Shown here piece by piece: positions 1 through 64,000 of a DNA stretch of 64,000 bases (its first letter is position 1; every line of letters begins with the position of its first letter). Made by a program: the position numbers and the translations under genes. The notes beneath the pieces were generated by a model. The model did not search any database, was not told the DNA's origin, and saw nothing but the letters and a program-made list of their open reading frames with translations. Source of the DNA: Desulfosudis oleivorans (GTDB lineage Bacteria; Desulfobacterota; Desulfobacteria; Desulfobacterales; SURF-7); NCBI GenBank assembly GCA_020723305.1, contig DYJC01000012.1, positions 1 through 64,000 on the forward strand, written 5' to 3'.

Positions 1-121
1 TGGAAGATTATGTTAATATTATATATATGTCAATAAAAATAACTTAGCGCTTATGGGGGCCAGGGGGGTGTCATATTAATTGATCATTCTATGCTGATGA
101 AACCGAAACCCGAAAGTTGAG

Positions 122-550
122 TTATTTTTCTTTTTCAGCTGTTTCCTCAAGCTGTTTTATTTTTTTTTTCTGGATCGATATTTTTCCAAACGCATCTTCT
201 ATTTTGTAAAGGAGTTCATCGATGTCGACAGGCTTCATGAGATAATCAAACGCGCCCAATTCCATACCCTCCCTGGCAACTTCTAGCGATGCATGGCCGG
301 TGAGCATAATGACTTCGGTAAGCGGCCACTGTCTTTTGATTTCCCTTAGCATCTCAATGCCGTCCATACCCGGCATTCTTACATCCAATACAACAATGTC
401 CGACGATGATTGCCGCAAAAGCCCAAGCCCTTCTTCTCCGTTTCCGGCTCCACGAACATCAATACCCCTTTTGGACATTCGTTTGAGAAGCGTATTGAGA
501 AAATCGATTTCATCATCCACAAACAAAACGTTGAAACGACTCGAATTCAT
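122..550 (-). CDS. Receiver-only response regulator
   Basis: 142-residue single-domain CheY-like protein. The acidic pair follows strand 1 (VDDE near residue 11), the phospho-acceptor Asp is D56 in VLDVRMPGMDG, the switch Thr sits in VIMLTGHA and the invariant Lys in YLMKPVD. After the receiver there is only a short Lys/Glu-rich tail and no output domain, so it should act by protein contact or phosphorelay rather than by DNA binding. It overlaps the next regulator upstream by 4 bp and is the last gene of a run of three receivers and a histidine kinase, which suggests they share one signalling pathway. Family assignment is secure; the partner is inferred from position. Confidence 0.93.
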   Translation of the reverse strand: MNSSRFNVLFVDDEIDFLNTLLKRMSKRGIDVRGAGNGEEGLGLLRQSSSDIVVLDVRMPGMDGIEMLREIKRQWPLTEVIMLTGHASLEVAREGMELGAFDYLMKPVDIDELLYKIEDAFGKISIQKKKIKQLEETAEKEK

Positions 551-954
551 TTGATGTTCTCCTTATGCTTCATGCCTACGGCATCGGATATTTTTTGAAG
601 CAACTCGTTTAATTCACAAGGTTTGGTCAGATAATCAAAAGCTCCCAGATGCACGCCTTCCTGGGCTGAAGATTCGGAGCCATGTCCTGTCAACATGATT
701 ACCGGCATCTGCGGGACCATTTTTTTAAATATTTTTAAAACTTCGATGCCGTCCATATCTTCCATCTTCAGATCGAGTATCGCGACATCAAAATCTTTTG
801 ATCGCAGAAGCTGAATCGCTTCCGATCCACTGCCGGCGGTTTCAACAATAACGCCTCTTTTTCCCATGCGTTTGCTTATTACCGTCGAAAACCCGACTTC
901 ATCATCAACCAGTAAAAGTTTGATTGGTATGTCGGTTTCACGGGTATCCTGCAT
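547..954 (-). CDS. Receiver-only response regulator
   Basis: CheY-like protein of about 135 residues. From the chosen start the phospho-acceptor is about D61, in AILDLKMEDMDG; the MLTGHG and YLTKPCE motifs complete the active site. I place the start at the ATG at 954 (MQDTRET) because GGGAG lies 8 nt upstream; a TTG at 969 would put that sequence inside the gene. There is no effector domain. It is the middle of three tandem receivers, overlapping the downstream one by 4 bp, so the three are probably co-translated. Confidence 0.92.
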   Translation of the reverse strand: MQDTRETDIPIKLLLVDDEVGFSTVISKRMGKRGVIVETAGSGSEAIQLLRSKDFDVAILDLKMEDMDGIEVLKIFKKMVPQMPVIMLTGHGSESSAQEGVHLGAFDYLTKPCELNELLQKISDAVGMKHKENIK

Positions 955-971
955 TTGATTATCTCCCAATA

Positions 972-1403
972 TTATGTCCTCCGGGATGTGATTTCTTTTA
1001 TGCGGGCTTCGGCGATACGTTCTTCATGACGCCTTTTTTTGGCGGCGGCTTCATCCACTTTGATCATTAAAACGTCAATCTCGCAGGGTTTCATCAAGTA
1101 GTCGTGTGCACCCCATTTCATTCCCTCTATGGCTGATTCTACAGTCGCGTGTCCGGTCAGCATGATCACCTCGACCAGCGGAAAGCGCTTTTTAATTTCT
1201 TTGAGTGTTTCGATGCCATCCATACCCGGCATCTTTACATCCAGGATAACGACTTCGATATTTTTTTTATTTTCCAGTTGCTGCATAGCATCATTGCCGT
1301 TGTTGGCAGTAGAGATATCGAGATTTCTTTTCATCAAGCGTTTCGTCATGGTTTCCACAAAAGCTGTTTCGTCATCCACCAGAAGCACATTACAAAGTGT
1401 CAT
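972..1403 (-). CDS. Receiver-only response regulator
   Basis: 143-residue CheY-like protein with DDE at residues 10-12, phospho-acceptor D55 in ILDVKMPGMDG, a Thr in MLTGHATVES and a Lys in YLMKPCE. The C-terminus is a basic, charged helix (KKRRHEERIAEARIKEI) that could be a docking element. A GGAG ribosome site precedes the ATG. It lies 56 bp downstream of the histidine kinase and heads the three-receiver series. All three are similar to one another, which points to local duplication. Confidence 0.93.
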   Translation of the reverse strand: MTLCNVLLVDDETAFVETMTKRLMKRNLDISTANNGNDAMQQLENKKNIEVVILDVKMPGMDGIETLKEIKKRFPLVEVIMLTGHATVESAIEGMKWGAHDYLMKPCEIDVLMIKVDEAAAKKRRHEERIAEARIKEITSRRT

Positions 1404-1459
1404 TGTTTTCTCCTTTTATTAAGGTCATGAATAATCGCATTTGAAATAAAAATTACCGT

Positions 1460-3184
1460 CTATTCAGGGTTAATGTTTTTTATTATAGTTTCAATCCGCT
1501 TTTCGAAAGTCGGCAGCATCACCAGAAATGTTGTTCCGAGGCCGACGACGCTTTTGACTTGAATATTTCCACCGAGCTTATTGACAATGCCAAAGCAGAT
1601 GGAAAGCCCCAAACCAGTGCCTTTCCCAACCGGTTTTGTGGTAAAAAAGGGATCGAAAATTCGTCCCAGATATGCCATGGGAATCCCCGGGCCGGTGTCG
1701 GTGATCTCTGTTACAACCATATCCTCTGCTTTCTGTGTTGAAATCGTGATGGTTCCGCCACTTTTTTCCATGGCATCAATGGCGTTGTTGATCATATTTA
1801 AAAGAATCTGCTGCATTTCTGTGTTGGACGCCCTCACACTCGGGAGGTCCGAATGAAGATTGCTCTTGAAAACAATCCTGCTGTATTTGGCGCGCTGCTC
1901 GGTCAGGCCGATAATTTCCAGTATCAGTTGATTGATATCTACTTCTTGTGTTCGGGAATCGGTCTTGCGTGCAAAACTCAACAACTTGTGCGTGATCTCC
2001 TTACAACGTTTTCCCTGGTTGCTGATCTGCGTTAGAGCACGTTGAAATTCTCCCATATTTTCACTCTTCCTGAACTCTTCTTCTTCCAGGAGATCTTTTA
2101 TCCATCCGGCTTCTTCCACCATTATCGCTACTGGATTGTTAATTTCGTGAGCAATGCCTGCTGCCAGTTCGCCGATGGAAGCCAGCTTTCCGCTCTCAAT
2201 AACCTGCTGATTCATCATTTCTTTTTCCAGATTGGCCTTGGCGATTCGTGAAACCGTCCGGCGCGACAGCAGGTAGGCCATGATCACAATACCGAGGCTG
2301 CCGAGCATGAAAATCAGTAAGGCAATTCGAAATGCCCGTCGCACAATTGAATATGCATCCGCTATATCCTGCTGATAAATCAACAGCCAGTCGCCGTTTT
2401 TTAAAAACGAGGTCACATATATACTGGTCCTGCCGGATGAATCTTCTTTCCTGGATATCTGCACTTTTTCCGGATGTGCGCCTCCTTCCAGCAAAAGTTC
2501 ATCCAGTATTTTTCGACTAGGCAGAGAATCGGTGTGGGGGTTGGTCTGGTATTCTCCGGATCGATTTAAAATAAAGGCATAACCGGTTTTACCAATACTG
2601 ATGTTTTCCACCAGATCGTTAAAAGCCATAAAATCGATGGTGGCTCTTATAATCCAGTCATGACCTTTATAGCTCTTTTTGATCGACAGGATAAAATGAG
2701 GCAGTCCGCGTAACCCCAGAAATACATCACTGATAAAAAACGGTTGCTTAATTGCTTTTTTAAACCAGTCGGCTTCATGATAATCAGCCTTTCCCAGCTT
2801 AAAGGGTCCTGCATAGGCAACCTGTTTTCCTTCATCGTTGACAATTCCCAAATCCACAAAAACAGGTCCATATTCTGATTGAAGGATGGCAAGTCGTTCA
2901 TTCAAAAATTGTTCATTGCTTAACTGATCGATATCAAATATTTTTGAAAAGTGTCGAATATTGAATAACCGCTCCTTCAGAAAGCTGTCGATGTTTTGCT
3001 TGTGCTTCAAGACCAATTCTTTCAGGTGTGCTTCCATCTTTTCCTGATAGGATGTCTGGAATTGATTCAGGAGTAAAATGATTACCAGTATTGTCGGCGT
3101 TATTGACACAAGGATAACCGTCAGCACCATATTTCGCATCAAGGATTGATAAAAGGGGTTTTGCAACAGTTTGTTGTTTTTCAT
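1460..3184 (-). CDS. Membrane sensor histidine kinase, dCache type
   Basis: 574 residues. A membrane helix at about 18-40 and another at about 284-306 enclose a periplasmic region of about 240 residues that resembles a dCache ligand-binding domain. The cytoplasmic part has a HisKA helix with phospho-acceptor H346 (AGIAHEINNP), then HATPase_c motifs: the N box in NMINNAIDAM, the G1 box DTGPGIP and the G2 box GKGTGLGLS. There is no obvious HAMP domain. It precedes three receiver proteins in the same direction and is presumably their phosphodonor. The signal is unknown; the neighbouring TauE/SafE transporter hints at a small acid or sulfur compound, but this is conjecture. Confidence 0.93.
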   Translation of the reverse strand: MKNNKLLQNPFYQSLMRNMVLTVILVSITPTILVIILLLNQFQTSYQEKMEAHLKELVLKHKQNIDSFLKERLFNIRHFSKIFDIDQLSNEQFLNERLAILQSEYGPVFVDLGIVNDEGKQVAYAGPFKLGKADYHEADWFKKAIKQPFFISDVFLGLRGLPHFILSIKKSYKGHDWIIRATIDFMAFNDLVENISIGKTGYAFILNRSGEYQTNPHTDSLPSRKILDELLLEGGAHPEKVQISRKEDSSGRTSIYVTSFLKNGDWLLIYQQDIADAYSIVRRAFRIALLIFMLGSLGIVIMAYLLSRRTVSRIAKANLEKEMMNQQVIESGKLASIGELAAGIAHEINNPVAIMVEEAGWIKDLLEEEEFRKSENMGEFQRALTQISNQGKRCKEITHKLLSFARKTDSRTQEVDINQLILEIIGLTEQRAKYSRIVFKSNLHSDLPSVRASNTEMQQILLNMINNAIDAMEKSGGTITISTQKAEDMVVTEITDTGPGIPMAYLGRIFDPFFTTKPVGKGTGLGLSICFGIVNKLGGNIQVKSVVGLGTTFLVMLPTFEKRIETIIKNINPE

Positions 3185-3399
3185 TCGGTGCTTCCTATCC
3201 TTGGATTCATTGTCAAAAAAAGGCTTTATTTTTTCAAATCAATTACGTTGTATGGATGTTGAAATTCAGCAACGACTATGCCATTTTATTTTGGAGTTGT
3301 CAAAGCAGTCGAAGGTATACTTGAATCGTACTTATATTCGAATAGTTAAAAAGATTACCGGTTTTTCATCTTAAAACTGAATTGGCTCCGGAGAAAAAA

Positions 3400-5982
3400 T
3401 CAGGATGGTATAAACTTATAGTCTTCTCTAATAAAGGCCTCTGAGAGACTTGTAATACTTTGTTCCGTATTCATCAGCATATCCATCTGGCGGGTGTAAA
3501 TAAGAAGCCTTCCGACTTGATCAAGCTTTTTCCGGATAATTTCTTCCGGCTGTTTTGAAAACCTTGCGGTTACCCGATCCCCGTAAACCTCTACCAAAAA
3601 TTCCAAGGATTGCAGAACCTGCTGGATGAGCCTTGCCCTCCGGCTGCGGCGAAGCAGATCCGCAGCACCTCCCATGAATGTAAAATTGATATAATTCATG
3701 TTGGGCACCGGCCCGCAATAGGCGTCCAGTATACTATAATGGTATCCCACCCGTGAACTGAAATTCATGTATTTGTCGGATATAATGGCGTAACTCTTTT
3801 CGCCGAACCGGTTTAAGCTGTTTCCCTGAGGAGAGAGCATCTGTTCACTCATGACGGAAATAAATCCCTTGAAATTTACCGGCCTGGGTTCGTTTTGGAT
3901 CAGGCCATCATGCATCATTCCCGATAGAATCGCCCTGAATGGAATGGAAACCACCGAATCAACGGAAACTTTTCCTCTTTCAGCCTTTGCTCCGGGAAAA
4001 TTTGTGAGTCCATGGCCCAGGTCGATCACATACAAGTCCATGGGCAGGGGGGCGTTCAGTTTAAACGAAATATTTCCGTAATCGGTTGTGTAATCTGAGA
4101 TATTGAACATCTCGGAATAAGAGCGCTCATGGATGAAACGCATTATGTCATGAACTGTTTTGCAGTTTTCAGGACTGAATTTCGGAGAATTGGGATTGGT
4201 CAGATTCAGGGGGATGATATTTTCTGAATAGAGCTTCAATTTTTTGTAAACCGGGTTATATTTGATGGTAGGATGTTTGGGACGCCTCTGGTTGATCAGT
4301 TCTGCAACCTCTCCTTGGTAAATCTTTCCATTATCTGCATCCACGGTTAGTAAGTCGTTTTTTTGGATCAGGGACATTGCGTTTTTCATGTTTAACAGGG
4401 TGGGGACGTGGAATTCCCTTGCAAGGGAGGCCATGTGACCGGTAATGCTGCCGGACTCCACAATGATGGCAGATGTTTTCTGCATGGCCATGACATAAAG
4501 AGGTGATGATTGGGTTGCTATCAGAACCCCGCCTTCAGGGAAATCATTTAATTCCTTTTCACTTCGAACCGGAAAGGCAGGTCCGTATCCTATGCCGGGG
4601 CAGGCAATATCACCGTCAGCCAGAATAACGGCATGGCCTGGATACTCCCTGACTGTTGCATCGTTTTCACAGCGGTCTTCAACACGAAGCGGTCTGGCCT
4701 GCAGAATGATCACCTGGTCGTGTTCATCAATAGCCCATTCAATATCCTGAGGGAAACAATAGTGATTTTCGATTATGACAGCATAACCGGCAAGCAGCTC
4801 CATCTGTTCAGGACGTAAGCAGGGATTCTTCTGAAGGGTTTCTTCAACAGGCTTTTCCATCACATACCCGTCAGGATGGATGGTCACCTGACAGGACTTG
4901 CTTGCGATATTCGCTGACAGGAGACTGTGCCCCGGTTCCTTGCTTAGTTTATAGACATCCGGCGTGGCCTTTCCGTCAACCACGGAGGTGCCTAAACCCC
5001 AGAGGGCATTGATCAGGATATTATTGTCCAGAAGATCACAAGGGCTTGCCGTGTAAAGAACGCCGCTTGCTTTTGAATTGATCATTTCAAGGCAGCCTAC
5101 GCTCATGTCCGCTTCTCCAAAGGGGATGCCCATATACAACCGGTAAAAAATTGCTCTGGGTGTAAACAGGCTGGCCAGAACTTTTAGATATTCCTGAATG
5201 ATTTTATCCGGAGGCACATTTAAAACGGAAATATACTGGCCGGCAAACGACAAATCGGAATCTTCTCCGATTGCACTGCTTCGCATGGACACACAGGTTT
5301 TTTTCTGATCATCCACAAAACGTTCATAGGCATCCAGAATCGCCTGCTCAACAGGCGGGGGGACAATTGCTTTCAGAAAAAGGTCTTGTATATTGCGACT
5401 GGTCTTGTCAATGGATTCCGGATCATTGGTGTTGAGGTCCATTTTCTGCATTCTGATCTGATCCAGAAGGTCATTTGCCTGGATAATTTCTTGGAAGGCC
5501 GCGGTGGTAATGGCAAAGCCTCTGGGAATAGGAATTCCAAGGGATTTCACTTCACCCAGATTGGCATTTTTCCCGCCCACTGCCGCCACCATCTCTTTGT
5601 TGATGCTGGTGTATGGAACCACATAATCCTTTGTAGCTGGAACTGCCTTCTGATCGCGCTGTGCAGCAAAAAGATCGTTAACCTGGTTCAGCATTGTCCG
5701 AAAAGGCGGATAGGGACGGCCGGATAACTTTTCAAAATTTTTGACCATTCGCTCTATATGAAATATCACTCTGGCGGTTTGAGATCGAATGTATGACATA
5801 GGGAAAAAACTGTTTTCACTAAGTTTTTTTTCAAAGTCAGATATGATTTTGAGAAGCTCGGAATTGGATTCCAGGATGGATTTAAAATAGGTGTATTTTT
5901 TTCGGAAAATTTCGTGGGCCTTGCTTCCTGAAGCAGACCGGCTGCGTAATATCTTAAATCGGGAAAGCAGGCTCCGGAACAT
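3400..5982 (-). CDS. PEP-synthase-like protein (ATP-grasp plus phosphohistidine domain)
   Basis: 860 residues. After about 120 helical residues comes a PEP synthase/PPDK N-terminal ATP-binding domain (VGGKNANLGEVKSLGIPIP near 135, SMRSSAIGEDS near 232, the QARP end motif near 428). A mobile swivelling domain follows, with the probable phosphohistidine H516 in GSITGHMASLARE. The last 300 residues do not show the PEP/pyruvate-binding TIM barrel of true PEP synthase or PPDK, so conventional PEP synthesis looks unlikely; this layout is closer to rifampin-phosphotransferase-like enzymes, which move a phosphoryl group from ATP to another acceptor. It sits between the kinase and a transporter block. 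Domain calls are firm; the substrate is unknown. Confidence 0.85.
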   Translation of the reverse strand: MFRSLLSRFKILRSRSASGSKAHEIFRKKYTYFKSILESNSELLKIISDFEKKLSENSFFPMSYIRSQTARVIFHIERMVKNFEKLSGRPYPPFRTMLNQVNDLFAAQRDQKAVPATKDYVVPYTSINKEMVAAVGGKNANLGEVKSLGIPIPRGFAITTAAFQEIIQANDLLDQIRMQKMDLNTNDPESIDKTSRNIQDLFLKAIVPPPVEQAILDAYERFVDDQKKTCVSMRSSAIGEDSDLSFAGQYISVLNVPPDKIIQEYLKVLASLFTPRAIFYRLYMGIPFGEADMSVGCLEMINSKASGVLYTASPCDLLDNNILINALWGLGTSVVDGKATPDVYKLSKEPGHSLLSANIASKSCQVTIHPDGYVMEKPVEETLQKNPCLRPEQMELLAGYAVIIENHYCFPQDIEWAIDEHDQVIILQARPLRVEDRCENDATVREYPGHAVILADGDIACPGIGYGPAFPVRSEKELNDFPEGGVLIATQSSPLYVMAMQKTSAIIVESGSITGHMASLAREFHVPTLLNMKNAMSLIQKNDLLTVDADNGKIYQGEVAELINQRRPKHPTIKYNPVYKKLKLYSENIIPLNLTNPNSPKFSPENCKTVHDIMRFIHERSYSEMFNISDYTTDYGNISFKLNAPLPMDLYVIDLGHGLTNFPGAKAERGKVSVDSVVSIPFRAILSGMMHDGLIQNEPRPVNFKGFISVMSEQMLSPQGNSLNRFGEKSYAIISDKYMNFSSRVGYHYSILDAYCGPVPNMNYINFTFMGGAADLLRRSRRARLIQQVLQSLEFLVEVYGDRVTARFSKQPEEIIRKKLDQVGRLLIYTRQMDMLMNTEQSITSLSEAFIREDYKFIPS

Positions 5983-5990
5983 AACTCCTC

Positions 5991-6233
5991 CTATTTTTCA
6001 TGCAATGCCGGATCTGCAGCAATAACCGCATGAGAAATTTCCTTAGAGCGGAGCCGTTTTATTGTTATTTTTGCGATGATCAGGGTTGGCACGCACATGA
6101 GGGTGAAACTCTTGATAAATGTCGGTGTCAGATTCTCCGGTGTCTGCTGACTGCAAAAATACATGCTGATGCAAAGTTGAGCAATCAGTAAAACGTCTGT
6201 TATGATCACAGTGAGTTTCTGGTACAGATTCAT
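5991..6233 (-). CDS. Small two-helix membrane protein
   Basis: 80 residues with two hydrophobic segments (about 8-27 and 41-58) and a charged C-terminal tail; I recognise no family. It lies 8 bp upstream of the PEP-synthase-like gene in the same direction and downstream of a hairpin that separates it from the lipoprotein gene. The pattern suggests an inner-membrane accessory protein of this block. The reading frame could be fortuitous, but tight spacing and membrane topology favour a real gene. Confidence 0.6.
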   Translation of the reverse strand: MNLYQKLTVIITDVLLIAQLCISMYFCSQQTPENLTPTFIKSFTLMCVPTLIIAKITIKRLRSKEISHAVIAADPALHEK

Positions 6234-6275
6234 GGGGCGCCTCTGTCTTTACTTTCATGGATTGTAAAAGATATA

Positions 6276-6310
6276 CCGGATGAGGGAGTTAAAATCAACC
6301 CCTCATCCGG
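6276..6310 (-). terminator. Strong hairpin, possible terminator or attenuator
   Basis: Perfect 11-bp inverted repeat CCGGATGAGGG / CCCTCATCCGG just after the lipoprotein stop codon. On the minus strand it is followed by TATATCTTTTAC, a weak T tract, so it may be a partial terminator or an mRNA-stabilising 3' hairpin that lowers expression of the kinase/regulator genes relative to the transporter genes. Confidence 0.55.
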
Positions 6311-6318
6311 CGTTCAAC

Positions 6319-6921
6319 CTATTTTTTAAATATATCTGTTTTGCTGACATTCATGAAACGTAAGGATTTGCCGGGTTCCTTGTAATAAATACGAACCTCG
6401 TCTCCCGGAGTCCATGTCTCCTTAGGCATGGCAAAATATTCATCCGGAACCGAAAAGGTCAACAAGACTTTCCTCTTCGATAGGTACAGTGTAATTGTCT
6501 TTTTTTCTTGATCAAAAGCAGGAAAATCTCTGTTTTTCTTGGTGCCTGGATCAAAAACAAGGGGATCCTTTGAATCCACCTTCTTTTTTTCTTCCACGAT
6601 GGTGAAATTTACAGTGGCAAACGTATTTAAATCCTTCAGAAAAATAACGGCTTCCTTTTTGTCAAGATCAATCTTCATCAGATTGCCGGCCTTTGGTGCT
6701 GGACCGGTTTCATTTGGATCATCCGGCAGCTTGTAGGAAACAGGCGGCAGGGCTGTGTAGTCTGGTTTTTTTGAATCTTCACTCTTATCCTGTATTATAA
6801 CGACTGTCTTTTCATCTTTATCATAAGCGATCACCCTTCCCTGATCAACCTGGCCGAATTTGTCGCAGCCGGATGCAGTAAGAACTGCCAAAAGGATGAT
6901 GAAAATCATATGTCTGGCCAT
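6319..6921 (-). CDS. Lipoprotein, DUF4881-like
   Basis: 200 residues. The N-terminus is a lipoprotein signal peptide (hydrophobic stretch, then LTASGC with Cys19 as the lipidation site). The mature part begins KFGQVDQGRVIAYDKDEK and is rich in beta strands; it resembles the DUF4881 lipoproteins I associate with Desulfovibrio relatives, though I cannot run a profile. It lies 45 bp downstream of the TauE/SafE permease, so it may be a periplasmic accessory of that transporter. Lipoprotein status is clear; the family name is from memory. Confidence 0.75.
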   Translation of the reverse strand: MARHMIFIILLAVLTASGCDKFGQVDQGRVIAYDKDEKTVVIIQDKSEDSKKPDYTALPPVSYKLPDDPNETGPAPKAGNLMKIDLDKKEAVIFLKDLNTFATVNFTIVEEKKKVDSKDPLVFDPGTKKNRDFPAFDQEKKTITLYLSKRKVLLTFSVPDEYFAMPKETWTPGDEVRIYYKEPGKSLRFMNVSKTDIFKK

Positions 6922-6966
6922 ATACTTCCTCCTATTACAATGGGTCGAAGATGATTAACCTCAATT

Positions 6967-8010
6967 TTATTTCTTTGCCGCTATTTCCGCTTTTGCACCT
7001 TTGATCATCATGATGAAGATATAGGCGGACATCGCGAATACCAGCCCCAGGATCAAGGCCGTGGCAGTCCCGTCAAACAGGCTGCTGTATGCCGGAATTT
7101 GTTTGGCAAGAAGTTTTAACACAATGGAAATGGCGCAACCGATAACCGCATAGCCAAAAACAACCCGGATGCCATAGCCTTTGATATATTTGGTGGCCAC
7201 GGTTCCGACCTGGGCGCCGATGGAAGCTCCCACCAGCATGATGATGGCTGCCACCAGTTCCGTACGGCCTTTGAATGTATACGTTGCAGCGCCATAGAGT
7301 CCGGAAATCATTACTTCAAAAAGGTCCGTTCCAACCGCCACATGCGTCGGGCACCCTACCAGATAAATCAGGGACGGCATCCGGATCAGACCGCCGCCGA
7401 TCCCCAGGATTCCGGCCAGCCATCCGGTTAAGAAACTTACCATGATGGGCAACCATGCGGAACAATAAATACCCGCTTCTTTGAAATGCATCATCGGGGG
7501 TATTTTTATTTTATGAAATGTCTTATGCCATTCAATTCCTTTGGCTTGCTCATTTGTTTCACCGGAATGCAGATTCTCTCTTTCTTTCCGCTTAATCTTG
7601 GCCACATCTGCAAATACCAGCCAGGCGATACCGGTCAGAAGGAAGAGATACAGATAGCGCACCACTACCTCCACACTCCCCAATCGTTCCAGCCACATGA
7701 CCATCTGGGCGCCCAATTCAAATCCGACAACGGTGCCGACCAGCATAATGAGGCCAAGCTTATAGTCAACATTTCCGAACTTGCCATGGCGCATGGTGGC
7801 GATAAGGGATTTGCCGGCCATGTGTGCAATGTCGGTTCCAATGGCAAAAGCCATGGGAAACCCAAGGATGTTCAATCCAGGGGTAACCATCCATGCGCCG
7901 CCCATTCCGAAAAATCCGCCGATAATACCGACACCAATCCCTAAAATGATCAATCCCGGCCAGAATATTTCCACTCCTGCAATCGGCATGAGAACATACA
8001 ACCAATCCAT
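6967..8010 (-). CDS. Sulfite exporter TauE/SafE family permease
   Basis: 347 residues with about eight or nine hydrophobic segments. It has the two Gly-rich repeats typical of the family: GIIGGFFGMGGAWMVTPGLN near residue 30 and LAGILGIGGGLIRMPSLIY near residue 198. TauE/SafE members move small organic or sulfur-containing anions such as sulfite, sulfoacetate or taurine-derived compounds. The gene is 37 bp downstream of the DVU0150-like gene and probably in one operon with it. In a sulfate reducer, export or import of a sulfur oxyanion is plausible, but the substrate cannot be read from sequence. Confidence 0.9.
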   Translation of the reverse strand: MDWLYVLMPIAGVEIFWPGLIILGIGVGIIGGFFGMGGAWMVTPGLNILGFPMAFAIGTDIAHMAGKSLIATMRHGKFGNVDYKLGLIMLVGTVVGFELGAQMVMWLERLGSVEVVVRYLYLFLLTGIAWLVFADVAKIKRKERENLHSGETNEQAKGIEWHKTFHKIKIPPMMHFKEAGIYCSAWLPIMVSFLTGWLAGILGIGGGLIRMPSLIYLVGCPTHVAVGTDLFEVMISGLYGAATYTFKGRTELVAAIIMLVGASIGAQVGTVATKYIKGYGIRVVFGYAVIGCAISIVLKLLAKQIPAYSSLFDGTATALILGLVFAMSAYIFIMMIKGAKAEIAAKK

Positions 8011-8047
8011 ATAATACCTCCTTATATAAAACGTCTGTTATTGGTAA

Positions 8048-8350
8048 TCAATGTTCCGCCAGTTCGCGGGATTTAAGGTCAATGCCGATATGGGCCATGA
8101 TAAAATCCGCAACCGTACCGAACAGCACTCCGATGATGGGGATTAATACAATGGTAAGCAGCATGAAATACACATGGCTTTCATTGTAAAGATTTCCCCA
8201 CCAGGCCATCATTCCGGACAGTTTCCTGGTATCAGCCACAATAACAATGGCTTCCGCTTTTTCTCCGGCAGCCCAGAGCAGGCTGGGCCAGAAAAAGACT
8301 CCCATGACAATCCATTGAATCACTCTTTTTATTCGTTTTTTTAAAGTCAT
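8048..8350 (-). CDS. DVU0150-family small membrane protein
   Basis: 100 residues: a signal-peptide-like N-terminus ending WAAGEKAEA, a short soluble stretch with WWGNLYNESH, then one membrane helix (MLLTIVLIPIIGVLFGTVADFI). It matches the small family I know as DVU0150, which sits next to TauE/SafE permeases in sulfate reducers. It is the first gene of the minus-strand block that continues to the response regulators, preceded by a long non-coding region. Function is unknown; a permease-associated subunit is the simplest reading. Confidence 0.75.
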   Translation of the reverse strand: MTLKKRIKRVIQWIVMGVFFWPSLLWAAGEKAEAIVIVADTRKLSGMMAWWGNLYNESHVYFMLLTIVLIPIIGVLFGTVADFIMAHIGIDLKSRELAEH

Positions 8351-8810
8351 TGTTCCTCCATCTGGTTCAGGTTATCGAACTGTTCAGCCGGAAATTCTCC
8401 GGCTGTAATTTGTTTCATTACCATCTTGCATCTGTTAAAAAAGTTGCCATGATGGTTTGAGCAAACCGTATGCCAATGAATGTTTTTTGGTTATAAATTA
8501 TAACAATATGAAACCATGGAATAATATTTTTTATACCTCAACCCGCTTCCACATGAAATAAAATCCGCTGTCGAAATTTTTTACAGCTTGTAAAAAGCCG
8601 GGTCAATAGAAGAACAGTAATTGAAGGTGCAGGATATGGAAGGCGAAATGGCGGGGAGGAGATCCTTTGATGGACTGTCCTGGTTTGGATATTCCGGTAA
8701 TAATCAAGAGGGAATGATTCGGCAGGGGCAGGCCCCTGTGCCTGCCCTTTGTGATACCCAATATGGTGTCAACATAAAATCAAGGATGATCTCCTTGCCT
8801 CTACCGATCG
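8351..8810. other. Intergenic region, 460 bp
   Basis: Holds no convincing gene. It must contain the promoter for the minus-strand transport/signalling block and the 3' end of the small lysine-rich gene's transcript. The only clear structure is the GGGCAGG/CCTGCCC palindrome listed separately. A plus-strand open frame at 8621-8920 is rejected because it covers the lysine-rich gene in antisense. Confidence 0.6.
8725..8747. repeat. REP-like palindrome
   Basis: Inverted repeat GGGCAGG (8726-8732) and CCTGCCC (8741-8747) with an 8-nt loop CCCCTGTG. No T tract follows on either strand, so it is unlikely to be a terminator. It resembles the short GC-rich palindromes scattered between genes in many bacteria. 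Confidence 0.5.
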
Positions 8811-8915
8811 TTATTTACCCTTTTCTTTTTTTTGTTTCCGTTTTTCTTTCAGTGTGTGTTGACTTTTTTTCTGATCTTCACGTTTCCCTTTATCTCTTTT
8901 CCCTTTGTCTGCCAT
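8811..8915 (-). CDS. 34-residue lysine-rich protein
   Basis: A 34-residue frame starting MADKGKRDKGKRE and ending KEKGK, preceded by a consensus AAGGAGG ribosome site 7 nt before the ATG. About half of the residues are Lys or Arg and there are no hydrophobic residues after the start except one Leu, so it should be disordered and could bind nucleic acid or ribosomes. It lies 18 bp downstream of the SPFH lipoprotein gene. The strong ribosome site and the regular K/R/E pattern argue that it is translated. Function unknown. Confidence 0.65.
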   Translation of the reverse strand: MADKGKRDKGKREDQKKSQHTLKEKRKQKKEKGK

Positions 8916-8933
8916 TATAGCCTCCTTTCTTCT

Positions 8934-9971
8934 TTATGGGTGCCCTTGTCCGCTGGAAAGGGATTTAACACCTAAAGTTTCGATCAACTGGTTGATGTTG
9001 GTAGTTTTGAGATTCATACCACCTTCTGAAACCGGAAGCAATATGATGGATTTTCCCTGAAGCGCCTCGGCGATCCGAAGTTTTACAATTGCTTCGCCTC
9101 CTGATCCGGCCAAAGCGTTGTTCATCTCCTGGATTCCGTTTGCCTCTGCTATGCCTTCAGCCTGAATTGCCTGGGCCAGAAGCTTTTGCTGTTCAAGATA
9201 CACATCTGCTTCGATTTTGGCCTTGAGGTATTCACCGTCCGCATCGGCCACCATCTTGTTGACTTCTCCTCTTGCTTCCTCCAGTTTGCGTTTATACTCC
9301 TCTTTGGCAGCATGTTGCGCGGACTTATTTTTTTCCACCTGCTGATCAGCCACTTTTTTGTCCTCAATGGCCTTGGTGTATTCCGCGTTAAACCGGTAGT
9401 CATTGGTCAACACCTTCTCAACGATGATGCCCATGGGCCCCAGGATTTCCTGTAATGCTTCCCGTGCCTTTCTGGATTTGGCTTCACGGGATTCAGCCAC
9501 ATAAAACGCCTCGGTTTTCAGTTCACCGAAAATATCCCGGGGCTTGCTGCGGGCCACTGCACGTACGATGGTTCCCCGCAGGATATCGTCATTCCGTGCC
9601 ACATACTGGAGAATGTAAGGAGTTTTTTCCGCATCGATACGGTAAACAATGATCACATCCAGACCGATATCGTTACCATCGGTTGTTTTAAACACCAGAT
9701 CATCTCTGGTTTTGCGGTCTCCTTTTGTTTTTGAAAACGTCATTTCCAGATTCTGCAGTTTTGTATCGAATACATGCCAGTCATTGATAAACGGAAGGAA
9801 AAAATAGGTTCCGCCCGGCGCGTAGATCCGGTTCTCAACGCCCTTGGTTCCCCAGAAGGACAATTTGCGGGTTCGGACACCTACCTCCGTCAATCCGGTG
9901 GAGTGGGGGACACAGGCGCCAAGGACAGACGCAGCCACCATGAGTATGATCAGGATGAAAAACCGTTTCAT
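8934..9971 (-). CDS. SPFH/band-7 lipoprotein
   Basis: 345 residues. A lipoprotein signal with Cys19 (SVLGAC) replaces the usual membrane helix; an SPFH/prohibitin-like domain spans about 25-200 (APGGTYFFLPFINDWHVFD), followed by a long Lys/Glu/Ala coiled coil at about 205-275. Such proteins form membrane-bound oligomeric cages that organise membrane proteins and proteases. It overlaps the upstream SPFH gene by 4 bp, so the two are co-translated and may form a hetero-oligomer. A lipid-anchored SPFH protein outside the cytoplasmic membrane is unusual. Confidence 0.85.
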   Translation of the reverse strand: MKRFFILIILMVAASVLGACVPHSTGLTEVGVRTRKLSFWGTKGVENRIYAPGGTYFFLPFINDWHVFDTKLQNLEMTFSKTKGDRKTRDDLVFKTTDGNDIGLDVIIVYRIDAEKTPYILQYVARNDDILRGTIVRAVARSKPRDIFGELKTEAFYVAESREAKSRKAREALQEILGPMGIIVEKVLTNDYRFNAEYTKAIEDKKVADQQVEKNKSAQHAAKEEYKRKLEEARGEVNKMVADADGEYLKAKIEADVYLEQQKLLAQAIQAEGIAEANGIQEMNNALAGSGGEAIVKLRIAEALQGKSIILLPVSEGGMNLKTTNINQLIETLGVKSLSSGQGHP

Positions 9972-11068
9972 TCCGCACCTCCTTTGCGGACATCAAACAA
10001 ATTCATGGCTTTTCCTAAATCCAGAGGGTTGACCCCCTGAGGACCGTCACTGGGCAGAATGATCATTTCAAGCCCTTTGTATGTATCCGCCATTTTTAGT
10101 GCCACCATACGTTCGGAGCCGATCCCTTTCAGGGCGTCATTTTTCAGGCGCACCCGTTCAGCCTCTGCCAGCTTCACCTGCAAGTCCGCATTGGCTTTGA
10201 TCCTGCGGGCATAAAGATCTCTTTCTGCGTTTTTCCGGGTGACATAGGCTTTGCCGTTTTCAATCTCAACCGATACGATCACCATCCCTTCCTGAATGAT
10301 TTTTTTCAATTCAGCCTCTTCTTTGGCTGCCCGTGCCGCAGACTGATTGGTAAACACCATCTGATCCTGTAGCTTTTTTGCCTCAATGTTTTTTTGAATT
10401 TCCGGGCTGTATATGAAATAGCGCACCAGCACCTGGTCGACCTCAATGCCTTTTACCTTTAATTCTGCATTGAGGTTCTGTCTGGCTTCTTCTGCTTTTT
10501 GAACCCGCATCGGACTGTTGTAAAACTCTTCGGTGGTCAATTTTCCCAGTGTCTCTTTCAGCGCAGGCTCGGCCTTGGGAATGATACCGTTGTCTTCGAA
10601 AAGAGTTCCTGGGCCAATGGTTGTAAAAATCAGGTAGGGGTCTTTGATGTGGTAAAGTATGGAAACATCCACATCCACGAAAAAGCCGTCCGATGTCTGA
10701 ATATGTGCGGCGCGGTCTTTTCGTGCCACCAGGGATGCGGATTCGGGAAAATTGGTCAGCTCCAGCACCTGAATCCCTTTGGGCAGGCGATACATCTGTT
10801 GAAGCCCGAAAGGCAGAACAAACGTCAGACCGGCATGATAAACCTCTTTTTGAACGCCTCGGTTCAGACCGACCCGGATCACCTTGATTCCATATTCATC
10901 CGGTTCGATGTATACGAAAAAAAGATTGTAACAGATAACCGCAAGCACAACCACAGTGATGGGGATCTTCCATTTTCCGGACAGTCTGAATTCAGGAAGA
11001 GGAAATCGGAATCGTTCTTTTACCTTGTTTATGAAAACCGTTATCTCATCTATCTGGTTGCCGGCCAT
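9968..11068 (-). CDS. SPFH/band-7 membrane protein
   Basis: 366 residues: about 30 soluble N-terminal residues, one membrane helix (about 34-51, ITVVVLAVICYNLFFVYI), the SPFH domain (YHAGLTFVLPFGLQQMYRLP near 95), then a coiled coil (about 225-325) rich in Ala, Glu and Lys. It is prohibitin/HflK-like in layout, and a topology of N-in with the SPFH domain outside is likely. A GGAG site precedes the ATG. It is paired with a lipid-anchored paralogue immediately downstream and has a KH-domain gene 21 bp upstream. Confidence 0.87.
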   Translation of the reverse strand: MAGNQIDEITVFINKVKERFRFPLPEFRLSGKWKIPITVVVLAVICYNLFFVYIEPDEYGIKVIRVGLNRGVQKEVYHAGLTFVLPFGLQQMYRLPKGIQVLELTNFPESASLVARKDRAAHIQTSDGFFVDVDVSILYHIKDPYLIFTTIGPGTLFEDNGIIPKAEPALKETLGKLTTEEFYNSPMRVQKAEEARQNLNAELKVKGIEVDQVLVRYFIYSPEIQKNIEAKKLQDQMVFTNQSAARAAKEEAELKKIIQEGMVIVSVEIENGKAYVTRKNAERDLYARRIKANADLQVKLAEAERVRLKNDALKGIGSERMVALKMADTYKGLEMIILPSDGPQGVNPLDLGKAMNLFDVRKGGAE

Positions 11069-11089
11069 TGTCGAATTCTCCTTTTCCGT

Positions 11090-11320
11090 TCAATCCATGA
11101 TTTCAAGTACGGTTCGTTTTTTTAGCTTGGCTGAAGCTGCATTGACTATGGTGCGAAGGGCATCGGCAGTCCGTCCTTTTTTGCCGATGACTTTACCGAT
11201 ATCTGCTTTTGAGACCCTGAGCTCCAGTATCGACGAATGATTACCATCAATTTCCGTGACAGATACAAGATCGGGCTGATCCACAAGGCTCCGTGCTATG
11301 GTTTCGACTAGTTTTTTCAT
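11090..11320 (-). CDS. khpA: KH-domain RNA-binding protein, KhpA family
   Basis: 76 residues forming one type II KH domain with the GxxG loop as IGKVIGKKGRTADALR. KhpA proteins bind structured RNA, often with KhpB/Jag. This copy is very similar to a second one at 30129-30359 inside the ffh-trmD operon, where KhpA normally resides. Here it precedes two SPFH genes, an unusual setting that implies a separate role or a duplication. Length and motif match the family. Confidence 0.9.
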   Translation of the reverse strand: MKKLVETIARSLVDQPDLVSVTEIDGNHSSILELRVSKADIGKVIGKKGRTADALRTIVNAASAKLKKRTVLEIMD

Positions 11321-11614
11321 GGCGCTTCTCCAAATTGCAGGTTAATGGCTGATAGCGATTCGCTTTCGATAAGAAACAAGGTCATGATTATACAGAAAAG
11401 AAAAACATCAAGAAGCCTTAAATTTTCAGATTATTACAATGAATCCATAACAGTATGATTCTTTTCGATTATTGAAAAGATCACAAGAAACCGGCTGGGA
11501 AAATTCTGTATTCACTATCCTTATGAAATTTCTTATACCATATAAATTTTCAGATATCTATAATTTATCGGAAACAGTTGCAGATTGAAAATAGTATTCT
11601 CCATGTGCTAACCA

Positions 11615-12427
11615 TTACTTGCTATTGTTTTTGTCAAATTCCGGGAGCACGATAAGGGCTGTGCGGGGCAAGCGATGTGCCGGTGCCTTGGTAAAGGCCA
11701 TGGCATTTCTATCATAGACGGCCCGGACCTCGGCATCACTGATAAATTGTCCGTCTGAAGCGCAAATGCTCACACGCATCCCTGTCGTAAGCCCGTGCCG
11801 TTTGCCCATCGCAAAATAGAGATCTATTCCATCCACAGCCGGTTTCATTAGAAATATTTCAGCCCGGCCTTGATCCGCAAGCAGGCTCTCCTCTTTTCGT
11901 CCAAACAGGTAGATCAGGCCCAGTACCAATCCCAGTGCTGGAATGCAGCCCATGGCAACCATGCCGGGTTCGACGTTAAAGCTGCGTTGAATGATGGAAA
12001 AAAAGCTTCTCTGAAGTGCCTTGTAATCCGGATAAACAATCGCACGAAACGCAGCCACCGGTGTTTTAAATGGCTGATCGCGCCTAAATACCCGCAGATC
12101 GAAAGTCCCGGTCGTGGCATCGGAGGCTGCTCCAATGGACCCGACCCACATATTGCCGCCGAACCAAAAGCCGCTCTGAAGCCGGTCAATCTTCAGTTGC
12201 ACGCCTGCACCTGGATTCTCGATGTGAAGCTCGGAGAGGTTCTTAATGTCATTATCGAGCTGTCCATCCACCTGTTCGCTTGTACCCGGCAACAGGTGTA
12301 CGGTAAACAACGGGGCTCGAAACCTTGCCACACAACTATCAAGCAGCGATGCAAAAAAAAGAACGATAATCGCAGCGGAAATTTTGCCGAGATGTTCTCG
12401 CACACGGATGTATTGTTCCAATTTCAC
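11615..12427 (-). CDS. Unknown membrane protein
   Basis: About 270 residues from the GTG at 12427, chosen because AGAGG lies 7 nt upstream; a GTG at 12457 has no suitable site. Two hydrophobic segments are visible, near residues 14-33 (ISAAIIVLFFASLLDSC) and near 158-178 (MVAMGCIPALGLVLGLIYLF), with a beta-rich soluble region between them, likely periplasmic, and a soluble C-terminal domain of about 85 residues. I recognise no family. A 294-bp AT-rich stretch separates it from khpA. Upstream lies a MITE copy, so its promoter may be affected by that insertion. Confidence 0.65.
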   Translation of the reverse strand: MKLEQYIRVREHLGKISAAIIVLFFASLLDSCVARFRAPLFTVHLLPGTSEQVDGQLDNDIKNLSELHIENPGAGVQLKIDRLQSGFWFGGNMWVGSIGAASDATTGTFDLRVFRRDQPFKTPVAAFRAIVYPDYKALQRSFFSIIQRSFNVEPGMVAMGCIPALGLVLGLIYLFGRKEESLLADQGRAEIFLMKPAVDGIDLYFAMGKRHGLTTGMRVSICASDGQFISDAEVRAVYDRNAMAFTKAPAHRLPRTALIVLPEFDKNNSK

Positions 12428-12526
12428 AAGAAAACCTCTTTTACCTCCCCTTGTCACCTATTACGGATCATCTCCTGTATCATTTTCAACCTAAGTCTGA
12501 CAAGCGCTTTCAATCCTTATTCTTTG

Positions 12527-12648
12527 GAGCCAATTGCAAAAGTCTCTTGTTGTAGTTCCGGCGAAAATTAAAATCCAGTATTTTCGGCTCTTTTCTGAGC
12601 ACTGACTTTCGCCGGTGTGACGTTTTATAATCGTTTTGAAATTGGCTC
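12527..12648 (+). mobile_element. MITE-like repeat, copy 1
   Basis: 122-bp element bounded by GAGCCAATTGCAAAA and TTTTGAAATTGGCTC, imperfect terminal inverted repeats. Internal arms CCGGCGAAA and TTTCGCCGG form a second inverted repeat. The flanks carry TTTG on both sides, consistent with a 4-bp target duplication. Two further copies of exactly the same length lie at 43655-43776 and 55760-55881. It is non-coding and lies between the unknown membrane protein and the ATPase gene. Confidence 0.88.
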
Positions 12649-12687
12649 TTTGTATTTTTGATTTTGTTTGGAATTGAAAATCATCAG

Positions 12688-12714
12688 TTGACATGAGGAT
12701 ATTCAAGGTATAGT
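12688..12714 (+). promoter_or_regulatory. Sigma70-like promoter, possibly leaderless
   Basis: TTGACA at 12688-12693 and TATAGT at 12709-12714, spacer 15 bp. Only 8 nt separate the -10 box from the ATG at 12723, and no ribosome site is present, so transcription would begin at or near the start codon. Confidence 0.5.
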
Positions 12715-12722
12715 GTTGCCCT

Positions 12723-13865
12723 ATGATTCCCAGACCAGAACCCTTCAGTCAAATCGAGGCTACATTTCAGGTACACCCGGTTACTGCCCTGCTCGGACCA
12801 CGGCAATGCGGTAAGACAACCTTAGCACGGTTTATGGCCGAAAAAAATCTCTCCACATTTTTTGATTTGGAAAATCCTGTGGATCTCCAACGCCTTTCTG
12901 CTCCCATGCAAGCACTCAATGATCTTTCCGGGTTGGTGGTAATTGACGAGGTCCAAAGAAAACCGGAACTGTTTGAACTGCTCCGGGTGATAGTGGATCG
13001 ACCAAATCAAAACGCCCGGTTTCTCCTTTTGGGGTCAGCTTCGCTGAATTTAGTTAAAGGTGTTTCAGAATCTTTGGCCGGAAGAATCGGATTTGTTGAT
13101 CTGGGGGGTTTTCAACTTTGGGAAGCCGGTGCAGAATGCCGGGATAGATTATGGATACGGGGCGGTTTTCCTAAAGCCTTTCTTGCCGATTCTGATGAAA
13201 ACAGCATTCAATGGCGTGAAAGCTTTATCCGGACGTTTCTTGAACGAGATATTCCTCAATTGGGAATCACCATTGCCGCGGAGACGCTCCGGCGATTCTG
13301 GACCATGGTGGCCCATTATCACGGAAATGTGTGGAACGCGGCGGAATTCGCCAGAGCCCTCGGCACCAGCGAGAATACGGCGAGGAGATATCTTGATATA
13401 CTATCCGGTGCCTATATGATTCGGGTATTACCTCCGTGGTTCGAAAACGTAAAAAAACGTCAGGTCAAAGCGCCCAAAATATATATCCGGGATACAGGGC
13501 TATTGCATAGCTTACTGCAGATTTCAACATTAACCGACTTGCAGGGACATCCTAAAATCGGGGCATCATGGGAAGGGTTTGCACTGGAACAGATTATCAA
13601 TGTTTTTCAAACCCGGGATGCTTATTTCTGGGCCACACACGCCGGTGCTGAACTTGATTGCATGATCACCCTACAGGGAAAACGTCATGGGTTCGAATTT
13701 AAATACGCAGATGCGCCCGGGCGAACGCGATCCATGCAAATTGCGATAGAAGACCTGGGATTGGAGCATATGTGGGTCATATATCCCGGGAAACAAAAAT
13801 ATAAGCTTGACAGCAAAATTACCGTAATTCCCCTTGAGGAGATACAGCAGCTAAGGAAAAAATAA
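12723..13865 (+). CDS. AAA+ ATPase with DUF4143 C-terminal domain
   Basis: 380 residues. The N-terminal AAA-14-type domain has Walker A GPRQCGKTT near residue 25, Walker B LVVIDEVQ near 73 and a sensor-like LLLGSAS near 103. The C-terminal half has the DUF4143 pattern: winged-helix-like segment SENTARRYLDILSGAYMIRV, then KIYIRDTGLLHSL and a restriction-endonuclease-like tail (AELDCMI, HGFEFKYAD). These solitary ATPases are common and poorly understood, often mobile and sometimes linked to defence. It has its own promoter and stands alone between a MITE and tRNA genes, suggesting an accessory gene. Confidence 0.9.
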   Translation: MIPRPEPFSQIEATFQVHPVTALLGPRQCGKTTLARFMAEKNLSTFFDLENPVDLQRLSAPMQALNDLSGLVVIDEVQRKPELFELLRVIVDRPNQNARFLLLGSASLNLVKGVSESLAGRIGFVDLGGFQLWEAGAECRDRLWIRGGFPKAFLADSDENSIQWRESFIRTFLERDIPQLGITIAAETLRRFWTMVAHYHGNVWNAAEFARALGTSENTARRYLDILSGAYMIRVLPPWFENVKKRQVKAPKIYIRDTGLLHSLLQISTLTDLQGHPKIGASWEGFALEQIINVFQTRDAYFWATHAGAELDCMITLQGKRHGFEFKYADAPGRTRSMQIAIEDLGLEHMWVIYPGKQKYKLDSKITVIPLEEIQQLRKK

Positions 13866-13905
13866 ATTAAAAAGATGTCACATCTTGCAGGGACATCTAA
13901 AATAT

Positions 13906-13938
13906 AAAGGGCACATCATATAAAATGATAAGCCCTTT
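13906..13938 (-). terminator. Terminator downstream of tRNA genes
   Basis: Perfect 7-bp stem AAAGGGC/GCCCTTT enclosing a second small stem TCAT/ATGA. On the minus strand it is followed by a T-rich run (TTTATATTTT). It probably ends the tRNA-His/tRNA-Arg transcript and may also serve the convergent ATPase gene. Confidence 0.65.
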
Positions 13939-13945
13939 AAATTTA

Positions 13946-14022
13946 TGGCGCGCCCGGAGGGATTCGAACCCCCGGCCTACGGATTCGAAGTCCGGTGCTC
14001 TATCCAGCTGAGCTACGGGCGC
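13946..14022 (-). tRNA. tRNA-Arg (anticodon TCG)
   Basis: 77 nt with encoded CCA. The acceptor stem GCGCCCG/CGGGCGC is perfect, the D arm reads AGCTCAGCTGGATAGAGC, the T arm contains GGTTCGAATCC and the anticodon loop CTTCGAA gives TCG, reading CGN Arg codons. Discriminator base G73. Confidence 0.96.
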
Positions 14023-14076
14023 CTAATGTAGAACCATTTTTCAACAGGAAAGGTTTGAAATGGTTTGTTTGTTGTA

Positions 14077-14153
14077 TGGGGTGAGTGACGGGACTTGAAC
14101 CCGCGGCAACCAGGGCCACAACCTAGTGCTCTGCCAACTGAGCTACACCCACC
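14077..14153 (-). tRNA. tRNA-His (anticodon GTG)
   Basis: 77 nt including the extra G at position -1 opposite C73, the identity element of tRNA-His, and an encoded CCA. The anticodon loop TTGTGGC gives GTG. The acceptor stem has one G-U pair. It lies 54 bp upstream of tRNA-Arg and is probably co-transcribed with it. Confidence 0.96.
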
Positions 14154-14419
14154 ATAGTAAGGTTCTCTGTTTACCAGATCGCCGGTTTCATTTCAAGCAG
14201 TTTTATGTGGATCTGGATTATTTTCACCGGATGATGACAGGCCTTGTTGTTAGGTCAAGGTTTTGTGCAGAGATACGCAAAGGGCGGTCTGATCCGATTC
14301 AAAAAAAGTTGGTGTTGACCAATTTTGGCATCTATATTATCTACTATTTATCCAAATGGTTACTGTATTGGCTGAACGGTTGTCCGGTTTTTTCTATATT
14401 TTTCTACAATATTTTGGTA

Positions 14420-14695
14420 ATGCTTTCCGTTAGAGAAAGCTTTGTCCGGGTGTTCCAAAACCGGTTGCCGGCAGGCTGGTTTGATTTGCAGATGGTTTAC
14501 AACAAAAGGGGTAATCGATTGGATCGGGTTCAAATTTTTGTGGTTCGGGCAATTCTGGGCATTGTGTTTGCCGTGGTATTATCCCGTTTTTTTTACCCGG
14601 ACACCAAAGTTCTTTATATAATTGCACTGGGTATTTTTCTGGTCGGGATGGCCTATTTTTTTGAGTATCTCAGGGAGAATAAGAAAAATCACTGA
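14420..14695 (+). CDS. Small membrane protein, uncertain start
   Basis: The C-terminal part of this frame reads like a real protein: a basic segment (VYNKRGNRLDRVQ) and two membrane helices (FVVRAILGIVFAVVLSRFF and VLYIIALGIFLVGMAYFF) with a charged tail. I recognise no family. The frame stays open back into tRNA-His, which cannot all be coding. I chose the ATG at 14420, giving 91 residues; no good ribosome site marks it, and ATG at 14231 or 14492 is also possible. It precedes selB by 51 bp in the same direction and may share its transcript. Confidence 0.5.
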   Translation: MLSVRESFVRVFQNRLPAGWFDLQMVYNKRGNRLDRVQIFVVRAILGIVFAVVLSRFFYPDTKVLYIIALGIFLVGMAYFFEYLRENKKNH

Positions 14696-14746
14696 CCGGA
14701 ATCAATTATTGCAATTCTTTTTTCAGGATAGCAGCAGGAGTTTTTT

Positions 14747-16657
14747 TTGAAGCAGATCATCTTAGGAACAGCAGGTCATATTGACCATGGTAAAACCAGT
14801 CTCATCAAAGCGCTTACCGGAACAGATACAGACCGGTTAAAAGAGGAAAAGGAGCGGGGAATCACCATTGAACTGGGATTTGCCTCGCTTACGCTTCCCA
14901 GCGGCCAGCACCTTGGAATCGTGGATGTTCCGGGACATGAAAAGTTTGTCAGGAACATGGTTGCGGGCGCGACAGGGATTGACATGGTGGTGATGGTGAT
15001 CGCGGCGGACGAGGGGATCATGCCGCAGACCCGCGAGCATATGGAGATCTGTTCCCTGTTGAGTATCAGACATGGATTGATCGCCCTGACCAAAAACGAT
15101 CTGGTGGATGAAGAGTGGCGTGAAATGGTCAAGGAGGATATCATCCATTTTGTTGAGGGTACTTTTCTGGAGGATGCGCCGATCATTCCGCTATCTTCCG
15201 CTACCGGAGAGGGCCTTCCGGATTTGCTGAAAGCGCTGGATGAAATATCATCGAAGATTCCGGCACATCAGTTGACCGGGCTTTTCCGGCTTCCGGTGGA
15301 CAGGGTTTTTTCCATGAAAGGGTTTGGAACCGTCATCACCGGGTCACTGGTTTCCGGAAGTATTCATGTGGGGGATACCATCATGGTATACCCAAGCGGT
15401 GTCACGTCCAAAATACGGGGAATACAGGTTCATAATCAGAGCGTGGAAAAGGCTGAGTCCGGAATGCGGACGGCAATCAATTTTCAGGGCCTGGACAAGG
15501 CATCTGTCGACCGCGGTGATGTTCTGGCACTTCCCGGAAGTTTAAAGTCCAGCTATATGGTCGACATTCAACTGAATTTTCTTCAAAGCAATGAAAAACC
15601 CATGAAAAACCGAACCCGTGTTCGATTCCATACCGGAACCAGCGAGATCATGGGCAATCTGATCCTTCTGGACCGGGAAGAGCTGATGCCGGGAGATTCA
15701 ATCGTCGGCCAGATCCGGCTGGATACGCCGGTTACGCTTGTCAAGGATGATAGGTTTGTGATCCGGAGCTATTCTCCGGTGCGAACGATCGGCGGCGGAC
15801 ACATCCTGAATCCGATTCCGGTGAAACACAAACGGTTCCGGGAGGAGATTGTTACGGGCCTTGCCGGTCTTGCGGACAGCGATCCGGCTGATGTGATTGC
15901 CTTTCATGTAGAGCAGTCCGGATATGCAGGCGCATTGTTCAGCGATCTGAAACTGATGACCAATCTGCCGGAGAAACCGCTTCAGAATGCAATTTCAACC
16001 CTTCTGGCCGGCAGGGTACTGGTTCAGATCGACAAGGAAAACCGGACTTTTATTCATCGGGACAACATCGACAGCCTGGTTGCGGAAGCAATTCAACAGC
16101 TGAAAACCTATCATGAAAAAAATCCACTAAAAGCCGGGATGTCCAAAGAAGAGCTGAAATCAAAACTCCCGTCTTCCATGGATGGAAAGCTGTTTACCTT
16201 GTTGCTGAATCATATGAAGAAGTCCGACAACATTATTCTGGAAGAGGATTTGGTCCGGCTTTTTTCTTTTACCGTATCCATGAAAATCGATCAGGAAGAT
16301 GTGAGCCGGAGGATACTGGCGGTTTATCAGAAAGACGGATTGACACCGCCCTATTTTAAGGATTTGAGTGAAACATTGAATATCCAGTCTTCCGTAGCCA
16401 AAGATGTTCTCATGCTTCTGGTAGAGCAGGGAAAGATCACGAAAGTAAAAGAGGATCTGTTTTTTTCCAAACAGGCGATAGAGGATTTAAAGAAAAGGCT
16501 GGTGGATTTTTTTAAGACCAAGGATGAACTGACAACACCGGAATTCAAGGAGATTGCAGGCGTATCCAGAAAATATCTTATTCCGCTGATTGAATATTTT
16601 GATTCAAAGAATGTAACCATACGGGTAGGAGACACCCGCAGATTGAGAAATGGGTAA
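14747..16657 (+). CDS. selB: Selenocysteine-specific elongation factor SelB
   Basis: 636 residues. GTPase motifs G1 GHIDHGKT, G3 DVPGHE and G4 TKND, then EF-Tu-like domains 2 and 3, and C-terminal winged helices that bind the SECIS hairpin. It delivers Sec-tRNA to UGA codons. The start is TTG at 14747, set by AGGAG 6 nt upstream and by the family N-terminus ([16 protein letters not shown]). Length is normal. The window also holds two genes with in-frame UGA, so the factor has clear clients nearby; selA, selC and selD are not seen here. Confidence 0.97.
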
Positions 16658-16700
16658 GGTATATTTTACTAATCAACAGCAATAACCGCATGGAGTGATT

Positions 16701-17807
16701 ATGGAAAATCAAGGAAGCATGGATCGGGAAAGGGCAGGCGCAATTGGAATTGGTGGTTTTGCCACAAAGCAGGTCATTGTCGGGATTTTACTTCTTGTGG
16801 TTGTTATGTTTGTGAGTGGTCTGATTCTGGGATTTTTTCCCAGGCTGGATGGCGCAACAAAAGTTGCTGAAGATCATGCTTCTTCAGATACGCTGACCCG
16901 GGATACTGGAGACCATCAAAAACTTTCTGATAAAAAAACACTGGATACTCCTACAGCCGTCAAATCGGAAGAGCATGGAGAGAAGGCTGCTGATTCCAGG
17001 AAAACCATACAACAATACGCCGTCTCAACAGAAAAGGATATGTCCGGTGAGATTCCCACAGGTATTTCATTTGTTGAAGCAACGATGGGGCCTCTTCGCT
17101 ATGAACTGGATCGGTTCTGGGGGTGGCGGCCGAACGATATTTTCAGTTTCGTAACCGACAATGTCAATAATTTTCAGTTGGGGGTGATTGAGGTAACAAG
17201 ACGTACGGTTGAAAAACTGACGGATAACATTTCCCGAACCGGCGCAGCTTCTTCTTTTGATAAGAATCTGGAAAATGCAAGAAGCACCTGTTTTGTCATT
17301 GAGGCGGAAAGTCTGATATTCCCGTCTTCAGAAGGAAGATATAAGGATGGTCTGGAAGAACTGAAGAAATATGCAGAGAAATTGAAGAAGAAGGAGGCTC
17401 GGTTTTTCACAAGGGCAGACAACCTGATTCCGCTTCTGCGGGAGTATGAAAATCTTCTGGGAAGCTGCGATGAGAATCTTGTGAAAATGCGGGAAGAGGA
17501 TGGGAGCAAGGTCAGCTTTTTCAAGGCGGACAATTATTTTTTTTATGCCAAGGGGGTTGCTCAAACCTTGATTCCGATTCTGGAGGGCATAGAGAAAGAT
17601 TTTTATCCAACCCTTGATCGGAGAAACTGTCTGAAAGAGCTTCGCTATGCCATAGAATCCTGTGAGCATGCGATTCATATTTCGCCGGTCATTATTCTGG
17701 ACAGCAATCTGGGCAGTATTTTTGCCAATCACCGTGCCAATATGGCCGCACATATCAGTCATGCCCGTTATTATATTGAGGTTCTGATTAAAACCCTATC
17801 AACATGA
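16701..17807 (+). CDS. DUF2333-family membrane-anchored protein
   Basis: 368 residues from the ATG at 16701 (GGAG 5 nt upstream; a GTG two codons earlier is less likely). One membrane helix near 28-50 (VIVGILLLVVVMFVSGLILG) follows a short cytoplasmic tail; then a disordered charged linker to about 110; then a helical domain beginning GPLRYELDRFWGWRPND, which matches my memory of DUF2333. The family has no known biochemical role and is thought to be periplasmic. It lies 43 bp after selB, converging with hemW. Confidence 0.75.
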   Translation: MENQGSMDRERAGAIGIGGFATKQVIVGILLLVVVMFVSGLILGFFPRLDGATKVAEDHASSDTLTRDTGDHQKLSDKKTLDTPTAVKSEEHGEKAADSRKTIQQYAVSTEKDMSGEIPTGISFVEATMGPLRYELDRFWGWRPNDIFSFVTDNVNNFQLGVIEVTRRTVEKLTDNISRTGAASSFDKNLENARSTCFVIEAESLIFPSSEGRYKDGLEELKKYAEKLKKKEARFFTRADNLIPLLREYENLLGSCDENLVKMREEDGSKVSFFKADNYFFYAKGVAQTLIPILEGIEKDFYPTLDRRNCLKELRYAIESCEHAIHISPVIILDSNLGSIFANHRANMAAHISHARYYIEVLIKTLST

Positions 17808-17818
17808 TTCCGTGCAGG

Positions 17819-18979
17819 TCATGAAATATCATGATTGAGGAACATATCGGCAATGCTGTCCAGAAAAAGCATGCCGGATGGTGTCAGAAAACAACGATCA
17901 TTTTTTATTTGAACCATCTGCTGGTCTTGTAAGATTTTTATGGTGCTGGAAAAGACCGTGTCAAATGGTTTTCCGAAGAGCTGGTAAAATTCATCCATGG
18001 AAAGACCCTCTGTCTGACGCAGGCCAAGATAAATGAATTCAATGATCTGCTGCTCTCGGTTCAGAATCTCCATATTCTCTATCGGCAGTTTTTGCTGTCC
18101 GAGATTCTCGATATATTTTGAAACCGATCGATGGTTCCAGGAACGGACATGATCTGAATAGGAGTGGGCAGAAGGGCCGATCCCGATATAGGGATGAAAC
18201 TGCCAGTATTTCCGGTTATGCCTCGAATACAGGCCGATGGATCGGGCATAATTGGCGATTTCATATTGCACATATTCGTGCTGTGACAGAAATTTTTGTG
18301 TGATTGAAAACAGTTCTCCTGTTTTTTGGTCATCCAGAGGCGTAAACAGGCATTTTTCGCGTTTCCGATAAAGAGGCGTATCCGGTTCATAGGTCAGGAT
18401 ATAGCACGACAAGTGTTCCGGAGAAAATAGAAGTGCTTGTTGAAGATCCTTACTCCATGATTCTATGGTCTGATCCGGAAGGCCAAAGATCAGATCCAGG
18501 CTGATATTGGAGAAGTCAGCGTTGCGTGCAGCATGGATGGTGTTTTTTGAATCCTTTGCCGTGTGAATCCTTCCCAGAAACCGGAGCCGGCTGTCCGAAA
18601 AAGACTGAATACCGATGCTCAACCGGTTGATCCCCATTCTCCGGTATTCTTTCAGATCGGATAGATCAACGGTTCCCGGGTTTATTTCCAGGGTGATTTC
18701 CGTACTCGGAAGGATGATAAAGGAGGCAAAGACGGTTTCAAGGATATACCGGATTTTAGAAGGTTTCAGCGAAGAGGGTGTTCCGCCGCCGATATAGATG
18801 GTATCAAATGATAAGTCCGGTTTTTTCCGGAGCTGGATTTCCGTCTGAACTGCATGAAGAAAATCTTCGGAAATCGACAGGTCTGTAATGGAATAGAAAT
18901 CGCAGTACAGGCATTTTTGGATACAAAAGGGGATATGGATATAGATTCCCCCGGGATGTTGATTGATAGATCGGATTAT
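17819..18979 (-). CDS. hemW: HemW-like radical SAM protein with apparent ATA start
   Basis: About 386 residues. The radical SAM cluster motif is CIQKCLYC (CX3CX2C) near residue 20, followed by GGGTPS and the HemW C-terminal domain. HemW is a heme chaperone related to coproporphyrinogen dehydrogenase. The frame is open from a TGA inside korC, yet there is no ATG, GTG or TTG upstream of the IYIHIPFC motif. The best start is ATA at 18977-18979, which overlaps the korC stop as ATAA, exactly where a coupled ATGA would be expected, with GGAG 10 nt upstream. Starting at the first internal ATG (18637) would delete the iron-sulfur site. Confidence 0.82.
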   Translation of the reverse strand: MIRSINQHPGGIYIHIPFCIQKCLYCDFYSITDLSISEDFLHAVQTEIQLRKKPDLSFDTIYIGGGTPSSLKPSKIRYILETVFASFIILPSTEITLEINPGTVDLSDLKEYRRMGINRLSIGIQSFSDSRLRFLGRIHTAKDSKNTIHAARNADFSNISLDLIFGLPDQTIESWSKDLQQALLFSPEHLSCYILTYEPDTPLYRKREKCLFTPLDDQKTGELFSITQKFLSQHEYVQYEIANYARSIGLYSRHNRKYWQFHPYIGIGPSAHSYSDHVRSWNHRSVSKYIENLGQQKLPIENMEILNREQQIIEFIYLGLRQTEGLSMDEFYQLFGKPFDTVFSSTIKILQDQQMVQIKNDRCFLTPSGMLFLDSIADMFLNHDIS

Positions 18980-19518
18980 TTTACATTTTCTCCAAGGGAA
19001 ATCCCCAGTTCAAGGGCATTCCGGTTCATTTGAATCGAATTGGCCGGCAGCCTTTCTTCAAGTATTTTCATGATGGATTCCGGTTTGACGATATTTCGAA
19101 GGCTGATTAATGCTCCGAGCATGCAGATATTGAGAACGACCGGGTTCCCGATTTTTTCCATAACATGATTATACATGGGCAGTTCGATCTGCTTTGCATC
19201 CACCTTTCGTTCGGTGGTCACATATCGTGTATCGGTGAGAAGCAATCCGCCCGGGCGGATGATGGGGAAAAATTTATTATACGCCGCCTGGGTAAGACAT
19301 ACCAGAACATTGGGCTGGGTTACCTTGGGGAAATGAATTTCGGAATCGGAAATGATGACATCGGATCGTGCGGCCCCACCCCTGGCTTCCGGGCCATAAG
19401 CCTGGGACTGCACAGCAATCAGACCTTCGAATATAACAGCCGCCTCTGCAAGGATTACCGATGCCGTGATTACCCCCTGGCCACCGGAACCCGACATGAC
19501 GATTCTGCATTTTTCCAT
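18976..19518 (-). CDS. korC: 2-oxoacid:ferredoxin oxidoreductase, gamma subunit
   Basis: 180 residues with the gamma-domain signature MSGSGGQGVITAS at the N-terminus and ESQAYGPEARGG-type segment (QSQAYGPEARGGAARSDVI). It pairs with the adjacent alpha, beta and ferredoxin-like delta genes to form a KorABCD complex that converts a 2-oxoacid, probably 2-oxoglutarate, with CoA to an acyl-CoA, CO2 and reduced ferredoxin. It is separated from korB by 2 bp, and its stop overlaps the presumed hemW start. Confidence 0.93.
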   Translation of the reverse strand: MEKCRIVMSGSGGQGVITASVILAEAAVIFEGLIAVQSQAYGPEARGGAARSDVIISDSEIHFPKVTQPNVLVCLTQAAYNKFFPIIRPGGLLLTDTRYVTTERKVDAKQIELPMYNHVMEKIGNPVVLNICMLGALISLRNIVKPESIMKILEERLPANSIQMNRNALELGISLGENVK

Positions 19519-19520
19519 AC

Positions 19521-20324
19521 CTATTTTCCTTTTACCGCTTTTTGAATGATTTTATTGTACTCACTGCAGTACTCCGGCATCTCTTTTTCAACAAAAATAC
19601 CGCGTTCAATAAGATCCGGGTTTTCCCGGCTTGCTTTTGAACCAATCGGAGTGGTGATGTTTTTATAATTTTCCATCATTTCTGCGGCACCACCCTCCTT
19701 GTTTTTTCGTCCAAAGTAAGTGGGGCACTGGGTCAGTACTTCCACTACGGAAAAACCTTTATGCTGAATGGCCTTTTGTATGATATCGGTCATCTGTTTG
19801 GCATGATAGGTCGTGGTTCTGGCAACAAAGCTGGCCCCTGCCGCAATGGCCAGTGAAACCGTATCAAAGGCATGGTCGATGTTGGTATAGGGAGATGTTG
19901 TGGCCAGTTTCCCGTAACCGGTAAGCGGAGAGAACTGCCCGCCGGTCATTCCATAGATCCGGTTGTTCATGATAATGGCTGTGATATCAATATTCCGCCT
20001 GGCTGCATGGATGAAATGATTTCCTCCGATTGCCAGGGCATCCCCATCTCCCATGGGAACAATGAGATTCAGATCCGGGCGGCTCATTTTTACGCCGGTA
20101 GCAAATGCAAGCGCACGGCCATGAATGGTGTGAAGCGTATGAAAGTCGACATACCCGGATATGCGGGCAGAGCATCCAATACCGGAAACCATCACAACAT
20201 CATTTTTTTCCAGTGCAAGGTTCTCAATGGCCCGGAGCATGCTGTTTAAAACCGTACCATGCCCGCACCCCGGACACCACATGTGAGGGAAAAAACGCTC
20301 CCGCAGGTAATCTTTGATCGCCAT
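19521..20324 (-). CDS. korB: 2-oxoacid:ferredoxin oxidoreductase, beta subunit (TPP-binding)
   Basis: 267 residues. CPGCGHG near residue 17 and SGIGCSAR near 47 supply [4Fe-4S]-ligating and substrate-site residues; the TPP/Mg motif is GDGDALAIGGNHFIHAARRN ending in NN (near 92-120). Lies 1 bp from korA and 2 bp from korC, so the genes are translationally linked. In sulfate reducers such enzymes serve the reductive or oxidative TCA route or amino-acid fermentation. Confidence 0.95.
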   Translation of the reverse strand: MAIKDYLRERFFPHMWCPGCGHGTVLNSMLRAIENLALEKNDVVMVSGIGCSARISGYVDFHTLHTIHGRALAFATGVKMSRPDLNLIVPMGDGDALAIGGNHFIHAARRNIDITAIIMNNRIYGMTGGQFSPLTGYGKLATTSPYTNIDHAFDTVSLAIAAGASFVARTTTYHAKQMTDIIQKAIQHKGFSVVEVLTQCPTYFGRKNKEGGAAEMMENYKNITTPIGSKASRENPDLIERGIFVEKEMPEYCSEYNKIIQKAVKGK

Positions 20325-20325
20325 T

Positions 20326-21474
20326 TCAGACCCCCTTTCCCTGAATCAATCGGAGGATATTCCGGATATCCGTAGGGGTGATAAACATCCCATCAACCCG
20401 GTTAGCCAGAAAAACTTTCTCCGGGTCCTCAACCGCAATTTTTACCTCCCGAAGGATCTGACCCATATTCATTTCAACGACAAGTACATGTCTGGCATTG
20501 GCACATTTTTCCCGGACAATTCCATAAGGAAACGGCCAGAGGGTTTGCAGTTCCAGAAGCCCCAGTCTTTCTCCGCGGTTTCTTCTGTTGTTTACCAGAT
20601 GAAGCGCAGACCGGGCAGATGATCCATAGGAAACCAGGATGGTTGTGGCATCTTCCAGATAAAATTCTTTGTATTTTGCAATCAGGTGCACGTTGTTGCC
20701 GATTTTATCCAGTAGGTGGCGGAGAAGCCCGTGGACGATCTGGGGATTGTCCGTGGGAAAGCCCCACATGTCATGAAAAAGACCGGTTACATTATACCGG
20801 TGAATCCCTCCGAAATCAGACATGGGAAGGCGGCCATCTTCCCTGGGGAGGTATGGATGATAATCCACACCTTGTTTCACAGAGGTTTTCAGCCGGCTCA
20901 CAATCGGGATTTGTCCGGGTTTGGGGATATGGAGCCTTTCCCGCATATGACCGGTGATCTCATCCAGCATCAGTAAAACCGGTGTTCGATAGGTTTCTGC
21001 AAGGTTGAACGCTTCGACCGTGATAGTAAACAGGTCCTGGTGATTGGAAGCGGTAAGAGCGATAATGGCATGATCACCATGGGTTCCCCATCGTGCCTGA
21101 TTAATATCTCCCTGGCTGGCATGGGTTGGCAGTCCCGTAGATGGACCGCCTCTCTGAACGTTTACGATTACACAGGGAATTTCCGTCATGATTGCATAAC
21201 CCAGTGCCTCCTGCATCAAAGAGAATCCCGGGCCACTGGTGGCAGTCATCACTTTATTTCCGGTCAAGGAAGCTCCGATGATCGCACAAAGAGAGGCAAT
21301 CTCATCTTCCATTTGAAGAAATTTTCCTCCGATCTGTGGAAGCCGAACCGCCATGTGTTCTGCAATTTCGGTTGAAGGCGTGATGGGGTATCCGGCAAAA
21401 AAATCCAGCCCGGCATATAACGCCGCTTCTACACACGCCTCATTTCCCTGGACAAATTTAATTTGGTTTTTCAT
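20326..21474 (-). CDS. korA: 2-oxoacid:ferredoxin oxidoreductase, alpha subunit
   Basis: 382 residues from the ATG at 21474 (AAGGA 8 nt upstream; another ATG three codons earlier overlaps that site). The alpha domain is recognisable from FFAGYPITPSTEIAEHMA and TATSGPGFSLMQEA, with the transketolase C-terminal-like domain after about 260. The YPITPSTE motif with no fused gamma domain is typical of four-subunit KorA. 2-oxoglutarate is the most likely substrate; branched-chain or other 2-oxoacids cannot be excluded. Confidence 0.94.
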   Translation of the reverse strand: MKNQIKFVQGNEACVEAALYAGLDFFAGYPITPSTEIAEHMAVRLPQIGGKFLQMEDEIASLCAIIGASLTGNKVMTATSGPGFSLMQEALGYAIMTEIPCVIVNVQRGGPSTGLPTHASQGDINQARWGTHGDHAIIALTASNHQDLFTITVEAFNLAETYRTPVLLMLDEITGHMRERLHIPKPGQIPIVSRLKTSVKQGVDYHPYLPREDGRLPMSDFGGIHRYNVTGLFHDMWGFPTDNPQIVHGLLRHLLDKIGNNVHLIAKYKEFYLEDATTILVSYGSSARSALHLVNNRRNRGERLGLLELQTLWPFPYGIVREKCANARHVLVVEMNMGQILREVKIAVEDPEKVFLANRVDGMFITPTDIRNILRLIQGKGV

Positions 21475-21517
21475 GTCAACCATCCTTGAGAGAATCGGGA
21501 GGTTTGTATTTCATGTT

Positions 21518-21727
21518 CTATTCATCTTCTGTCTCAACATCAATGGCAAGATCCGGGCACCTCAGTTCGCAGAGTTTGCAGCATATGCAATCCTGAGGAC
21601 GGGCTGCAAAGGCTTTATCCTTGTCATCCAGCTCCAGTACCTTTTCCGGGCAGAAATGGACGCAGATTCCGCATCCTTTGCACCACTCCTGCCGGATATG
21701 CAGTTTTTTCAGCTTTGGTTTCCCCAT
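21518..21727 (-). CDS. korD: 2x[4Fe-4S] ferredoxin subunit of 2-oxoacid oxidoreductase
   Basis: 69 residues with two CX2CX2CX3C motifs: CKGCGICVHFCPEKV and CICCKLCELRCPDLA. It passes electrons from the TPP subunit to external ferredoxin. First gene of the korDABC-hemW run, 43 bp upstream of korA. Confidence 0.94.
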   Translation of the reverse strand: MGKPKLKKLHIRQEWCKGCGICVHFCPEKVLELDDKDKAFAARPQDCICCKLCELRCPDLAIDVETEDE

Positions 21728-21847
21728 AGAGGATTCCTTTTTTCTGTTATATATTGATGATCTGTGTTTCGAATTTGTGATGATAATCGACCTGATTGAT
21801 GGAACTTAACACGATTATGGTTCGGTTTCAAAAGAAAAACAAGCAAG

Positions 21848-23020
21848 TTATATAAAACGCCTCATCATCTCATCGATCATGGCATCCACGTTGTCAGGAG
21901 TGATGCCCATTCGTTTGCATGTCTGCTCTGTCCGGGAATAGGCCATGCTGTTTTCAATATCTTTCAGCCGGGAAAACTGCCCCAATCTTCTGCCGACCTG
22001 ATAGATCATCTGTCGTTCCGGAGTCATGCCCAGAAATTCATGAAGCACATTCAGCATTTTTTCTTTTTCTTCCGGAAGACGCCCTTCAATCTCTTCAAAC
22101 AGATTCAGGATATGGTCACTTTTGATGGTGCTGGTAATCCCGGAGAGGGTCTGGATGAACAATCGTATCTCCTCTGCCATCATAATATCCGTGCATTTTT
22201 CAAAGCTTCCTTTTTCATATGCATCAAACAACTCCACATGATTAGGAATGGCCAGCGTGCGAAGCCGGATAAATTCCGGGTTGATCCGGTTCAGTGTTTC
22301 AGCGGTATCAATTGCATGAATTCTGGAAAGTTTTTTTCCGCCCAGACCCGGCATGACATACTCGGAGAGCTGGATTCCGGCCTTTTTCACCTTGATTCCG
22401 GCTTTGATATGGATTTCCTGCGTGGCACCCTTTTGAACCATTTTTAAAACCAAATCCGCACCGGATTCAAGACCAATATGGATCCGGTTCAAACCAGCCC
22501 GGGAAAAATTAATCATATCCTCATCCTGAATCCGGGCAATGGTATGGGACCTTGCATAGGAGGTGATCCGTTTTACCCACGGAAACCGGTTTTTCAGATA
22601 CTGGAGTATCTGGGTGAGGTCCTCGGGTTTTATGATCAGGCTGTTGGCATCCTGAAGAAAGATGGATTCCATGCCGGAATTGATCCAGTTGAGCGCAGCA
22701 TGAAATGCCTGCATTTCACCGGGGTTCATACCCTGCATTGCCTTGCTGATATCCGATGATTCCACGTATCCTGTTTTGTTTCCGAGGTCTTTCAGCAGGG
22801 TAACACTTTGATGCACCTGGTCGATGTCTTTCATCACATGTTCCACCGGGCGGAGGGAAAACCGGCTTCCCTTGTAAACCGGGCAGAAAGTACATCGATT
22901 CCATGGGCAGTTTCGGGTGACCCGGATCAACAGGCTGTTTGCCTCACTCGGAGGCCGGATAGGTCCTTGTTCGAATCCCGCGTATGCTTCAACCTGTCTG
23001 CTGTTTTTTGCGTTGGTCAT
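21848..23020 (-). CDS. Radical SAM protein with CX4CX2C cluster motif
   Basis: 390 residues. The cluster motif is CPWNRCTFC near residue 40, a CX4CX2C spacing rather than the standard CX3CX2C, followed by HIGLESGADLVLKMVQKG near 190. The overall pattern resembles the Elp3/COG1032-like group. The start is the ATG at 23020, overlapping the upstream phosphopantetheinyl transferase stop as ATGA; a more distant start at 23053 would lie inside that gene. It is the last gene of the long housekeeping run. The reaction is unknown. Confidence 0.85.
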   Translation of the reverse strand: MTNAKNSRQVEAYAGFEQGPIRPPSEANSLLIRVTRNCPWNRCTFCPVYKGSRFSLRPVEHVMKDIDQVHQSVTLLKDLGNKTGYVESSDISKAMQGMNPGEMQAFHAALNWINSGMESIFLQDANSLIIKPEDLTQILQYLKNRFPWVKRITSYARSHTIARIQDEDMINFSRAGLNRIHIGLESGADLVLKMVQKGATQEIHIKAGIKVKKAGIQLSEYVMPGLGGKKLSRIHAIDTAETLNRINPEFIRLRTLAIPNHVELFDAYEKGSFEKCTDIMMAEEIRLFIQTLSGITSTIKSDHILNLFEEIEGRLPEEKEKMLNVLHEFLGMTPERQMIYQVGRRLGQFSRLKDIENSMAYSRTEQTCKRMGITPDNVDAMIDEMMRRFI

Positions 23021-23631
23021 GGTGCTGTTTCTCCTGGAATATCCAATATCCATTCAATACGGGTGTTATCGTCTGTCACAACGGCAGCAACATGATTGTC
23101 AAAGGCAAAATGCTCGATCTGATAATCATGATCCTGAAAACAAACGGTCATATGATCTTTTACATTATTTTTTCTGATTTTACACGAGGAGAGTCCGGCA
23201 AGACCGATTCCCATAGTTTTCAAAACTGCTTCTTTGGCTGTCCAATATCGGAAAAGTAGCTCGGATCGATCATATGGATAGAGTGCCCATTCGTTTTCAT
23301 CCGCCACTTTTTTTTCAAGTCCGGTTGAGTAAGGCCGTATTTTTTCAATATCGATTCCGATTTTTGTAAGGGATACCACGCCTGCCACATATTCCGGTTT
23401 ATGGCTGACAGACCAGTGATATCCAAGGAAGGGCAAGGGAGTTCCTTTTTCATTTTTTGGAAATTCAGTGATGCCGATGCCGGCTTTTTCTGCAGACCGT
23501 TCCGCGGCAGACCTGGCATATTGGCTCAGAAAAAGTACTTTTTCCCGTCCTTTAAGCAGTCGTCTTTCCGGCGGCACGGAAAGTATGACCGGAAACAGGG
23601 TAACCGTATTTGGAGCTTCCGGAATCACCAT
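23017..23631 (-). CDS. 4'-phosphopantetheinyl transferase family protein
   Basis: About 204 residues. Sfp-type motifs are visible: Mg-binding GIDIEKIRP near 112 and WTAKEAVLKTMG near 150. It would transfer phosphopantetheine from CoA to a serine on carrier proteins. The start lies in GTGATGGTG; I use the ATG at 23631, which overlaps the preceding stop (TGATG), though the following GTG has better spacing from GAGGAG. It could activate the carrier protein encoded at 62036 as well as the primary ACP. Confidence 0.88.
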   Translation of the reverse strand: MVIPEAPNTVTLFPVILSVPPERRLLKGREKVLFLSQYARSAAERSAEKAGIGITEFPKNEKGTPLPFLGYHWSVSHKPEYVAGVVSLTKIGIDIEKIRPYSTGLEKKVADENEWALYPYDRSELLFRYWTAKEAVLKTMGIGLAGLSSCKIRKNNVKDHMTVCFQDHDYQIEHFAFDNHVAAVVTDDNTRIEWILDIPGETAP

Positions 23632-25763
23632 CACTCCTCAGCGTCCGGGATACGTAAAATAATCCGGACATCGGCTACTGTCGCACCTTTCCCTTCAGAA
23701 TAAACCAGCAGCGGGTTGATGTCCAATTCCCTGATTTCCGGATGATCGATAACAAGATCAGACAAGCTTACCAGCAGTTTATGGATGATTTCAAGATCGG
23801 CTTTGGGTTTTCCGCGGAAACCGTTCAGCAGGGGAAAACTTTTGATACTCCGGACCATTCTTCTGGCATTGTTCCGGCCAACAGGAGCCAATCCGAAAAC
23901 AACATCTTTAAACAGCTCGACAAAAACGCCGCCCAGACCGAACATGATTAAGGGGCCATGGCCTTTATACCGGTTCATGCCCAGAATCACCTCATTACCG
24001 GAAGGAGCCAGTTTCTGTACCAGCACACCCTGAATCTGTGCATCCGGGTTATAGGCTTTTGCATTGTTGATGATTTCCGTATATGTACTACGGACATCTT
24101 CCCTGGTTTTTATTCCGACCTTTACACCTCCGGCATCGGATTTATGAATGATCTGGGGGGATACGATTTTCATCACAACCGGATATCCCATGCTGTCTGC
24201 AATTCCAATTGCCTGATTTTCATTTTCAGCAAGAACCGTGGGCAGGGTGTGAAAGCCGTAACACTTTAAAAGATCCAGCCCGTCCAGCTCTCCCAGATAG
24301 GTCTGGCCCGAATTCATGCATTTTTTAATGATTTCAGATGCACTCTTTTTATCATGATGGAATTCAAACTGTGCAAGCTTTTGCCGCTGGATCCAACGGG
24401 TTGCGTTATACAGTTTTCCCAGTGCCCTTGCGCCGTTTTCCGGAAATTTGTAAACCGGGATGTTGTTTTTCTGAAGAAATTTTACGCCGGCAGAGACATC
24501 CACAATCCCCATGAAACAGCATACAATCGGTTTGGGGGAATTCTTGGCGATTTTAACAATCACCTCTGCTGTTCCAATGGCGTTTGTCATGGACTGCGGG
24601 GTTAATATCACCAGCGCTCCATGCACGTTTTCATCCCGGATCACCGCATTCAGGGCATTTTCATACCGATCCTGAGCCGCATCTCCGATTACATCCACCG
24701 GGTTATGAAGATTGGCAGTCGGGGGAAGGTGGCTTGCCAGAACTTCAATGGTTTCTTCACTGAATTTGGCGAGCTCTAAACCGGATGTCACGGTTACATC
24801 GGTTGCAACAATTCCCGGTCCCCCGGCATTGGTGACAATGGCAATTTTATTGCCGGTCGGAAATTTTTTCATCGCAAATGCATTGGCATAATCAAACAGC
24901 TCAACAACTGTATCCACACGGATGATTCCGGCCTCACCAAAAATTGCATCATACAGGCCTTCGGTTCCGGCAAGTGAGCCTGTATGGGAAGCAGCGGCCT
25001 GAGCGCCTGCTGAAGTTCGTCCGGATTTAATGACCAGTATGGGGGTAGGGCGATCACCCGAGGTGATTTCCTTAACCGTTTCAATGAATTCCTGACCCGT
25101 ATGCCGGAGTTCCTCCATGTAGATCATAATGACTTCGGTATGGAGATCCTGATGAAGATACTTCAAGAGGTCCAGTTCATTTACATCCGCCTTGTTTCCA
25201 ATGGAAATGAACTTTGAAAAACCAAAACCACGATCCGCAGCAAAATCCAGAACAGCCGTGCATAAAGCTCCGCTTTGCGAAATAAAGGAGATATTACCCT
25301 GATTGGGCATCCGGGTGGAAAAGCTTGCATTCAGCCGGACATCTTTATGAGGGTTGATCACGCCCAGGCAGTTTGGTCCGACAACACGGATTCCGGCATT
25401 TTTACAAATCTCAACAATTTTGTTTTCAATTTTCAGTCCCTCTGCGCCGGTCTCCCGGAACCCGGCGGAGACAATGACGATCCCTTTAACCTTTTTTTCC
25501 ACGCATTCCTCAACCGCTTTTATAGCAACCTGGGGCGGTAGGATAATCATGGCCAGATCGACCGGATCCGGAACATCCAGGAGTGTGGGGTAAGCCTTGA
25601 TGCACTGAATGGATTTGGCTTTGGGGTTTACCGGATACAGGGTACCTTTGTATCCGCCGCGTAAAATGTTCTGAAAGATATCATGACCGACCTTGCCCTG
25701 TGTGGTTGAAGCACCTAATATTGCAACTGATTCCGGTGAAAAAATTGCATCGATTCTGTCCAT
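23631..25763 (-). CDS. ADP-forming acyl-CoA synthetase (fused alpha-beta)
   Basis: 710 residues in the order CoA-binding domain (VAILGASTTQGKVGHDIF), succinyl-CoA ligase-like flavodoxin domains with the probable phosphohistidine in AASHTGSLAG near 257, and a C-terminal ATP-grasp domain (GYPVVMKIVSPQIIHKSDAG near 535). It interconverts acetyl- or other acyl-CoA plus ADP and Pi with the free acid and ATP. In anaerobes it conserves energy as ATP from acyl-CoA. The fused alpha-beta layout is standard. Position 11 bp after rsmI suggests co-transcription with housekeeping genes. Confidence 0.93.
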   Translation of the reverse strand: MDRIDAIFSPESVAILGASTTQGKVGHDIFQNILRGGYKGTLYPVNPKAKSIQCIKAYPTLLDVPDPVDLAMIILPPQVAIKAVEECVEKKVKGIVIVSAGFRETGAEGLKIENKIVEICKNAGIRVVGPNCLGVINPHKDVRLNASFSTRMPNQGNISFISQSGALCTAVLDFAADRGFGFSKFISIGNKADVNELDLLKYLHQDLHTEVIMIYMEELRHTGQEFIETVKEITSGDRPTPILVIKSGRTSAGAQAAASHTGSLAGTEGLYDAIFGEAGIIRVDTVVELFDYANAFAMKKFPTGNKIAIVTNAGGPGIVATDVTVTSGLELAKFSEETIEVLASHLPPTANLHNPVDVIGDAAQDRYENALNAVIRDENVHGALVILTPQSMTNAIGTAEVIVKIAKNSPKPIVCCFMGIVDVSAGVKFLQKNNIPVYKFPENGARALGKLYNATRWIQRQKLAQFEFHHDKKSASEIIKKCMNSGQTYLGELDGLDLLKCYGFHTLPTVLAENENQAIGIADSMGYPVVMKIVSPQIIHKSDAGGVKVGIKTREDVRSTYTEIINNAKAYNPDAQIQGVLVQKLAPSGNEVILGMNRYKGHGPLIMFGLGGVFVELFKDVVFGLAPVGRNNARRMVRSIKSFPLLNGFRGKPKADLEIIHKLLVSLSDLVIDHPEIRELDINPLLVYSEGKGATVADVRIILRIPDAEE

Positions 25764-25774
25764 GGGATTTCTCC

Positions 25775-26620
25775 TTATTTGTTTCCGGATATCTCGAGGA
25801 TTTCCTGATATATCTGTTTTCTGGGAATACCATATTGAGCAGCCATTTTCCGTGCAAGTACTGCGGTGTTGTTTCCCGGTTTTTTAAGATTTTCCGTAAT
25901 TTCATGTTTAAGATCTTCAAGGCAAACAGCACGGGTTTGCGATTTTCCGGAAACCAGCAGGGTGCATTCCCCCTTAATGGTTTCTTTTTGTTTTATTTTT
26001 TCAATAAGTTCAGATATAGTTCCCCGTTGAAACTCTTCATATCGTTTTGTGATTTCCCGTGCAAAAACGATGTCTCTTTCCCCCAGGGCATTCCGGAGCT
26101 CATTCAGCAGTTGGAGGATTCTTTTCGGTGACTCGTAGAATATAAGAGTTCCGGGAGCAAAGGCAAGTTTTTCAATCTGTTCCAGACGTTTTCCTTTTTT
26201 TTTGGGAAGAAAGCCCACTACCGTAAACACATCGGTTGGAAGCCCGGATGCGGAAAGTGCCGTAACAGCGGCAGAGGGTCCTGGAATCGGAATCGGCTGA
26301 ATATGGTTTTCGATGGCGGCCTGAACAATTCGATACCCAGGATCGGAAACCGATGGTGTGCCGGCATCGGTTACAATGGCAACCGATAACCCTTTTTCAA
26401 TTTCAGCAATGAGTTTTTGTGCTTTCTGCGTTTCATTGTGCTCGTGATAGGAAACCAGTTTTCCTTTAATGTTGTGATAGGAAAGCAGCTTTCCGGTATT
26501 CCGTGTATCCTCTGCGGCAATAATATCAACCTCCGATAATACCTTTATGGCCCGGATGGTGATGTCTTCCATGTTCCCGATCGGGGTTGCAACAATGTAT
26601 AGATTCCCTTTATCATTCAT
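25775..26620 (-). CDS. rsmI: 16S rRNA (cytidine-2'-O)-methyltransferase RsmI
   Basis: 281 residues. Tetrapyrrole-methylase fold: LYIVATPIGNMEDIT at the N-terminus, AEDTRNTGKLL near 36, and VTDAGTPSVSDPG near 82. It methylates the 2'-OH of C1402 in 16S rRNA. It lies 4 bp downstream of the YraN gene. Length is normal for the family. Confidence 0.97.
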   Translation of the reverse strand: MNDKGNLYIVATPIGNMEDITIRAIKVLSEVDIIAAEDTRNTGKLLSYHNIKGKLVSYHEHNETQKAQKLIAEIEKGLSVAIVTDAGTPSVSDPGYRIVQAAIENHIQPIPIPGPSAAVTALSASGLPTDVFTVVGFLPKKKGKRLEQIEKLAFAPGTLIFYESPKRILQLLNELRNALGERDIVFAREITKRYEEFQRGTISELIEKIKQKETIKGECTLLVSGKSQTRAVCLEDLKHEITENLKKPGNNTAVLARKMAAQYGIPRKQIYQEILEISGNK

Positions 26621-26624
26621 TTTT

Positions 26625-26999
26625 TTATGACATCCCGGTAAGGTCGAATGCGTTTTGTATGATTTCTATCAACTGCCTGTCTTCTTTCCGGTGAATGGCA
26701 ACCACATCAAATCGGGCTCTTTTATCCAGTTGATTGGTCGATTTAAGATACATCTGTGCTGTTCTGGCTATTTTTTTCTGTTTTGTCCAGGTTACAGCAT
26801 ATTTTGGATTGCCATAGCTGTTGGTCTGCCTTGCCTTGACCTCAATAAATACGATCACATCGCCATCTCTTGCGATAATATCAATCTCGCCTATTTTTGT
26901 CCGGTAGTTCCGTTCCAGGATTTTATAACCGTTTTTTTTTAATTGCTCTACAGCAATCGACTCCCCTTTTTTGCCTTGTTGTTGCTTCTGGTTTTGCAT
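26625..26999 (-). CDS. YraN family (UPF0102) nuclease-like protein
   Basis: 124 residues with the UPF0102 pattern: GKKGESIAVEQLKKNGYKIL, RTKIGEIDIIARD and VFIEVKAR, the ED-xK arrangement of a restriction-endonuclease-like fold. Commonly found between rnhB and rsmI, as here. Its biological role is not settled; DNA processing is suspected. Confidence 0.94.
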   Translation of the reverse strand: MQNQKQQQGKKGESIAVEQLKKNGYKILERNYRTKIGEIDIIARDGDVIVFIEVKARQTNSYGNPKYAVTWTKQKKIARTAQMYLKSTNQLDKRARFDVVAIHRKEDRQLIEIIQNAFDLTGMS

Positions 27000-27038
27000 A
27001 AGTTGGAATGGTCTATCGTGTATTGGTTGAGTGATAAA

Positions 27039-27668
27039 TCAAGCTGTATTCAGATACTCCCTTACGCCTTTAAAGGTCTTTCGATGAATCGGACAATTTC
27101 CATGGTTCCGGATGGCTTCCCTGTGTGATTTTGTAGGATACCCTTTATGTTTGTTAAATGCAAACATTGGATACTGTTGGTGATATTTTTCCATTAACCG
27201 ATCCCGGAAAACCTTGGCGATGATGGATGCAGATGCAATCGAAATGCTTAATGAATCCCCTTTTTTAATTGTTTTCTGGGGTATGTCCGATGGTATATGA
27301 AAAATACCATCAATCAGAAGGAAGTCTGGGGAAAGATGTAAATTGTTCACAGCAACACCCATGGAAAGAAGTGAGGCTTGCAGGATGTTGACTTGGTCGA
27401 TTTCAGCAGAATCGATAATGCCGATACCAATTGCTACCGCATGATCACAGATATGGGAAAAGAAATAATTTCTTTTTTTCAAGCTCAGCTTTTTTGAGTC
27501 AGTAATGCCGGAGTCCGGAAAGGATTTTGGCAAAATGACGGCTGCAGAAACAACAGGGCCTGCCAAGGGCCCTCGCCCAACCTCATCAACACCGGCAATG
27601 AAAGAAAAACCTTTGTGCCAGGCCTTTTTTTCAAAAGCCCACATGTCTGGTTCAGGAGTGATTTCCAT
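27039..27668 (-). CDS. rnhB: Ribonuclease HII
   Basis: 209 residues. The catalytic acidic set is present: GVDEVGRGPLAG (DE near 24), SDSKKLS-type segment TDSKKLSLKK, and LLIDG near 118. It removes ribonucleotides and RNA primers from DNA. Lies 39 bp upstream of the YraN gene in the rplS-rnhB-yraN arrangement. Confidence 0.97.
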   Translation of the reverse strand: MEITPEPDMWAFEKKAWHKGFSFIAGVDEVGRGPLAGPVVSAAVILPKSFPDSGITDSKKLSLKKRNYFFSHICDHAVAIGIGIIDSAEIDQVNILQASLLSMGVAVNNLHLSPDFLLIDGIFHIPSDIPQKTIKKGDSLSISIASASIIAKVFRDRLMEKYHQQYPMFAFNKHKGYPTKSHREAIRNHGNCPIHRKTFKGVREYLNTA

Positions 27669-27798
27669 TCAGAATCATCAAGGAGTGATCGGTATCTTTT
27701 TTTTACAACCTACGATTCCCCGTTAGTCTGTTTCCAGTTTTTTTTCAGGCCAACAGGCTAACGGAAGAACAAGTTTGTTCAGCAGGAAAAAAGGCGAA

Positions 27799-28146
27799 TT
27801 ATCGAAAACGGCGTTCTTTAATTCTGGCGGCCTTTCCTCTCAACTTTCTCAGATAGTAAATTTTCGATCGTCGAACCCGACCCAGGGTACTGACTTCAAT
27901 TCGATCAATTAACGGAGAGTTTAGCGGAAAAATTCTTTCTACACCCACACCGTAGGAAACCTTGCGGACCGTGAAAGATGCGTTTGTTGTGCCCTTGCGT
28001 CTGCTGATGACAACACCCTGGAAAGCCTGGATACGTTCTTTTTCCCCTTCTTTGATTTTAACGTAAACAGTAACCGTATCTCCTGACGTAAATTCAGGGT
28101 AGTCAAGACGAATTTGCTCTTTTTCAATTTTTTCTATAATCTGCAT
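27799..28146 (-). CDS. rplS: 50S ribosomal protein L19
   Basis: 115 residues. Start at the ATG at 28146 ([11 protein letters not shown]), with GGGGGA 4-5 nt upstream; the TTG at 28158 is rejected. Motifs [32 protein letters not shown] and the basic C-terminus ([18 protein letters not shown]) match L19, which lies at the 30S-50S interface. Confidence 0.98.
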
Positions 28147-28266
28147 ATTATCCCCCAAGATTAATCATCTGCCGGTGTTCAGTTATTTTAGCCGGCTGAT
28201 GTTGAATACCATATATACTCAAACCTGCTTTTCTTATTCCATTTTTAAGGCAATGTCCAGAAGAAT

Positions 28267-28851
28267 TTATAAAGAAATAGGTTCATCATAAATCAGACGA
28301 TCCAGAGTGATCGATACGGCGGATCGAACCGAGAGATGGTTATAGTCTGAATCAGCCATTATCGGTTCAAGAATATAATCCGCTTTCTCCACAATTTCTG
28401 CGGCAAGACCCCAGGCGGTTCCAAACAAAAGCAAATGGGGACGATTGGATTCCAGCTTTTTTCTGAGGGTTTGAAAACCAATAGACCGGGAATTTTTTTT
28501 GGCACTGGTTACAACTGTTTTTACCGGCCTTCCACTGTTGATTCCTATCTCATCCAGAACGTCTTGGATGGTATCCCTGATTCTGACAATTTCAAGAGCA
28601 TCTCCCCGGATATGGTTATAGGCAGCCCCGCTTCCTGTGATCCAGTGAGACAGGATTTTTTGGGTAAGTTCTTTTTGATCCGTCAAAGGGGTTATGACGT
28701 AAAATTGCCTGATACCATAGGTTTTGGAAGCTCTTGCAATATCGTGAAGGTCAAGATTCGTAACAGCGGAAGTTATGATTTCACCATTTTTATTGACCAC
28801 CGGATAATGAACCAGTGCTACGAAAAGTTCAGGACTGGAGGATGTTGTCAA
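28267..28851 (-). CDS. SPOUT-type RNA methyltransferase (Methyltrn_RNA_4-like)
   Basis: About 194 residues from the TTG at 28851, where GGGGG lies 7 nt upstream; GTG at 28857 and ATG at 28887 are alternatives that would increase overlap with trmD. The pattern ALVHYPVVNKNGEIITSAVT and LLLFGTAWGLAAEI near the C-terminus matches the small SAM-dependent RNA methylase family found beside trmD in Thermotoga and Desulfobacterota. The knotted SPOUT fold is expected; the target base is unknown. Confidence 0.82.
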   Translation of the reverse strand: MTTSSSPELFVALVHYPVVNKNGEIITSAVTNLDLHDIARASKTYGIRQFYVITPLTDQKELTQKILSHWITGSGAAYNHIRGDALEIVRIRDTIQDVLDEIGINSGRPVKTVVTSAKKNSRSIGFQTLRKKLESNRPHLLLFGTAWGLAAEIVEKADYILEPIMADSDYNHLSVRSAVSITLDRLIYDEPISL

Positions 28852-29578
28852 TTTCACGCCCCCATTTTTTAAGGATATTTGCTTCATGGTCAGTCAGGGG
28901 CTTCTTCCGCAAAAGGTCAGGTCTTTTCAACAGCGTTCTCATCAGAGATGATTCAATCCGCCATTGATCAATCTCTTTATGATTACCGGACAACAAAACA
29001 TCCGGAACCTCTTCCCCGTTGAAAATTCTGGGTCTTGTATAGTGAGCGTGCTCCAGCAATCCATTTTCAAAAGAATCTTTGTCCGCGGATTCTTCTCCGC
29101 CCAGAATTCCGGGAATCAGTCTGGTAACCGTATCAACGATGATCAGGGCTGCCAGTTCACCTCCGGTCATGATAAAATCACCGATTGAAATCTCATCATC
29201 TATGAAATCGTTGCAAATTCTTTCATCCACCCCTTCATAACGTCCGCAAATCAGGATAAGCCCTTTTCTGCCTGCCAATTCACGCGCCAGTTTTTGATCA
29301 AACGGTCTTCCCTGAGGAGAAAGCAGGATGGTTTTTGATTCCGGGGATTTTTCTTTTGCCCATTGGATTGCGCCGTTAAGGGGCTCGGGCTTCATTACCA
29401 TTCCGCACCCTCCCCCATAAGGTCTGTCATCTGTAACGCGGTGCCTACCATCGGCAAAATCTCGAATGTCGATGCTTGAAATCGATATCTGCTCCCGTTC
29501 AATAGCCAGGCGGATGATACCGTGTTGCAGAAACGGATGAATCATTTCAGGAAAGATCGTCAGGATTGAAAATATCAT
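28829..29578 (-). CDS. trmD: tRNA (guanine-37-N1)-methyltransferase
   Basis: 249 residues. MIFSILTIFPEM is the family N-terminus, so I prefer the ATG at 29578 over that at 29593. The SAM-binding knot is visible in LICGRYEGVDERI and ISIGDFIMTGGELAA. TrmD methylates G37 of tRNAs and prevents frameshifting. The 3' end overlaps the next methylase gene by about 20 bp. Confidence 0.97.
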   Translation of the reverse strand: MIFSILTIFPEMIHPFLQHGIIRLAIEREQISISSIDIRDFADGRHRVTDDRPYGGGCGMVMKPEPLNGAIQWAKEKSPESKTILLSPQGRPFDQKLARELAGRKGLILICGRYEGVDERICNDFIDDEISIGDFIMTGGELAALIIVDTVTRLIPGILGGEESADKDSFENGLLEHAHYTRPRIFNGEEVPDVLLSGNHKEIDQWRIESSLMRTLLKRPDLLRKKPLTDHEANILKKWGREIDNILQS

Positions 29579-29614
29579 TTTATTAGGCACCATTGTTCTC
29601 TTTCAATTCCTGCT

Positions 29615-30124
29615 TTAAAGTCCCTCCGGAAGATCAACAATCATCCGGTTGTTCTGTAAATCGATTTGCACTACAACGGATTGTAATGCCGGAATCAGTT
29701 TTTCGTTCTCTGCGTCCCGAACCACATAAACATCATTGCTTTTGGTTTGAAAAATCGAAACGACTTTGCCCAGAGGAGCGCCATCTGTCTGAAATACTTC
29801 CAATCCAATGATTTCAAACCAGTAATGTTCGTTTGTTTCCAGATCAGGCAAGAGGGATTTCTCGATAAAGATTTCAGACCCGATCAGTCTCTCGGCAGCG
29901 TCACGGCTATCGATTCTTGCAAGAATCAAGCGAAGGATGTTTTTATAGGGATGTCCCTCCTGTATTACGTAGCTTTCCTCTTTGCCATCTGGATCTCGCA
30001 ATACAACTCGGTGACCGGATTTGAAGATTGATAGGGATTCAACATAAGGGTATAGCTTGAGGGCGCCTCGAATTCCATGCACGCCTATAATTTTACCCAC
30101 GGACAAAAGATTATTTTTGGTCAT
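29615..30124 (-). CDS. rimM: Ribosome maturation factor RimM
   Basis: 169 residues from the ATG at 30124 (MTKNNLLSVGKIIGVHGIRG), 4 bp after khpA. The RimM domain contains GVHGIRGALKLYPY, followed by the PRC-barrel with HYWFEIIGLEVF. It assists 16S processing and 30S head assembly. The longer frame upstream runs through khpA and is discarded. Confidence 0.96.
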   Translation of the reverse strand: MTKNNLLSVGKIIGVHGIRGALKLYPYVESLSIFKSGHRVVLRDPDGKEESYVIQEGHPYKNILRLILARIDSRDAAERLIGSEIFIEKSLLPDLETNEHYWFEIIGLEVFQTDGAPLGKVVSIFQTKSNDVYVVRDAENEKLIPALQSVVVQIDLQNNRMIVDLPEGL

Positions 30125-30128
30125 TCGG

Positions 30129-30359
30129 TCATTCGATAATTTCCAGTACCGTCCGCTTTTTAACTTTGGCAGATGCGGCACTTAAAATTGTACGCATGGC
30201 GCGAGCGGTTCTGCCCTGTTTCCCGATTACCTTCCCTAAGTCCTCTTTTGCCACTTTCAGCTCCAGTACCGAAGTCTGATTACCTTCAACCTCTGAAACC
30301 CGGACCTCCTGAGGGTTATCAACAAGTGCCTGTGCAATATACTCGATCAGATCTTTCAT
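30129..30359 (-). CDS. khpA: KH-domain RNA-binding protein KhpA
   Basis: 76 residues with one KH domain and GxxG loop [16 protein letters not shown]. It sits between rpsP and rimM, the conserved location of this gene. A near-identical-length paralogue lies at 11090-11320; the pair share most of the KH core but differ in the N-terminal helix. Binds RNA, typically with KhpB. Confidence 0.95.
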
Positions 30360-30405
30360 AGCTCATCTCCTTCGTTGGCGGTTGAGTAATTAGGAGTATC
30401 CAATG

Positions 30406-30660
30406 TTATACTGTTTCTGCAACAACACCTTTTGTTTTGATTAAGCTTTTTACTGTGTCCGTAGGGATTGCACCCTGAGCGACCCAATATTTTATACGGT
30501 CTTCCTTCAGGTTAACTTCTGCCGGATTGATCAATGGGTTATAGGTACCTACGATTTCCGTAAACCGTCCATCTCTGGGTGACTCACTATCTGTCACAAC
30601 GATTCTGTAAAAAGGTTTTTTCTTTGCACCGTGTCTGGCCAATCTGATTTTCACTGCCAT
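30406..30660 (-). CDS. rpsP: 30S ribosomal protein S16
   Basis: 84 residues from the ATG at 30660 ([20 protein letters not shown]), with GGAG upstream. S16 is a small beta-rich protein that stabilises the 16S body. It lies 16 bp after ffh. The upstream extension in the same frame overlaps ffh and is not used. Confidence 0.98.
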
Positions 30661-30676
30661 TTGATTTTTTCTCCTT

Positions 30677-32008
30677 TTAAAATGGAAGCATGCCCCGGCC
30701 AAGAGACCGCATGCCGCCTGTATTTAACTTTTTAATCATTTTAATCATCTGCGCATAATTTTTTAAAAGTTTGTTTACGTCCTGAACCTGGGTTCCACTC
30801 CCGTTTGCAATTCGTTTTCGTCTGCTTCCATTGATAATCGTGTGCCGCTCCCGCTCTTCCGGGGTCATGGAATTGATGATCGCCTCGATTCGAACAAATT
30901 CCCTTTCGTCCACATCCAGCTTTTTAAAGTGTTTGTTGTTTGCCACACCAGGAATCATTTTGAGCAGGTCTTTTATGGAACCCATTTTTCGAATCTGCAC
31001 CATCTGGTCTTTAAAATCTTCAAGGGAAAATTGATTTTTTTTCAGCTTTTTTTCAAGTTCAATTGCCTTTTTTTCATCCACCATATCCTGGGCTTTTTCA
31101 ATCAGGGTGAGAACATCCCCCATCCCGAGAATTCTTGAAGACATTCGATCCGGGTGAAACGGCTCAAGATCTTTAAGTTTTTCACCGACACCTACAAATT
31201 TAACAGGTTTACCTGTCACTGCCTTGATAGAGAGTGCAGCTCCGCCTCGTGCATCGCCATCCATCTTGGTTAATATAATACCACCGATATCAAGGCGGTC
31301 ATCAAAGGACTTGGCGATATTTACCGCATCTTGACCGGTCATGGCATCGGCAACGAGCAGGATATCGGATGGGGTTGCCGTCTCTTTGATTCGGCCTAGC
31401 TCATCCATTAATTTTTCATCAATGTGAAGCCTGCCGGCCGTATCCAGTATCAGGGTATCACAACCCGCCAGTCGTGCTGCATCTTTGGCATGGTGGCAGA
31501 TGTCGACCGGGTTCATGTCGGTTGTTGATGGAAACACCGGTATAGACAGTTGTTCGCCCAGTTTGGTCAATTGGTCTATAGCAGCCGGCCTGTAGACATC
31601 CGCAGGTACAAGGTACGGTTTTCTCCCACTATTCCGTAAAAAAACGGAAAGCTTTCCGGCAGTTGTTGTTTTACCAGATCCCTGCAGGCCCACCAGCATG
31701 ATTGAAACGGGTTTGGAACCGGAAAGGGATAAACTTTCATGCTCCGATCCCATCAATGCGGTAAGTTCTTCATTAACGATTTTAATAAACTGCTGGCCCG
31801 GCGTGAGGCTGGATAGAACCTCCGTTCCCAAAGCTCTCCCTTTGATGTCCTCAATAAAAGTCTTTACAACTTTATAATGGACATCCGCCTCCAGAAGAGC
31901 CATACGGACTTCTTTCAATCCGGATTCTATATTTTTTTCATTGAGCTTACCCTGTCCTTTTAGATTTTTAAAGACAGTATTCAGCTTTTCACTCAAATTA
32001 TCAAACAT
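30677..32008 (-). CDS. ffh: Signal recognition particle protein Ffh
   Basis: 443 residues: N-domain helices, G-domain with [27 protein letters not shown] and [14 protein letters not shown], then the Met-rich M-domain with [17 protein letters not shown] that binds 4.5S RNA and signal sequences. First gene of the minus-strand ribosome-linked operon. Divergent from rlmN, with a 109-bp AT-rich gap holding both promoters. Confidence 0.98.
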
Positions 32009-32117
32009 TCAGATACCTTGTATATCTTTATCTTACAGATTAAAACTAAACTGTTGAAATTAATATTTCACAAATGGTATGTCAAGCAAAATAATACTTA
32101 TCAGAAAGTGAGCAAAA

Positions 32118-33164
32118 TTGATTATCAAGAACGATATTAAAGACCTGACGAAAAATGAATTGGTACTATGGTTGCAGAATAATGAAATTCAATCTTTTCG
32201 TGCAGGCCAGATTTTTAAATGGATTTACCTCCGTCAGGCTGACACCTTTGATAGCATGACCGATATCGGGAAAACAACCCGGGAGTTCTTATCTTCTTAT
32301 TTTACTATTGAACGCCTTCATATTCATAAAATAGAACATTCGGTTGATGGTTCAAAAAAATACCTGTTTCAGCTACGGGATGGAAACCACATAGAAACCG
32401 TTTTGATACCTGAAAAAAATCATCAGACACTCTGCATTTCGACCCAGGTTGGCTGCGCCCAGAATTGTAAATTCTGCCTTACGGCAAAAGATGGATTTGT
32501 TCGTAACCTCACAGCAGGAGAAATCCTGGCTCAGGTGAGGGATGTGAAAAATACCCTGAATCATCCAGAGCAGTTAAAAAATATCGTGCTGATGGGAATG
32601 GGTGAACCTCTTGCAAATTATGCCAATGTCATTAAAGCCCTTGATACGATGAGGGATGGTGATCATGGGCTGAAAATATCTGCAAGAAAGATTACGATCT
32701 CCACAGCAGGACTTATCCATCAATTTTCGGCTTTGGGTCGAGATACAGATATTAATCTGGCTATATCATTAAATGCCACAGATAACAATACCAGAAGCAT
32801 GCTGATGCCCATAAATCGAAAATATCCCATAGAAGATTTGATCAAGGCATGCCAAAAATATCCCCTTGCTCCCCGGGAAAAAATCACTTTTGAATACATA
32901 TTGATTCAGGGTGTCAATGATTCTCCTGCGGATGCAGAGCGGCTTATCAAACTGCTGAGACCTGTAAAATCAAAAATCAATCTGATCCCGTTTAATGAAC
33001 ATCCGGAAAGTGAGTTGAAAAGACCGGATGATCAGGTGATCGATCATTTTCTGCAAAAGCTTCACGATGCTGGATATACAGCCATTATCCGACACAGCAA
33101 AGGACAGGATATTTCAGCAGCCTGCGGCCAACTCAGGGCAAACCAAATCAATAAAAGTGATTAA
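32118..33164 (+). CDS. rlmN: 23S rRNA/tRNA adenine-C2 methyltransferase RlmN
   Basis: 348 residues. Radical SAM motif CAQNCKFC near 119, VLMGMGEPLANY near 160 and the C-terminal catalytic Cys in DISAACGQL. RlmN methylates A2503 of 23S rRNA and A37 of tRNAs. The start is TTG at 32118. Its last 4 bp overlap the convergent LRR gene. Confidence 0.97.
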   Translation: MIIKNDIKDLTKNELVLWLQNNEIQSFRAGQIFKWIYLRQADTFDSMTDIGKTTREFLSSYFTIERLHIHKIEHSVDGSKKYLFQLRDGNHIETVLIPEKNHQTLCISTQVGCAQNCKFCLTAKDGFVRNLTAGEILAQVRDVKNTLNHPEQLKNIVLMGMGEPLANYANVIKALDTMRDGDHGLKISARKITISTAGLIHQFSALGRDTDINLAISLNATDNNTRSMLMPINRKYPIEDLIKACQKYPLAPREKITFEYILIQGVNDSPADAERLIKLLRPVKSKINLIPFNEHPESELKRPDDQVIDHFLQKLHDAGYTAIIRHSKGQDISAACGQLRANQINKSD

Positions 33165-34252
33165 AAACCAAGGGTATTTTCCCATTCTGTCGATCCGAAA
33201 ATCGAGCGAAGGAAGCAGCTGCTGTCATCATCTTGGGTTAATGGAGTTGAAGTTCCATTACCGGAAGAACCCTGGGAGGTTTCCCAGTTTCCCCCTGTCT
33301 GTTTCTGATCCAGGAATGTTTGCAGTTCATCCGACACGGTTGTTGAAAAGTTGTTGTACCGAAAGTCGCTTCTGTCATCAATGAGGTTGATCAACAGCGT
33401 TATCTCTTCTGGAATTTGCCCTTGTAACCGGTTGTTTGAAATCAACAGGATGGTCAGGTTTTCAAGGTTGCCGATTTCCCTGGGAATGGGTCCGGTTAGC
33501 TGATTGTTGGACAAAGACAGGTAGGTCAACCCCGTAAGATCACCGATCTCAGCAGGAACTCCTCCGGTAAGTTCGTTATTACTTAGGGAAAGATATTGGA
33601 GGTTGGTCAGGCTTCCAATTGAAACCGGGATTTCATCGTTCAACAGATTGTCGGACAAAGCCAGGCTTCTCAGAGCGGTCAGATTTCCGATATTGGACGG
33701 GATGCTACTGCCAAGTTGATTGCTGTCCAGCCATAGATCGGTCAGACCGGTCAGGTTGCTGATACCGGAAGGAATGCTTCCGGTCAGACGATTATTGGAC
33801 AAGGACAGGTAGGTCAGATTCAAGAGAGAGCTGATTCCGGTCGGAATGGCTCCGGACAACTGATTGTCCGAAAGTGCCAGAAAAGTCAGCCCGGTCAATG
33901 AATGGATTGAAATCGGGATGGAACCGGTAAGGGAATTTCCATACAGTTTCATCACGGTCAGGTTTGACAGGTCTCCGATGGAATCAGGGAGTTCCCCGGA
34001 AAGGTTGTTGGTATGTAAATCGATTTCAGTAATATAGTTATTCCCACTGTCACAGGTGATTCCATACCATGTATTTTCGGTTCCCGCATCTCCCAGCCAG
34101 TTTGATTTGTTCGTCCAGTTTGAGCCTCCTGTATTATTATAAAGATCAATCAAGGCATTCCTTTGGGCAGCTGGTATGGCTCCGTTAACAATCCGAAAGT
34201 GTCCTTCCGTCAGTAAAAACATGAAAAGAAAGGAGAAAATGAATCGTATCAT
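33161..34252 (-). CDS. Secreted plant-like leucine-rich repeat protein
   Basis: 363 residues from the ATG at 34252, which gives a signal peptide (MIRFIFSFLFMFLLTEG); the longer frame adds 53 residues without a ribosome site. An N-terminal cap (QRNALIDLYNNTGGSNWTNK ends near 46) is followed by about ten 24-residue repeats of the type LTYLSLSNNQLTGPIPxxIGNL, the plant receptor-kinase spacing, and a short Ser/Thr/Asn-rich tail. Such proteins bind proteins or glycans outside the cell. It is alone, convergent with rlmN, and probably acquired from or shared with distant lineages. Confidence 0.88.
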   Translation of the reverse strand: MIRFIFSFLFMFLLTEGHFRIVNGAIPAAQRNALIDLYNNTGGSNWTNKSNWLGDAGTENTWYGITCDSGNNYITEIDLHTNNLSGELPDSIGDLSNLTVMKLYGNSLTGSIPISIHSLTGLTFLALSDNQLSGAIPTGISSLLNLTYLSLSNNRLTGSIPSGISNLTGLTDLWLDSNQLGSSIPSNIGNLTALRSLALSDNLLNDEIPVSIGSLTNLQYLSLSNNELTGGVPAEIGDLTGLTYLSLSNNQLTGPIPREIGNLENLTILLISNNRLQGQIPEEITLLINLIDDRSDFRYNNFSTTVSDELQTFLDQKQTGGNWETSQGSSGNGTSTPLTQDDDSSCFLRSIFGSTEWENTLGF

Positions 34253-34427
34253 TTTTGGTATTCCTTTTTTGAAGGGATGATGACTATGTATTGAATATTT
34301 TTCTGCGATGGGTGACACAATGATATCATACTGTGTGATAAAAATCATCAGTTTCTTGTCAAAATCTCTTGAGGATTTAAAATGTAGAGTGTTATGAAGA
34401 CAATATATCATTCACTCAGGAGGAACC

Positions 34428-36584
34428 ATGAACGCAACCAGCAAAATCTGGAGAGACCGGCATGGTGTCTGCCATGTTGAGGGGGAAGAGAAGATAACGG
34501 TTTTTGAACTGATGGGATATGCCCATGGAAAAGACCGGGGAATGCAGATTCTTTTGATGCGAATTCTGGGACAGGGGCGTGCATCCGAAATTCTGGATTC
34601 AAGCGATGAAATGCTTGCAGTAGACACATTCTTCCGAAGGATGAACTGGACCGGGGACACTTCAGCGCAGATTGAAAAGCTGACTCCTGAAGCAAAAAAC
34701 ATCATTGAGTCCTATTGCAATGGCGTAAACCGTGCTTTTTCGGAAAAAATTCCTTGGGAGTTCAAACTTTTTGGATACAGGCCGGAACCCTGGAAAATTG
34801 AGGACTCGATTCTGATTGCCCGGATGATCGGCTATTTGACCCTGGCCCAGTCACAGGGTGAGATGGAAAGGTTTCTGATTGAACTGGTCCAGGCAGGCAT
34901 GGATGAAGCTCGTCTGAATGAGCTTTTCCCGGATATTGTTGGCGGACTGGATGTTAAACTGGTCAAACAGATCAAGCTTCAGGAAAGGCTTGTTCCTCCA
35001 ACCTCCCTCTGGAATATAGCCGTCCCCGTGATGATGGCATCCAACAACTGGGCTGTTTCCGGAAAGAAGACAAAATCCGGAAAACCAATACTGGCAAATG
35101 ATCCCCACCTGGAAGTCAACAGGCTCCCCAATGTCTGGTATGAGATGGCGTTAAAAATCGGAGACAAATATGCCATCGGCGGAACCATGCCCGGAGCGCC
35201 TGCCCTGCTGGTCGGTCGAAATCAGGATCTTGCATGGAGCGCGACCTATACCTTCATGGACGGAACCGATTCCTGGATTGAAAAGTGTAAAGAAGGCAAG
35301 TACTTTCGGGAACCGGACATGTGGGTGAAATTTACGGAGAGAAAAGAGATCATCAAACGGAAAAAAAAGGATCCGGTCATTGTCACCTTCTATGAAAATA
35401 TTCATGGCGTTCTCGAAGGAAATCCGTATCAGGAAGGATATTATATCTCCACAGCATGGGCACCGGCTTTTTCAGGAGCGATTTCCTTAAACAGCATTGT
35501 AGAGATAATTGGTGCAAAAACAGTAGGTCAGGGGATGGATCTGCTTGGCCGTATCGAGACTTCATGGAATTTTATCCTGGCGGACAGGGAAGGGAATATC
35601 GGGTATCAGATGTCCGGTCTGATGCCGAAACGGGGGGAAGGGATCAGCGGGTTTGTTCCGCTGCCGGGCTGGGAAAAGAAAAATGACTGGCAGGGTTTTG
35701 AAGACTACCGCGATCTGCCGCGATCCTATAACCCGGAATGCGGTTACCTGGTGACAACCAACCAGAACCTGAACCAATACGGCAAGGTGAATCCCATCAA
35801 TGTCGGGATGGGGCCATACCGTTCCGACCGGATCGAAGGCCTGCTTGCAGAAAAAAATGATATCGACTGTGATTACATGTATAAACTGCATTATGATGTC
35901 TATTCAACTCAGGCAGAATCCTTTATGGCGATTCTATCTTCCATGCTTCCGGATTCAAGACAGGCAGCCATACTGAAAAACTGGAATTTTGAATATTCCG
36001 CGGATTCCGAAGGGGCATTTCTGTTTGACCGGTTTTATAAACAACTGTACCGGGATGTTTTTGGCTATAATGGTTTTGGCACGGATGTGGTGGATCATCT
36101 GGATCAGCACACCGGAATTTTCAATGATTTTTATATCAATTTTGACCGGATACTGCTTTCGGAAACATCATCCTGGTTTGGCGGACGGACTCGGGAGGAA
36201 ATCTACCGGCAGGCAGCCGAAAAAGCGTTGAAATCCCTACCGGAAAAATGGGGAAATACCCGAAAAGTAATATTAAAAAATATCATTTTTGACGGTAAGC
36301 TTCCAAAATTTTTAGGGTTTGACCGGGGTCCGATCACCATTATCGGAAGCCTCGCAACCCCCCATCAGGGGCAGATTTTTGAGAGTGCGGGTCGTCTCAC
36401 CACGTTTGCACCCTCTTTCAGGATGGTGACGGATCTGTCTACCGATGAAATCCATACCAACATGGCCGGCGGACCATCTGACCGGAGGTTTTCAAAATGG
36501 TACTGTTCCGATCTGGAAAACTGGATAACCGGTAAATATAAAACGATTGATGTTAAACCGGAGCCGGAAAAACAGTTGTTTTAA
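34428..36584 (+). CDS. Penicillin acylase family Ntn-hydrolase
   Basis: 718 residues. Family motifs: YAHGKDRGMQ near 24, SNNWAVSGKKTKSGKPILA near 202, where the Ser is the expected N-terminal nucleophile after autoproteolysis, and NDPHLE. The start has an excellent AGGAGG. Unlike periplasmic penicillin acylases I see no signal peptide, so it may act in the cytoplasm on an N-acyl amide or N-acyl homoserine lactone-like substrate. It lies 23 bp upstream of prpE and is likely co-transcribed, which suggests the released acid is then activated to its CoA ester. Confidence 0.9.
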   Translation: MNATSKIWRDRHGVCHVEGEEKITVFELMGYAHGKDRGMQILLMRILGQGRASEILDSSDEMLAVDTFFRRMNWTGDTSAQIEKLTPEAKNIIESYCNGVNRAFSEKIPWEFKLFGYRPEPWKIEDSILIARMIGYLTLAQSQGEMERFLIELVQAGMDEARLNELFPDIVGGLDVKLVKQIKLQERLVPPTSLWNIAVPVMMASNNWAVSGKKTKSGKPILANDPHLEVNRLPNVWYEMALKIGDKYAIGGTMPGAPALLVGRNQDLAWSATYTFMDGTDSWIEKCKEGKYFREPDMWVKFTERKEIIKRKKKDPVIVTFYENIHGVLEGNPYQEGYYISTAWAPAFSGAISLNSIVEIIGAKTVGQGMDLLGRIETSWNFILADREGNIGYQMSGLMPKRGEGISGFVPLPGWEKKNDWQGFEDYRDLPRSYNPECGYLVTTNQNLNQYGKVNPINVGMGPYRSDRIEGLLAEKNDIDCDYMYKLHYDVYSTQAESFMAILSSMLPDSRQAAILKNWNFEYSADSEGAFLFDRFYKQLYRDVFGYNGFGTDVVDHLDQHTGIFNDFYINFDRILLSETSSWFGGRTREEIYRQAAEKALKSLPEKWGNTRKVILKNIIFDGKLPKFLGFDRGPITIIGSLATPHQGQIFESAGRLTTFAPSFRMVTDLSTDEIHTNMAGGPSDRRFSKWYCSDLENWITGKYKTIDVKPEPEKQLF

Positions 36585-36607
36585 ACCAACGGGAATAAGG
36601 AGGCCAC

Positions 36608-38515
36608 ATGACCAATCCCTATGAAGCGGCGTTTGAACAGTCGATCCATGATCCGGAAGGATTCTGGGCAAAGGCGGCAGAAGACTGCCACTGGTACAAG
36701 CGTTGGGACAAGGTTCTGGACGATTCGAACAAGCCTTTTTACCGCTGGTTTACCGGCGGCCGGATCAATACTTGCTACAATGCACTGGACTATCACATTG
36801 ACCAGGGACGGGGAGAAAATCTAGCCCTGATCTATGACAGCCCGGTGACGGATACGATCCGGAAATACACGTATACGGCACTGCGTGATGAAGTGGCTGG
36901 TTTTGCGGGAGTACTAAGGGCCCATGGGGTGGAAAAAGGGGATCGGGTTTTGATTTACATGCCTATGATTCCGGAAGCAGCAGTGGCAATGCTGGCCTGT
37001 GCTCGTATCGGGGCGATTCATTCCGTTGTGTTCGGGGGGTTTGCGGCCATGGAACTGGCAACACGCATCAACGACGCCAAACCCAGAGTAATCGTGTCGG
37101 CTTCATGCGGCATTGAAGTGAAGAAGGTGATTCCCTACAAGCCGCTGCTGGATTCGGCGATCAGCATGAGCGCAAGCAAGCCGGAAAAATGTATTATTTT
37201 TCAGCGGTCCATGGAGAAAGCATCCATGGCAACCGGTCGGGATATTGACTGGTCAGAGGCCATGACGACAGCCTCGCCGGCAGATTGCGTTCCGGTAGCG
37301 GCCACAGATCCACTTTATATCCTGTATACCTCGGGAACTACGGGTCAGCCCAAGGGGGTGGTGCGGGACAATGGCGGTCACGTGGTGGCGCTGAAGTGGA
37401 GCATGAAGAATATTTATGACATGGACATCGGAGATGTATTCTGGGCAGCCTCGGATGTGGGATGGGTTGTCGGACACAGCTATATTGTTTATGCCCCCCT
37501 GTTCAAAGGATGCACAACGGTTTTATTCGAGGGTAAACCAGTGGGAACACCGGATGCCGGGGTATTCTGGCGGGTGATTTCCGAGCATAAGGTCAAGGCC
37601 ATGTTCACGGCGCCGACCGCTTTCCGGGCGATCAAGCGTGAGGACCCAAAGGCCGAACGGATGAAACAACACGATCTTTCTCACTTCAAGACTTTGTTTC
37701 TGGCGGGAGAAAGAACAGATCCCAACACATTGCACTGGGCGGAAGATGCCCTGAACGTGCCGGTAATAGATCACTGGTGGCAGACCGAAACAGGCTGGGC
37801 GATATGTGCCAACTGCATGGGGCTTCATGCGTTTCCGGTAAAAGAGGGGTCGCCCACCAAGCCGGCGCCGGGATGGAACCTGCAGGTAGTGGATATTAGT
37901 AACAGACAAATGGCTGCGGGAGAAATCGGTGCCCTGGTTGTTAAGCTGCCGCTGCCGCCGGGGGCATTGCCTACTTTGTGGCAGAATGATGATCGGTATG
38001 TTGAGTCCTACCTGAAGGAGTTTCCCGGCTACTATAAAACGGCGGATGCAGGATTCATCGATTCGGACGGGTATGCCTTTGTGATGAGCCGAACGGATGA
38101 CATCATCAATGTGGCCGGCCACCGGCTTTCCACAGGGGCCATGGAAGAGGTGCTTTCGGATCATCCGGATGTAGCGGAGTGTGCGGTTCTGGGGGTGGAT
38201 GACGATCTCAAGGGTCAGGTTCCGGTTGGTTTTATGGTACTCAAGGCTGGAGTGAGCAAGCCGGACGAAGAGATCGTTAAAGAGGCAATCCGGATGATTC
38301 GGGATCGTATCGGTCCGGTTGCGGCCTTCAAGACAGCCTTGGTAGTCAAACGGTTGCCCAAGACCCGTTCGGGCAAGATCCTGCGGGGCACGATCCAGAA
38401 GATCGCTGACAACAAGGAATACAAGGTGCCGGCAACAATCGATGATCCGACCACTCTGGATGAAATGGAAGCAGCCCTGAAAGACATTGGCTATGCCGGG
38501 GCCAGGAAGACCTGA
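36608..38515 (+). CDS. prpE: Propionyl-CoA synthetase / short-chain acyl-CoA synthetase
   Basis: 635 residues of the acetyl-CoA synthetase type, with the P-loop-like YTSGTTGQPKGVVRDNGGH near 238 and the catalytic Lys in KTRSGKILRG near 594. The opening segment (FWAKAAEDCHWYKRWDKVL) and overall match favour PrpE over Acs. It activates propionate or a similar short acid to CoA using ATP with AMP release. The start follows AAGGAGG. It forms a two-gene unit with the acylase. Confidence 0.92.
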   Translation: MTNPYEAAFEQSIHDPEGFWAKAAEDCHWYKRWDKVLDDSNKPFYRWFTGGRINTCYNALDYHIDQGRGENLALIYDSPVTDTIRKYTYTALRDEVAGFAGVLRAHGVEKGDRVLIYMPMIPEAAVAMLACARIGAIHSVVFGGFAAMELATRINDAKPRVIVSASCGIEVKKVIPYKPLLDSAISMSASKPEKCIIFQRSMEKASMATGRDIDWSEAMTTASPADCVPVAATDPLYILYTSGTTGQPKGVVRDNGGHVVALKWSMKNIYDMDIGDVFWAASDVGWVVGHSYIVYAPLFKGCTTVLFEGKPVGTPDAGVFWRVISEHKVKAMFTAPTAFRAIKREDPKAERMKQHDLSHFKTLFLAGERTDPNTLHWAEDALNVPVIDHWWQTETGWAICANCMGLHAFPVKEGSPTKPAPGWNLQVVDISNRQMAAGEIGALVVKLPLPPGALPTLWQNDDRYVESYLKEFPGYYKTADAGFIDSDGYAFVMSRTDDIINVAGHRLSTGAMEEVLSDHPDVAECAVLGVDDDLKGQVPVGFMVLKAGVSKPDEEIVKEAIRMIRDRIGPVAAFKTALVVKRLPKTRSGKILRGTIQKIADNKEYKVPATIDDPTTLDEMEAALKDIGYAGARKT

Positions 38516-38646
38516 TTGTATCCAGCTGGTTTTGACTGGGATATCGGATTGCCGCCGCAACAGATTTATTTGTTTGGTTACAGAAGATTTATAACCACGA
38601 ATGATTCACCCGATGGTTTGCGATGGTGATCGTAGGGGGGTATTGT

Positions 38647-38673
38647 GTAGGGGCTTATTGCATACGCCCTTAC
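38647..38673. repeat. REP-like palindrome at prpE/miaA junction
   Basis: GTAGGGGC/GCCCTTAC pair over 8 bp (one G-T) with an 11-nt loop TTATTGCATAC. It overlaps the miaA stop codon by 4 bp and lies between two convergent genes, where it may act as a bidirectional 3' hairpin. The sequence resembles short GTAGGGGC...GCCCCTAC palindromes widely seen in bacterial intergenic regions. Confidence 0.5.
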
Positions 38674-39605
38674 GGATTTTGAGGGAGAAAAGACCGGATT
38701 TCTTTGCGGATTTCTTCAACCCGGTCTTTCGTAAACCATTTGATTTCAGGGTCTGCTTTAAACCAGGTGAGCTGGCGTTTTGCATATCTTCGGGTATCCT
38801 GCTTCATGGTGTTCACTGCTTCATACCATGTGATTTTTCCGGAGAGATATGCCGCCATGTGCCGGTAACCTAAGGACTGCATGGATTTTAAATCGGCTGA
38901 ATATCCCTTTCTGAGTAACTGTTCTACCTCTCCGAGAAGCCCCTGGTCCAGCATCATATCCACACGCTGGTTGATGCGGGCATACAGTGCTTCACGCTCG
39001 CATGAAAGACCGATTTTCAGCGCATGATACTTTTTCTCTGAAAACCGGTGCAGGTCGTGATAGGTGGAGATAGGTTTCCCGGTTGCTTCAAATATTTCAA
39101 GAGCCCTGATAATTCGAAAAGAATCATTGGGGTGGATTCTTGCCGCAGCCCGCGGGTCACATTCCGCAAGCTGTTTATGCAAAGCCTCTGATCCGAACTG
39201 GTCTGATTCCTTTCTGAAACGGCTTACCACTTCGACATCTGCCGGCCTTGCCCTGAACAGTCCGTGGATCAGGGCTTTGATATACAGCCCGGTGCCTCCT
39301 ACGATAAAAGGCAAACGGTTACTTTGTATAAGCGAGCGGATGACACTATCCGCTATTTTTGTAAAAGTGGCGGCATCAAAGGGTTCATCCGGATGGACGA
39401 TATTGATCATATGGTGGGGAACCAGTTCCTGCTCCGTTCGTGTCGGCTTGGCGGTTCCAATATCCATTTTCCGATAGACCTGCATGGAGTCGGCACTGAC
39501 GATCTCTCCTGAAAACTCCTGGGAAAGTTGAATGGCTGTCGAGGTCTTGCCAATCCCTGTCGGCCCGCAAATGATAATGATTTTTTGTGGATTTCCGGGT
39601 TGCAT
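38670..39605 (-). CDS. miaA: tRNA dimethylallyltransferase
   Basis: 311 residues. Walker A GPTGIGKTSTAIQLS near 13, SADSMQVYRKMDIGTAKPT near 37, and GGTGLYIKALIHG near 102. Adds a dimethylallyl group to A37 of tRNAs reading UNN codons. It lies 8 bp after the large FAD/Fe-S gene in the same direction. Length normal. Confidence 0.97.
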   Translation of the reverse strand: MQPGNPQKIIIICGPTGIGKTSTAIQLSQEFSGEIVSADSMQVYRKMDIGTAKPTRTEQELVPHHMINIVHPDEPFDAATFTKIADSVIRSLIQSNRLPFIVGGTGLYIKALIHGLFRARPADVEVVSRFRKESDQFGSEALHKQLAECDPRAAARIHPNDSFRIIRALEIFEATGKPISTYHDLHRFSEKKYHALKIGLSCEREALYARINQRVDMMLDQGLLGEVEQLLRKGYSADLKSMQSLGYRHMAAYLSGKITWYEAVNTMKQDTRRYAKRQLTWFKADPEIKWFTKDRVEEIRKEIRSFLPQNP

Positions 39606-39613
39606 AGATGATT

Positions 39614-42600
39614 TTAAAATTGAATGACCTCAGCTTTTTTGGATAATATCCGAAGCTCATTTTCCCATTTTTCTCCTCCGGTTTGAAGGGCCAGTTCATG
39701 GGCAATATGCCGTGGATGGATATGATGACCTGAATGCCTTCCAAGACCTTGAATACAGGAAGGGCAGTTTGTTAAAATCGTTATTTGTTGATCGAAATCT
39801 TTTTTTATGGAAAGGAGGGAACTCTCCTTCCGGTTTCTCATGGCAGCCGTAATATCCGGTCTGCTCAGGGACATGGTGCCGGCTTCCGCACAGCATTCCG
39901 TTGTTGTCTGCATTTTGGTATGTCCATACGTTAAAAAAAGGTCTTCAGCCTTGCCTTCTAAAGAATCGTGACAGGGCTTGTGATAAAACAATTGCATTCC
40001 TGCTTGCACCGGAATCCCATTTTGTATGGAAAAGGCGCTTACATCCATTATTTTTGTCTGAAGAATTTCATCCGCCTTTTGATACAGAATCGCTTCCCGG
40101 CATGTTCCACAACTGACAACACAGGCATCCAGAGATATATGACCGAAGGTTTCCCGTATCTGTGTCAGAAAAATGATATTTCGAAGAGTGATCCGGCTTT
40201 CCATCTCTATTTTTGCATTCACTTTTGCCGGAAAACCGCAGCAGAGAAATGGAGGGGGTAGAATGACCGATGTATTTGATTTTAAAAGGATGTAGACGGA
40301 TGCTTTCCCGATGTTGCTGAAGAGACGTTCTGATCCGCAGCCTGGAAAATAGAAAACCGTTCTTTCGGTCTTTTCTGCGGGAATTAAAAGAGCCTGGTTA
40401 TTTCCACAGGCTGGAAAGACATCCCAGAAGGTTGTTGAACATGCCGGCGGAATCGGTGAGGAGAGCAGTCCGGAAATGGAGGAATGATTTTTTTTCTTCC
40501 AGGGGAAATAGGATATGGTTTTTGTCAGGTTTCGCTGAACACTCCCGCCGAACCGGATGATGATTTTCCGGAAAGCGGCATTGAAAGTGCGGGACCGGCT
40601 TTCCAGGTAACGCAAGGTCAGGTCGGTAATCAATGCCGTATGTTTCATCTTCCGGGTTTCCAGGAGGCCTCTTTCCATGATGGAGACTTCTCCTGTATCA
40701 ATGTCTACCGGACATGGTGTGCAACACTTATGGCAAATGGTACAGTGATCTGCGATCTCCTCCAGATACTTTAAAAATTCAAATTGCGTTGAACGGAATC
40801 TCTGGGCATCATAGAGTGATGCTTCAATCAGAGAAGCAATGGCAAGATTTTTATTCCGGGGATGAAAGAACAGATTTTGCTGAGGATAAAAAACACAGCA
40901 ATCGGTTTTGCATTTGCCGCAACGGATACAGTTTGATATTTTCAAGGCCAGATCCCGCAGGGAGCCATGATGCAGAATACGGGCTTCCAGGTCGAGCAGA
41001 TTGAAGGAGGGCGCGAACACCTGGTTTGGAACTTCCACGTCTGATAGTTTTCCCGGGTTCATGACACCTTCCGGATCGATTTCCTTCCTGTATTGATTCA
41101 ACCGGTCAATCTGTTCCGGATCGATATATTTCAGTTTTGTAAATCCAATGCCGTGTTCTCCGCTGACCACACCGTTCAATTCCAAAGCCTTTTCCATGAT
41201 CGTATCGGCTGTTTCCATGGCCCGGATCATCATTTCACGATCATTGGAGAATACCGGGATATTCACATGAACATTGCCGTCTCCGGCATGCATGTGCGTT
41301 GCAATCACAATCAGATGAGATCGGGTTTCCTGGTAAATTGCATTGATTTCATCGCATACCTTGGAATATCCGCGGAACAACACCATCATGCTTTTCAGGA
41401 GTTTCCGGGTATGGGTTTCCTGCTGAAGATTGATCTTTCCGCAAAGGGCAAGCTTTTCAATGGATTCACGAAGGATTTTTTTGGCCGCAGGGATTTTGGC
41501 CTCCATCCACTCCGGATCGGAAAGCGGTTCGGCTTCTTCCAGGTAAGAACTTATCTGCCAGGCAAAAGATTGCTGGTTTTCCCTCTCTTCCTCGATGTTA
41601 CAGCGGTCTATAAAATTGGAGAATTCAGGCAAAGCGGAAAGAGGCAGAACAATATCCTCGTTCAGCTTGAATGCATTGGTTCGTTTTGCAATCGCCCCCA
41701 GTTTTTTTCGATCCTGCCAGAACCTATCCGATTCAATTTTGCTTTCCGTGAAAAATGCAAAGGTATTGTTGTAAGGTTCCAGAAGTTCGGAAAGCTGTTT
41801 TTTACCCTTTTCTAGTTGCATGGCTGTGTGGCCGACGATATCGATGAGGAGAACCGCTTTGGGGCTTTCGCTTTTAGGGGCTTTCACCTTATACTGGATT
41901 GCCCGCACATATTCCTCATCAAAATGCTCGAGGGCCATCAGTGCTTCTTCCCCTTTATTGATAAATGTTTCGGATATCGCAAGGATGACCCTTCCAGCCT
42001 CGTCCATATCCTGGCCAAAAAATTCAATGCAGCAAGTGGCCTTGAATTCATATGCTCTGTGAAGGATAAATTTTGCAGACGTGATGACACCGTCTGTTCC
42101 TTCTTTCTGGATACCCGGGAGCCCATTCAGAGCTTTGTTGGTGATATCCTTTCCAAGACCTTTTGTCCTGATTTCGGTGCCGGCAAGGGAAATGGTCTTC
42201 AGGTATCCTCCGGTTGCAACATCTAAAATATCAAATTGTACAAGGTCCTCAGGAAGAATTTTCCGCAAGGGATGTGAGACCCTTTGGATTTCCAGAAGGC
42301 GACCGTCGGAAACAGCGATACGGAATGAAAAAATATTGTCAATGGCGGTTCCCCAGAGTACTGCGGTTTTTCCCCCGGCATTTTCAGAAATATTGCCGCC
42401 GATTGTACATGCCCAGGCACTTGTCGGATCTGTTGCAAAAACATAATTTTCTTTTTCCGCAAATTTCATGGCATCGCCGGTAATAACACCTGCTTCCAGA
42501 CTCAGCAGCGGTATCCGGACACCATTATGGTCGGTTTTTTCTTCAATACCAATGATGCGGTTCAATTTTTCAGTATTAATTATAATGCAGTTTTTCCGGA

Positions 42601-43216
42601 CCGGCACAGCACCTCCGGTCAGACCGGTGCCGGCACCCCGTGGGATTGCATGGAATCCTAAGTTTCGGATGGCTGTCAGGAGACAGGGAACCTGTGATTC
42701 CTTATCCGGTCGGACAACGGCAATCGGGAGAAAAAGTCTCCAGTCGGTGGCATCGGTGACATGACTGATCAACGCAAACGGGTCGAAGCTGATATTTTCT
42801 TCACCTGAAATGGTTCCCAGTTCTTTTTTTATTTTATGTCTTTTCCGGGTTTCATTTGCGAGTTCTGCTGCAAGCGTTTTCAGATAATCTCTGCAGCAGG
42901 CGGTAATGGTTTGTATCTCTTCTATTAAGGATGTGTTCTGTTCAATACGGTCAATATCCGCATTCAATCCATGAAGAAAATTTTCACGGAGGGAAAAGTT
43001 TTCGATTAGATTCTGAAAAACATAAGGATTACGATGGAGGATAAACATGTCTCCCATGAAACGCATGATGAGTCTTACTATGGATTCTGTTTTACGCTGA
43101 AATCTTATTTTTTCAAGTGCGTACCAGGCGTTCTTACCCAGGAGGAACCGGATGATTCTGGCATCATCCGCGGATGTATAATTATAAGGGATTTCTCGGG
43201 TTTTTTGGGGAAACAT
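39614..43216 (-). CDS. Large FAD/Fe-S oxidoreductase (DUF3683 + lactate/glycolate oxidase + CCG domain)
   Basis: 1200 residues in the order: DUF3683-like N-terminus (REIPYNYTS), PCMH-type FAD domain (IPRGAGTGLTGGAVPVRKN near 187), FAD-oxidase C domain (HMHAGDGNVHVNIP near 650), a ferredoxin segment (CIRCGKCKTDCC near 790 and CTICHKCCTPCP near 856), and CCG domains (FPGCGSERLF, CCGFPAK, HKPCHDS). This resembles D-lactate dehydrogenase/glycolate oxidase fused to its GlpC-like electron acceptor. It probably oxidises a 2-hydroxyacid and feeds electrons into the quinone or Hdr-like pool. Start fits the family N-terminus. Confidence 0.87.
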   Translation of the reverse strand: MFPQKTREIPYNYTSADDARIIRFLLGKNAWYALEKIRFQRKTESIVRLIMRFMGDMFILHRNPYVFQNLIENFSLRENFLHGLNADIDRIEQNTSLIEEIQTITACCRDYLKTLAAELANETRKRHKIKKELGTISGEENISFDPFALISHVTDATDWRLFLPIAVVRPDKESQVPCLLTAIRNLGFHAIPRGAGTGLTGGAVPVRKNCIIINTEKLNRIIGIEEKTDHNGVRIPLLSLEAGVITGDAMKFAEKENYVFATDPTSAWACTIGGNISENAGGKTAVLWGTAIDNIFSFRIAVSDGRLLEIQRVSHPLRKILPEDLVQFDILDVATGGYLKTISLAGTEIRTKGLGKDITNKALNGLPGIQKEGTDGVITSAKFILHRAYEFKATCCIEFFGQDMDEAGRVILAISETFINKGEEALMALEHFDEEYVRAIQYKVKAPKSESPKAVLLIDIVGHTAMQLEKGKKQLSELLEPYNNTFAFFTESKIESDRFWQDRKKLGAIAKRTNAFKLNEDIVLPLSALPEFSNFIDRCNIEEERENQQSFAWQISSYLEEAEPLSDPEWMEAKIPAAKKILRESIEKLALCGKINLQQETHTRKLLKSMMVLFRGYSKVCDEINAIYQETRSHLIVIATHMHAGDGNVHVNIPVFSNDREMMIRAMETADTIMEKALELNGVVSGEHGIGFTKLKYIDPEQIDRLNQYRKEIDPEGVMNPGKLSDVEVPNQVFAPSFNLLDLEARILHHGSLRDLALKISNCIRCGKCKTDCCVFYPQQNLFFHPRNKNLAIASLIEASLYDAQRFRSTQFEFLKYLEEIADHCTICHKCCTPCPVDIDTGEVSIMERGLLETRKMKHTALITDLTLRYLESRSRTFNAAFRKIIIRFGGSVQRNLTKTISYFPWKKKNHSSISGLLSSPIPPACSTTFWDVFPACGNNQALLIPAEKTERTVFYFPGCGSERLFSNIGKASVYILLKSNTSVILPPPFLCCGFPAKVNAKIEMESRITLRNIIFLTQIRETFGHISLDACVVSCGTCREAILYQKADEILQTKIMDVSAFSIQNGIPVQAGMQLFYHKPCHDSLEGKAEDLFLTYGHTKMQTTTECCAEAGTMSLSRPDITAAMRNRKESSLLSIKKDFDQQITILTNCPSCIQGLGRHSGHHIHPRHIAHELALQTGGEKWENELRILSKKAEVIQF

Positions 43217-43349
43217 GGTTCCGTATCAGCTTCAATTGTTTGTTCAAACAGGTTAGCTTATTCTGGTCTGATAGATACTTTTTATACTGGATGGTCAGAT
43301 CCCCGTTTGTAAACCATTCCAGCCGGCCGCATGAGTCAACAATAATCAT
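43182..43349 (-). pseudogene. Truncated PIN-domain toxin (VapC-like)
   Basis: 55-residue frame whose start overlaps the antitoxin stop as ATGA, the usual VapBC arrangement. It begins MIIVDSCGRLEWFTNG, matching the first strand of PIN domains with the catalytic Asp at residue 5, but stops after residue 55 without the other acidic residues, whereas a full toxin has about 125-140. The last 35 bp overlap the start of the large oxidoreductase. It appears to be a remnant without nuclease activity. Confidence 0.75.
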
Positions 43350-43555
43350 CGGAAGCGATCTTTCTTGTCCCGGAAATCACCTGTAAATGCGCCTGCGGCA
43401 ATGCCTCGCAGTTCATCGAGAGAAACCTGAGGAATAAGGATGAGCATCCTGTTTTTTTCTATGACTGTCAGCTTTTGTTTTGGCTTTAGGTTTAGATGCT
43501 CTCTAACCGGTTTGGGGATGACCACTTGATATTTGCTTGATATTGTTGTTTGCAT
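43346..43555 (-). CDS. AbrB/MazE-type antitoxin
   Basis: 69 residues, SpoVT/AbrB fold: TTISSKYQVVIPKPVREHLN and LKPKQKLTVIEKNRMLILIP. These dimeric DNA-binding antitoxins repress their own operon and neutralise a partner nuclease. Its overlapping partner is a truncated PIN gene, so this is probably an orphan antitoxin. A MITE lies 99 bp upstream. Confidence 0.87.
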   Translation of the reverse strand: MQTTISSKYQVVIPKPVREHLNLKPKQKLTVIEKNRMLILIPQVSLDELRGIAAGAFTGDFRDKKDRFR

Positions 43556-43654
43556 AATTTTCCCGTTGTTATCTAGTTTTTATCGTAAGTATTTTACCGG
43601 GAGAAGTCAAGCGTAAGTTCCGTCGTTCAATTTCGATGAATGCGGCAATACACA

Positions 43655-43776
43655 GAGCCAATTTCAAAAGTCTCTTGTTGTAGTTCCGGCGAAAACGAGA
43701 ATCCAGTATTTTCAGCTCTTTTCTGAATACTGACTTTCGCCGGTTTGATGCTTTATAATCGTTTTGAAATTGGCTC
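43655..43776 (+). mobile_element. MITE-like repeat, copy 2
   Basis: 122 bp in the same orientation as copy 1, with GAGCCAATTTCAAAA and TTTTGAAATTGGCTC as near-perfect terminal repeats, and CCGGCGAAA/TTTCGCCGG arms inside. The flanks CACA and CATA are an imperfect 4-bp duplication. It lies between the orphan antitoxin and the hdrA operon promoter. Confidence 0.88.
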
Positions 43777-43824
43777 CATAATTAATTTTTTTTCTTCCTT
43801 ATATAAGCGGATATGGAAAAATTA

Positions 43825-43853
43825 TTGACAAGTTTTTTTTGAACATATATCTA
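43825..43853 (+). promoter_or_regulatory. Candidate promoter of the hdrA operon
   Basis: Perfect -35 TTGACA at 43825-43830 and a weak AT-rich -10 region (TATATC at 43846, spacer 15, or TATCTA at 43848, spacer 17). This would leave a leader of about 130 nt before hdrA. The -10 choice is uncertain. Confidence 0.45.
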
Positions 43854-43992
43854 AATTCTTTGCTTAAGTTCCTTTGGACAATGATTTTTGAACCTTGGAT
43901 GCGGGGGTTTTTCACAATTCAGAGTCCTTTTTTTATCACGGTGATTCATAAAAGAATTTCGGATCATCTGTGAATTTCAGGAGAATGAAACG

Positions 43993-46900
43993 ATGTCTAA
44001 AAATATTAACGGATCGGTACTGGTCGTAGGCGGAGGGATTGCAGGCATGCAATCTGCCTTGGATTTGGCAAATTCCGGATACTATGTTTATCTTCTTGAG
44101 AAGTCACCTTCCATTGGTGGAATCATGTCTCAGCTTGACAAGACATTTCCCACCAATGACTGCGCTATGTGAATTATCTCACCCAAACTGGTCGAGGTCG
44201 GCCGGCACCTAAATATAGAACTGGTAACACTGAGTGAAATTACGGATGTCAAGGGAGAAGCTGGAAATTTCGAGGTCGGGATTCTTCAAAAGCCACGATA
44301 TGTTGATGAATCCAAATGTGTTGGATGTGGCGCATGTGCGGAAAAATGTCCGAAAAAGGTTTCCGACGGATATAATGCCGGCCTTTCGGACCGTAAAGCC
44401 ATTTATGTGGAATATGCCCAGGCAGTTCCGTTAAAATATGCTATTAATCCGGATGAATGTATATATCTGCAAAAAGGAAAATGTGGAAACTGTAAAGATG
44501 TTTGTCCTGCAGATGCTATTGATTATGAACAAAAGGAAATCAGAAAGACAATTAATGTCGGGTCTATTATATTGTCTTCCGGATTTACGCCATTTGATCC
44601 TTCAAAGTTTGACAACTATCAATACGCGATGTATCCCAATGTTGTCACATCAATGGAATTTGAGCGTATACTTTCCGCATCCGGGCCGACACACGGTCAT
44701 GTACTTACACGACCAAAGTCATCCAAGAAGAAGGATGCGGAGAATGTAAAGACGCCGAAAAAAATCGCCTGGCTCCAGTGCGTAGGATCCCGGGATATGA
44801 ATCGTTGTGATAATGCCCATTGCTCATCGGTTTGCTGTATGTATGCGATAAAGGAAGCGGTGATCGCAAAGGAGCATGTGGGAGATGACCTGGATTGCAC
44901 AATATTTTTTATGGATATGCGAACCCATGGAAAGGATTTTGAGCGATATTATGATGCTGCCAGAGAAAAGCATGGAATCCGGTTTGAAAGAAGTCGCATC
45001 CACACCATAACGGAGGTTCCCGGGACCAAAGACCTTTCGGTTCGTTATGCGAATGAGAAAGGTGAACTTCGGAATGAAGTTTTTGACATGATCGTTCTTT
45101 CCATCGGGCTGGAATCTTCAAAACAGAACATTGAGCTGGCAAATAAGCTGGGGCTTGATCTGACTCCGCAGAACTTTTGTAAAACCAGCACATTTGAACC
45201 AGTCGCAACATCCAGAGAGGGCATTTTTGTTTGTGGAGCATTTCAGGGGCCAAAAGATATTCCACAGTCAGTTGTGGATGCAAGTGCTGCTGCTGAGGCT
45301 GCCGGTGCAATTCTTGCTCAGGCAAGAAATACCCTTACCAGATCACCGGAGGTTGTTCCGGAAACAAATGTGATTGGAGAGCGTCCGCGGATCGGTGTGT
45401 TTGTTTGCCGTTGCGGTTCCAATATTGCCGGTATTGTTGATGTATTAGCTGTTGCCGAGTATGCTTCTAAACTTCCATATGTCGAGTTTTCCACAGATAA
45501 TCTGTATGCCTGTTCCCAGGATACCCAGGATAATATGGTGCAACTGATCAAAGAAAAGAATTTGAATCGAATTGTGGTTGCGGCATGTACTCCCAAAACA
45601 CATGAACCTTTATTTCAGGAGACGCTTCTGAATTCCGGCCTGAATAAATATCTTTTTGAAATGGCTAATATCCGGAATCATGACTCCTGGGTACATAAAA
45701 ATAATCCTGAACTGGCGACAAAGAAGGCCAAGGACTTAGTGCGTTCAGCCGTGTCCAAGGTGGCTCTTGCCGCACCTTTGGCAGAGGCAGAGCTTGAGGT
45801 CAATCAAACCGCTATGGTAATTGGGGGTGGGATATCCGGCATCACAACTGCAAAGAGCTTAGCCATGCAGGGATTTCGTACTCACCTGATTGAACGATCC
45901 GGTCAATTGGGGGGGCAAGCACTGAATCTTTACCATACTTCTTCAAATGAGGATGTTCAGGAAAAACTTTCGGCGATGATTCAGGATATAGAGCGGAATA
46001 AGAAAATCACGATTCATCTGAATACAGAGCTTTCCAGTGTGGAAGGTTTTGTGGGGAATTTTAAAACAACCCTTTCCTCAAAAAAGAAGAAGAAGGTATT
46101 AGAGCATGGCGTGGCCGTTATTGCAACCGGAGCGGTTCCGTTTCAGCCTGATGAATACTGTTTCGGACAGGATTCGAGAATCATTACGAGCCTGGATCTT
46201 GACAAAAAGTTTATGACCAATGATCCAATGTTACAAGATCTTGTAAATGCAGTTTTTATTCAATGCGTCGGATCCAGAGAGCCGGATCGTCCCTATTGTT
46301 CCCGTGTATGTTGTACGCACTCGGTTCATAATGCCCTGGAACTGAAGAAACGGAATCCAAAGATGAATGTATATATATTATATCGGGATATCCGTACCTA
46401 CGGTGAGCGTGAGATCCTTTATAAAGAAGCCCGGGCAGCAGGAGTGATATTTATTCGATATTCCGTGAACCAAAAGCCGGGTGTGGTTTTATCGGATGGG
46501 AAAATTTTAGTGACCGCGACGGATCATGTTCTTGGTCGTCTGGTTGAAATCGAAGCGGATTTACTGACCCTCGCCTCATCCATTGTTCCATATAAAGATG
46601 AAAAGCTTGCTAAGTTTTTCAAGGTTCCGATGAATGATGATGGTTTTTTTGTTGAACGCCATGCAAAGCTCGGTCCGGTTGAATTTGCAACAGCCGGTGT
46701 TTTTCTCTGCGGATTAGCCCATTATCCAAAACCCATTGATGAGTCGATTGCCCAGGGACAGGCCGCTGCTTCGCGTGCTGTGACATTGCTGTCGCAGAAG
46801 ACAATACATACAAGCGGTACTGTCGCGAAAGTAAATCCGGCAATATGCAGTTCCTGCGGAGTCTGTCTATCGATCTGCCCATATTCGGCACCTTCATATC

Positions 46901-47067
46901 TTGATGAGAAAGCCAGAATGTTCCGTGGAAAGGCCCAGATCAATCCAGTGCTGTGTAAAGGATGTGGTCTATGCGTTGCTTCCTGCAGATCCGGTGCGCT
47001 TCATCTGCAAGGATTTGACAATGACCAGATTTTTTCACAGATTTATGCGCTCAGTGAAGCAGGATGA
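43993..47067 (+). CDS. hdrA: Tandem HdrA-like subunit containing selenocysteine
   Basis: 1024 residues if the in-frame TGA at 44170-44172 is read as Sec60 (NDCAM-U-IISPKLVEVGRH), replacing the Cys found in ordinary HdrA. Two HdrA modules are fused: FAD motif VVGGGIAGMQSA at 11 with ferredoxin motifs near 110-170, and a second FAD motif VIGGGISGITTAKSL near 610. Each has the VGSRD or VGSRE cysteine cluster, and a 2x[4Fe-4S] ferredoxin ends the protein (CSSCGVCLSICP, CKGCGLCVASC). HdrA carries the bifurcating FAD of heterodisulfide reductase-like complexes. Standard gene calling would truncate it at the TGA or start it late, near 44234. Confidence 0.9.
44188..44205 (+). promoter_or_regulatory. 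SECIS-like hairpin in hdrA
   Basis: CUGGUC/GGCCGG forms a 6-bp stem (two G-U pairs) with loop GAGGUC, starting 15 nt after the UGA at 44170. Bacterial SECIS elements lie just 3' of the UGA with a GGU-type apical loop that SelB binds; spacing and loop fit. Conservation at the protein level constrains the same bases. Confidence 0.72.
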
Positions 47068-47140
47068 ACTCTGCCCATATATTTTTTTGATATCTGAACA
47101 GTATAAACTGTCAGATATCCGGAAGAAGGAGAATTTGAAA

Positions 47141-47572
47141 ATGTCTGATTGGGAACCGAAAATTGTCAGTTTTTTATGCAACTGGTGTAGTTACGGTGCA
47201 GCAGATCTGACAGGTGTGAGCAGGATGCAGTATCCGCCGAATATCCGGATTGTTCGAATACCCTGTACCGGGCGCATGAGTCCGAAATTTGCTCTTGCCG
47301 CCTTGAGGGAAGGGGCGGATGCGGTCTGGGTATCGGGCTGACATCCCGGGGAATGCCATTACCTGGAAGGTAATTTTCATGCACGACGTAAGTTTTCTCT
47401 GTTTAACAACCTGATGGAGCATATGGGAGTTGAGCCCGGACGGCTCCACTTTTCATGGATTTCTTCTGCGGAGTCCACCAAGTTTGTCAAGGTGGTAACG
47501 GAGGTAACGGAAGCGGTCAAGGCGTTGGGGCCGAATAAACATTTTGTGAAGAATCAAGCCAAGGTAGCATAA
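47141..47572 (+). CDS. mvhD: MvhD/FloxD-like [2Fe-2S] subunit containing selenocysteine
   Basis: 143 residues when the TGA at 47339-47341 is read as Sec67 (WVSG-U-HPGECHY); Cys is normal at this position. The protein starts MSDWEPKIVSFLCNWCSYGAAD with AAGGAG upstream. MvhD/FloxD passes electrons from hydrogenase or flavoprotein to HdrA. It follows hdrA by 73 bp. Without recoding the gene appears as two pieces. The family match is continuous on both sides of the TGA, which makes pseudogene decay unlikely. Confidence 0.92.
47358..47374 (+). promoter_or_regulatory. SECIS-like hairpin in mvhD
   Basis: Perfect 6-bp stem AUUACC/GGUAAU with loop UGGAA, starting 16 nt after the UGA at 47339-47341. 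Nearly the same distance as in hdrA (15 nt). Both loops contain GG. Thermodynamic folding would test it. Confidence 0.7.
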
Positions 47573-47574
47573 TT

Positions 47575-48522
47575 ATGTTAGCATATATCACTAAAATCAA
47601 AGAAATCTCAGATCGGTTGCTGAAGGAGCAGAAGGTTGATTTGATCATTGGTTTCCGAAAAGGAACCATTCCGATGATGAACGAACCCTGTTTTGCAAAA
47701 ACCGCCTCAGATGTGAAAAATCTGGTTTGGGACAGCAATTGCGGAATCAATCTGGCAAACTACCTCACCAATCGGAAAGAGAAGATCGGTGTGATTGCCA
47801 AGGGATGTGACGCAAGGAACATTGTGACCCATATTCTTGAAAATAAAATATCGAGGGAGCAACTGGTTATCATTGGTGTTCCATGCAAAGGGATGATTGA
47901 TCGGCGAAAGGTTTCTGCAGCTTCCGGTTGTGAAGTTGCTGAAGTTTTGGAGAAGCCGGATGGGATTGTTGTGAAAGGTCCGGGTGTAGAAAAAACGATC
48001 AAAAAAGTAGATGTGCTGCAAGACAACTGCGCTATCTGCATTCACCGGAATCCGGTCATCAGCGATGAGATGGTAGCGGATCCTGTGGAGGAGCAGAAGG
48101 GCGTTGACCGGTATGAAGATGTCCGCAGGGTTGAGGCCATGAGTCCTGAGGAAAAGTGGAAATATTTTGAAGAACTATTATCACCCTGTATCCGCTGCTA
48201 TGCATGCCGGAATGCCTGTCCGCTCTGCTACTGTCCAACCTGTTTTGTGGATGAATCCAAGCCGCAGTGGGTTGGTAAAACCCTGGACCCCATTGATACA
48301 AGAACATTTCATTTTTTGAGGGCATACCATTGTGCCGGAAGGTGCACGGATTGCGGTTCATGTGTGAGGGCTTGTCCCATGGGTATTGATGTCCGGGCAT
48401 TTACGAAAAAACTTGAGAAGGATGCGCTTGAGTTTTTCGGTTGGGAGGCTGGAATGTCTTTGAATGAACGGCCAACTCTGGATACTTTTAAACCGGATGA
48501 TCCCGATCATTTAATTAAATAA
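47575..48522 (+). CDS. FdhB/FrhB-like iron-sulfur subunit
   Basis: 315 residues. The N-terminal half resembles F420-hydrogenase/dehydrogenase beta subunits (GVIAKGCDARNIVTHILE near 77). A Cys-rich C-terminal half binds two [4Fe-4S] clusters (CIRCYACRNACPLCYC near 215 and CTDCGSCVRACP near 257). It starts 2 bp after mvhD and is surely part of the same complex. Such subunits often take electrons from NAD(P)H or F420 flavoproteins. Confidence 0.82.
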   Translation: MLAYITKIKEISDRLLKEQKVDLIIGFRKGTIPMMNEPCFAKTASDVKNLVWDSNCGINLANYLTNRKEKIGVIAKGCDARNIVTHILENKISREQLVIIGVPCKGMIDRRKVSAASGCEVAEVLEKPDGIVVKGPGVEKTIKKVDVLQDNCAICIHRNPVISDEMVADPVEEQKGVDRYEDVRRVEAMSPEEKWKYFEELLSPCIRCYACRNACPLCYCPTCFVDESKPQWVGKTLDPIDTRTFHFLRAYHCAGRCTDCGSCVRACPMGIDVRAFTKKLEKDALEFFGWEAGMSLNERPTLDTFKPDDPDHLIK

Positions 48523-48612
48523 AAAAAGAGACGGTTGACAGGTTGTCATTGTTCATCTGTCACAAGTTGAACAACAGGCGGTTGGCAATTTTCAAATAAA
48601 GGTCAAAATGCT

Positions 48613-49653
48613 ATGAAGGTCATAAAAATTGACAAAAAACACTGGGCAGGGGGAATTGAAAAATCAAGAAGTGCATATCGGCTCTTTGGCCCGGTGATGG
48701 TGGAGAATAAAGATTTTAGTGATTTCGAGGAGCTGAATGCAGGGGAAATGCCGGATATGACGGCAACCGATACGCGTACTTCTCCAAAATCGATCTGTTT
48801 TCCACCGGAAGAAGTGATGATGGAATATTCCACGGATGAGACCCGTGATGATTGTAATCTGATGAGGGTTCCTGTAAAAGATTATTCCCCTCGGGCGGTC
48901 ATAGGCATTCGTCCCTATGATGCGGCAGCCTACCTTATTGTGAAGAAGAATTTTGATACGCCTGAATACAGAGATCCCTACTGGTGTGATGCCTATGCAG
49001 CTTGTACTTTCATTGGTCTGGCAGTTAATGAACCGAGCAGACTGGATTTCAGCACCAGTACGAATTCAGGGCCTTTTGATGAAAGCGGTCTGGATGTATT
49101 ATTGGTGGATATGGGGGGGCATTATTTTGCAAAAGTGATTACGGAAAAAGGCGCTGCCTATCTGAAGGCTGCCGGCTGGGAAGAAGCTGCCGGGGATGGA
49201 GCTGAACAGCAGATCGAGGAATTGAAAGTCAAAGCGGAAAGAATGATTCAAACTACCATATCCTTTGACCGGATCAAGGAAAAATCCATCATGGAACTTC
49301 ATGGTGCTGATTTCTGGGATGATGCAGCTTTTGCTTGTATTAACTGCGGCACATGTACCTATGTCTGTCCGACCTGCTGGTGTTTTGATATCCAGGATGA
49401 AACCAAAGGGAAATCCGGTGTTCGAATTAAAGCATGGGATAGTTGCATGTATCCGTTGTTTACCATTCATACGACCGGACACAATCCAAGAGAAACAAAG
49501 GTTCATCGGGTCAGACAACGATTCATGCACAAATTGAAATATTACATGGACAAATATGAAGATGGAATTATGTGTGTTGGTTGCGGCCGATGCGTTCGTT
49601 CCTGTCCGGTTAACATAGATATCCGAAGGGTTTGTCAATCGATGAACGGATGA
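48613..49653 (+). CDS. AsrA/HydB-like iron-sulfur subunit (FloxC-like)
   Basis: 346 residues. An N-terminal domain (AGGIEKSRSAYRLFGPVMVE) resembles anaerobic sulfite reductase A / hydrogenase HydB proteins. Two cluster motifs are present in the C-terminal third: CINCGTCTYVCPTCWC near 244 and CVGCGRCVRSCPV near 325. It transfers electrons between the AsrB-like FAD/NAD subunit encoded next and the HdrA/MvhD part. Confidence 0.83.
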   Translation: MKVIKIDKKHWAGGIEKSRSAYRLFGPVMVENKDFSDFEELNAGEMPDMTATDTRTSPKSICFPPEEVMMEYSTDETRDDCNLMRVPVKDYSPRAVIGIRPYDAAAYLIVKKNFDTPEYRDPYWCDAYAACTFIGLAVNEPSRLDFSTSTNSGPFDESGLDVLLVDMGGHYFAKVITEKGAAYLKAAGWEEAAGDGAEQQIEELKVKAERMIQTTISFDRIKEKSIMELHGADFWDDAAFACINCGTCTYVCPTCWCFDIQDETKGKSGVRIKAWDSCMYPLFTIHTTGHNPRETKVHRVRQRFMHKLKYYMDKYEDGIMCVGCGRCVRSCPVNIDIRRVCQSMNG

Positions 49654-49707
49654 TAGATCCTGATGCCGTTACCCATGAGGTAAGTCAGGATATGAGGGAG
49701 GAAACCT

Positions 49708-50553
49708 GTGCAAAATCCATATTTACCTTATCCAGTGCGTATCGATGATATCGAGATTGCTACCGAGGATAAGAGTCTCAAAACGTTTAAATTTGTTTTT
49801 TTAAACAAAGAGGATGAAGAGAAGTTTTCATATAAGGCAGGTCAGTTTGGCGAACTTTCCGTACCTGGAAAGGGGGAAATTCCGATCGGCATTGCTTCAT
49901 CACCTGTAGAAAAAGGTTTTGTTATGTTCACGGTCAACAAGGCCGGTGTCGTAACAACCCATCTCCATAACATGAAGGTTGGAGATGTTATGGGCATCCG
50001 CGGCCCTCTTGGTAACTGGTATCCATGGGAACAGTTAGAGGGAAAGAATATTCTGATTGTCGGGGGCGGATTTGCCTTCACGACGCTTCGTTCATCCATC
50101 GTATACATGCTTGACCCGGCCAATCGCTCAAAATTCGGCACAATTGATGTTGTTTATGGCGCCCGAAATCCAGGAATGCTTTTATATAAGAACGAACTCA
50201 TTGAATGGGAAAAACGGGATGATATCAATATGCATATCACCGTTGACGGGACAACTGATCCGGACTGGAAATACAATGTCGGATTTGTTCCGCCTGTTAC
50301 AGAAGCCAAGGCACCCAAAGGGGATGAGAATACATATGCGATTGTCTGTGGCCCACCCATAATGATCAAGTTTACACAGCCTGTTCTAGAAAAATTGGGA
50401 TACACCCATGATAAAATTATAATGTCCCTTGAGAATCGAATGAAATGTGGCTTTGGTATGTGTGGACGCTGTGGAATCGGTAAAGAGCTGGTGTGCAAAG
50501 ATGGCCCTGTATTTACATTGGATCAGCTCAATCGTACGCCAAGAGAGTATTAA
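49708..50553 (+). CDS. AsrB/HydG-like FAD/NAD(P)-binding subunit (FloxA-like)
   Basis: 281 residues, ferredoxin-NADP reductase fold: FAD motif GIASSPVEKGF near 55, NAD(P) motif LIVGGGFAFTTLRSS near 114, and a C-terminal [2Fe-2S] site CGFGMCGRCGIGKELVC near 251. Start GTG at 49708 with GGGAGG upstream. It is the NAD(P)H entry point of the complex, giving a FloxACD-HdrA-like assembly that could bifurcate electrons from NADH to ferredoxin and a disulfide. Confidence 0.86.
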   Translation: MQNPYLPYPVRIDDIEIATEDKSLKTFKFVFLNKEDEEKFSYKAGQFGELSVPGKGEIPIGIASSPVEKGFVMFTVNKAGVVTTHLHNMKVGDVMGIRGPLGNWYPWEQLEGKNILIVGGGFAFTTLRSSIVYMLDPANRSKFGTIDVVYGARNPGMLLYKNELIEWEKRDDINMHITVDGTTDPDWKYNVGFVPPVTEAKAPKGDENTYAIVCGPPIMIKFTQPVLEKLGYTHDKIIMSLENRMKCGFGMCGRCGIGKELVCKDGPVFTLDQLNRTPREY

Positions 50554-50619
50554 TAATATCTACGGACTATGGGTTATTCTTTTAAGAAAGATTTATAATT
50601 GTTAGAGGTTGTTTTCATA

Positions 50620-50648
50620 TTGACATTGTACTTGGGTTAATATAAAAA
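50620..50648 (+). promoter_or_regulatory. dsrC promoter
   Basis: TTGACA at 50620-50625 and an AT-rich -10 at 50641-50648 (TATAAA with spacer 15, or TAAAAA with spacer 17). It lies about 80 bp before dsrC, so dsrC has its own strong transcription start in addition to possible read-through from the flox operon. Confidence 0.6.
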
Positions 50649-50727
50649 AATAAACTTTGATGTGACTCAGTCACTTAATACAGGCAGAAGGCCTTAAATA
50701 ATAATACTATATAAGGAGGGTTTATCA

Positions 50728-51045
50728 ATGGCTGATGTGGAATTCAATGGCGAGACATTCCCTGTCGATGAAGACGGTTTTATTCTGGATTTCAATCTTT
50801 GGACAAAAAATTGGGTTCAGTATGTAAAACAGGAAGAGGGGATTGATGAGTTGAACGAAGAACACTGGCAGGTTATTAATATTCTTCAGGATTACTACAA
50901 GAAAAATGGAATTGCACCCATGGTGCGAGTTCTTTCCAAACTGACCAATTTCAAGCTGAAACATATTTATGAACTGTTTCCGTCAGGACCGGGTAAAGGG
51001 GCTTGTAAAATGGCTGGTCTCCCAAAACCGACAGGATGTGTATAA
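50728..51045 (+). CDS. dsrC: Dissimilatory sulfite reductase-associated protein DsrC
   Basis: 105 residues with the conserved C-terminal arm GPGKGACKMAGLPKPTGCV: both functional cysteines are present, CysB in GACKMAG and CysA as the penultimate residue. DsrC accepts the sulfur of sulfite as a trisulfide in dissimilatory sulfate reduction and is then re-reduced by a membrane complex. AGGAGG lies upstream. Its own promoter and terminator make it a one-gene transcript. It sits immediately downstream of the Hdr/Flox operon, suggestive of a functional link. Confidence 0.97.
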   Translation: MADVEFNGETFPVDEDGFILDFNLWTKNWVQYVKQEEGIDELNEEHWQVINILQDYYKKNGIAPMVRVLSKLTNFKLKHIYELFPSGPGKGACKMAGLPKPTGCV

Positions 51046-51070
51046 TCCGGTTTTTCAAGTAAAGTATGAT

Positions 51071-51107
51071 AAAAAGGTCCTGAATTTTCAGGGCCTTTTT
51101 TGTTTTT
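51071..51107 (+). terminator. Intrinsic terminator after dsrC
   Basis: Stem AAGGTCCTG/CAGGGCCTT (one G-U pair) with loop AATTTT, followed by TTTTTTGTTTTT. It ends 26 bp after the dsrC stop and is a textbook Rho-independent terminator. Confidence 0.9.
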
Positions 51108-51165
51108 ATTCTGGTTTAATGGGTTCAAAGCTGAAATGCAAGGTGATCAAGAAAAAGGAAGAGTT

Positions 51166-51645
51166 ATGCATACCGATCATACGGATCAGGACATATATCT
51201 CGATGATATCGACAGGGAGCTTATCAATCAGATTCAGTCGGATTTTCCAATCACCACAAGACCATTCCAGATAATTGCAGATCAAATCGGTATTACGGAA
51301 CAAGAAGTATTAACCCGAATCTATCAGCTTAAAAAAAAAAAAATAATTCGCAGAATTGGTGGAAATTTCGTACCGGAGAAGCTCGGATTTGTCAGTACCT
51401 TGTGTGCGGCAAAAGTCCCGGAAGACAAGATCGATGAATTTTCAAATATTGTGAACCAGTATCCGGGTGTAACTCATAATTATCTTCGGGATAACCCTTA
51501 TAATATCTGGTTTACTTTTATTACTGCATCTATTGAAGAAATCGAAAAAAATTTAATTCAGATTTCTGAACTTACCGGTATCATGGGAATCCTAAATCTT
51601 CCTGCCACAAAAGTTTTCAAGATACGCGCCGAATTTATGGTGTGA
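51166..51645 (+). CDS. AhbA/AhbB-type siroheme decarboxylase subunit (Lrp/AsnC fold)
   Basis: 159 residues from the ATG at 51166, with AAAGGAAG upstream. N-terminal winged helix (FQIIADQIGITEQEVLTRIY) and AsnC-like domain. The signatures IIRRIGGNFVPEKLGF and VTHNYLRDNPYNIWFTF match the siroheme decarboxylase subunits AhbA/AhbB of sulfate reducers, which convert siroheme to didecarboxysiroheme in the alternative heme pathway. Only one of the two subunits is here. A true Lrp regulator is the alternative but less likely. Confidence 0.8.
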   Translation: MHTDHTDQDIYLDDIDRELINQIQSDFPITTRPFQIIADQIGITEQEVLTRIYQLKKKKIIRRIGGNFVPEKLGFVSTLCAAKVPEDKIDEFSNIVNQYPGVTHNYLRDNPYNIWFTFITASIEEIEKNLIQISELTGIMGILNLPATKVFKIRAEFMV

Positions 51646-51654
51646 GAGGATTTC

Positions 51655-52464
51655 ATGGAAGATATTCATATTGCCTCCGTTATTTTTCATGCGCCGGTTT
51701 TAAGGGTAGATGAAAATATTGAGCAGATGGAAAGGTTTGTGAAAGAAGCAAAGAAGCAGATGGCAAAAATCATCTGTTTCCCGGAAATGAATATCACGGG
51801 ATATTCCACTCGAATTGACATTTTCCCGCCAACCATTATTGATTCAGAAAAAATTTTACAGAAGCTCACCGTCATGGCGAGGCAGAATGAAATGGTCATT
51901 TTATCCGGGTTTGCGGAAATGGATGATGCAGGTCATATCTTTGCCTCTCACGCGGTTGTAAAACCGGATGGAGAGATCGGGATATACCGGAAGCTTTTTT
52001 TGGCACCTCCGGAAAGGGATGTTTTCACTCAAGCTTCAACTATTCCAATTTTTGAGGCATGCAATATCAAGTTTGGGATTCAGCTCTGCTATGACGCACA
52101 TTTTCCGGAATTGACCTCTCATATGGCGAGAAACGGCGCGGATGTTATTTTTATGCCTCATGCATCCCCAAAGGGAACTCCGGAAGAAAAATATTGTTCC
52201 TGGATGCGGCATTTGCCGGCAAGAGCATATGATAACAGTCTTTTTATTGTGGCATGTAATCAAACCGGCAACAATGGTGCCGGCCTTGATTTTCCAGGTC
52301 TTGCAATGGTTTTCGATCCTTCGGGAGAATTGATTGCAAAGGATATCAGCGGTAAGGAGGGTATGGTTGTTACAGAGTTGAAACTCGGGCTTTTGGAAAA
52401 AGTTCGAAACCACCGGATGCGCTATTTTCTGCCCAATCGAAGGGATGACTTGTTTCCATTTTAA
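51655..52464 (+). CDS. Carbon-nitrogen hydrolase (nitrilase superfamily)
   Basis: 269 residues. The Glu-Lys-Cys triad is present: Glu in CFPEMNITGYS near 43, Lys in YRKLFLAPPE near 112 and Cys in GIQLCYDAHFPE near 146. Such enzymes hydrolyse amides or N-carbamoyl compounds; the substrate is unknown. It lies 9 bp after the Ahb gene and shares its direction. Overlaps the convergent lipoprotein gene by 4 bp. Confidence 0.92.
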   Translation: MEDIHIASVIFHAPVLRVDENIEQMERFVKEAKKQMAKIICFPEMNITGYSTRIDIFPPTIIDSEKILQKLTVMARQNEMVILSGFAEMDDAGHIFASHAVVKPDGEIGIYRKLFLAPPERDVFTQASTIPIFEACNIKFGIQLCYDAHFPELTSHMARNGADVIFMPHASPKGTPEEKYCSWMRHLPARAYDNSLFIVACNQTGNNGAGLDFPGLAMVFDPSGELIAKDISGKEGMVVTELKLGLLEKVRNHRMRYFLPNRRDDLFPF

Positions 52465-53162
52465 AATGGCATTTCAAACAATTTGGGAGGCCGATACAGT
52501 CCATGAGATTCCACCCGTTTTTTTACACCGTTCAAGTGCTCTGTTAACAGCTTTTCCACCATATAGCTTTCAACAAATTCCGGCAGAGCAGTTGAAAATT
52601 CTATCATTAAGGAGAATTGATAAACGGTTTTCTTGTCGTTTTCAAATGGTTCGGCAATCATGAACCCTTCTATGTGTTTAATCGTATCGGTTGGGTCCTT
52701 GACCGGTATTCCGATGAGATTGTAAATTCTCACATCTTCCGGTTTGATGAGGTGCCATTCCTGCCGATAGCGGGACTCTTCAAATTGGACATCAAGCGTA
52801 AATAAAAAATCATATAACGGTATGCTGATTTTGCACTCAATAAAAGATTGTCCGATTGCATTTTTTTGAATCGGTTTCAATGCTGCGATCGTATTATAAT
52901 ATTCAACGTCAGGAACAAGTTCGGCCATAAACTTCCAGTCTTTTATCACTTCCCAAACTTCTTTTGGAGGAGCATCAATTAAAAGAAGCCCATAAACCTG
53001 TTTTTGATTGCTCTTTTCATCTTTTGCAATTGTGTAATCAAAAATTTGAAGCTCATACGCCAGAAGCTTGTTCTGATCAATCACAAATTTGGATTCTGTC
53101 TCACCAGAACAAGCTGCTCCGGGCAGGCACAGGATTAAAATGAGAAGCAAGAGTTGTTTCAT
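52461..53162 (-). CDS. Secreted START/SRPBCC-like protein
   Basis: 233 residues with a signal peptide (LLLLILILCLPGAAC); Cys18 could be a lipidation site. The mature part resembles a START-type lipid- or hydrophobe-binding fold (DAPPKEVWEVIKDWKFMAELVP near 65). Exported SRPBCC proteins are less common than cytoplasmic ones. No neighbours point to a ligand. Confidence 0.78.
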   Translation of the reverse strand: MKQLLLLILILCLPGAACSGETESKFVIDQNKLLAYELQIFDYTIAKDEKSNQKQVYGLLLIDAPPKEVWEVIKDWKFMAELVPDVEYYNTIAALKPIQKNAIGQSFIECKISIPLYDFLFTLDVQFEESRYRQEWHLIKPEDVRIYNLIGIPVKDPTDTIKHIEGFMIAEPFENDKKTVYQFSLMIEFSTALPEFVESYMVEKLLTEHLNGVKKRVESHGLYRPPKLFEMPF

Positions 53163-53207
53163 GTCGTGTGATTGGTTGCAGGATCTTTTTTAGCTTTCAT
53201 TATTGTT

Positions 53208-53912
53208 TTATTCTATCACATATGACGATTGTTTTTGTGTTAATCCATATAAAGAGATCGTTAGAATCAATGGTCTGCCAAAAAGAAACTCAAGCATTTC
53301 GGAGATCATTGGATTTTTTTCAATGATCAATTGGCGCAAGCAGCTGTCAAATTGAATGATATTGTTTAATTTTTGTAAAGCCCCATGATTATTTTTATTT
53401 TCTTTTATCTGACCTGCAAGTGCTGCAACCTTTTGATAAGAACATTGGCCCTGATGGTTTTGAACCAGACTCCATAATTCGTCTATCGAAAGGATAAGTT
53501 CTTTCCGGCTGATTCTGGTTGTATCGTAAAAAGATAAAATATCTTTTGTATCCCAGCATTTTAGTTTTCTGCATTCAACAGGACGATCTGGATAGATCTG
53601 ACAGCCGGAATGATCTGGATCGAAAAAAATACACTCATGACTGTTTTTTTTGTTTTTGATTTTAATAATATCTGTTTTTGCAGGTTCTATGATTTTTTTA
53701 ATGTTATCAAACGATGGTTCATGCTGTCGAATTGTGAATAGATATTTCAATGGGATATTGCCTTTTTCAATCAACTCCCTGTCTTCAAAATGGATGGAGG
53801 GGCCTCCTTTTTTACAACAAACGCCACAACGAGTGCATGAGGATGTTCTGATTTGCGGATTGGTTTTATTGCCCGTACTTATTTTTCCCCGTTGTTTGAT
53901 CATGGTTCTCAT
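53208..53912 (-). CDS. YkgJ-family cysteine-cluster protein
   Basis: 234 residues. Metal-binding Cys motif SCTRCGVCCKKGGPSI near 26, then CIFFDPDHSGCQIYPDRPVECR near 94. These Cys patterns define the YkgJ/Fli-B-like zinc or iron-sulfur proteins. The C-terminal half has no recognisable motif. Function unknown in general. It stands alone 46 bp upstream of the START-like gene. Confidence 0.85.
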   Translation of the reverse strand: MRTMIKQRGKISTGNKTNPQIRTSSCTRCGVCCKKGGPSIHFEDRELIEKGNIPLKYLFTIRQHEPSFDNIKKIIEPAKTDIIKIKNKKNSHECIFFDPDHSGCQIYPDRPVECRKLKCWDTKDILSFYDTTRISRKELILSIDELWSLVQNHQGQCSYQKVAALAGQIKENKNNHGALQKLNNIIQFDSCLRQLIIEKNPMISEMLEFLFGRPLILTISLYGLTQKQSSYVIE

Positions 53913-54087
53913 TTGTTATACATATCATAAAAAGACGCCCCCTTCACCATTTTTTGATAATATGGTTGAGAGGACGTGGTGATTAAAAAATTAATGAATT
54001 CTTATAATTCGTAAGGAGTATAATAAAAGAAAAAAGTAAATACAAGGGGAGGTATCGGTTTTGCCCAAGCAGTTGAAGGGATATGTT

Positions 54088-54747
54088 TCAAATTTTCCCA
54101 TTGTATTCTTCAAGAAACTGGTTGAAAAAAATAACCATGAAGTTATGGCGTTTTTCAGCCATTCTGTATCCCTCGGCAGTCAATATTTTATCTTTTATTT
54201 TACAAAGTTTTTTCCTATATTCCCGATAGCCCGTATCCTCCTTTGAATAGGGTTTTGTGTTTTGAATATTGTTATCTGTATTGTGAAGCCTTGCCCCAAG
54301 TTCTCCGGCAAAAAGATAGGCCCTTGCAATACCCACTGCACCGATCGCATCCAGTTTATCTGCATCAAACAGAACTTTTGCTTCAATGGTTTCAGGCACG
54401 TTGTTTCCCCTGAAACGGTGTGTTTTTATGGCATGAATAATATTCATTTTTTGTTCATTAGACAAAGGAAGATCCTGAATAATGTTTTTTCCCATCTCTG
54501 CACCTTTTTCAGCATGGCAGATCTGTCCGTTGGATCTGTCCTGATAATATCGGCCGATGTCATGGAGACAGGCAGCGATGAGAAGTACGTTCATGTCTGC
54601 ATTTTCAATGGGACCAATATGTTCACATAACCGTATTACCCGTAATGTGTGGTCCCAGTCATGACTTCCTTTGGCATGACTGAAACTCTGTTCGGCTATT
54701 TTCCACACCCATGCCACAGAATCAGCAGGGTTTGCTATTTTTGACAT
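54088..54747 (-). CDS. HD-domain phosphohydrolase
   Basis: 219 residues from the ATG at 54747, after rejecting a 51-residue AT-rich upstream extension. The HD motifs HDWDHTLRV, HDIGRYYQD and DADKLDAIG give the metal-binding H...HD...D set. It belongs with the YedJ/RnaY-like small HD proteins that hydrolyse nucleotides or phosphate esters. No operon partners. Confidence 0.9.
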   Translation of the reverse strand: MSKIANPADSVAWVWKIAEQSFSHAKGSHDWDHTLRVIRLCEHIGPIENADMNVLLIAACLHDIGRYYQDRSNGQICHAEKGAEMGKNIIQDLPLSNEQKMNIIHAIKTHRFRGNNVPETIEAKVLFDADKLDAIGAVGIARAYLFAGELGARLHNTDNNIQNTKPYSKEDTGYREYRKKLCKIKDKILTAEGYRMAEKRHNFMVIFFNQFLEEYNGKI

Positions 54748-54941
54748 GGTTTGTGTGTTATACCTCACAATAAGTATTATTTCGATTCGATAAAGTGTAT
54801 ATAGGGTACCTGAAAAGATTTCAATATTGAAAATTTTATATTGAAAACTTGATAGATGATCCGCTATGGAAAAAGAGTACAATATGATTGCATTTATCAT
54901 ACGAACATACTCGACAATGACTCATAAGGAGAACCAATTCA

Positions 54942-55664
54942 ATGACACCACCTGTATTATTAGAAATAAAAGAACATATCGCGATCATTACACTGAATCG
55001 ACCTGAAAAAAGAAATGCAATCAGTCAATCCCTTTTGATTGAGTTGTATAATAATCTTGAAAAGATATCGGCTGACCCGGAGATTCGAGTTGGAATTTTA
55101 ACAGGGGCCGGGGATACCTTTTGTGCAGGTCTTGATCTTTCGAAATTACTAACTGATAATTTAATGGATCCAAGAGGTGATGGCAAAGATCTGTTTGATA
55201 TCTTGAGAAAGGTGAAGAAACCCATCATCGGAGCAATCAATGGCCATGCGATCACAGGTGGTTTTGAGCTGGCCCTGAATTGTGATTTTTTGATTGCCTC
55301 GGAGAATGCTTCTTTTGCAGATACCCATGCAAAGATCGGTATCCATCCGGGATGGGGAATGACGCAGCTTCTGCAACAGGCTGTTGGAGTGCGCATGGCC
55401 AAACAGATGTCGTTTACGTGTACCTTTTATTCTGCCCAGAAGATGCTTGCTGCAGGTCTTGTGAATGAGGTTGTCCCCAAAGATCAGCTTATGAAAAGAT
55501 GTATGGAAATTGCAGCTGATATTGCTTCCGTGAATCAGGAGATGCTTGGGATTGTGAAAACTCTTATTGAACAGGGAAGTGCCGATACCTTTGATCATGG
55601 ATTAGGCTTAGAGAGGAAGGGCTTTACGGATTTTCTGATGAAAAGTGGTATCTTGAAAAAGTAA
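54942..55664 (+). CDS. Enoyl-CoA hydratase/isomerase family protein
   Basis: 240 residues, crotonase fold: oxyanion-hole motif AGDTFCAGLDLS near 52 and INGHAITGGFELALNCD near 93. At the usual catalytic positions near 118-125 it reads DTHAKIGIHPGWG; the first Glu of true hydratases is replaced by a Asp/His-like context, so the exact reaction may be isomerase or hydrolase. AAGGAG upstream. Acts on acyl-CoA esters. Confidence 0.9.
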   Translation: MTPPVLLEIKEHIAIITLNRPEKRNAISQSLLIELYNNLEKISADPEIRVGILTGAGDTFCAGLDLSKLLTDNLMDPRGDGKDLFDILRKVKKPIIGAINGHAITGGFELALNCDFLIASENASFADTHAKIGIHPGWGMTQLLQQAVGVRMAKQMSFTCTFYSAQKMLAAGLVNEVVPKDQLMKRCMEIAADIASVNQEMLGIVKTLIEQGSADTFDHGLGLERKGFTDFLMKSGILKK

Positions 55665-55759
55665 CCCCATTTGGCTTATACAGCAAGCAATGATCCCATT
55701 AATAAGAATTGGAATTATTCGTGATTATGAATTTTTGAGCAAGAGTATTTTTTACAAAT

Positions 55760-55881
55760 GAGCCAATCTCAAAACGATTATTAAGCGTCACACCGGCGAA
55801 AGTCAGTGCTCAGAAAAGAGCCGAAAATACTGGATTTTCGTTTTCGCCGGAACTACAATAAGAGACTTTTGAAATTGGCTC
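55760..55881 (-). mobile_element. MITE-like repeat, copy 3 (inverted)
   Basis: 122 bp in the opposite orientation to copies 1 and 2: GAGCCAATCTCAAAA...TTTTGAAATTGGCTC, with internal CCGGCGAAA/TTTCGCCGG arms. AAAT on both sides is a perfect 4-bp target duplication. It ends 31 bp before the Sir2 gene, so it may alter that gene's promoter. Confidence 0.9.
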
Positions 55882-55912
55882 AAATGATAACAGAATGAAC
55901 AGGAGCTGCACC

Positions 55913-56740
55913 ATGGGTAAATGGAGACAGGAACTGGAGGAAGCTGCATCGGTCTTGTCAAAGGCTACAAGAGCAACTGCCTTTTGTGGGGCAGGTATTT
56001 CAGCGGAAAGCAGTATCCCGACTTTTCGGGATCCCGGAGGACTCTGGGATCAGATTAATCCCATGGAAGCCGGCACAGTAAAGGGACTTTTACGGGCTTT
56101 CCAGGAAAAATCGGATATAATTGTTCCCATATTGATGACCATGCTGGATCGGTTTGAAAAATCAGAACCCAATGCCGGGCATCTGGCGCTTTCCCATCTT
56201 GAAAAAATGGGGATTGTAAAAACAGTAATCACTCAAAATATTGATAATCTTCATCATGAGGCTGGGACAAAAGATTTAATTGAGGTACATGGAAATCTTT
56301 TCAGAATGTATTGCTTATCCTGTGGACGTAACAAAAATGTTGACAGGAAAAGGTATGTTCAGACCATCCGTAATCGGTTGTTAAAAATATCGGTGTATGA
56401 TCTGGATGCACTGATCAGCCTTGCAGTGGAATGTGATCAATGTGGTTCTCTGACCAGACCGGATGTCGTAATGTTTGGTGAGGCAGTGAAATCCTTGCCG
56501 CAAGCTTTTCGTGTTTCAATTCAATCTGATGTTATGATGGTTCTGGGGACATCCGGGGCAGTATTTCCTGCTGCATCGTTTCCGGTGGAGGCAAAAAATG
56601 CTGGGGCAAAGGTTATTGTCATTAATCCAACCGAAAATGGGTTTAAACATTGCTCAGATATCTATATTCCCATGAAAGCAGGTGATGCGCTGCCTTTTAT
56701 TGTTGAGAAAATAAAGAAAAGTACTGAAAAACAGATCTGA
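55913..56740 (+). CDS. Sir2-family NAD-dependent protein deacylase
   Basis: 275 residues from the ATG at 55913 (AGGAG 8 nt upstream). NAD-binding GAGISAESSIPTFRDPGG near 23, QNIDNLHHEAG near 109 and catalytic His in EVHGNL near 124, then two Cys pairs (CLSCG, CDQCG) for zinc. Removes acyl groups from lysines, consuming NAD. The linker between the Cys pairs is longer than usual (about 30 residues). Immediately downstream of MITE copy 3. Confidence 0.94.
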   Translation: MGKWRQELEEAASVLSKATRATAFCGAGISAESSIPTFRDPGGLWDQINPMEAGTVKGLLRAFQEKSDIIVPILMTMLDRFEKSEPNAGHLALSHLEKMGIVKTVITQNIDNLHHEAGTKDLIEVHGNLFRMYCLSCGRNKNVDRKRYVQTIRNRLLKISVYDLDALISLAVECDQCGSLTRPDVVMFGEAVKSLPQAFRVSIQSDVMMVLGTSGAVFPAASFPVEAKNAGAKVIVINPTENGFKHCSDIYIPMKAGDALPFIVEKIKKSTEKQI

Positions 56741-57126
56741 TTTTGGCGGAGCTGATGGAATCAAAAACGGGAAAAATCGCTTTGTCTATGTTTCCATCTG
56801 AATCATTAAGTAAGGTGTTGATAGACCATATCGTTTCTCGGTGAAAAAAAACACCGTTTCTGGCAGGTCTTTTAAAAGAGACTTACAATTATTTTTCACA
56901 ATAAATGCTTCATAAAAAATGATAAATATTTGATATAGTTATTAATATTTTGATAACTTGCGACGCGGTCGACAGCTCTGCAATTATCAGTTCCTGAATG
57001 GATATTATCTTGTCCCACTGGATGGATCTGAATATTTTTCTTCCGATAAAGCAAACTGTCCATATTGCTTGAAGACCTAACCCGTCAAAGGGGACGTCCG
57101 CTATCATCACCAGATCCTGCAAGCTG

Positions 57127-57481
57127 TCATCGTCCATCCCAACATCCGACAGGAGCTTTTCCTCTTTTCGGAACCGATCCAAAACAGCGATGGAAATGAG
57201 TTACAATAAAACTCTCATACCTGTTTCTACATAATCCTGTCAGGTCCATCACCTCATCCACAGGTGTGCGCCTATAGGATATCTGTGATAATCGCCTATC
57301 AACCAGACCATCTACCCCCTCTTCTTGATAACAATTAATATAACTGCGAAATGGTCCTTTCGCACACCCCAAACAGTCTACCTGCCTCTTCCTGGTTAAT
57401 CTTATTGCTGGCCCAACCATCTATGCCTCTTCAAATCTCATCTTCCGGATCTCCTGTAACTCTCATGAGCAGCACCTCCAT
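57127..57481 (-). pseudogene. Decayed ISNCY-like transposase N-terminus
   Basis: Minus-strand remnants in two frames. The first, from an ATG at 57481, is broken by stops but contains NQEEAGRLFGVCERT, a helix-turn-helix; the second contains YQEEGVDGLVDRRLSQISYR, TPVDEVMDLT and NRYESFIVTHFH, which match the N-terminus of ISNCY-type transposases as I remember them. The catalytic domain is missing; a further open frame at 56910-57182 gives no recognisable match. No flanking terminal repeats are visible. It marks the left border of the AT-rich region. Confidence 0.65.
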
Positions 57482-58019
57482 GGTATCCATGATATATTCC
57501 ATTTCGACCGGACAAATCATGTGCTACATAACCGGATAGTTTATTTATTTCCGACAAAAGAATTATTTGTCTTGACATTAAAATAAAATTTGGATATTTG
57601 GAATGACTATTATGCGAGTTAACATTGTTCTTAAATGCGAAGAAGGTTTTGAATTTGAGCCGCAAATATTCATTTTTCCAAATGGATAAAGTAAAAAAAG
57701 TAAGCTCCAACCCAATATTAAGTATTATACATGATCGCATAAAGAAAAGAACATCTGTAAGGTAATAGTTGCCAACGAAATAATTGTGCAGCAGTTATCA
57801 ACAGGACCAAATATTCACAACTATTTTTAGAAAAATTTATAACACCACTCAACCTGCTGTCTGCAGTTCAAAATGATGATTTGACAGCATTTTAATTTTT
57901 TTTTAAATTTCGATTTTTGTACTTCAAGGAGCAGAGCTATATCTTAAGGATACCAAAGAACCGACAGAACCAGTTGTATCTCTCTCGCTGATGATTAAAC
58001 AGGAATAGGAAGGAACCAA
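57482..58019. other. AT-rich intergenic region, 540 bp
   Basis: No supportable gene. Minus-strand open frames here have no ribosome site and low complexity. It may hold the promoter of the 64-residue protein at 58020. Confidence 0.5.
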
Positions 58020-58214
58020 ATGGCGATTATCGAGAATGTCAAGGCAGAAAAACCAGATGCCGCATATACACTCGAATACAATAAAACCCTTCAAGCAATC
58101 GTATGCAAAGTTAATGATCCACGAAAGATGTTTCCGTTTTATCTGGAAGTAAAGAACGTTGGTTTGTATAAAATCATGCAAAATAAGACGGGGAAAATAC
58201 AGATGTGCAAATAG
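58020..58214 (+). CDS. 64-residue protein of unknown function
   Basis: Starts MAIIENVKAEKPDAAYTLEY with AGGAAGG upstream, and is followed 69 bp later by a convincing terminator, so it forms a complete single-gene unit. No motif, signal peptide or membrane helix. I recognise no family. Upstream of the biosynthetic genes and in the same direction. Confidence 0.55.
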   Translation: MAIIENVKAEKPDAAYTLEYNKTLQAIVCKVNDPRKMFPFYLEVKNVGLYKIMQNKTGKIQMCK

Positions 58215-58282
58215 AATAATCATAAGCGAAAACGAAAGCAAGCAAGCAAACAGCAAATCACCAAATTGCTAAGTAGCTAGCC

Positions 58283-58320
58283 AGCCGAAATCACCCATAA
58301 GCGGGAGATTCGGCTTTTTT
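58283..58320 (+). terminator. Intrinsic terminator
   Basis: AGCCGAAATCACCC...GGGAGATTCGGCT hairpin (one bulge) followed by TTTTTT. It isolates the 64-residue gene from the downstream cluster, which therefore needs its own promoter in 58321-58520. Confidence 0.87.
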
Positions 58321-58520
58321 AATTTTTTGCCTTTAAAAATTGAAATTCAATATTCCAAAAGAATTTAAATTTAAAGGCAATTGACTTTCAAGAAATTCTG
58401 CAAGACCCAATTGAGTGAATCAGCATTAAAAGATGTAGTATCAGCTGCTTACATTTGAAAAAGATTATAAGTTATAACAAAAATCGGTGTTCTCTAGGGT
58501 TTAATATTTGGAGAAGTAGT

Positions 58521-59663
58521 ATGATCAAATGGACAAAAGAACAAAAGGCGCTTAGGGATGCCGTCTTTGAAATCTCTGAGAAACTCAATGAAAAAAAGTT
58601 ACAAGATGATCATGGAGAAATATTCTCGCCTATGAAATGGAAACTGCTATGCGAGATTGACCTCTGTGGAATCGTTACTGATGAAAAATTTAATGGTAGT
58701 GGATTGGATTTATTGACGACGATGTATCTTCTTGAAGCGTTGGGCTTTTCTTGTGAAGATGCAGGGTTAAATTTCTCTTTATGTACACACATTGTTAGCA
58801 CTCAAATTCCGATACAGAGATACGGAAGCGAAGAAAATAAAGCAAAATATTTACCTCAACTCGCCGCAGGTAGTTTAATCGGCGCACATGCGATAACGGA
58901 ACCAGATGCCGGTTCCGACGCTTTTTCGATGAATACCAGTGCTGAAAAAAAAGATGGTCATTATGTACTAAATGGGACAAAGACGTTTATTACCAATGGC
59001 CCTATCGCCGATCTTTTTATTGTTTACGCTTGGACAGATAAAAACCTTGGAACCCTTGGAGGGCTTTCGGCATTTATAGTTGAAAAAGATACAACTGGCT
59101 TTACACGTGGGAATCCTATTGAAAAAATGGGACTTACTTCTTCTCCACTATGTGAACTTTTCTTTGACGATTGTAAGATACCCAAATCAAATCTGCTTTG
59201 GAAGGAAGGTAAAGGATTCGCGATTTTTAGCTATGTGATGAATTGGGAAGTTTTGTGCTGCTCTGCAATTCATTTGGGTGAAATGCGATGTTTAATTGAA
59301 AAATGTATAGAATACACAAAGCATCGTAGGCAATTTGGGCAGGTCATTTCAAAATTTCAGACAATTTCACATAAAATTGCTGATATGAAAATCGGATTAA
59401 AAGCGGCAACAGCTGTCACCTATGATGCCGGTAATCGATTTGCACAAGGTGAAAGATGTAACATGGATATAGCAGTTGCCAAAGTTTTAACATCAGAAAA
59501 TTATGTAAAAACCTCTTTGGAAGCCATTCAAATTTTTGGTGCATATGGATACATGAAAGAATACGGTATCGAGCGTTCATTACGAGATGCGGTTGCAGCC
59601 AAAATATATTCTGGATCTTCGGAAATTCAACGTAACAAAATTGCAGCGTTAATGGGAATATAA
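58521..59663 (+). CDS. Acyl-CoA-dehydrogenase-like flavoenzyme (possible prolyl-PCP oxidase)
   Basis: 380 residues from the ATG at 58521 (GGAG upstream). Acyl-CoA dehydrogenase fold: GAHAITEPDAGSDAFSMN near 117 and the FAD loop RRQFGQVISKFQ near 273. At the usual catalytic Glu the sequence is IYSGSSEIQR, i.e. Ser instead of Glu; a Glu in NWEVLCCSAIHLGEM near 244 sits where isovaleryl-CoA dehydrogenase has its base. This swap is what I recall of prolyl carrier-protein oxidases (RedW/PltE/PigA type). Substrate inferred from the neighbouring adenylation and carrier genes. Confidence 0.82.
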   Translation: MIKWTKEQKALRDAVFEISEKLNEKKLQDDHGEIFSPMKWKLLCEIDLCGIVTDEKFNGSGLDLLTTMYLLEALGFSCEDAGLNFSLCTHIVSTQIPIQRYGSEENKAKYLPQLAAGSLIGAHAITEPDAGSDAFSMNTSAEKKDGHYVLNGTKTFITNGPIADLFIVYAWTDKNLGTLGGLSAFIVEKDTTGFTRGNPIEKMGLTSSPLCELFFDDCKIPKSNLLWKEGKGFAIFSYVMNWEVLCCSAIHLGEMRCLIEKCIEYTKHRRQFGQVISKFQTISHKIADMKIGLKAATAVTYDAGNRFAQGERCNMDIAVAKVLTSENYVKTSLEAIQIFGAYGYMKEYGIERSLRDAVAAKIYSGSSEIQRNKIAALMGI

Positions 59664-59739
59664 GCTTTCCTAAATTCTATATTTTTAACTAAATCTATCG
59701 GTCATAGCTTCCACTTTTACTCAAGAAAGGAGAAAAAAC

Positions 59740-60276
59740 ATGCTACGAAACAATTTAACAAACCTTTCCAAAATGGGACTCCTCTGGGCGAAACTCTATT
59801 ATGCATTTGCAAAAGAAATAGTTGACCAACTCGGCCAGGAAAAAGGGGGCAAGCTGCTTGTGGATTGCATAAAAAAATATGCAAAACTCCGTGGGACTGC
59901 AATCGCTGAATATATACAAAAAAATCAGCTACCTTATGACGCAAAAAGCTTCATTGACAACTTTGATTCTTGTTTCTCAGATCTACAAAAGGAATTTTTG
60001 GAATTGTTTCCCGATAAAAGCCTGGTGCCGTGCGAAGGAACGACATTTTGTCCATATTTAGAAATATGGAAAGAACTTGAGGATGGTAAAAAGCTTGCAT
60101 TGATTTATTGTGAGGAATTTCATAAAGCCATGTGGGAAGCTTACCACCCAAAACTCCGAGTTCGCCAGGATAAAATAATGGCCCGCGATGATGAAATCTG
60201 CACATTTGAGACGTATATGGAAGGAGATGAGGACAATATCCTTTTAATCTTTGATCAAAAAGTATCAATTCAATGA
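59740..60276 (+). CDS. ATC-hydrolase-like protein
   Basis: 178 residues. Patterns LGQEKGGKLLVDCIKKYAKLRG and CPYLEIWKEL followed by AYHPKLRVRQDKIMARDDEICTFE match the L-2-amino-thiazoline-4-carboxylate hydrolase-like family. One Cys near 105-108 may be a metal or catalytic residue. AAAGGAG lies upstream. Position between a flavoenzyme and an adenylation enzyme suggests a tailoring or ligand-binding role in the same pathway. Confidence 0.75.
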   Translation: MLRNNLTNLSKMGLLWAKLYYAFAKEIVDQLGQEKGGKLLVDCIKKYAKLRGTAIAEYIQKNQLPYDAKSFIDNFDSCFSDLQKEFLELFPDKSLVPCEGTTFCPYLEIWKELEDGKKLALIYCEEFHKAMWEAYHPKLRVRQDKIMARDDEICTFETYMEGDEDNILLIFDQKVSIQ

Positions 60277-60324
60277 TACCGATTTATTTCATTGTCTAAT
60301 CATAATTTTAGAGGATTTAAAAGA

Positions 60325-61969
60325 ATGAAAGTAACGAGTTCAACAGTTCTTTGCCAGAACACTACAACAAACAAAAAACAGTTTTGTTTCGCGCATAAGA
60401 TACTTGAAAAAAGTGCAGAAGATTATGGAAGCTTCGAGGCTGTTCGGTTGGGGGATCGTTTTTTAACATATCGAGAGTTGAATGATAGGTCAGGTAAAAT
60501 TGCAGACTGTCTACTTCGAGCTGGAGTTAATATTGGTGACAGGATAGGAATATACATTGAAAAGAGTTTGGACTTTGTGATCAGTATTTTTGCGGTGTTA
60601 AAATCAGGAGGTGTTTATGTGCCGATGGATCCACGTAACCACGTGAAGCGGAATGAATTTATAATCAACGATAGCAACATTTCGATTATTCTAACAACGT
60701 CATCTACTGTTTACGAGGTCAAAAATATCCGTAAAATAGGAAATAGTCGAGAAAAAATAATTTTGATTGACGAGAAAAGTCCACATCTCGACAAATTATC
60801 GAAAGATGATAATATTTTTGACTATCACGAAATAATCAAACAGAAACCAAAAGAAGTCCCTATCGATATCTCGCCTCAAGACCTTGCGGTTATTTTTTAT
60901 ACTTCCGGATCCACCGGTACACCCAAAGGTGTGATGATCTCCCATGAAAGTATAGTTGTTTTTGTTAACTGGGTGATAGACGAATTTCAAATCACAAGCA
61001 AAGACCGTTTTATTAGTATAGCTCCAATGCATTTTGACATTTCTCTGCTTGATATCTTTGCATCATTGGCTGTAGGTGCAAGTGTTGTCCTCGTACCACC
61101 TTCAAAAGTCGGAAATCCAGGATTTATCATCAGTCTAGTTGTGCAAGAACAAATTACATTCTGGCAGTCAGTTCCATCAGTCCTAATATTACTTGTTGAA
61201 TATGGGGAATTCGAGAAGTTAAATTTGAACAGAATCCGTCATGTAATCTTCACTGGTGAGAAAATGCCTGTAAAGTATCTGAAAGTTTTAATTCAATACT
61301 TTAAAGAAGCAGATTTTTATAATATTTACGGCTGTACGGAAACCAACGATACCTTTATGTATAGGGTACCCAAAGATGTAAATATGATACCATCCCCGCT
61401 TCCTATTGGGAAAGCATTACCTTATGTAAACTTCCATATAATTGATGAAAACAATTGCGATGTTGGTTTTGATAAAGAAGGAGAACTTATCGTAAGTGCG
61501 CCAACAATTATGAAAGGATACCAGAAGGAAGCTGGAAATAATGAAAATCTGGTTTCATTTCGTTCATCTGAGGGCAAAGTCAAAAAATATTTTCGAACAA
61601 GAGATCTTGTTGTTCAATCAAAATCCAAGGGACTGACCCTCTGTGGGAGAACAGATGATATTATAAAAACAAATGGAAACAGAGTTAACCTTCTCGAGGT
61701 TCAAACCTGTATACAATCTCACCCTGATATCATTGAATCCGGTGTATTTTCGGTTGATGATGATTTTATCGGAAAACGAATTGTAGCAATTGTTTTGAAA
61801 AGACAGGAAATTCCATTAAGATCCTATGGATCTTAAAATTTATTGTAGCACCCAACTACCAAAATACGCTATCCCATCTATCATTAAAATTCGGACTGAC
61901 CGATTACCCCAGACCAGTTCCGGCAAAATAGATCGTAAGCGACTTAAAGAAGAATATATGAAGCCATAA
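60325..61969 (+). pseudogene. Stand-alone adenylation enzyme, interrupted by a frameshift
   Basis: Frame 1 (60325-61836, about 503 residues) has the A3 motif FYTSGSTGTPKGVM, the A4/A5 region APMHFDISLLDIF and NIYGCTETND, and GRTDDIIKTNGNR. It then ends early at PLRSYGS. The missing C-terminal subdomain continues in another frame to 61969 (LPKYAIPS, then SSGKIDRKRL with the catalytic Lys). Removing one A from TTAAGATCC at about 61819 restores an uninterrupted reading (PLDPMDLKIYC). Resembles stand-alone prolyl-AMP ligases such as PltF/RedM. The shift could be a real inactivating mutation or a sequence error. Confidence 0.85.
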
Positions 61970-62035
61970 ACAAAAAAGACATTTTCATACTTTAAAACCG
62001 AAAAAATCTATATTTTTAAAAACAAGGAGGATTTT

Positions 62036-62290
62036 ATGTTTAAAAAAGAAACGTTGAGAAAATTTATTATAAATGAGTTTTTATCAGATACTTCTGGTGA
62101 AGAAATTGGAAATGATATGGATCTGATTGCAACCGGGATTATTGATTCTTTAGCAGTATTGAAAATAATTTCATTTATTGAGATGACAAATGATATTGCA
62201 ATTGATCCGGATGAATTAGATCCTGAAAAATTAAATTCAATTGATGCAATTTACAATCTCATCGAGAGCAAAATCTCCCAAGTCGCATGA
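62036..62290 (+). CDS. Acyl/peptidyl carrier protein
   Basis: 84 residues, helical and acidic. The phosphopantetheine Ser is in TGIIDSLAVLK near residue 38. AAGGAGG upstream. As a discrete carrier between the adenylation and tailoring enzymes it probably holds the activated amino acid. The transferase encoded at 23017-23631 could activate it. Confidence 0.93.
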   Translation: MFKKETLRKFIINEFLSDTSGEEIGNDMDLIATGIIDSLAVLKIISFIEMTNDIAIDPDELDPEKLNSIDAIYNLIESKISQVA

Positions 62291-62381
62291 GTTTGATGAA
62301 TGAGAATTGGGAGAATAGTGTATAGCGTGTTGATTTTTCCATTATGATTGTTTGCGTTATCGAAGGATAAAATTTTAAAAA

Positions 62382-62978
62382 ATGAACGACTCATTTTTAA
62401 AAAAAATAATCAGAAATTCTGATGACATATCTATAGAGGACTATTTTAGTTTCTTACAGAAGGTTATAGAAAATAAAGCCGATAAAAGTGAAGTGATCGC
62501 CTTTGTCGCAGCGCTTTCGGCAAAACCGTTACGCGTCAAAGATTTGGTGTATTTTGTTCGTTTTATCGAATCCGTATCCCCACCAAAGGAAATCCTAAAT
62601 AGTAATCAAGCCATTAATATTGTTGGGACAGGAGGAGGAATTGCTACTTTTAATATCAGTACGACGTCAGCATTTATCGCAAGTGCGGCAGGCGCTAAAG
62701 TTCTAAAAAGTGGATCATATCGTTACAATAGCCAAAGTGGTTCTTTAGATGTTTTGACTGCGCTGGGATTAAATATTCATCTTAATCTACAAGCATTGGA
62801 AAAAATGCTTGCTGAGACCGGAATAGGATTTATCAATCCGAATATGTATTCGCCTTTGCTAAGAAGATTGGCTATTGCGATACTTCCTCTTGAATTAAAA
62901 GATATCGGAGGTTTTATCAATACAATTGGCCCTCTTATTTGTCCTGTTCATGTAAAGGGACAAATAAGAGGTGATTGA
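62382..62978 (+). CDS. TrpD-like phosphoribosyltransferase-fold protein, C-terminally short
   Basis: 198 residues, about 60 percent of normal TrpD length. The N-terminal helical bundle and the PRPP-binding loop GTGGGIATFNIST are present, with YNSQSGSLDVLTALGL near 115. The protein ends at HVKGQIRGD, where TrpD normally continues with its second half and the Mg-binding Asp-Glu pair. No other frame in the 38 bp before the next gene continues it. It may be a truncated remnant or a specialised short variant. Confidence 0.8.
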   Translation: MNDSFLKKIIRNSDDISIEDYFSFLQKVIENKADKSEVIAFVAALSAKPLRVKDLVYFVRFIESVSPPKEILNSNQAINIVGTGGGIATFNISTTSAFIASAAGAKVLKSGSYRYNSQSGSLDVLTALGLNIHLNLQALEKMLAETGIGFINPNMYSPLLRRLAIAILPLELKDIGGFINTIGPLICPVHVKGQIRGD

Positions 62979-63016
62979 CTAATTTATGGTATTAATAGTA
63001 TTCGTGAGGTATGTCA

Positions 63017-64000
63017 ATGAAAACCGACTATAAGATGGGCCTTGGCTACTTGCTTGATCTTGCAACTGGGCATTACAGGTCAAAAACCCTTTTTGTTGCA
63101 ACAAAGCTCAAGGTTTTCACTATTCTTGCAGGAGGCCCCAAGACATTCAAAGAAATGTCAAGCATATTGAATATCGAAAGCAGACCCGCTGCGATGCTCC
63201 TCAACGCTTGTGTATCTATAGGACTGCTGGAAAAGAATGGAGATACCTATCGCAACTCTCGTACTTCAAGCATATATCTTGTCGAAGGTGGTCCAAGATT
63301 TCTCGGACCAGCTTTTTTTAAGTTCGATGACCACAGCTACCTGCTGTTCGATAAACTTCAGGACGCCATATTAGAGGACAAACACCAGCTACCGACTGAA
63401 AACCCCGATGATCCGGAACTACTGGCTTCATGCATGCAAATTGGCAACAAAACGGAGTATGGTTTGTTCCTTTCATCCCTGGACCCGATTGCTGATTGGC
63501 CAGCCAGCATGATAGCCAGAACGTTTGATTTTTCTCGCTTCAAAAAGGTGGTCGATGTGGGGGGCGGAACCGGGATATACTCCCAGGCAATCGTAAAGAA
63601 ACACCCGAACATTCAGGCTGTCGTATTCGATCTCCCTTATGTTTGCGAGATTGGACACAAAGCCATTGAGAAAAAGGGATTATCAGACCGCATTCAATAT
63701 CACAGCGGAAATTTTCTTCACGACGAGTTTCCCGAGGGAATGGATCTTGCATTCTTATCCAACCTTCTTCACGGGTTTGGCCCAGAAAAAAGTACGTCAA
63801 TATTGAAAAGGGTTTACGATTCTTTACCCCAAAACGGTGGTATTATCATCAGCGATTTAATATTGGATGAAGACGGATGCGGCCCGGAAATGGGTACAAT
63901 GCTCTCATTTTACTTTCTATTGATAACCCAAGAAGGCAGGAACTACACATATTCAGAATACAAGGCAATGCTTGAAGATGCTGGATTCATAGATATTGAG
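63017..64000 (+). CDS. Class I O-methyltransferase (partial, runs off window)
   Basis: At least 328 residues, 3' end outside the window. N-terminal dimerisation helices (YRSKTLFVATKLKVFTIL), then the SAM-binding motif VVDVGGGTGIYSQAIVKKH near 176 and DLAFLSNLLHGFGPEKS near 242, where the His is the likely catalytic base. It matches the plant-COMT-like PF00891 family that methylates small phenolic or pyrrole-type metabolites. GAGG precedes the ATG at 63017 by 7 nt. Base composition is less AT-rich than the genes before it. Confidence 0.85.
   Translation, partial: MKTDYKMGLGYLLDLATGHYRSKTLFVATKLKVFTILAGGPKTFKEMSSILNIESRPAAMLLNACVSIGLLEKNGDTYRNSRTSSIYLVEGGPRFLGPAFFKFDDHSYLLFDKLQDAILEDKHQLPTENPDDPELLASCMQIGNKTEYGLFLSSLDPIADWPASMIARTFDFSRFKKVVDVGGGTGIYSQAIVKKHPNIQAVVFDLPYVCEIGHKAIEKKGLSDRIQYHSGNFLHDEFPEGMDLAFLSNLLHGFGPEKSTSILKRVYDSLPQNGGIIISDLILDEDGCGPEMGTMLSFYFLLITQEGRNYTYSEYKAMLEDAGFIDIE

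Follow-up and report, generated by a model that had tools for sequence, protein, structure and literature searches.

The gene cluster at the end of the window (the whole 64,000-nucleotide stretch of DNA analysed) is, on its gene content and sequence relationships, probably a diverged kosinostatin-type pyrrolopyrrole cassette, with glutamine as the amino acid most likely loaded. A preliminary description had recognised six proteins here—an acyl-CoA-dehydrogenase-like flavoenzyme (ACAD), an ATC-hydrolase-like protein, a stand-alone adenylation enzyme (A-domain), a carrier protein (PCP), a TrpD-like protein, and an O-methyltransferase (O-MT)—and had made its reading depend on continuation of the cluster past 64 kb. 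All six are present on the plus strand, and the cluster extends beyond the 64-kb window, reaching about 77 kb on the contig, though the TrpD-like gene within the window is a truncated duplicate and its full counterpart lies further on. The features are as follows.

58521..59663, plus strand: ACAD, with Acyl-CoA_dh domains; a PigA/RedW/AnaB-type flavin dehydrogenase
59740..60276, plus strand: ATC_hydrolase-like protein (PF14196, E 9.7e-11)
60292..61836, plus strand: stand-alone A-domain (PF00501, E 5.8e-84), its last ~49 residues out of frame
61799..62977, plus strand: direct repeat copy 1 (1179 bp), holding the A-domain end, the PCP, and the first half of TrpD
62036..62290, plus strand: PCP copy 1 (NCBIfam carrier proteins, 4.6e-14), with the Ser of IDSL present
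62382..62978, plus strand: truncated TrpD-like gene, a duplicate and probably non-functional
63011..64000, plus strand, ending at contig base 64051: O-methyltransferase (Methyltransf_2 with dimerisation domain)
contig 64253-65429, past the window: direct repeat copy 2
contig 64489-64743, past the window: PCP copy 2
contig 64835-65863, past the window: full TrpD-like gene

The gene order is ACAD, ATC_hydrolase-like protein, A-domain, PCP, O-MT, and then TrpD-TrpC-TrpF-TrpA homologues without TrpB, followed by an RND/LolA/outer-membrane-protein module, an HMG-CoA-reductase-like (HMGR-like) protein, an FAD/FeS oxidoreductase, and a transglutaminase-like protein. The host had been labelled a sulfate reducer, and dsrA, matched in its genome at 617 bits, supports this. 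Among 390 Desulfobacterota genomes, the cluster was found in one. The transglutaminase-like family, by comparison, occurs in 152 of the 390, and because it is so common in the phylum its link to the cluster is weaker; for the same reason, it failed as a marker for further clusters.

Homology places the ACAD among enzymes of the PigA/RedW/AnaB sort, which oxidise a cyclic aminoacyl-PCP. Its best NCBIfam models, PigA and RedW, score 399.9 and 370.4 bits, short of their equivalog cut-offs of 500 and 650 bits, and its best PDB match is the prolyl-ACP dehydrogenase AnaB (4irn), with which it shares the Glu of the WE motif. PltF (6o6e) and PigI are among the best structure matches of the A-domain, and the PCP, which has no Pfam match, has PltL and PigG among its PDB matches. 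The cluster resembles the PltF/PltE/PltL, PigI/PigA/PigG, RedM/RedW/RedO, and AnaB/C/D systems in combining a stand-alone A-domain, a type II PCP, and a homologous ACAD acting on a cyclic aminoacyl thioester. It probably makes a carrier-protein-bound amino acid, and the earlier label "pyrrole-type", given the kind of ACAD and the AnaB and PltF matches, is probably correct.

The same matches are the main argument for the pathway first envisaged, in which the A-domain would load proline and the ACAD would make pyrrolyl-2-carboxyl-PCP as in pyoluteorin and prodigiosin biosynthesis, with the Trp genes being separate. The proline part did not survive inspection of the binding pocket. The D, I, and L reported at GrsA-like positions 235, 236, and 239 are the correct residues, but the full pocket, D-I-L-Q-I-T-I-D-T, is not the prolyl DLLYLALVC; positions 278, 322, 330, and 331 hold residues unlike those of the prolyl class. 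Most other A-domains found beside an ACAD have the signature DL[LF]Y.ALVC, whereas the cluster and its closest relatives have D[LI]LQ.[TA].D[TS] and form a clade separate from A-domains with prolyl pockets. Phylogenetically, the ACAD (support 100/100) and the A-domain (95/89) each fall with cassettes of a gammaproteobacterial MAG, Rhodobacterales plasmids, and actinomycetes, in clades that exclude prolyl-code loci; neither is grouped with lipid enzymes, the placement that would have refuted the preliminary description by its own terms. The sub-cut-off ACAD scores, the ring-forming Trp-type enzymes, which travel with the set in distant genomes, and a proposed EctC- or ATC-type step also set the cluster apart from the prolyl systems. 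We set the prolyl reading aside on pocket residues and clade, and regard it as very unlikely.

The relatives share much more than the ACAD and A-domain. The gammaproteobacterial MAG carries the same gene set in shuffled order, with identities of 55% for the ACAD, 43% for the A-domain, 46% for the PCP, 46% for TrpD, 41% for TrpC, 40% for TrpF, 39% for TrpA, 46% for the transglutaminase-like protein, 56% for the HMGR-like protein, 49% for the FAD oxidoreductase, and 43% for the outer-membrane protein. Subsets of the cassette lie on Streptomyces and Aliiroseovarius plasmids, one of them within a type II PKS cluster. The actinomycete comparison covers the S. xanthii, S. albogriseolus, and NBC plasmid clusters, and the PCP is tied to the actinomycete cassettes by similarity rather than by a tree. 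The sulfate reducer probably acquired the cassette horizontally.

The TrpD-like protein, which the earlier account had found an unfamiliar partner, proved to be one of four Trp-pathway homologues (D, C, F, and A) encoded without TrpE, TrpG, or TrpB. These belong to the same families as the tryptophan enzymes, and the catalytic residues are conserved in TrpC, TrpF, and TrpA; in TrpD, by contrast, the KHGN His and Asn, a second His, and the RRELG Arg, which we take to be contacts to anthranilate, are changed alike in the cluster's own copy and in all cassettes examined, while six canonical TrpDs retain all or most of them. Cassette TrpDs form a clade with 100/100 support against canonical TrpDs, including the host genome's own, which is encoded elsewhere, as is a trpA with a trpB-like neighbour. 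Given these separate primary trp genes, sequence comparison suggests that the four homologues are dedicated to the cluster pathway. One such role would be indole supply, with TrpD-F-C-A turning anthranilate into free indole that is then joined to a PCP-bound acyl unit: the four anthranilate-to-indole activities are encoded, and TrpA without TrpB recalls plant indole lyases of the BX1 type. Yet the KHGN motif and RRELG arginine are gone from TrpD in every cassette and the cluster has no anthranilate synthase; we rejected this explanation on the TrpD residues and consider it extremely improbable.

The four homologues instead match the set known from kosinostatin, and the gene set as a whole fits its pyrrolopyrrole sub-pathway rather than one of the pyoluteorin or prodigiosin type. 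According to PMC7918784, citing Ma et al. 2013, kstB genes make the pyrrole of kosinostatin and kstC genes join it to PRPP to give the pyrrolopyrrole, and production is lost when the PRAI homologue ksnC3 is disrupted (PMC13099267). Kosinostatin (quinocycline) kstB/kstC, from Micromonospora TP-A0468 and as ksn in S. albidoflavus, share with the cluster a discrete A-domain and PCP, Trp-type enzymes, and a building block assembled on the PCP independently of the polyketide. The cluster differs in its Desulfobacterota host, in an ATC_hydrolase-like protein instead of EctC, and in adding the HMGR-like protein, FAD/FeS oxidoreductase, and RND/LolA/outer-membrane export genes; no type II PKS or branched octose genes were identified among the ORFs of contig 52,000-83,000. 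The full kosinostatin cluster is reported from only a few Actinomycetota, with 18 putative carriers in 34,389 genomes (PMC13099267). Our literature search found a published pyrrolopyrrole pathway of this kind only for kosinostatin, in Actinomycetota, and no known A/PCP/EctC/ACAD/transglutaminase pathway before the kosinostatin link.

What is loaded on the PCP bears on the published chemistry. PMC7918784 and PMC5321127 report that the kosinostatin pyrrolopyrrole derives from nicotinic acid and ribose, and propose that kstB loads nicotinic acid and converts it to pyrrole; by extension, the cluster could contract nicotinate, or a nicotinamide-derived acid, to a pyrrole. However, the proposed deformylase KstB7 is missing from another producer's cluster (PMC7918784). 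Asp235 is a hallmark contact to an alpha-amine, and all kst-type A-domains examined retain it. Moreover, the relatives' cassettes carry an ectoine-synthase-like (EctC-like) cupin with conserved metal-ligand Glu, Tyr, and His positions, and such a gene is implied for a kst region by its antiSMASH label "ectoine" (PMC7918784). The cupin is absent from the sulfate reducer's cluster, and the genome has no PF06339 (Ectoine_synth) match, although control genomes were equally silent; conversely, nothing in the relatives' cassettes matches the ATC_hydrolase-like protein, even at E 1. We propose, by analogy, that it replaces the cupin. EctC converts L-glutamine to ADPC (PMC5924519), and L-ATC hydrolase opens ATC to S-carbamyl-cysteine (PMC10821248), these being sulfur isosteres of ADPC and glutamine, respectively. 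Because ectoine synthase makes a glutamine-derived cyclic amidine of which ATC is the sulfur isostere, we infer, contrary to the nicotinate proposal, that glutamine is the loaded amino acid; a glutamine/ADPC step would explain the EctC/ATC-hydrolase exchange, as a nicotinate step would not, and we judge the nicotinate route unlikely.

The ATC_hydrolase-like protein is itself only remotely similar to PF14196. Its single-sequence structure model (pLDDT 42) was too poor to search, and as a probe it recovered remote homologues only, two of which, with surroundings read, had no A-domain match nearby. This remote similarity, the nicotinate reports, the 19 kb following the window, where no KS or type II PKS was identified, and the frameshifted A-domain are points against glutamine-based pyrrolopyrrole formation.

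In the pathway we propose, extrapolated from gene content, family membership, clades, and pocket and active-site residues, the A-domain would charge the PCP with an alpha-amino acid, in all likelihood L-glutamine, and the ATC_hydrolase-like protein—in relatives, the EctC-like cupin—would close it to a five-membered cyclic amidine, the ADPC thioester. Removal of two electrons by the ACAD would give 5-aminopyrrole-2-carbonyl-PCP. The TrpD-like enzyme might then place ribose phosphate from PRPP on the exocyclic amine, with the TrpF-like enzyme performing the Amadori shift, the TrpC-like enzyme closing the second ring, and the TrpA-like enzyme splitting off glyceraldehyde 3-phosphate to leave a pyrrolo[2,3-b]pyrrole. 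Release or reduction by the transglutaminase-like and HMGR-like enzymes could follow, and the RND/LolA/outer-membrane module could export the product. An early idea, a bipyrrole from a beta-enamino acid, was dropped in view of how EctC and ATC connect and of the type II PKS setting.

More tentatively, and with slightly less than an even chance in our estimation, glutamine may be the building block of the whole family. An EctC-like cupin, or in the sulfate reducer an unrelated ATC-hydrolase-like protein, would close PCP-bound glutamine for conversion by the ACAD to a 2-aminopyrrole and by Trp-type enzymes to a pyrrolopyrrole, feeding an anaerobic pathway outside type II PKS chemistry, with HMG-CoA-reductase-like reduction, to a new class of envelope-exported compound. 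This would give some solitary ectoine synthases (EctC without EctAB), whose function a review calls unresolved (PMC5924519), a role in a carrier-protein pathway. A glutamine/ADPC start, to which the EctC exchange points, would also remove the awkward published deformylase step (PMC7918784). Its occurrence in a sulfate reducer and a gammaproteobacterium and on Rhodobacterales plasmids extends the cassette to further lineages and to non-anthracycline products, and enzymes of the Trp pathway would have been redirected jointly to a new substrate.

Irrespective of the chemistry, the cluster may be a decaying remnant that is inactive in this strain, which is compatible with the other readings. The A-domain ORF ends early at a frameshift at 61820 that the preliminary description had missed; the window TrpD is cut to 198 of about 340 aa; a near-perfect 1.18-kb repeat flanks the O-MT; and transposase-like remnants lie upstream. 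On the other hand, all other genes are open, and the repeat copies differ, the last 10 bases aside, by the single extra G at 61820 that copy 2 does not have, so both the frameshift and the repeat may stem artificially from the assembly or from a mixture of strains. We regard decay as an appreciable possibility, though not the favoured one, and present activity as uncertain because the A-domain is frameshifted in the assembly. Membership of the O-MT in the pathway is doubtful, and we dropped it as a core gene: nothing in the relatives' cassettes matches it, it sits between the repeat copies, and its GC content is higher than that of its surroundings.

The cluster noted at window 58521-64000 is best read as a kosinostatin-type pyrrolopyrrole cassette that has diverged, may be damaged, and occurs in a surprising host. 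Counted from contig base 1, the window covers the opening 64 kb of a 169,558-bp contig from a 5.4-Mb genome. ORF and domain searches recovered all six genes named in the preliminary description—ACAD, ATC_hydrolase-like protein, A-domain, carrier protein (PCP), TrpD-like protein, and O-methyltransferase—on the plus strand with domains as named, and the sulfate-reducer label is reasonable, since dsrA was found in the same genome. The cluster also continues past 64 kb, with further plus-strand genes from 64835 onward.

Cluster genes beyond the window (contig coordinates)
64835-65863, +, full TrpD-like protein
65832-66566, +, TrpC-like protein
66695-67378, +, TrpF-like protein
67396-68256, +, TrpA-like protein, without TrpB
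68210-70675, +, MMPL/HAE3 RND exporter (longest start)
70753-71556, +, LolA_like protein
71553-72746, +, probable outer-membrane protein
72899-74125, +, HMG-CoA-reductase-like (HMGR-like) enzyme
74228-76129, +, FAD_binding_4 oxidoreductase with FeS cysteines
76159-76869, +, transglutaminase-like protein
77585-79072, +, HemN-like radical SAM protein, a candidate member at the cluster end; no homologue found among relatives' cassettes

GC content is about 37% across the cluster stretch and 45% in the window's first 58 kb, though flanking 750-bp bins overlap the cluster values. Together with transposase-like ORF remnants upstream of the ACAD gene (window 56910-57420; translations judged by eye), the low GC hints at acquisition from elsewhere. 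The cluster's transglutaminase-like family occurs in 152 of 390 Desulfobacterota genomes.

A direct repeat (window 61799-62977 and contig 64253-65429; 99.7% identity over 1179 bp) contains the PCP gene together with the terminal part of the A-domain gene and the front half of TrpD. Leaving aside the last ten bases, the copies differ solely by a single G at 61820, which shifts the A-domain reading frame some 49 codons from the end of the gene; the second copy is in frame. Between the copies lies the O-methyltransferase gene, with GC above its neighbours and no counterpart among relatives' cassettes. Repeat and frameshift may come from a real insertion, for example through a single crossover, or from an assembly of mixed strains; if the repeat is real, recombination between the copies could excise the O-methyltransferase, leaving a plain A-PCP-TrpD-TrpC-TrpF-TrpA operon.

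When 84,980 species genomes were scanned with the cluster's ACAD, the best matches (55%) were two loci in one gammaproteobacterial MAG. On one strand of the main locus lie ACAD, A-domain, PCP, TrpF, EctC-like cupin, transglutaminase-like protein, TrpA, TrpD, and TrpC; the opposite strand carries KS, ACP, HMGR-like enzyme, FAD/FeS oxidoreductase, UbiD, EtfB, and EtfA. The recurrence of the cluster's gene set, differently arranged and in a different phylum, is strong evidence for a single pathway and links the HMGR-like enzyme (56%) and FAD/FeS oxidoreductase (49%) to it. Loci in Streptomyces, Kitasatospora, and Lentzea read A-PCP-EctC-ACAD-transglutaminase. A plasmid search with TrpD as query matched S. 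xanthii (A-PCP-TrpD-TrpA-EctC-ACAD-transglutaminase-TrpF-TrpC, within a type II PKS cluster), S. albogriseolus, and eight plasmids of Aliiroseovarius crassostreae. Two of these eight were opened (L129, L140) and read transglutaminase-EctC-KS-KS-ACAD-A-PCP-TrpD-TrpC, with neither TrpF nor TrpA matched within 31 kb; they also carry LolA_like and ABC transporter genes, and both KS genes are KS-like. With EctC as query, Streptomyces NBC plasmids were matched, and the two opened (Streptomyces sp. NBC_00523 and NBC_00536; L151, L152) read aminotransferase-KS-MaoC-A-PCP-TrpD-TrpA-EctC-ACAD-TrpF-TrpC; no type II PKS was seen near these cassettes, which probably make a different pyrrolopyrrole product. 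The cassette TrpD occurred in 1/390 Desulfobacterota genomes and 1/369 genomes of the MAG's class, each time only the starting genome, and in the part of the literature covered we found no paper describing the cassette in hosts other than Actinomycetota.

The ACADs encoded at the cassette loci formed a single group (support 100/100), as did their A-domains (95/89, in a tree with some long branches); in a small tree of 11 rows, cassette TrpDs grouped apart (100/100) from canonical TrpDs, including that of the same Desulfosudis genome. The cluster had been read as prolyl/pyrrole-type, with the amino acid uncertain. Its A-domain pocket is DILQITIDT, alongside DLLQLAIDT in the gammaproteobacterium and DLLQ[VI]T[VL]DS in actinomycete cassettes, whereas most other ACAD-neighbour A-domains have the prolyl-type DL[LF]Y.ALVC; the prolyl reading is thus probably wrong. 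The conserved Asp235 is consistent with an alpha-amino acid substrate. Every cassette TrpD has K[ST]GS for canonical KHGN, has lost the RRELG arginine, and carries three inserted residues, with the PRPP motif recognisable; TrpC retains Lys, Lys, Glu, and Ser, TrpF Cys and Asp, and TrpA Glu and Asp. Judged by residues, this pattern is as would be expected if the chemistry were retained and the anthranilate substrate were not.

In its account of the kosinostatin genes, PMC7918784 (citing Ma et al. 2013) assigns to the kstB genes the loading of nicotinic acid and its conversion into a pyrrole, and to the kstC genes the formation of the pyrrolopyrrole from the pyrrole and PRPP. Disrupting ksnC3, a phosphoribosylanthranilate isomerase homologue, abolished kosinostatin, and the full cluster is very rare, with 18 putative carriers among 34,389 Actinomycetota genomes (PMC13099267). 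In Micromonospora 28ISP2-46, the kst region carries the labels T2PKS, ectoine, NRPS, T1PKS, other (PMC7918784), and the 'ectoine' label fits an EctC-like gene.

The relatives' cassettes carry EctC, whereas the Desulfosudis cluster carries the ATC_hydrolase-like protein; no EctC was found in the Desulfosudis genome, and control genomes gave no match either. EctC interconverts L-glutamine and the cyclic amidine ADPC in a reversible, slow side reaction (PMC5924519), and L-ATC hydrolase opens the ring of ATC to give S-carbamyl-cysteine (PMC10821248). Because ATC and S-carbamyl-cysteine are ADPC and glutamine with S replacing CH2, these two unrelated families act on one type of ring. Cassette cupins also retain the EctC metal ligands Glu-57, Tyr-84, and His-92 (numbering of PMC6344544). 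From the similar ring chemistry, the lack of an EctC match here, and the conserved ligands, we infer a putative route in which glutamine would yield an ADPC thioester on the PCP, then a PCP-bound 5-aminopyrrole, and, via Trp-type steps, the pyrrolopyrrole. The carbon count fits, with glutamine supplying five carbons and ribose two, and without deformylation. This conflicts with the published origin from nicotinate, for which labelling data may exist, but whose predicted deformylase, KstB7, is missing from another producer's cluster (PMC7918784); the EctC/ATC_hydrolase swap renders that published assignment testable.

Elsewhere, a 6.8-Mb relative (L031, G064) has two tandem ATC_hydrolase-like domains in a single 352-residue open frame, with no A-domain match found nearby. 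Solitary EctC genes adjoin a tryptophan halogenase in Gloeothece (L148), an NRPS in Mycetohabitans (L149), and a type I PKS in Rhizobium gallicum (L150); a role in natural-product biosynthesis may be common for solitary EctC.
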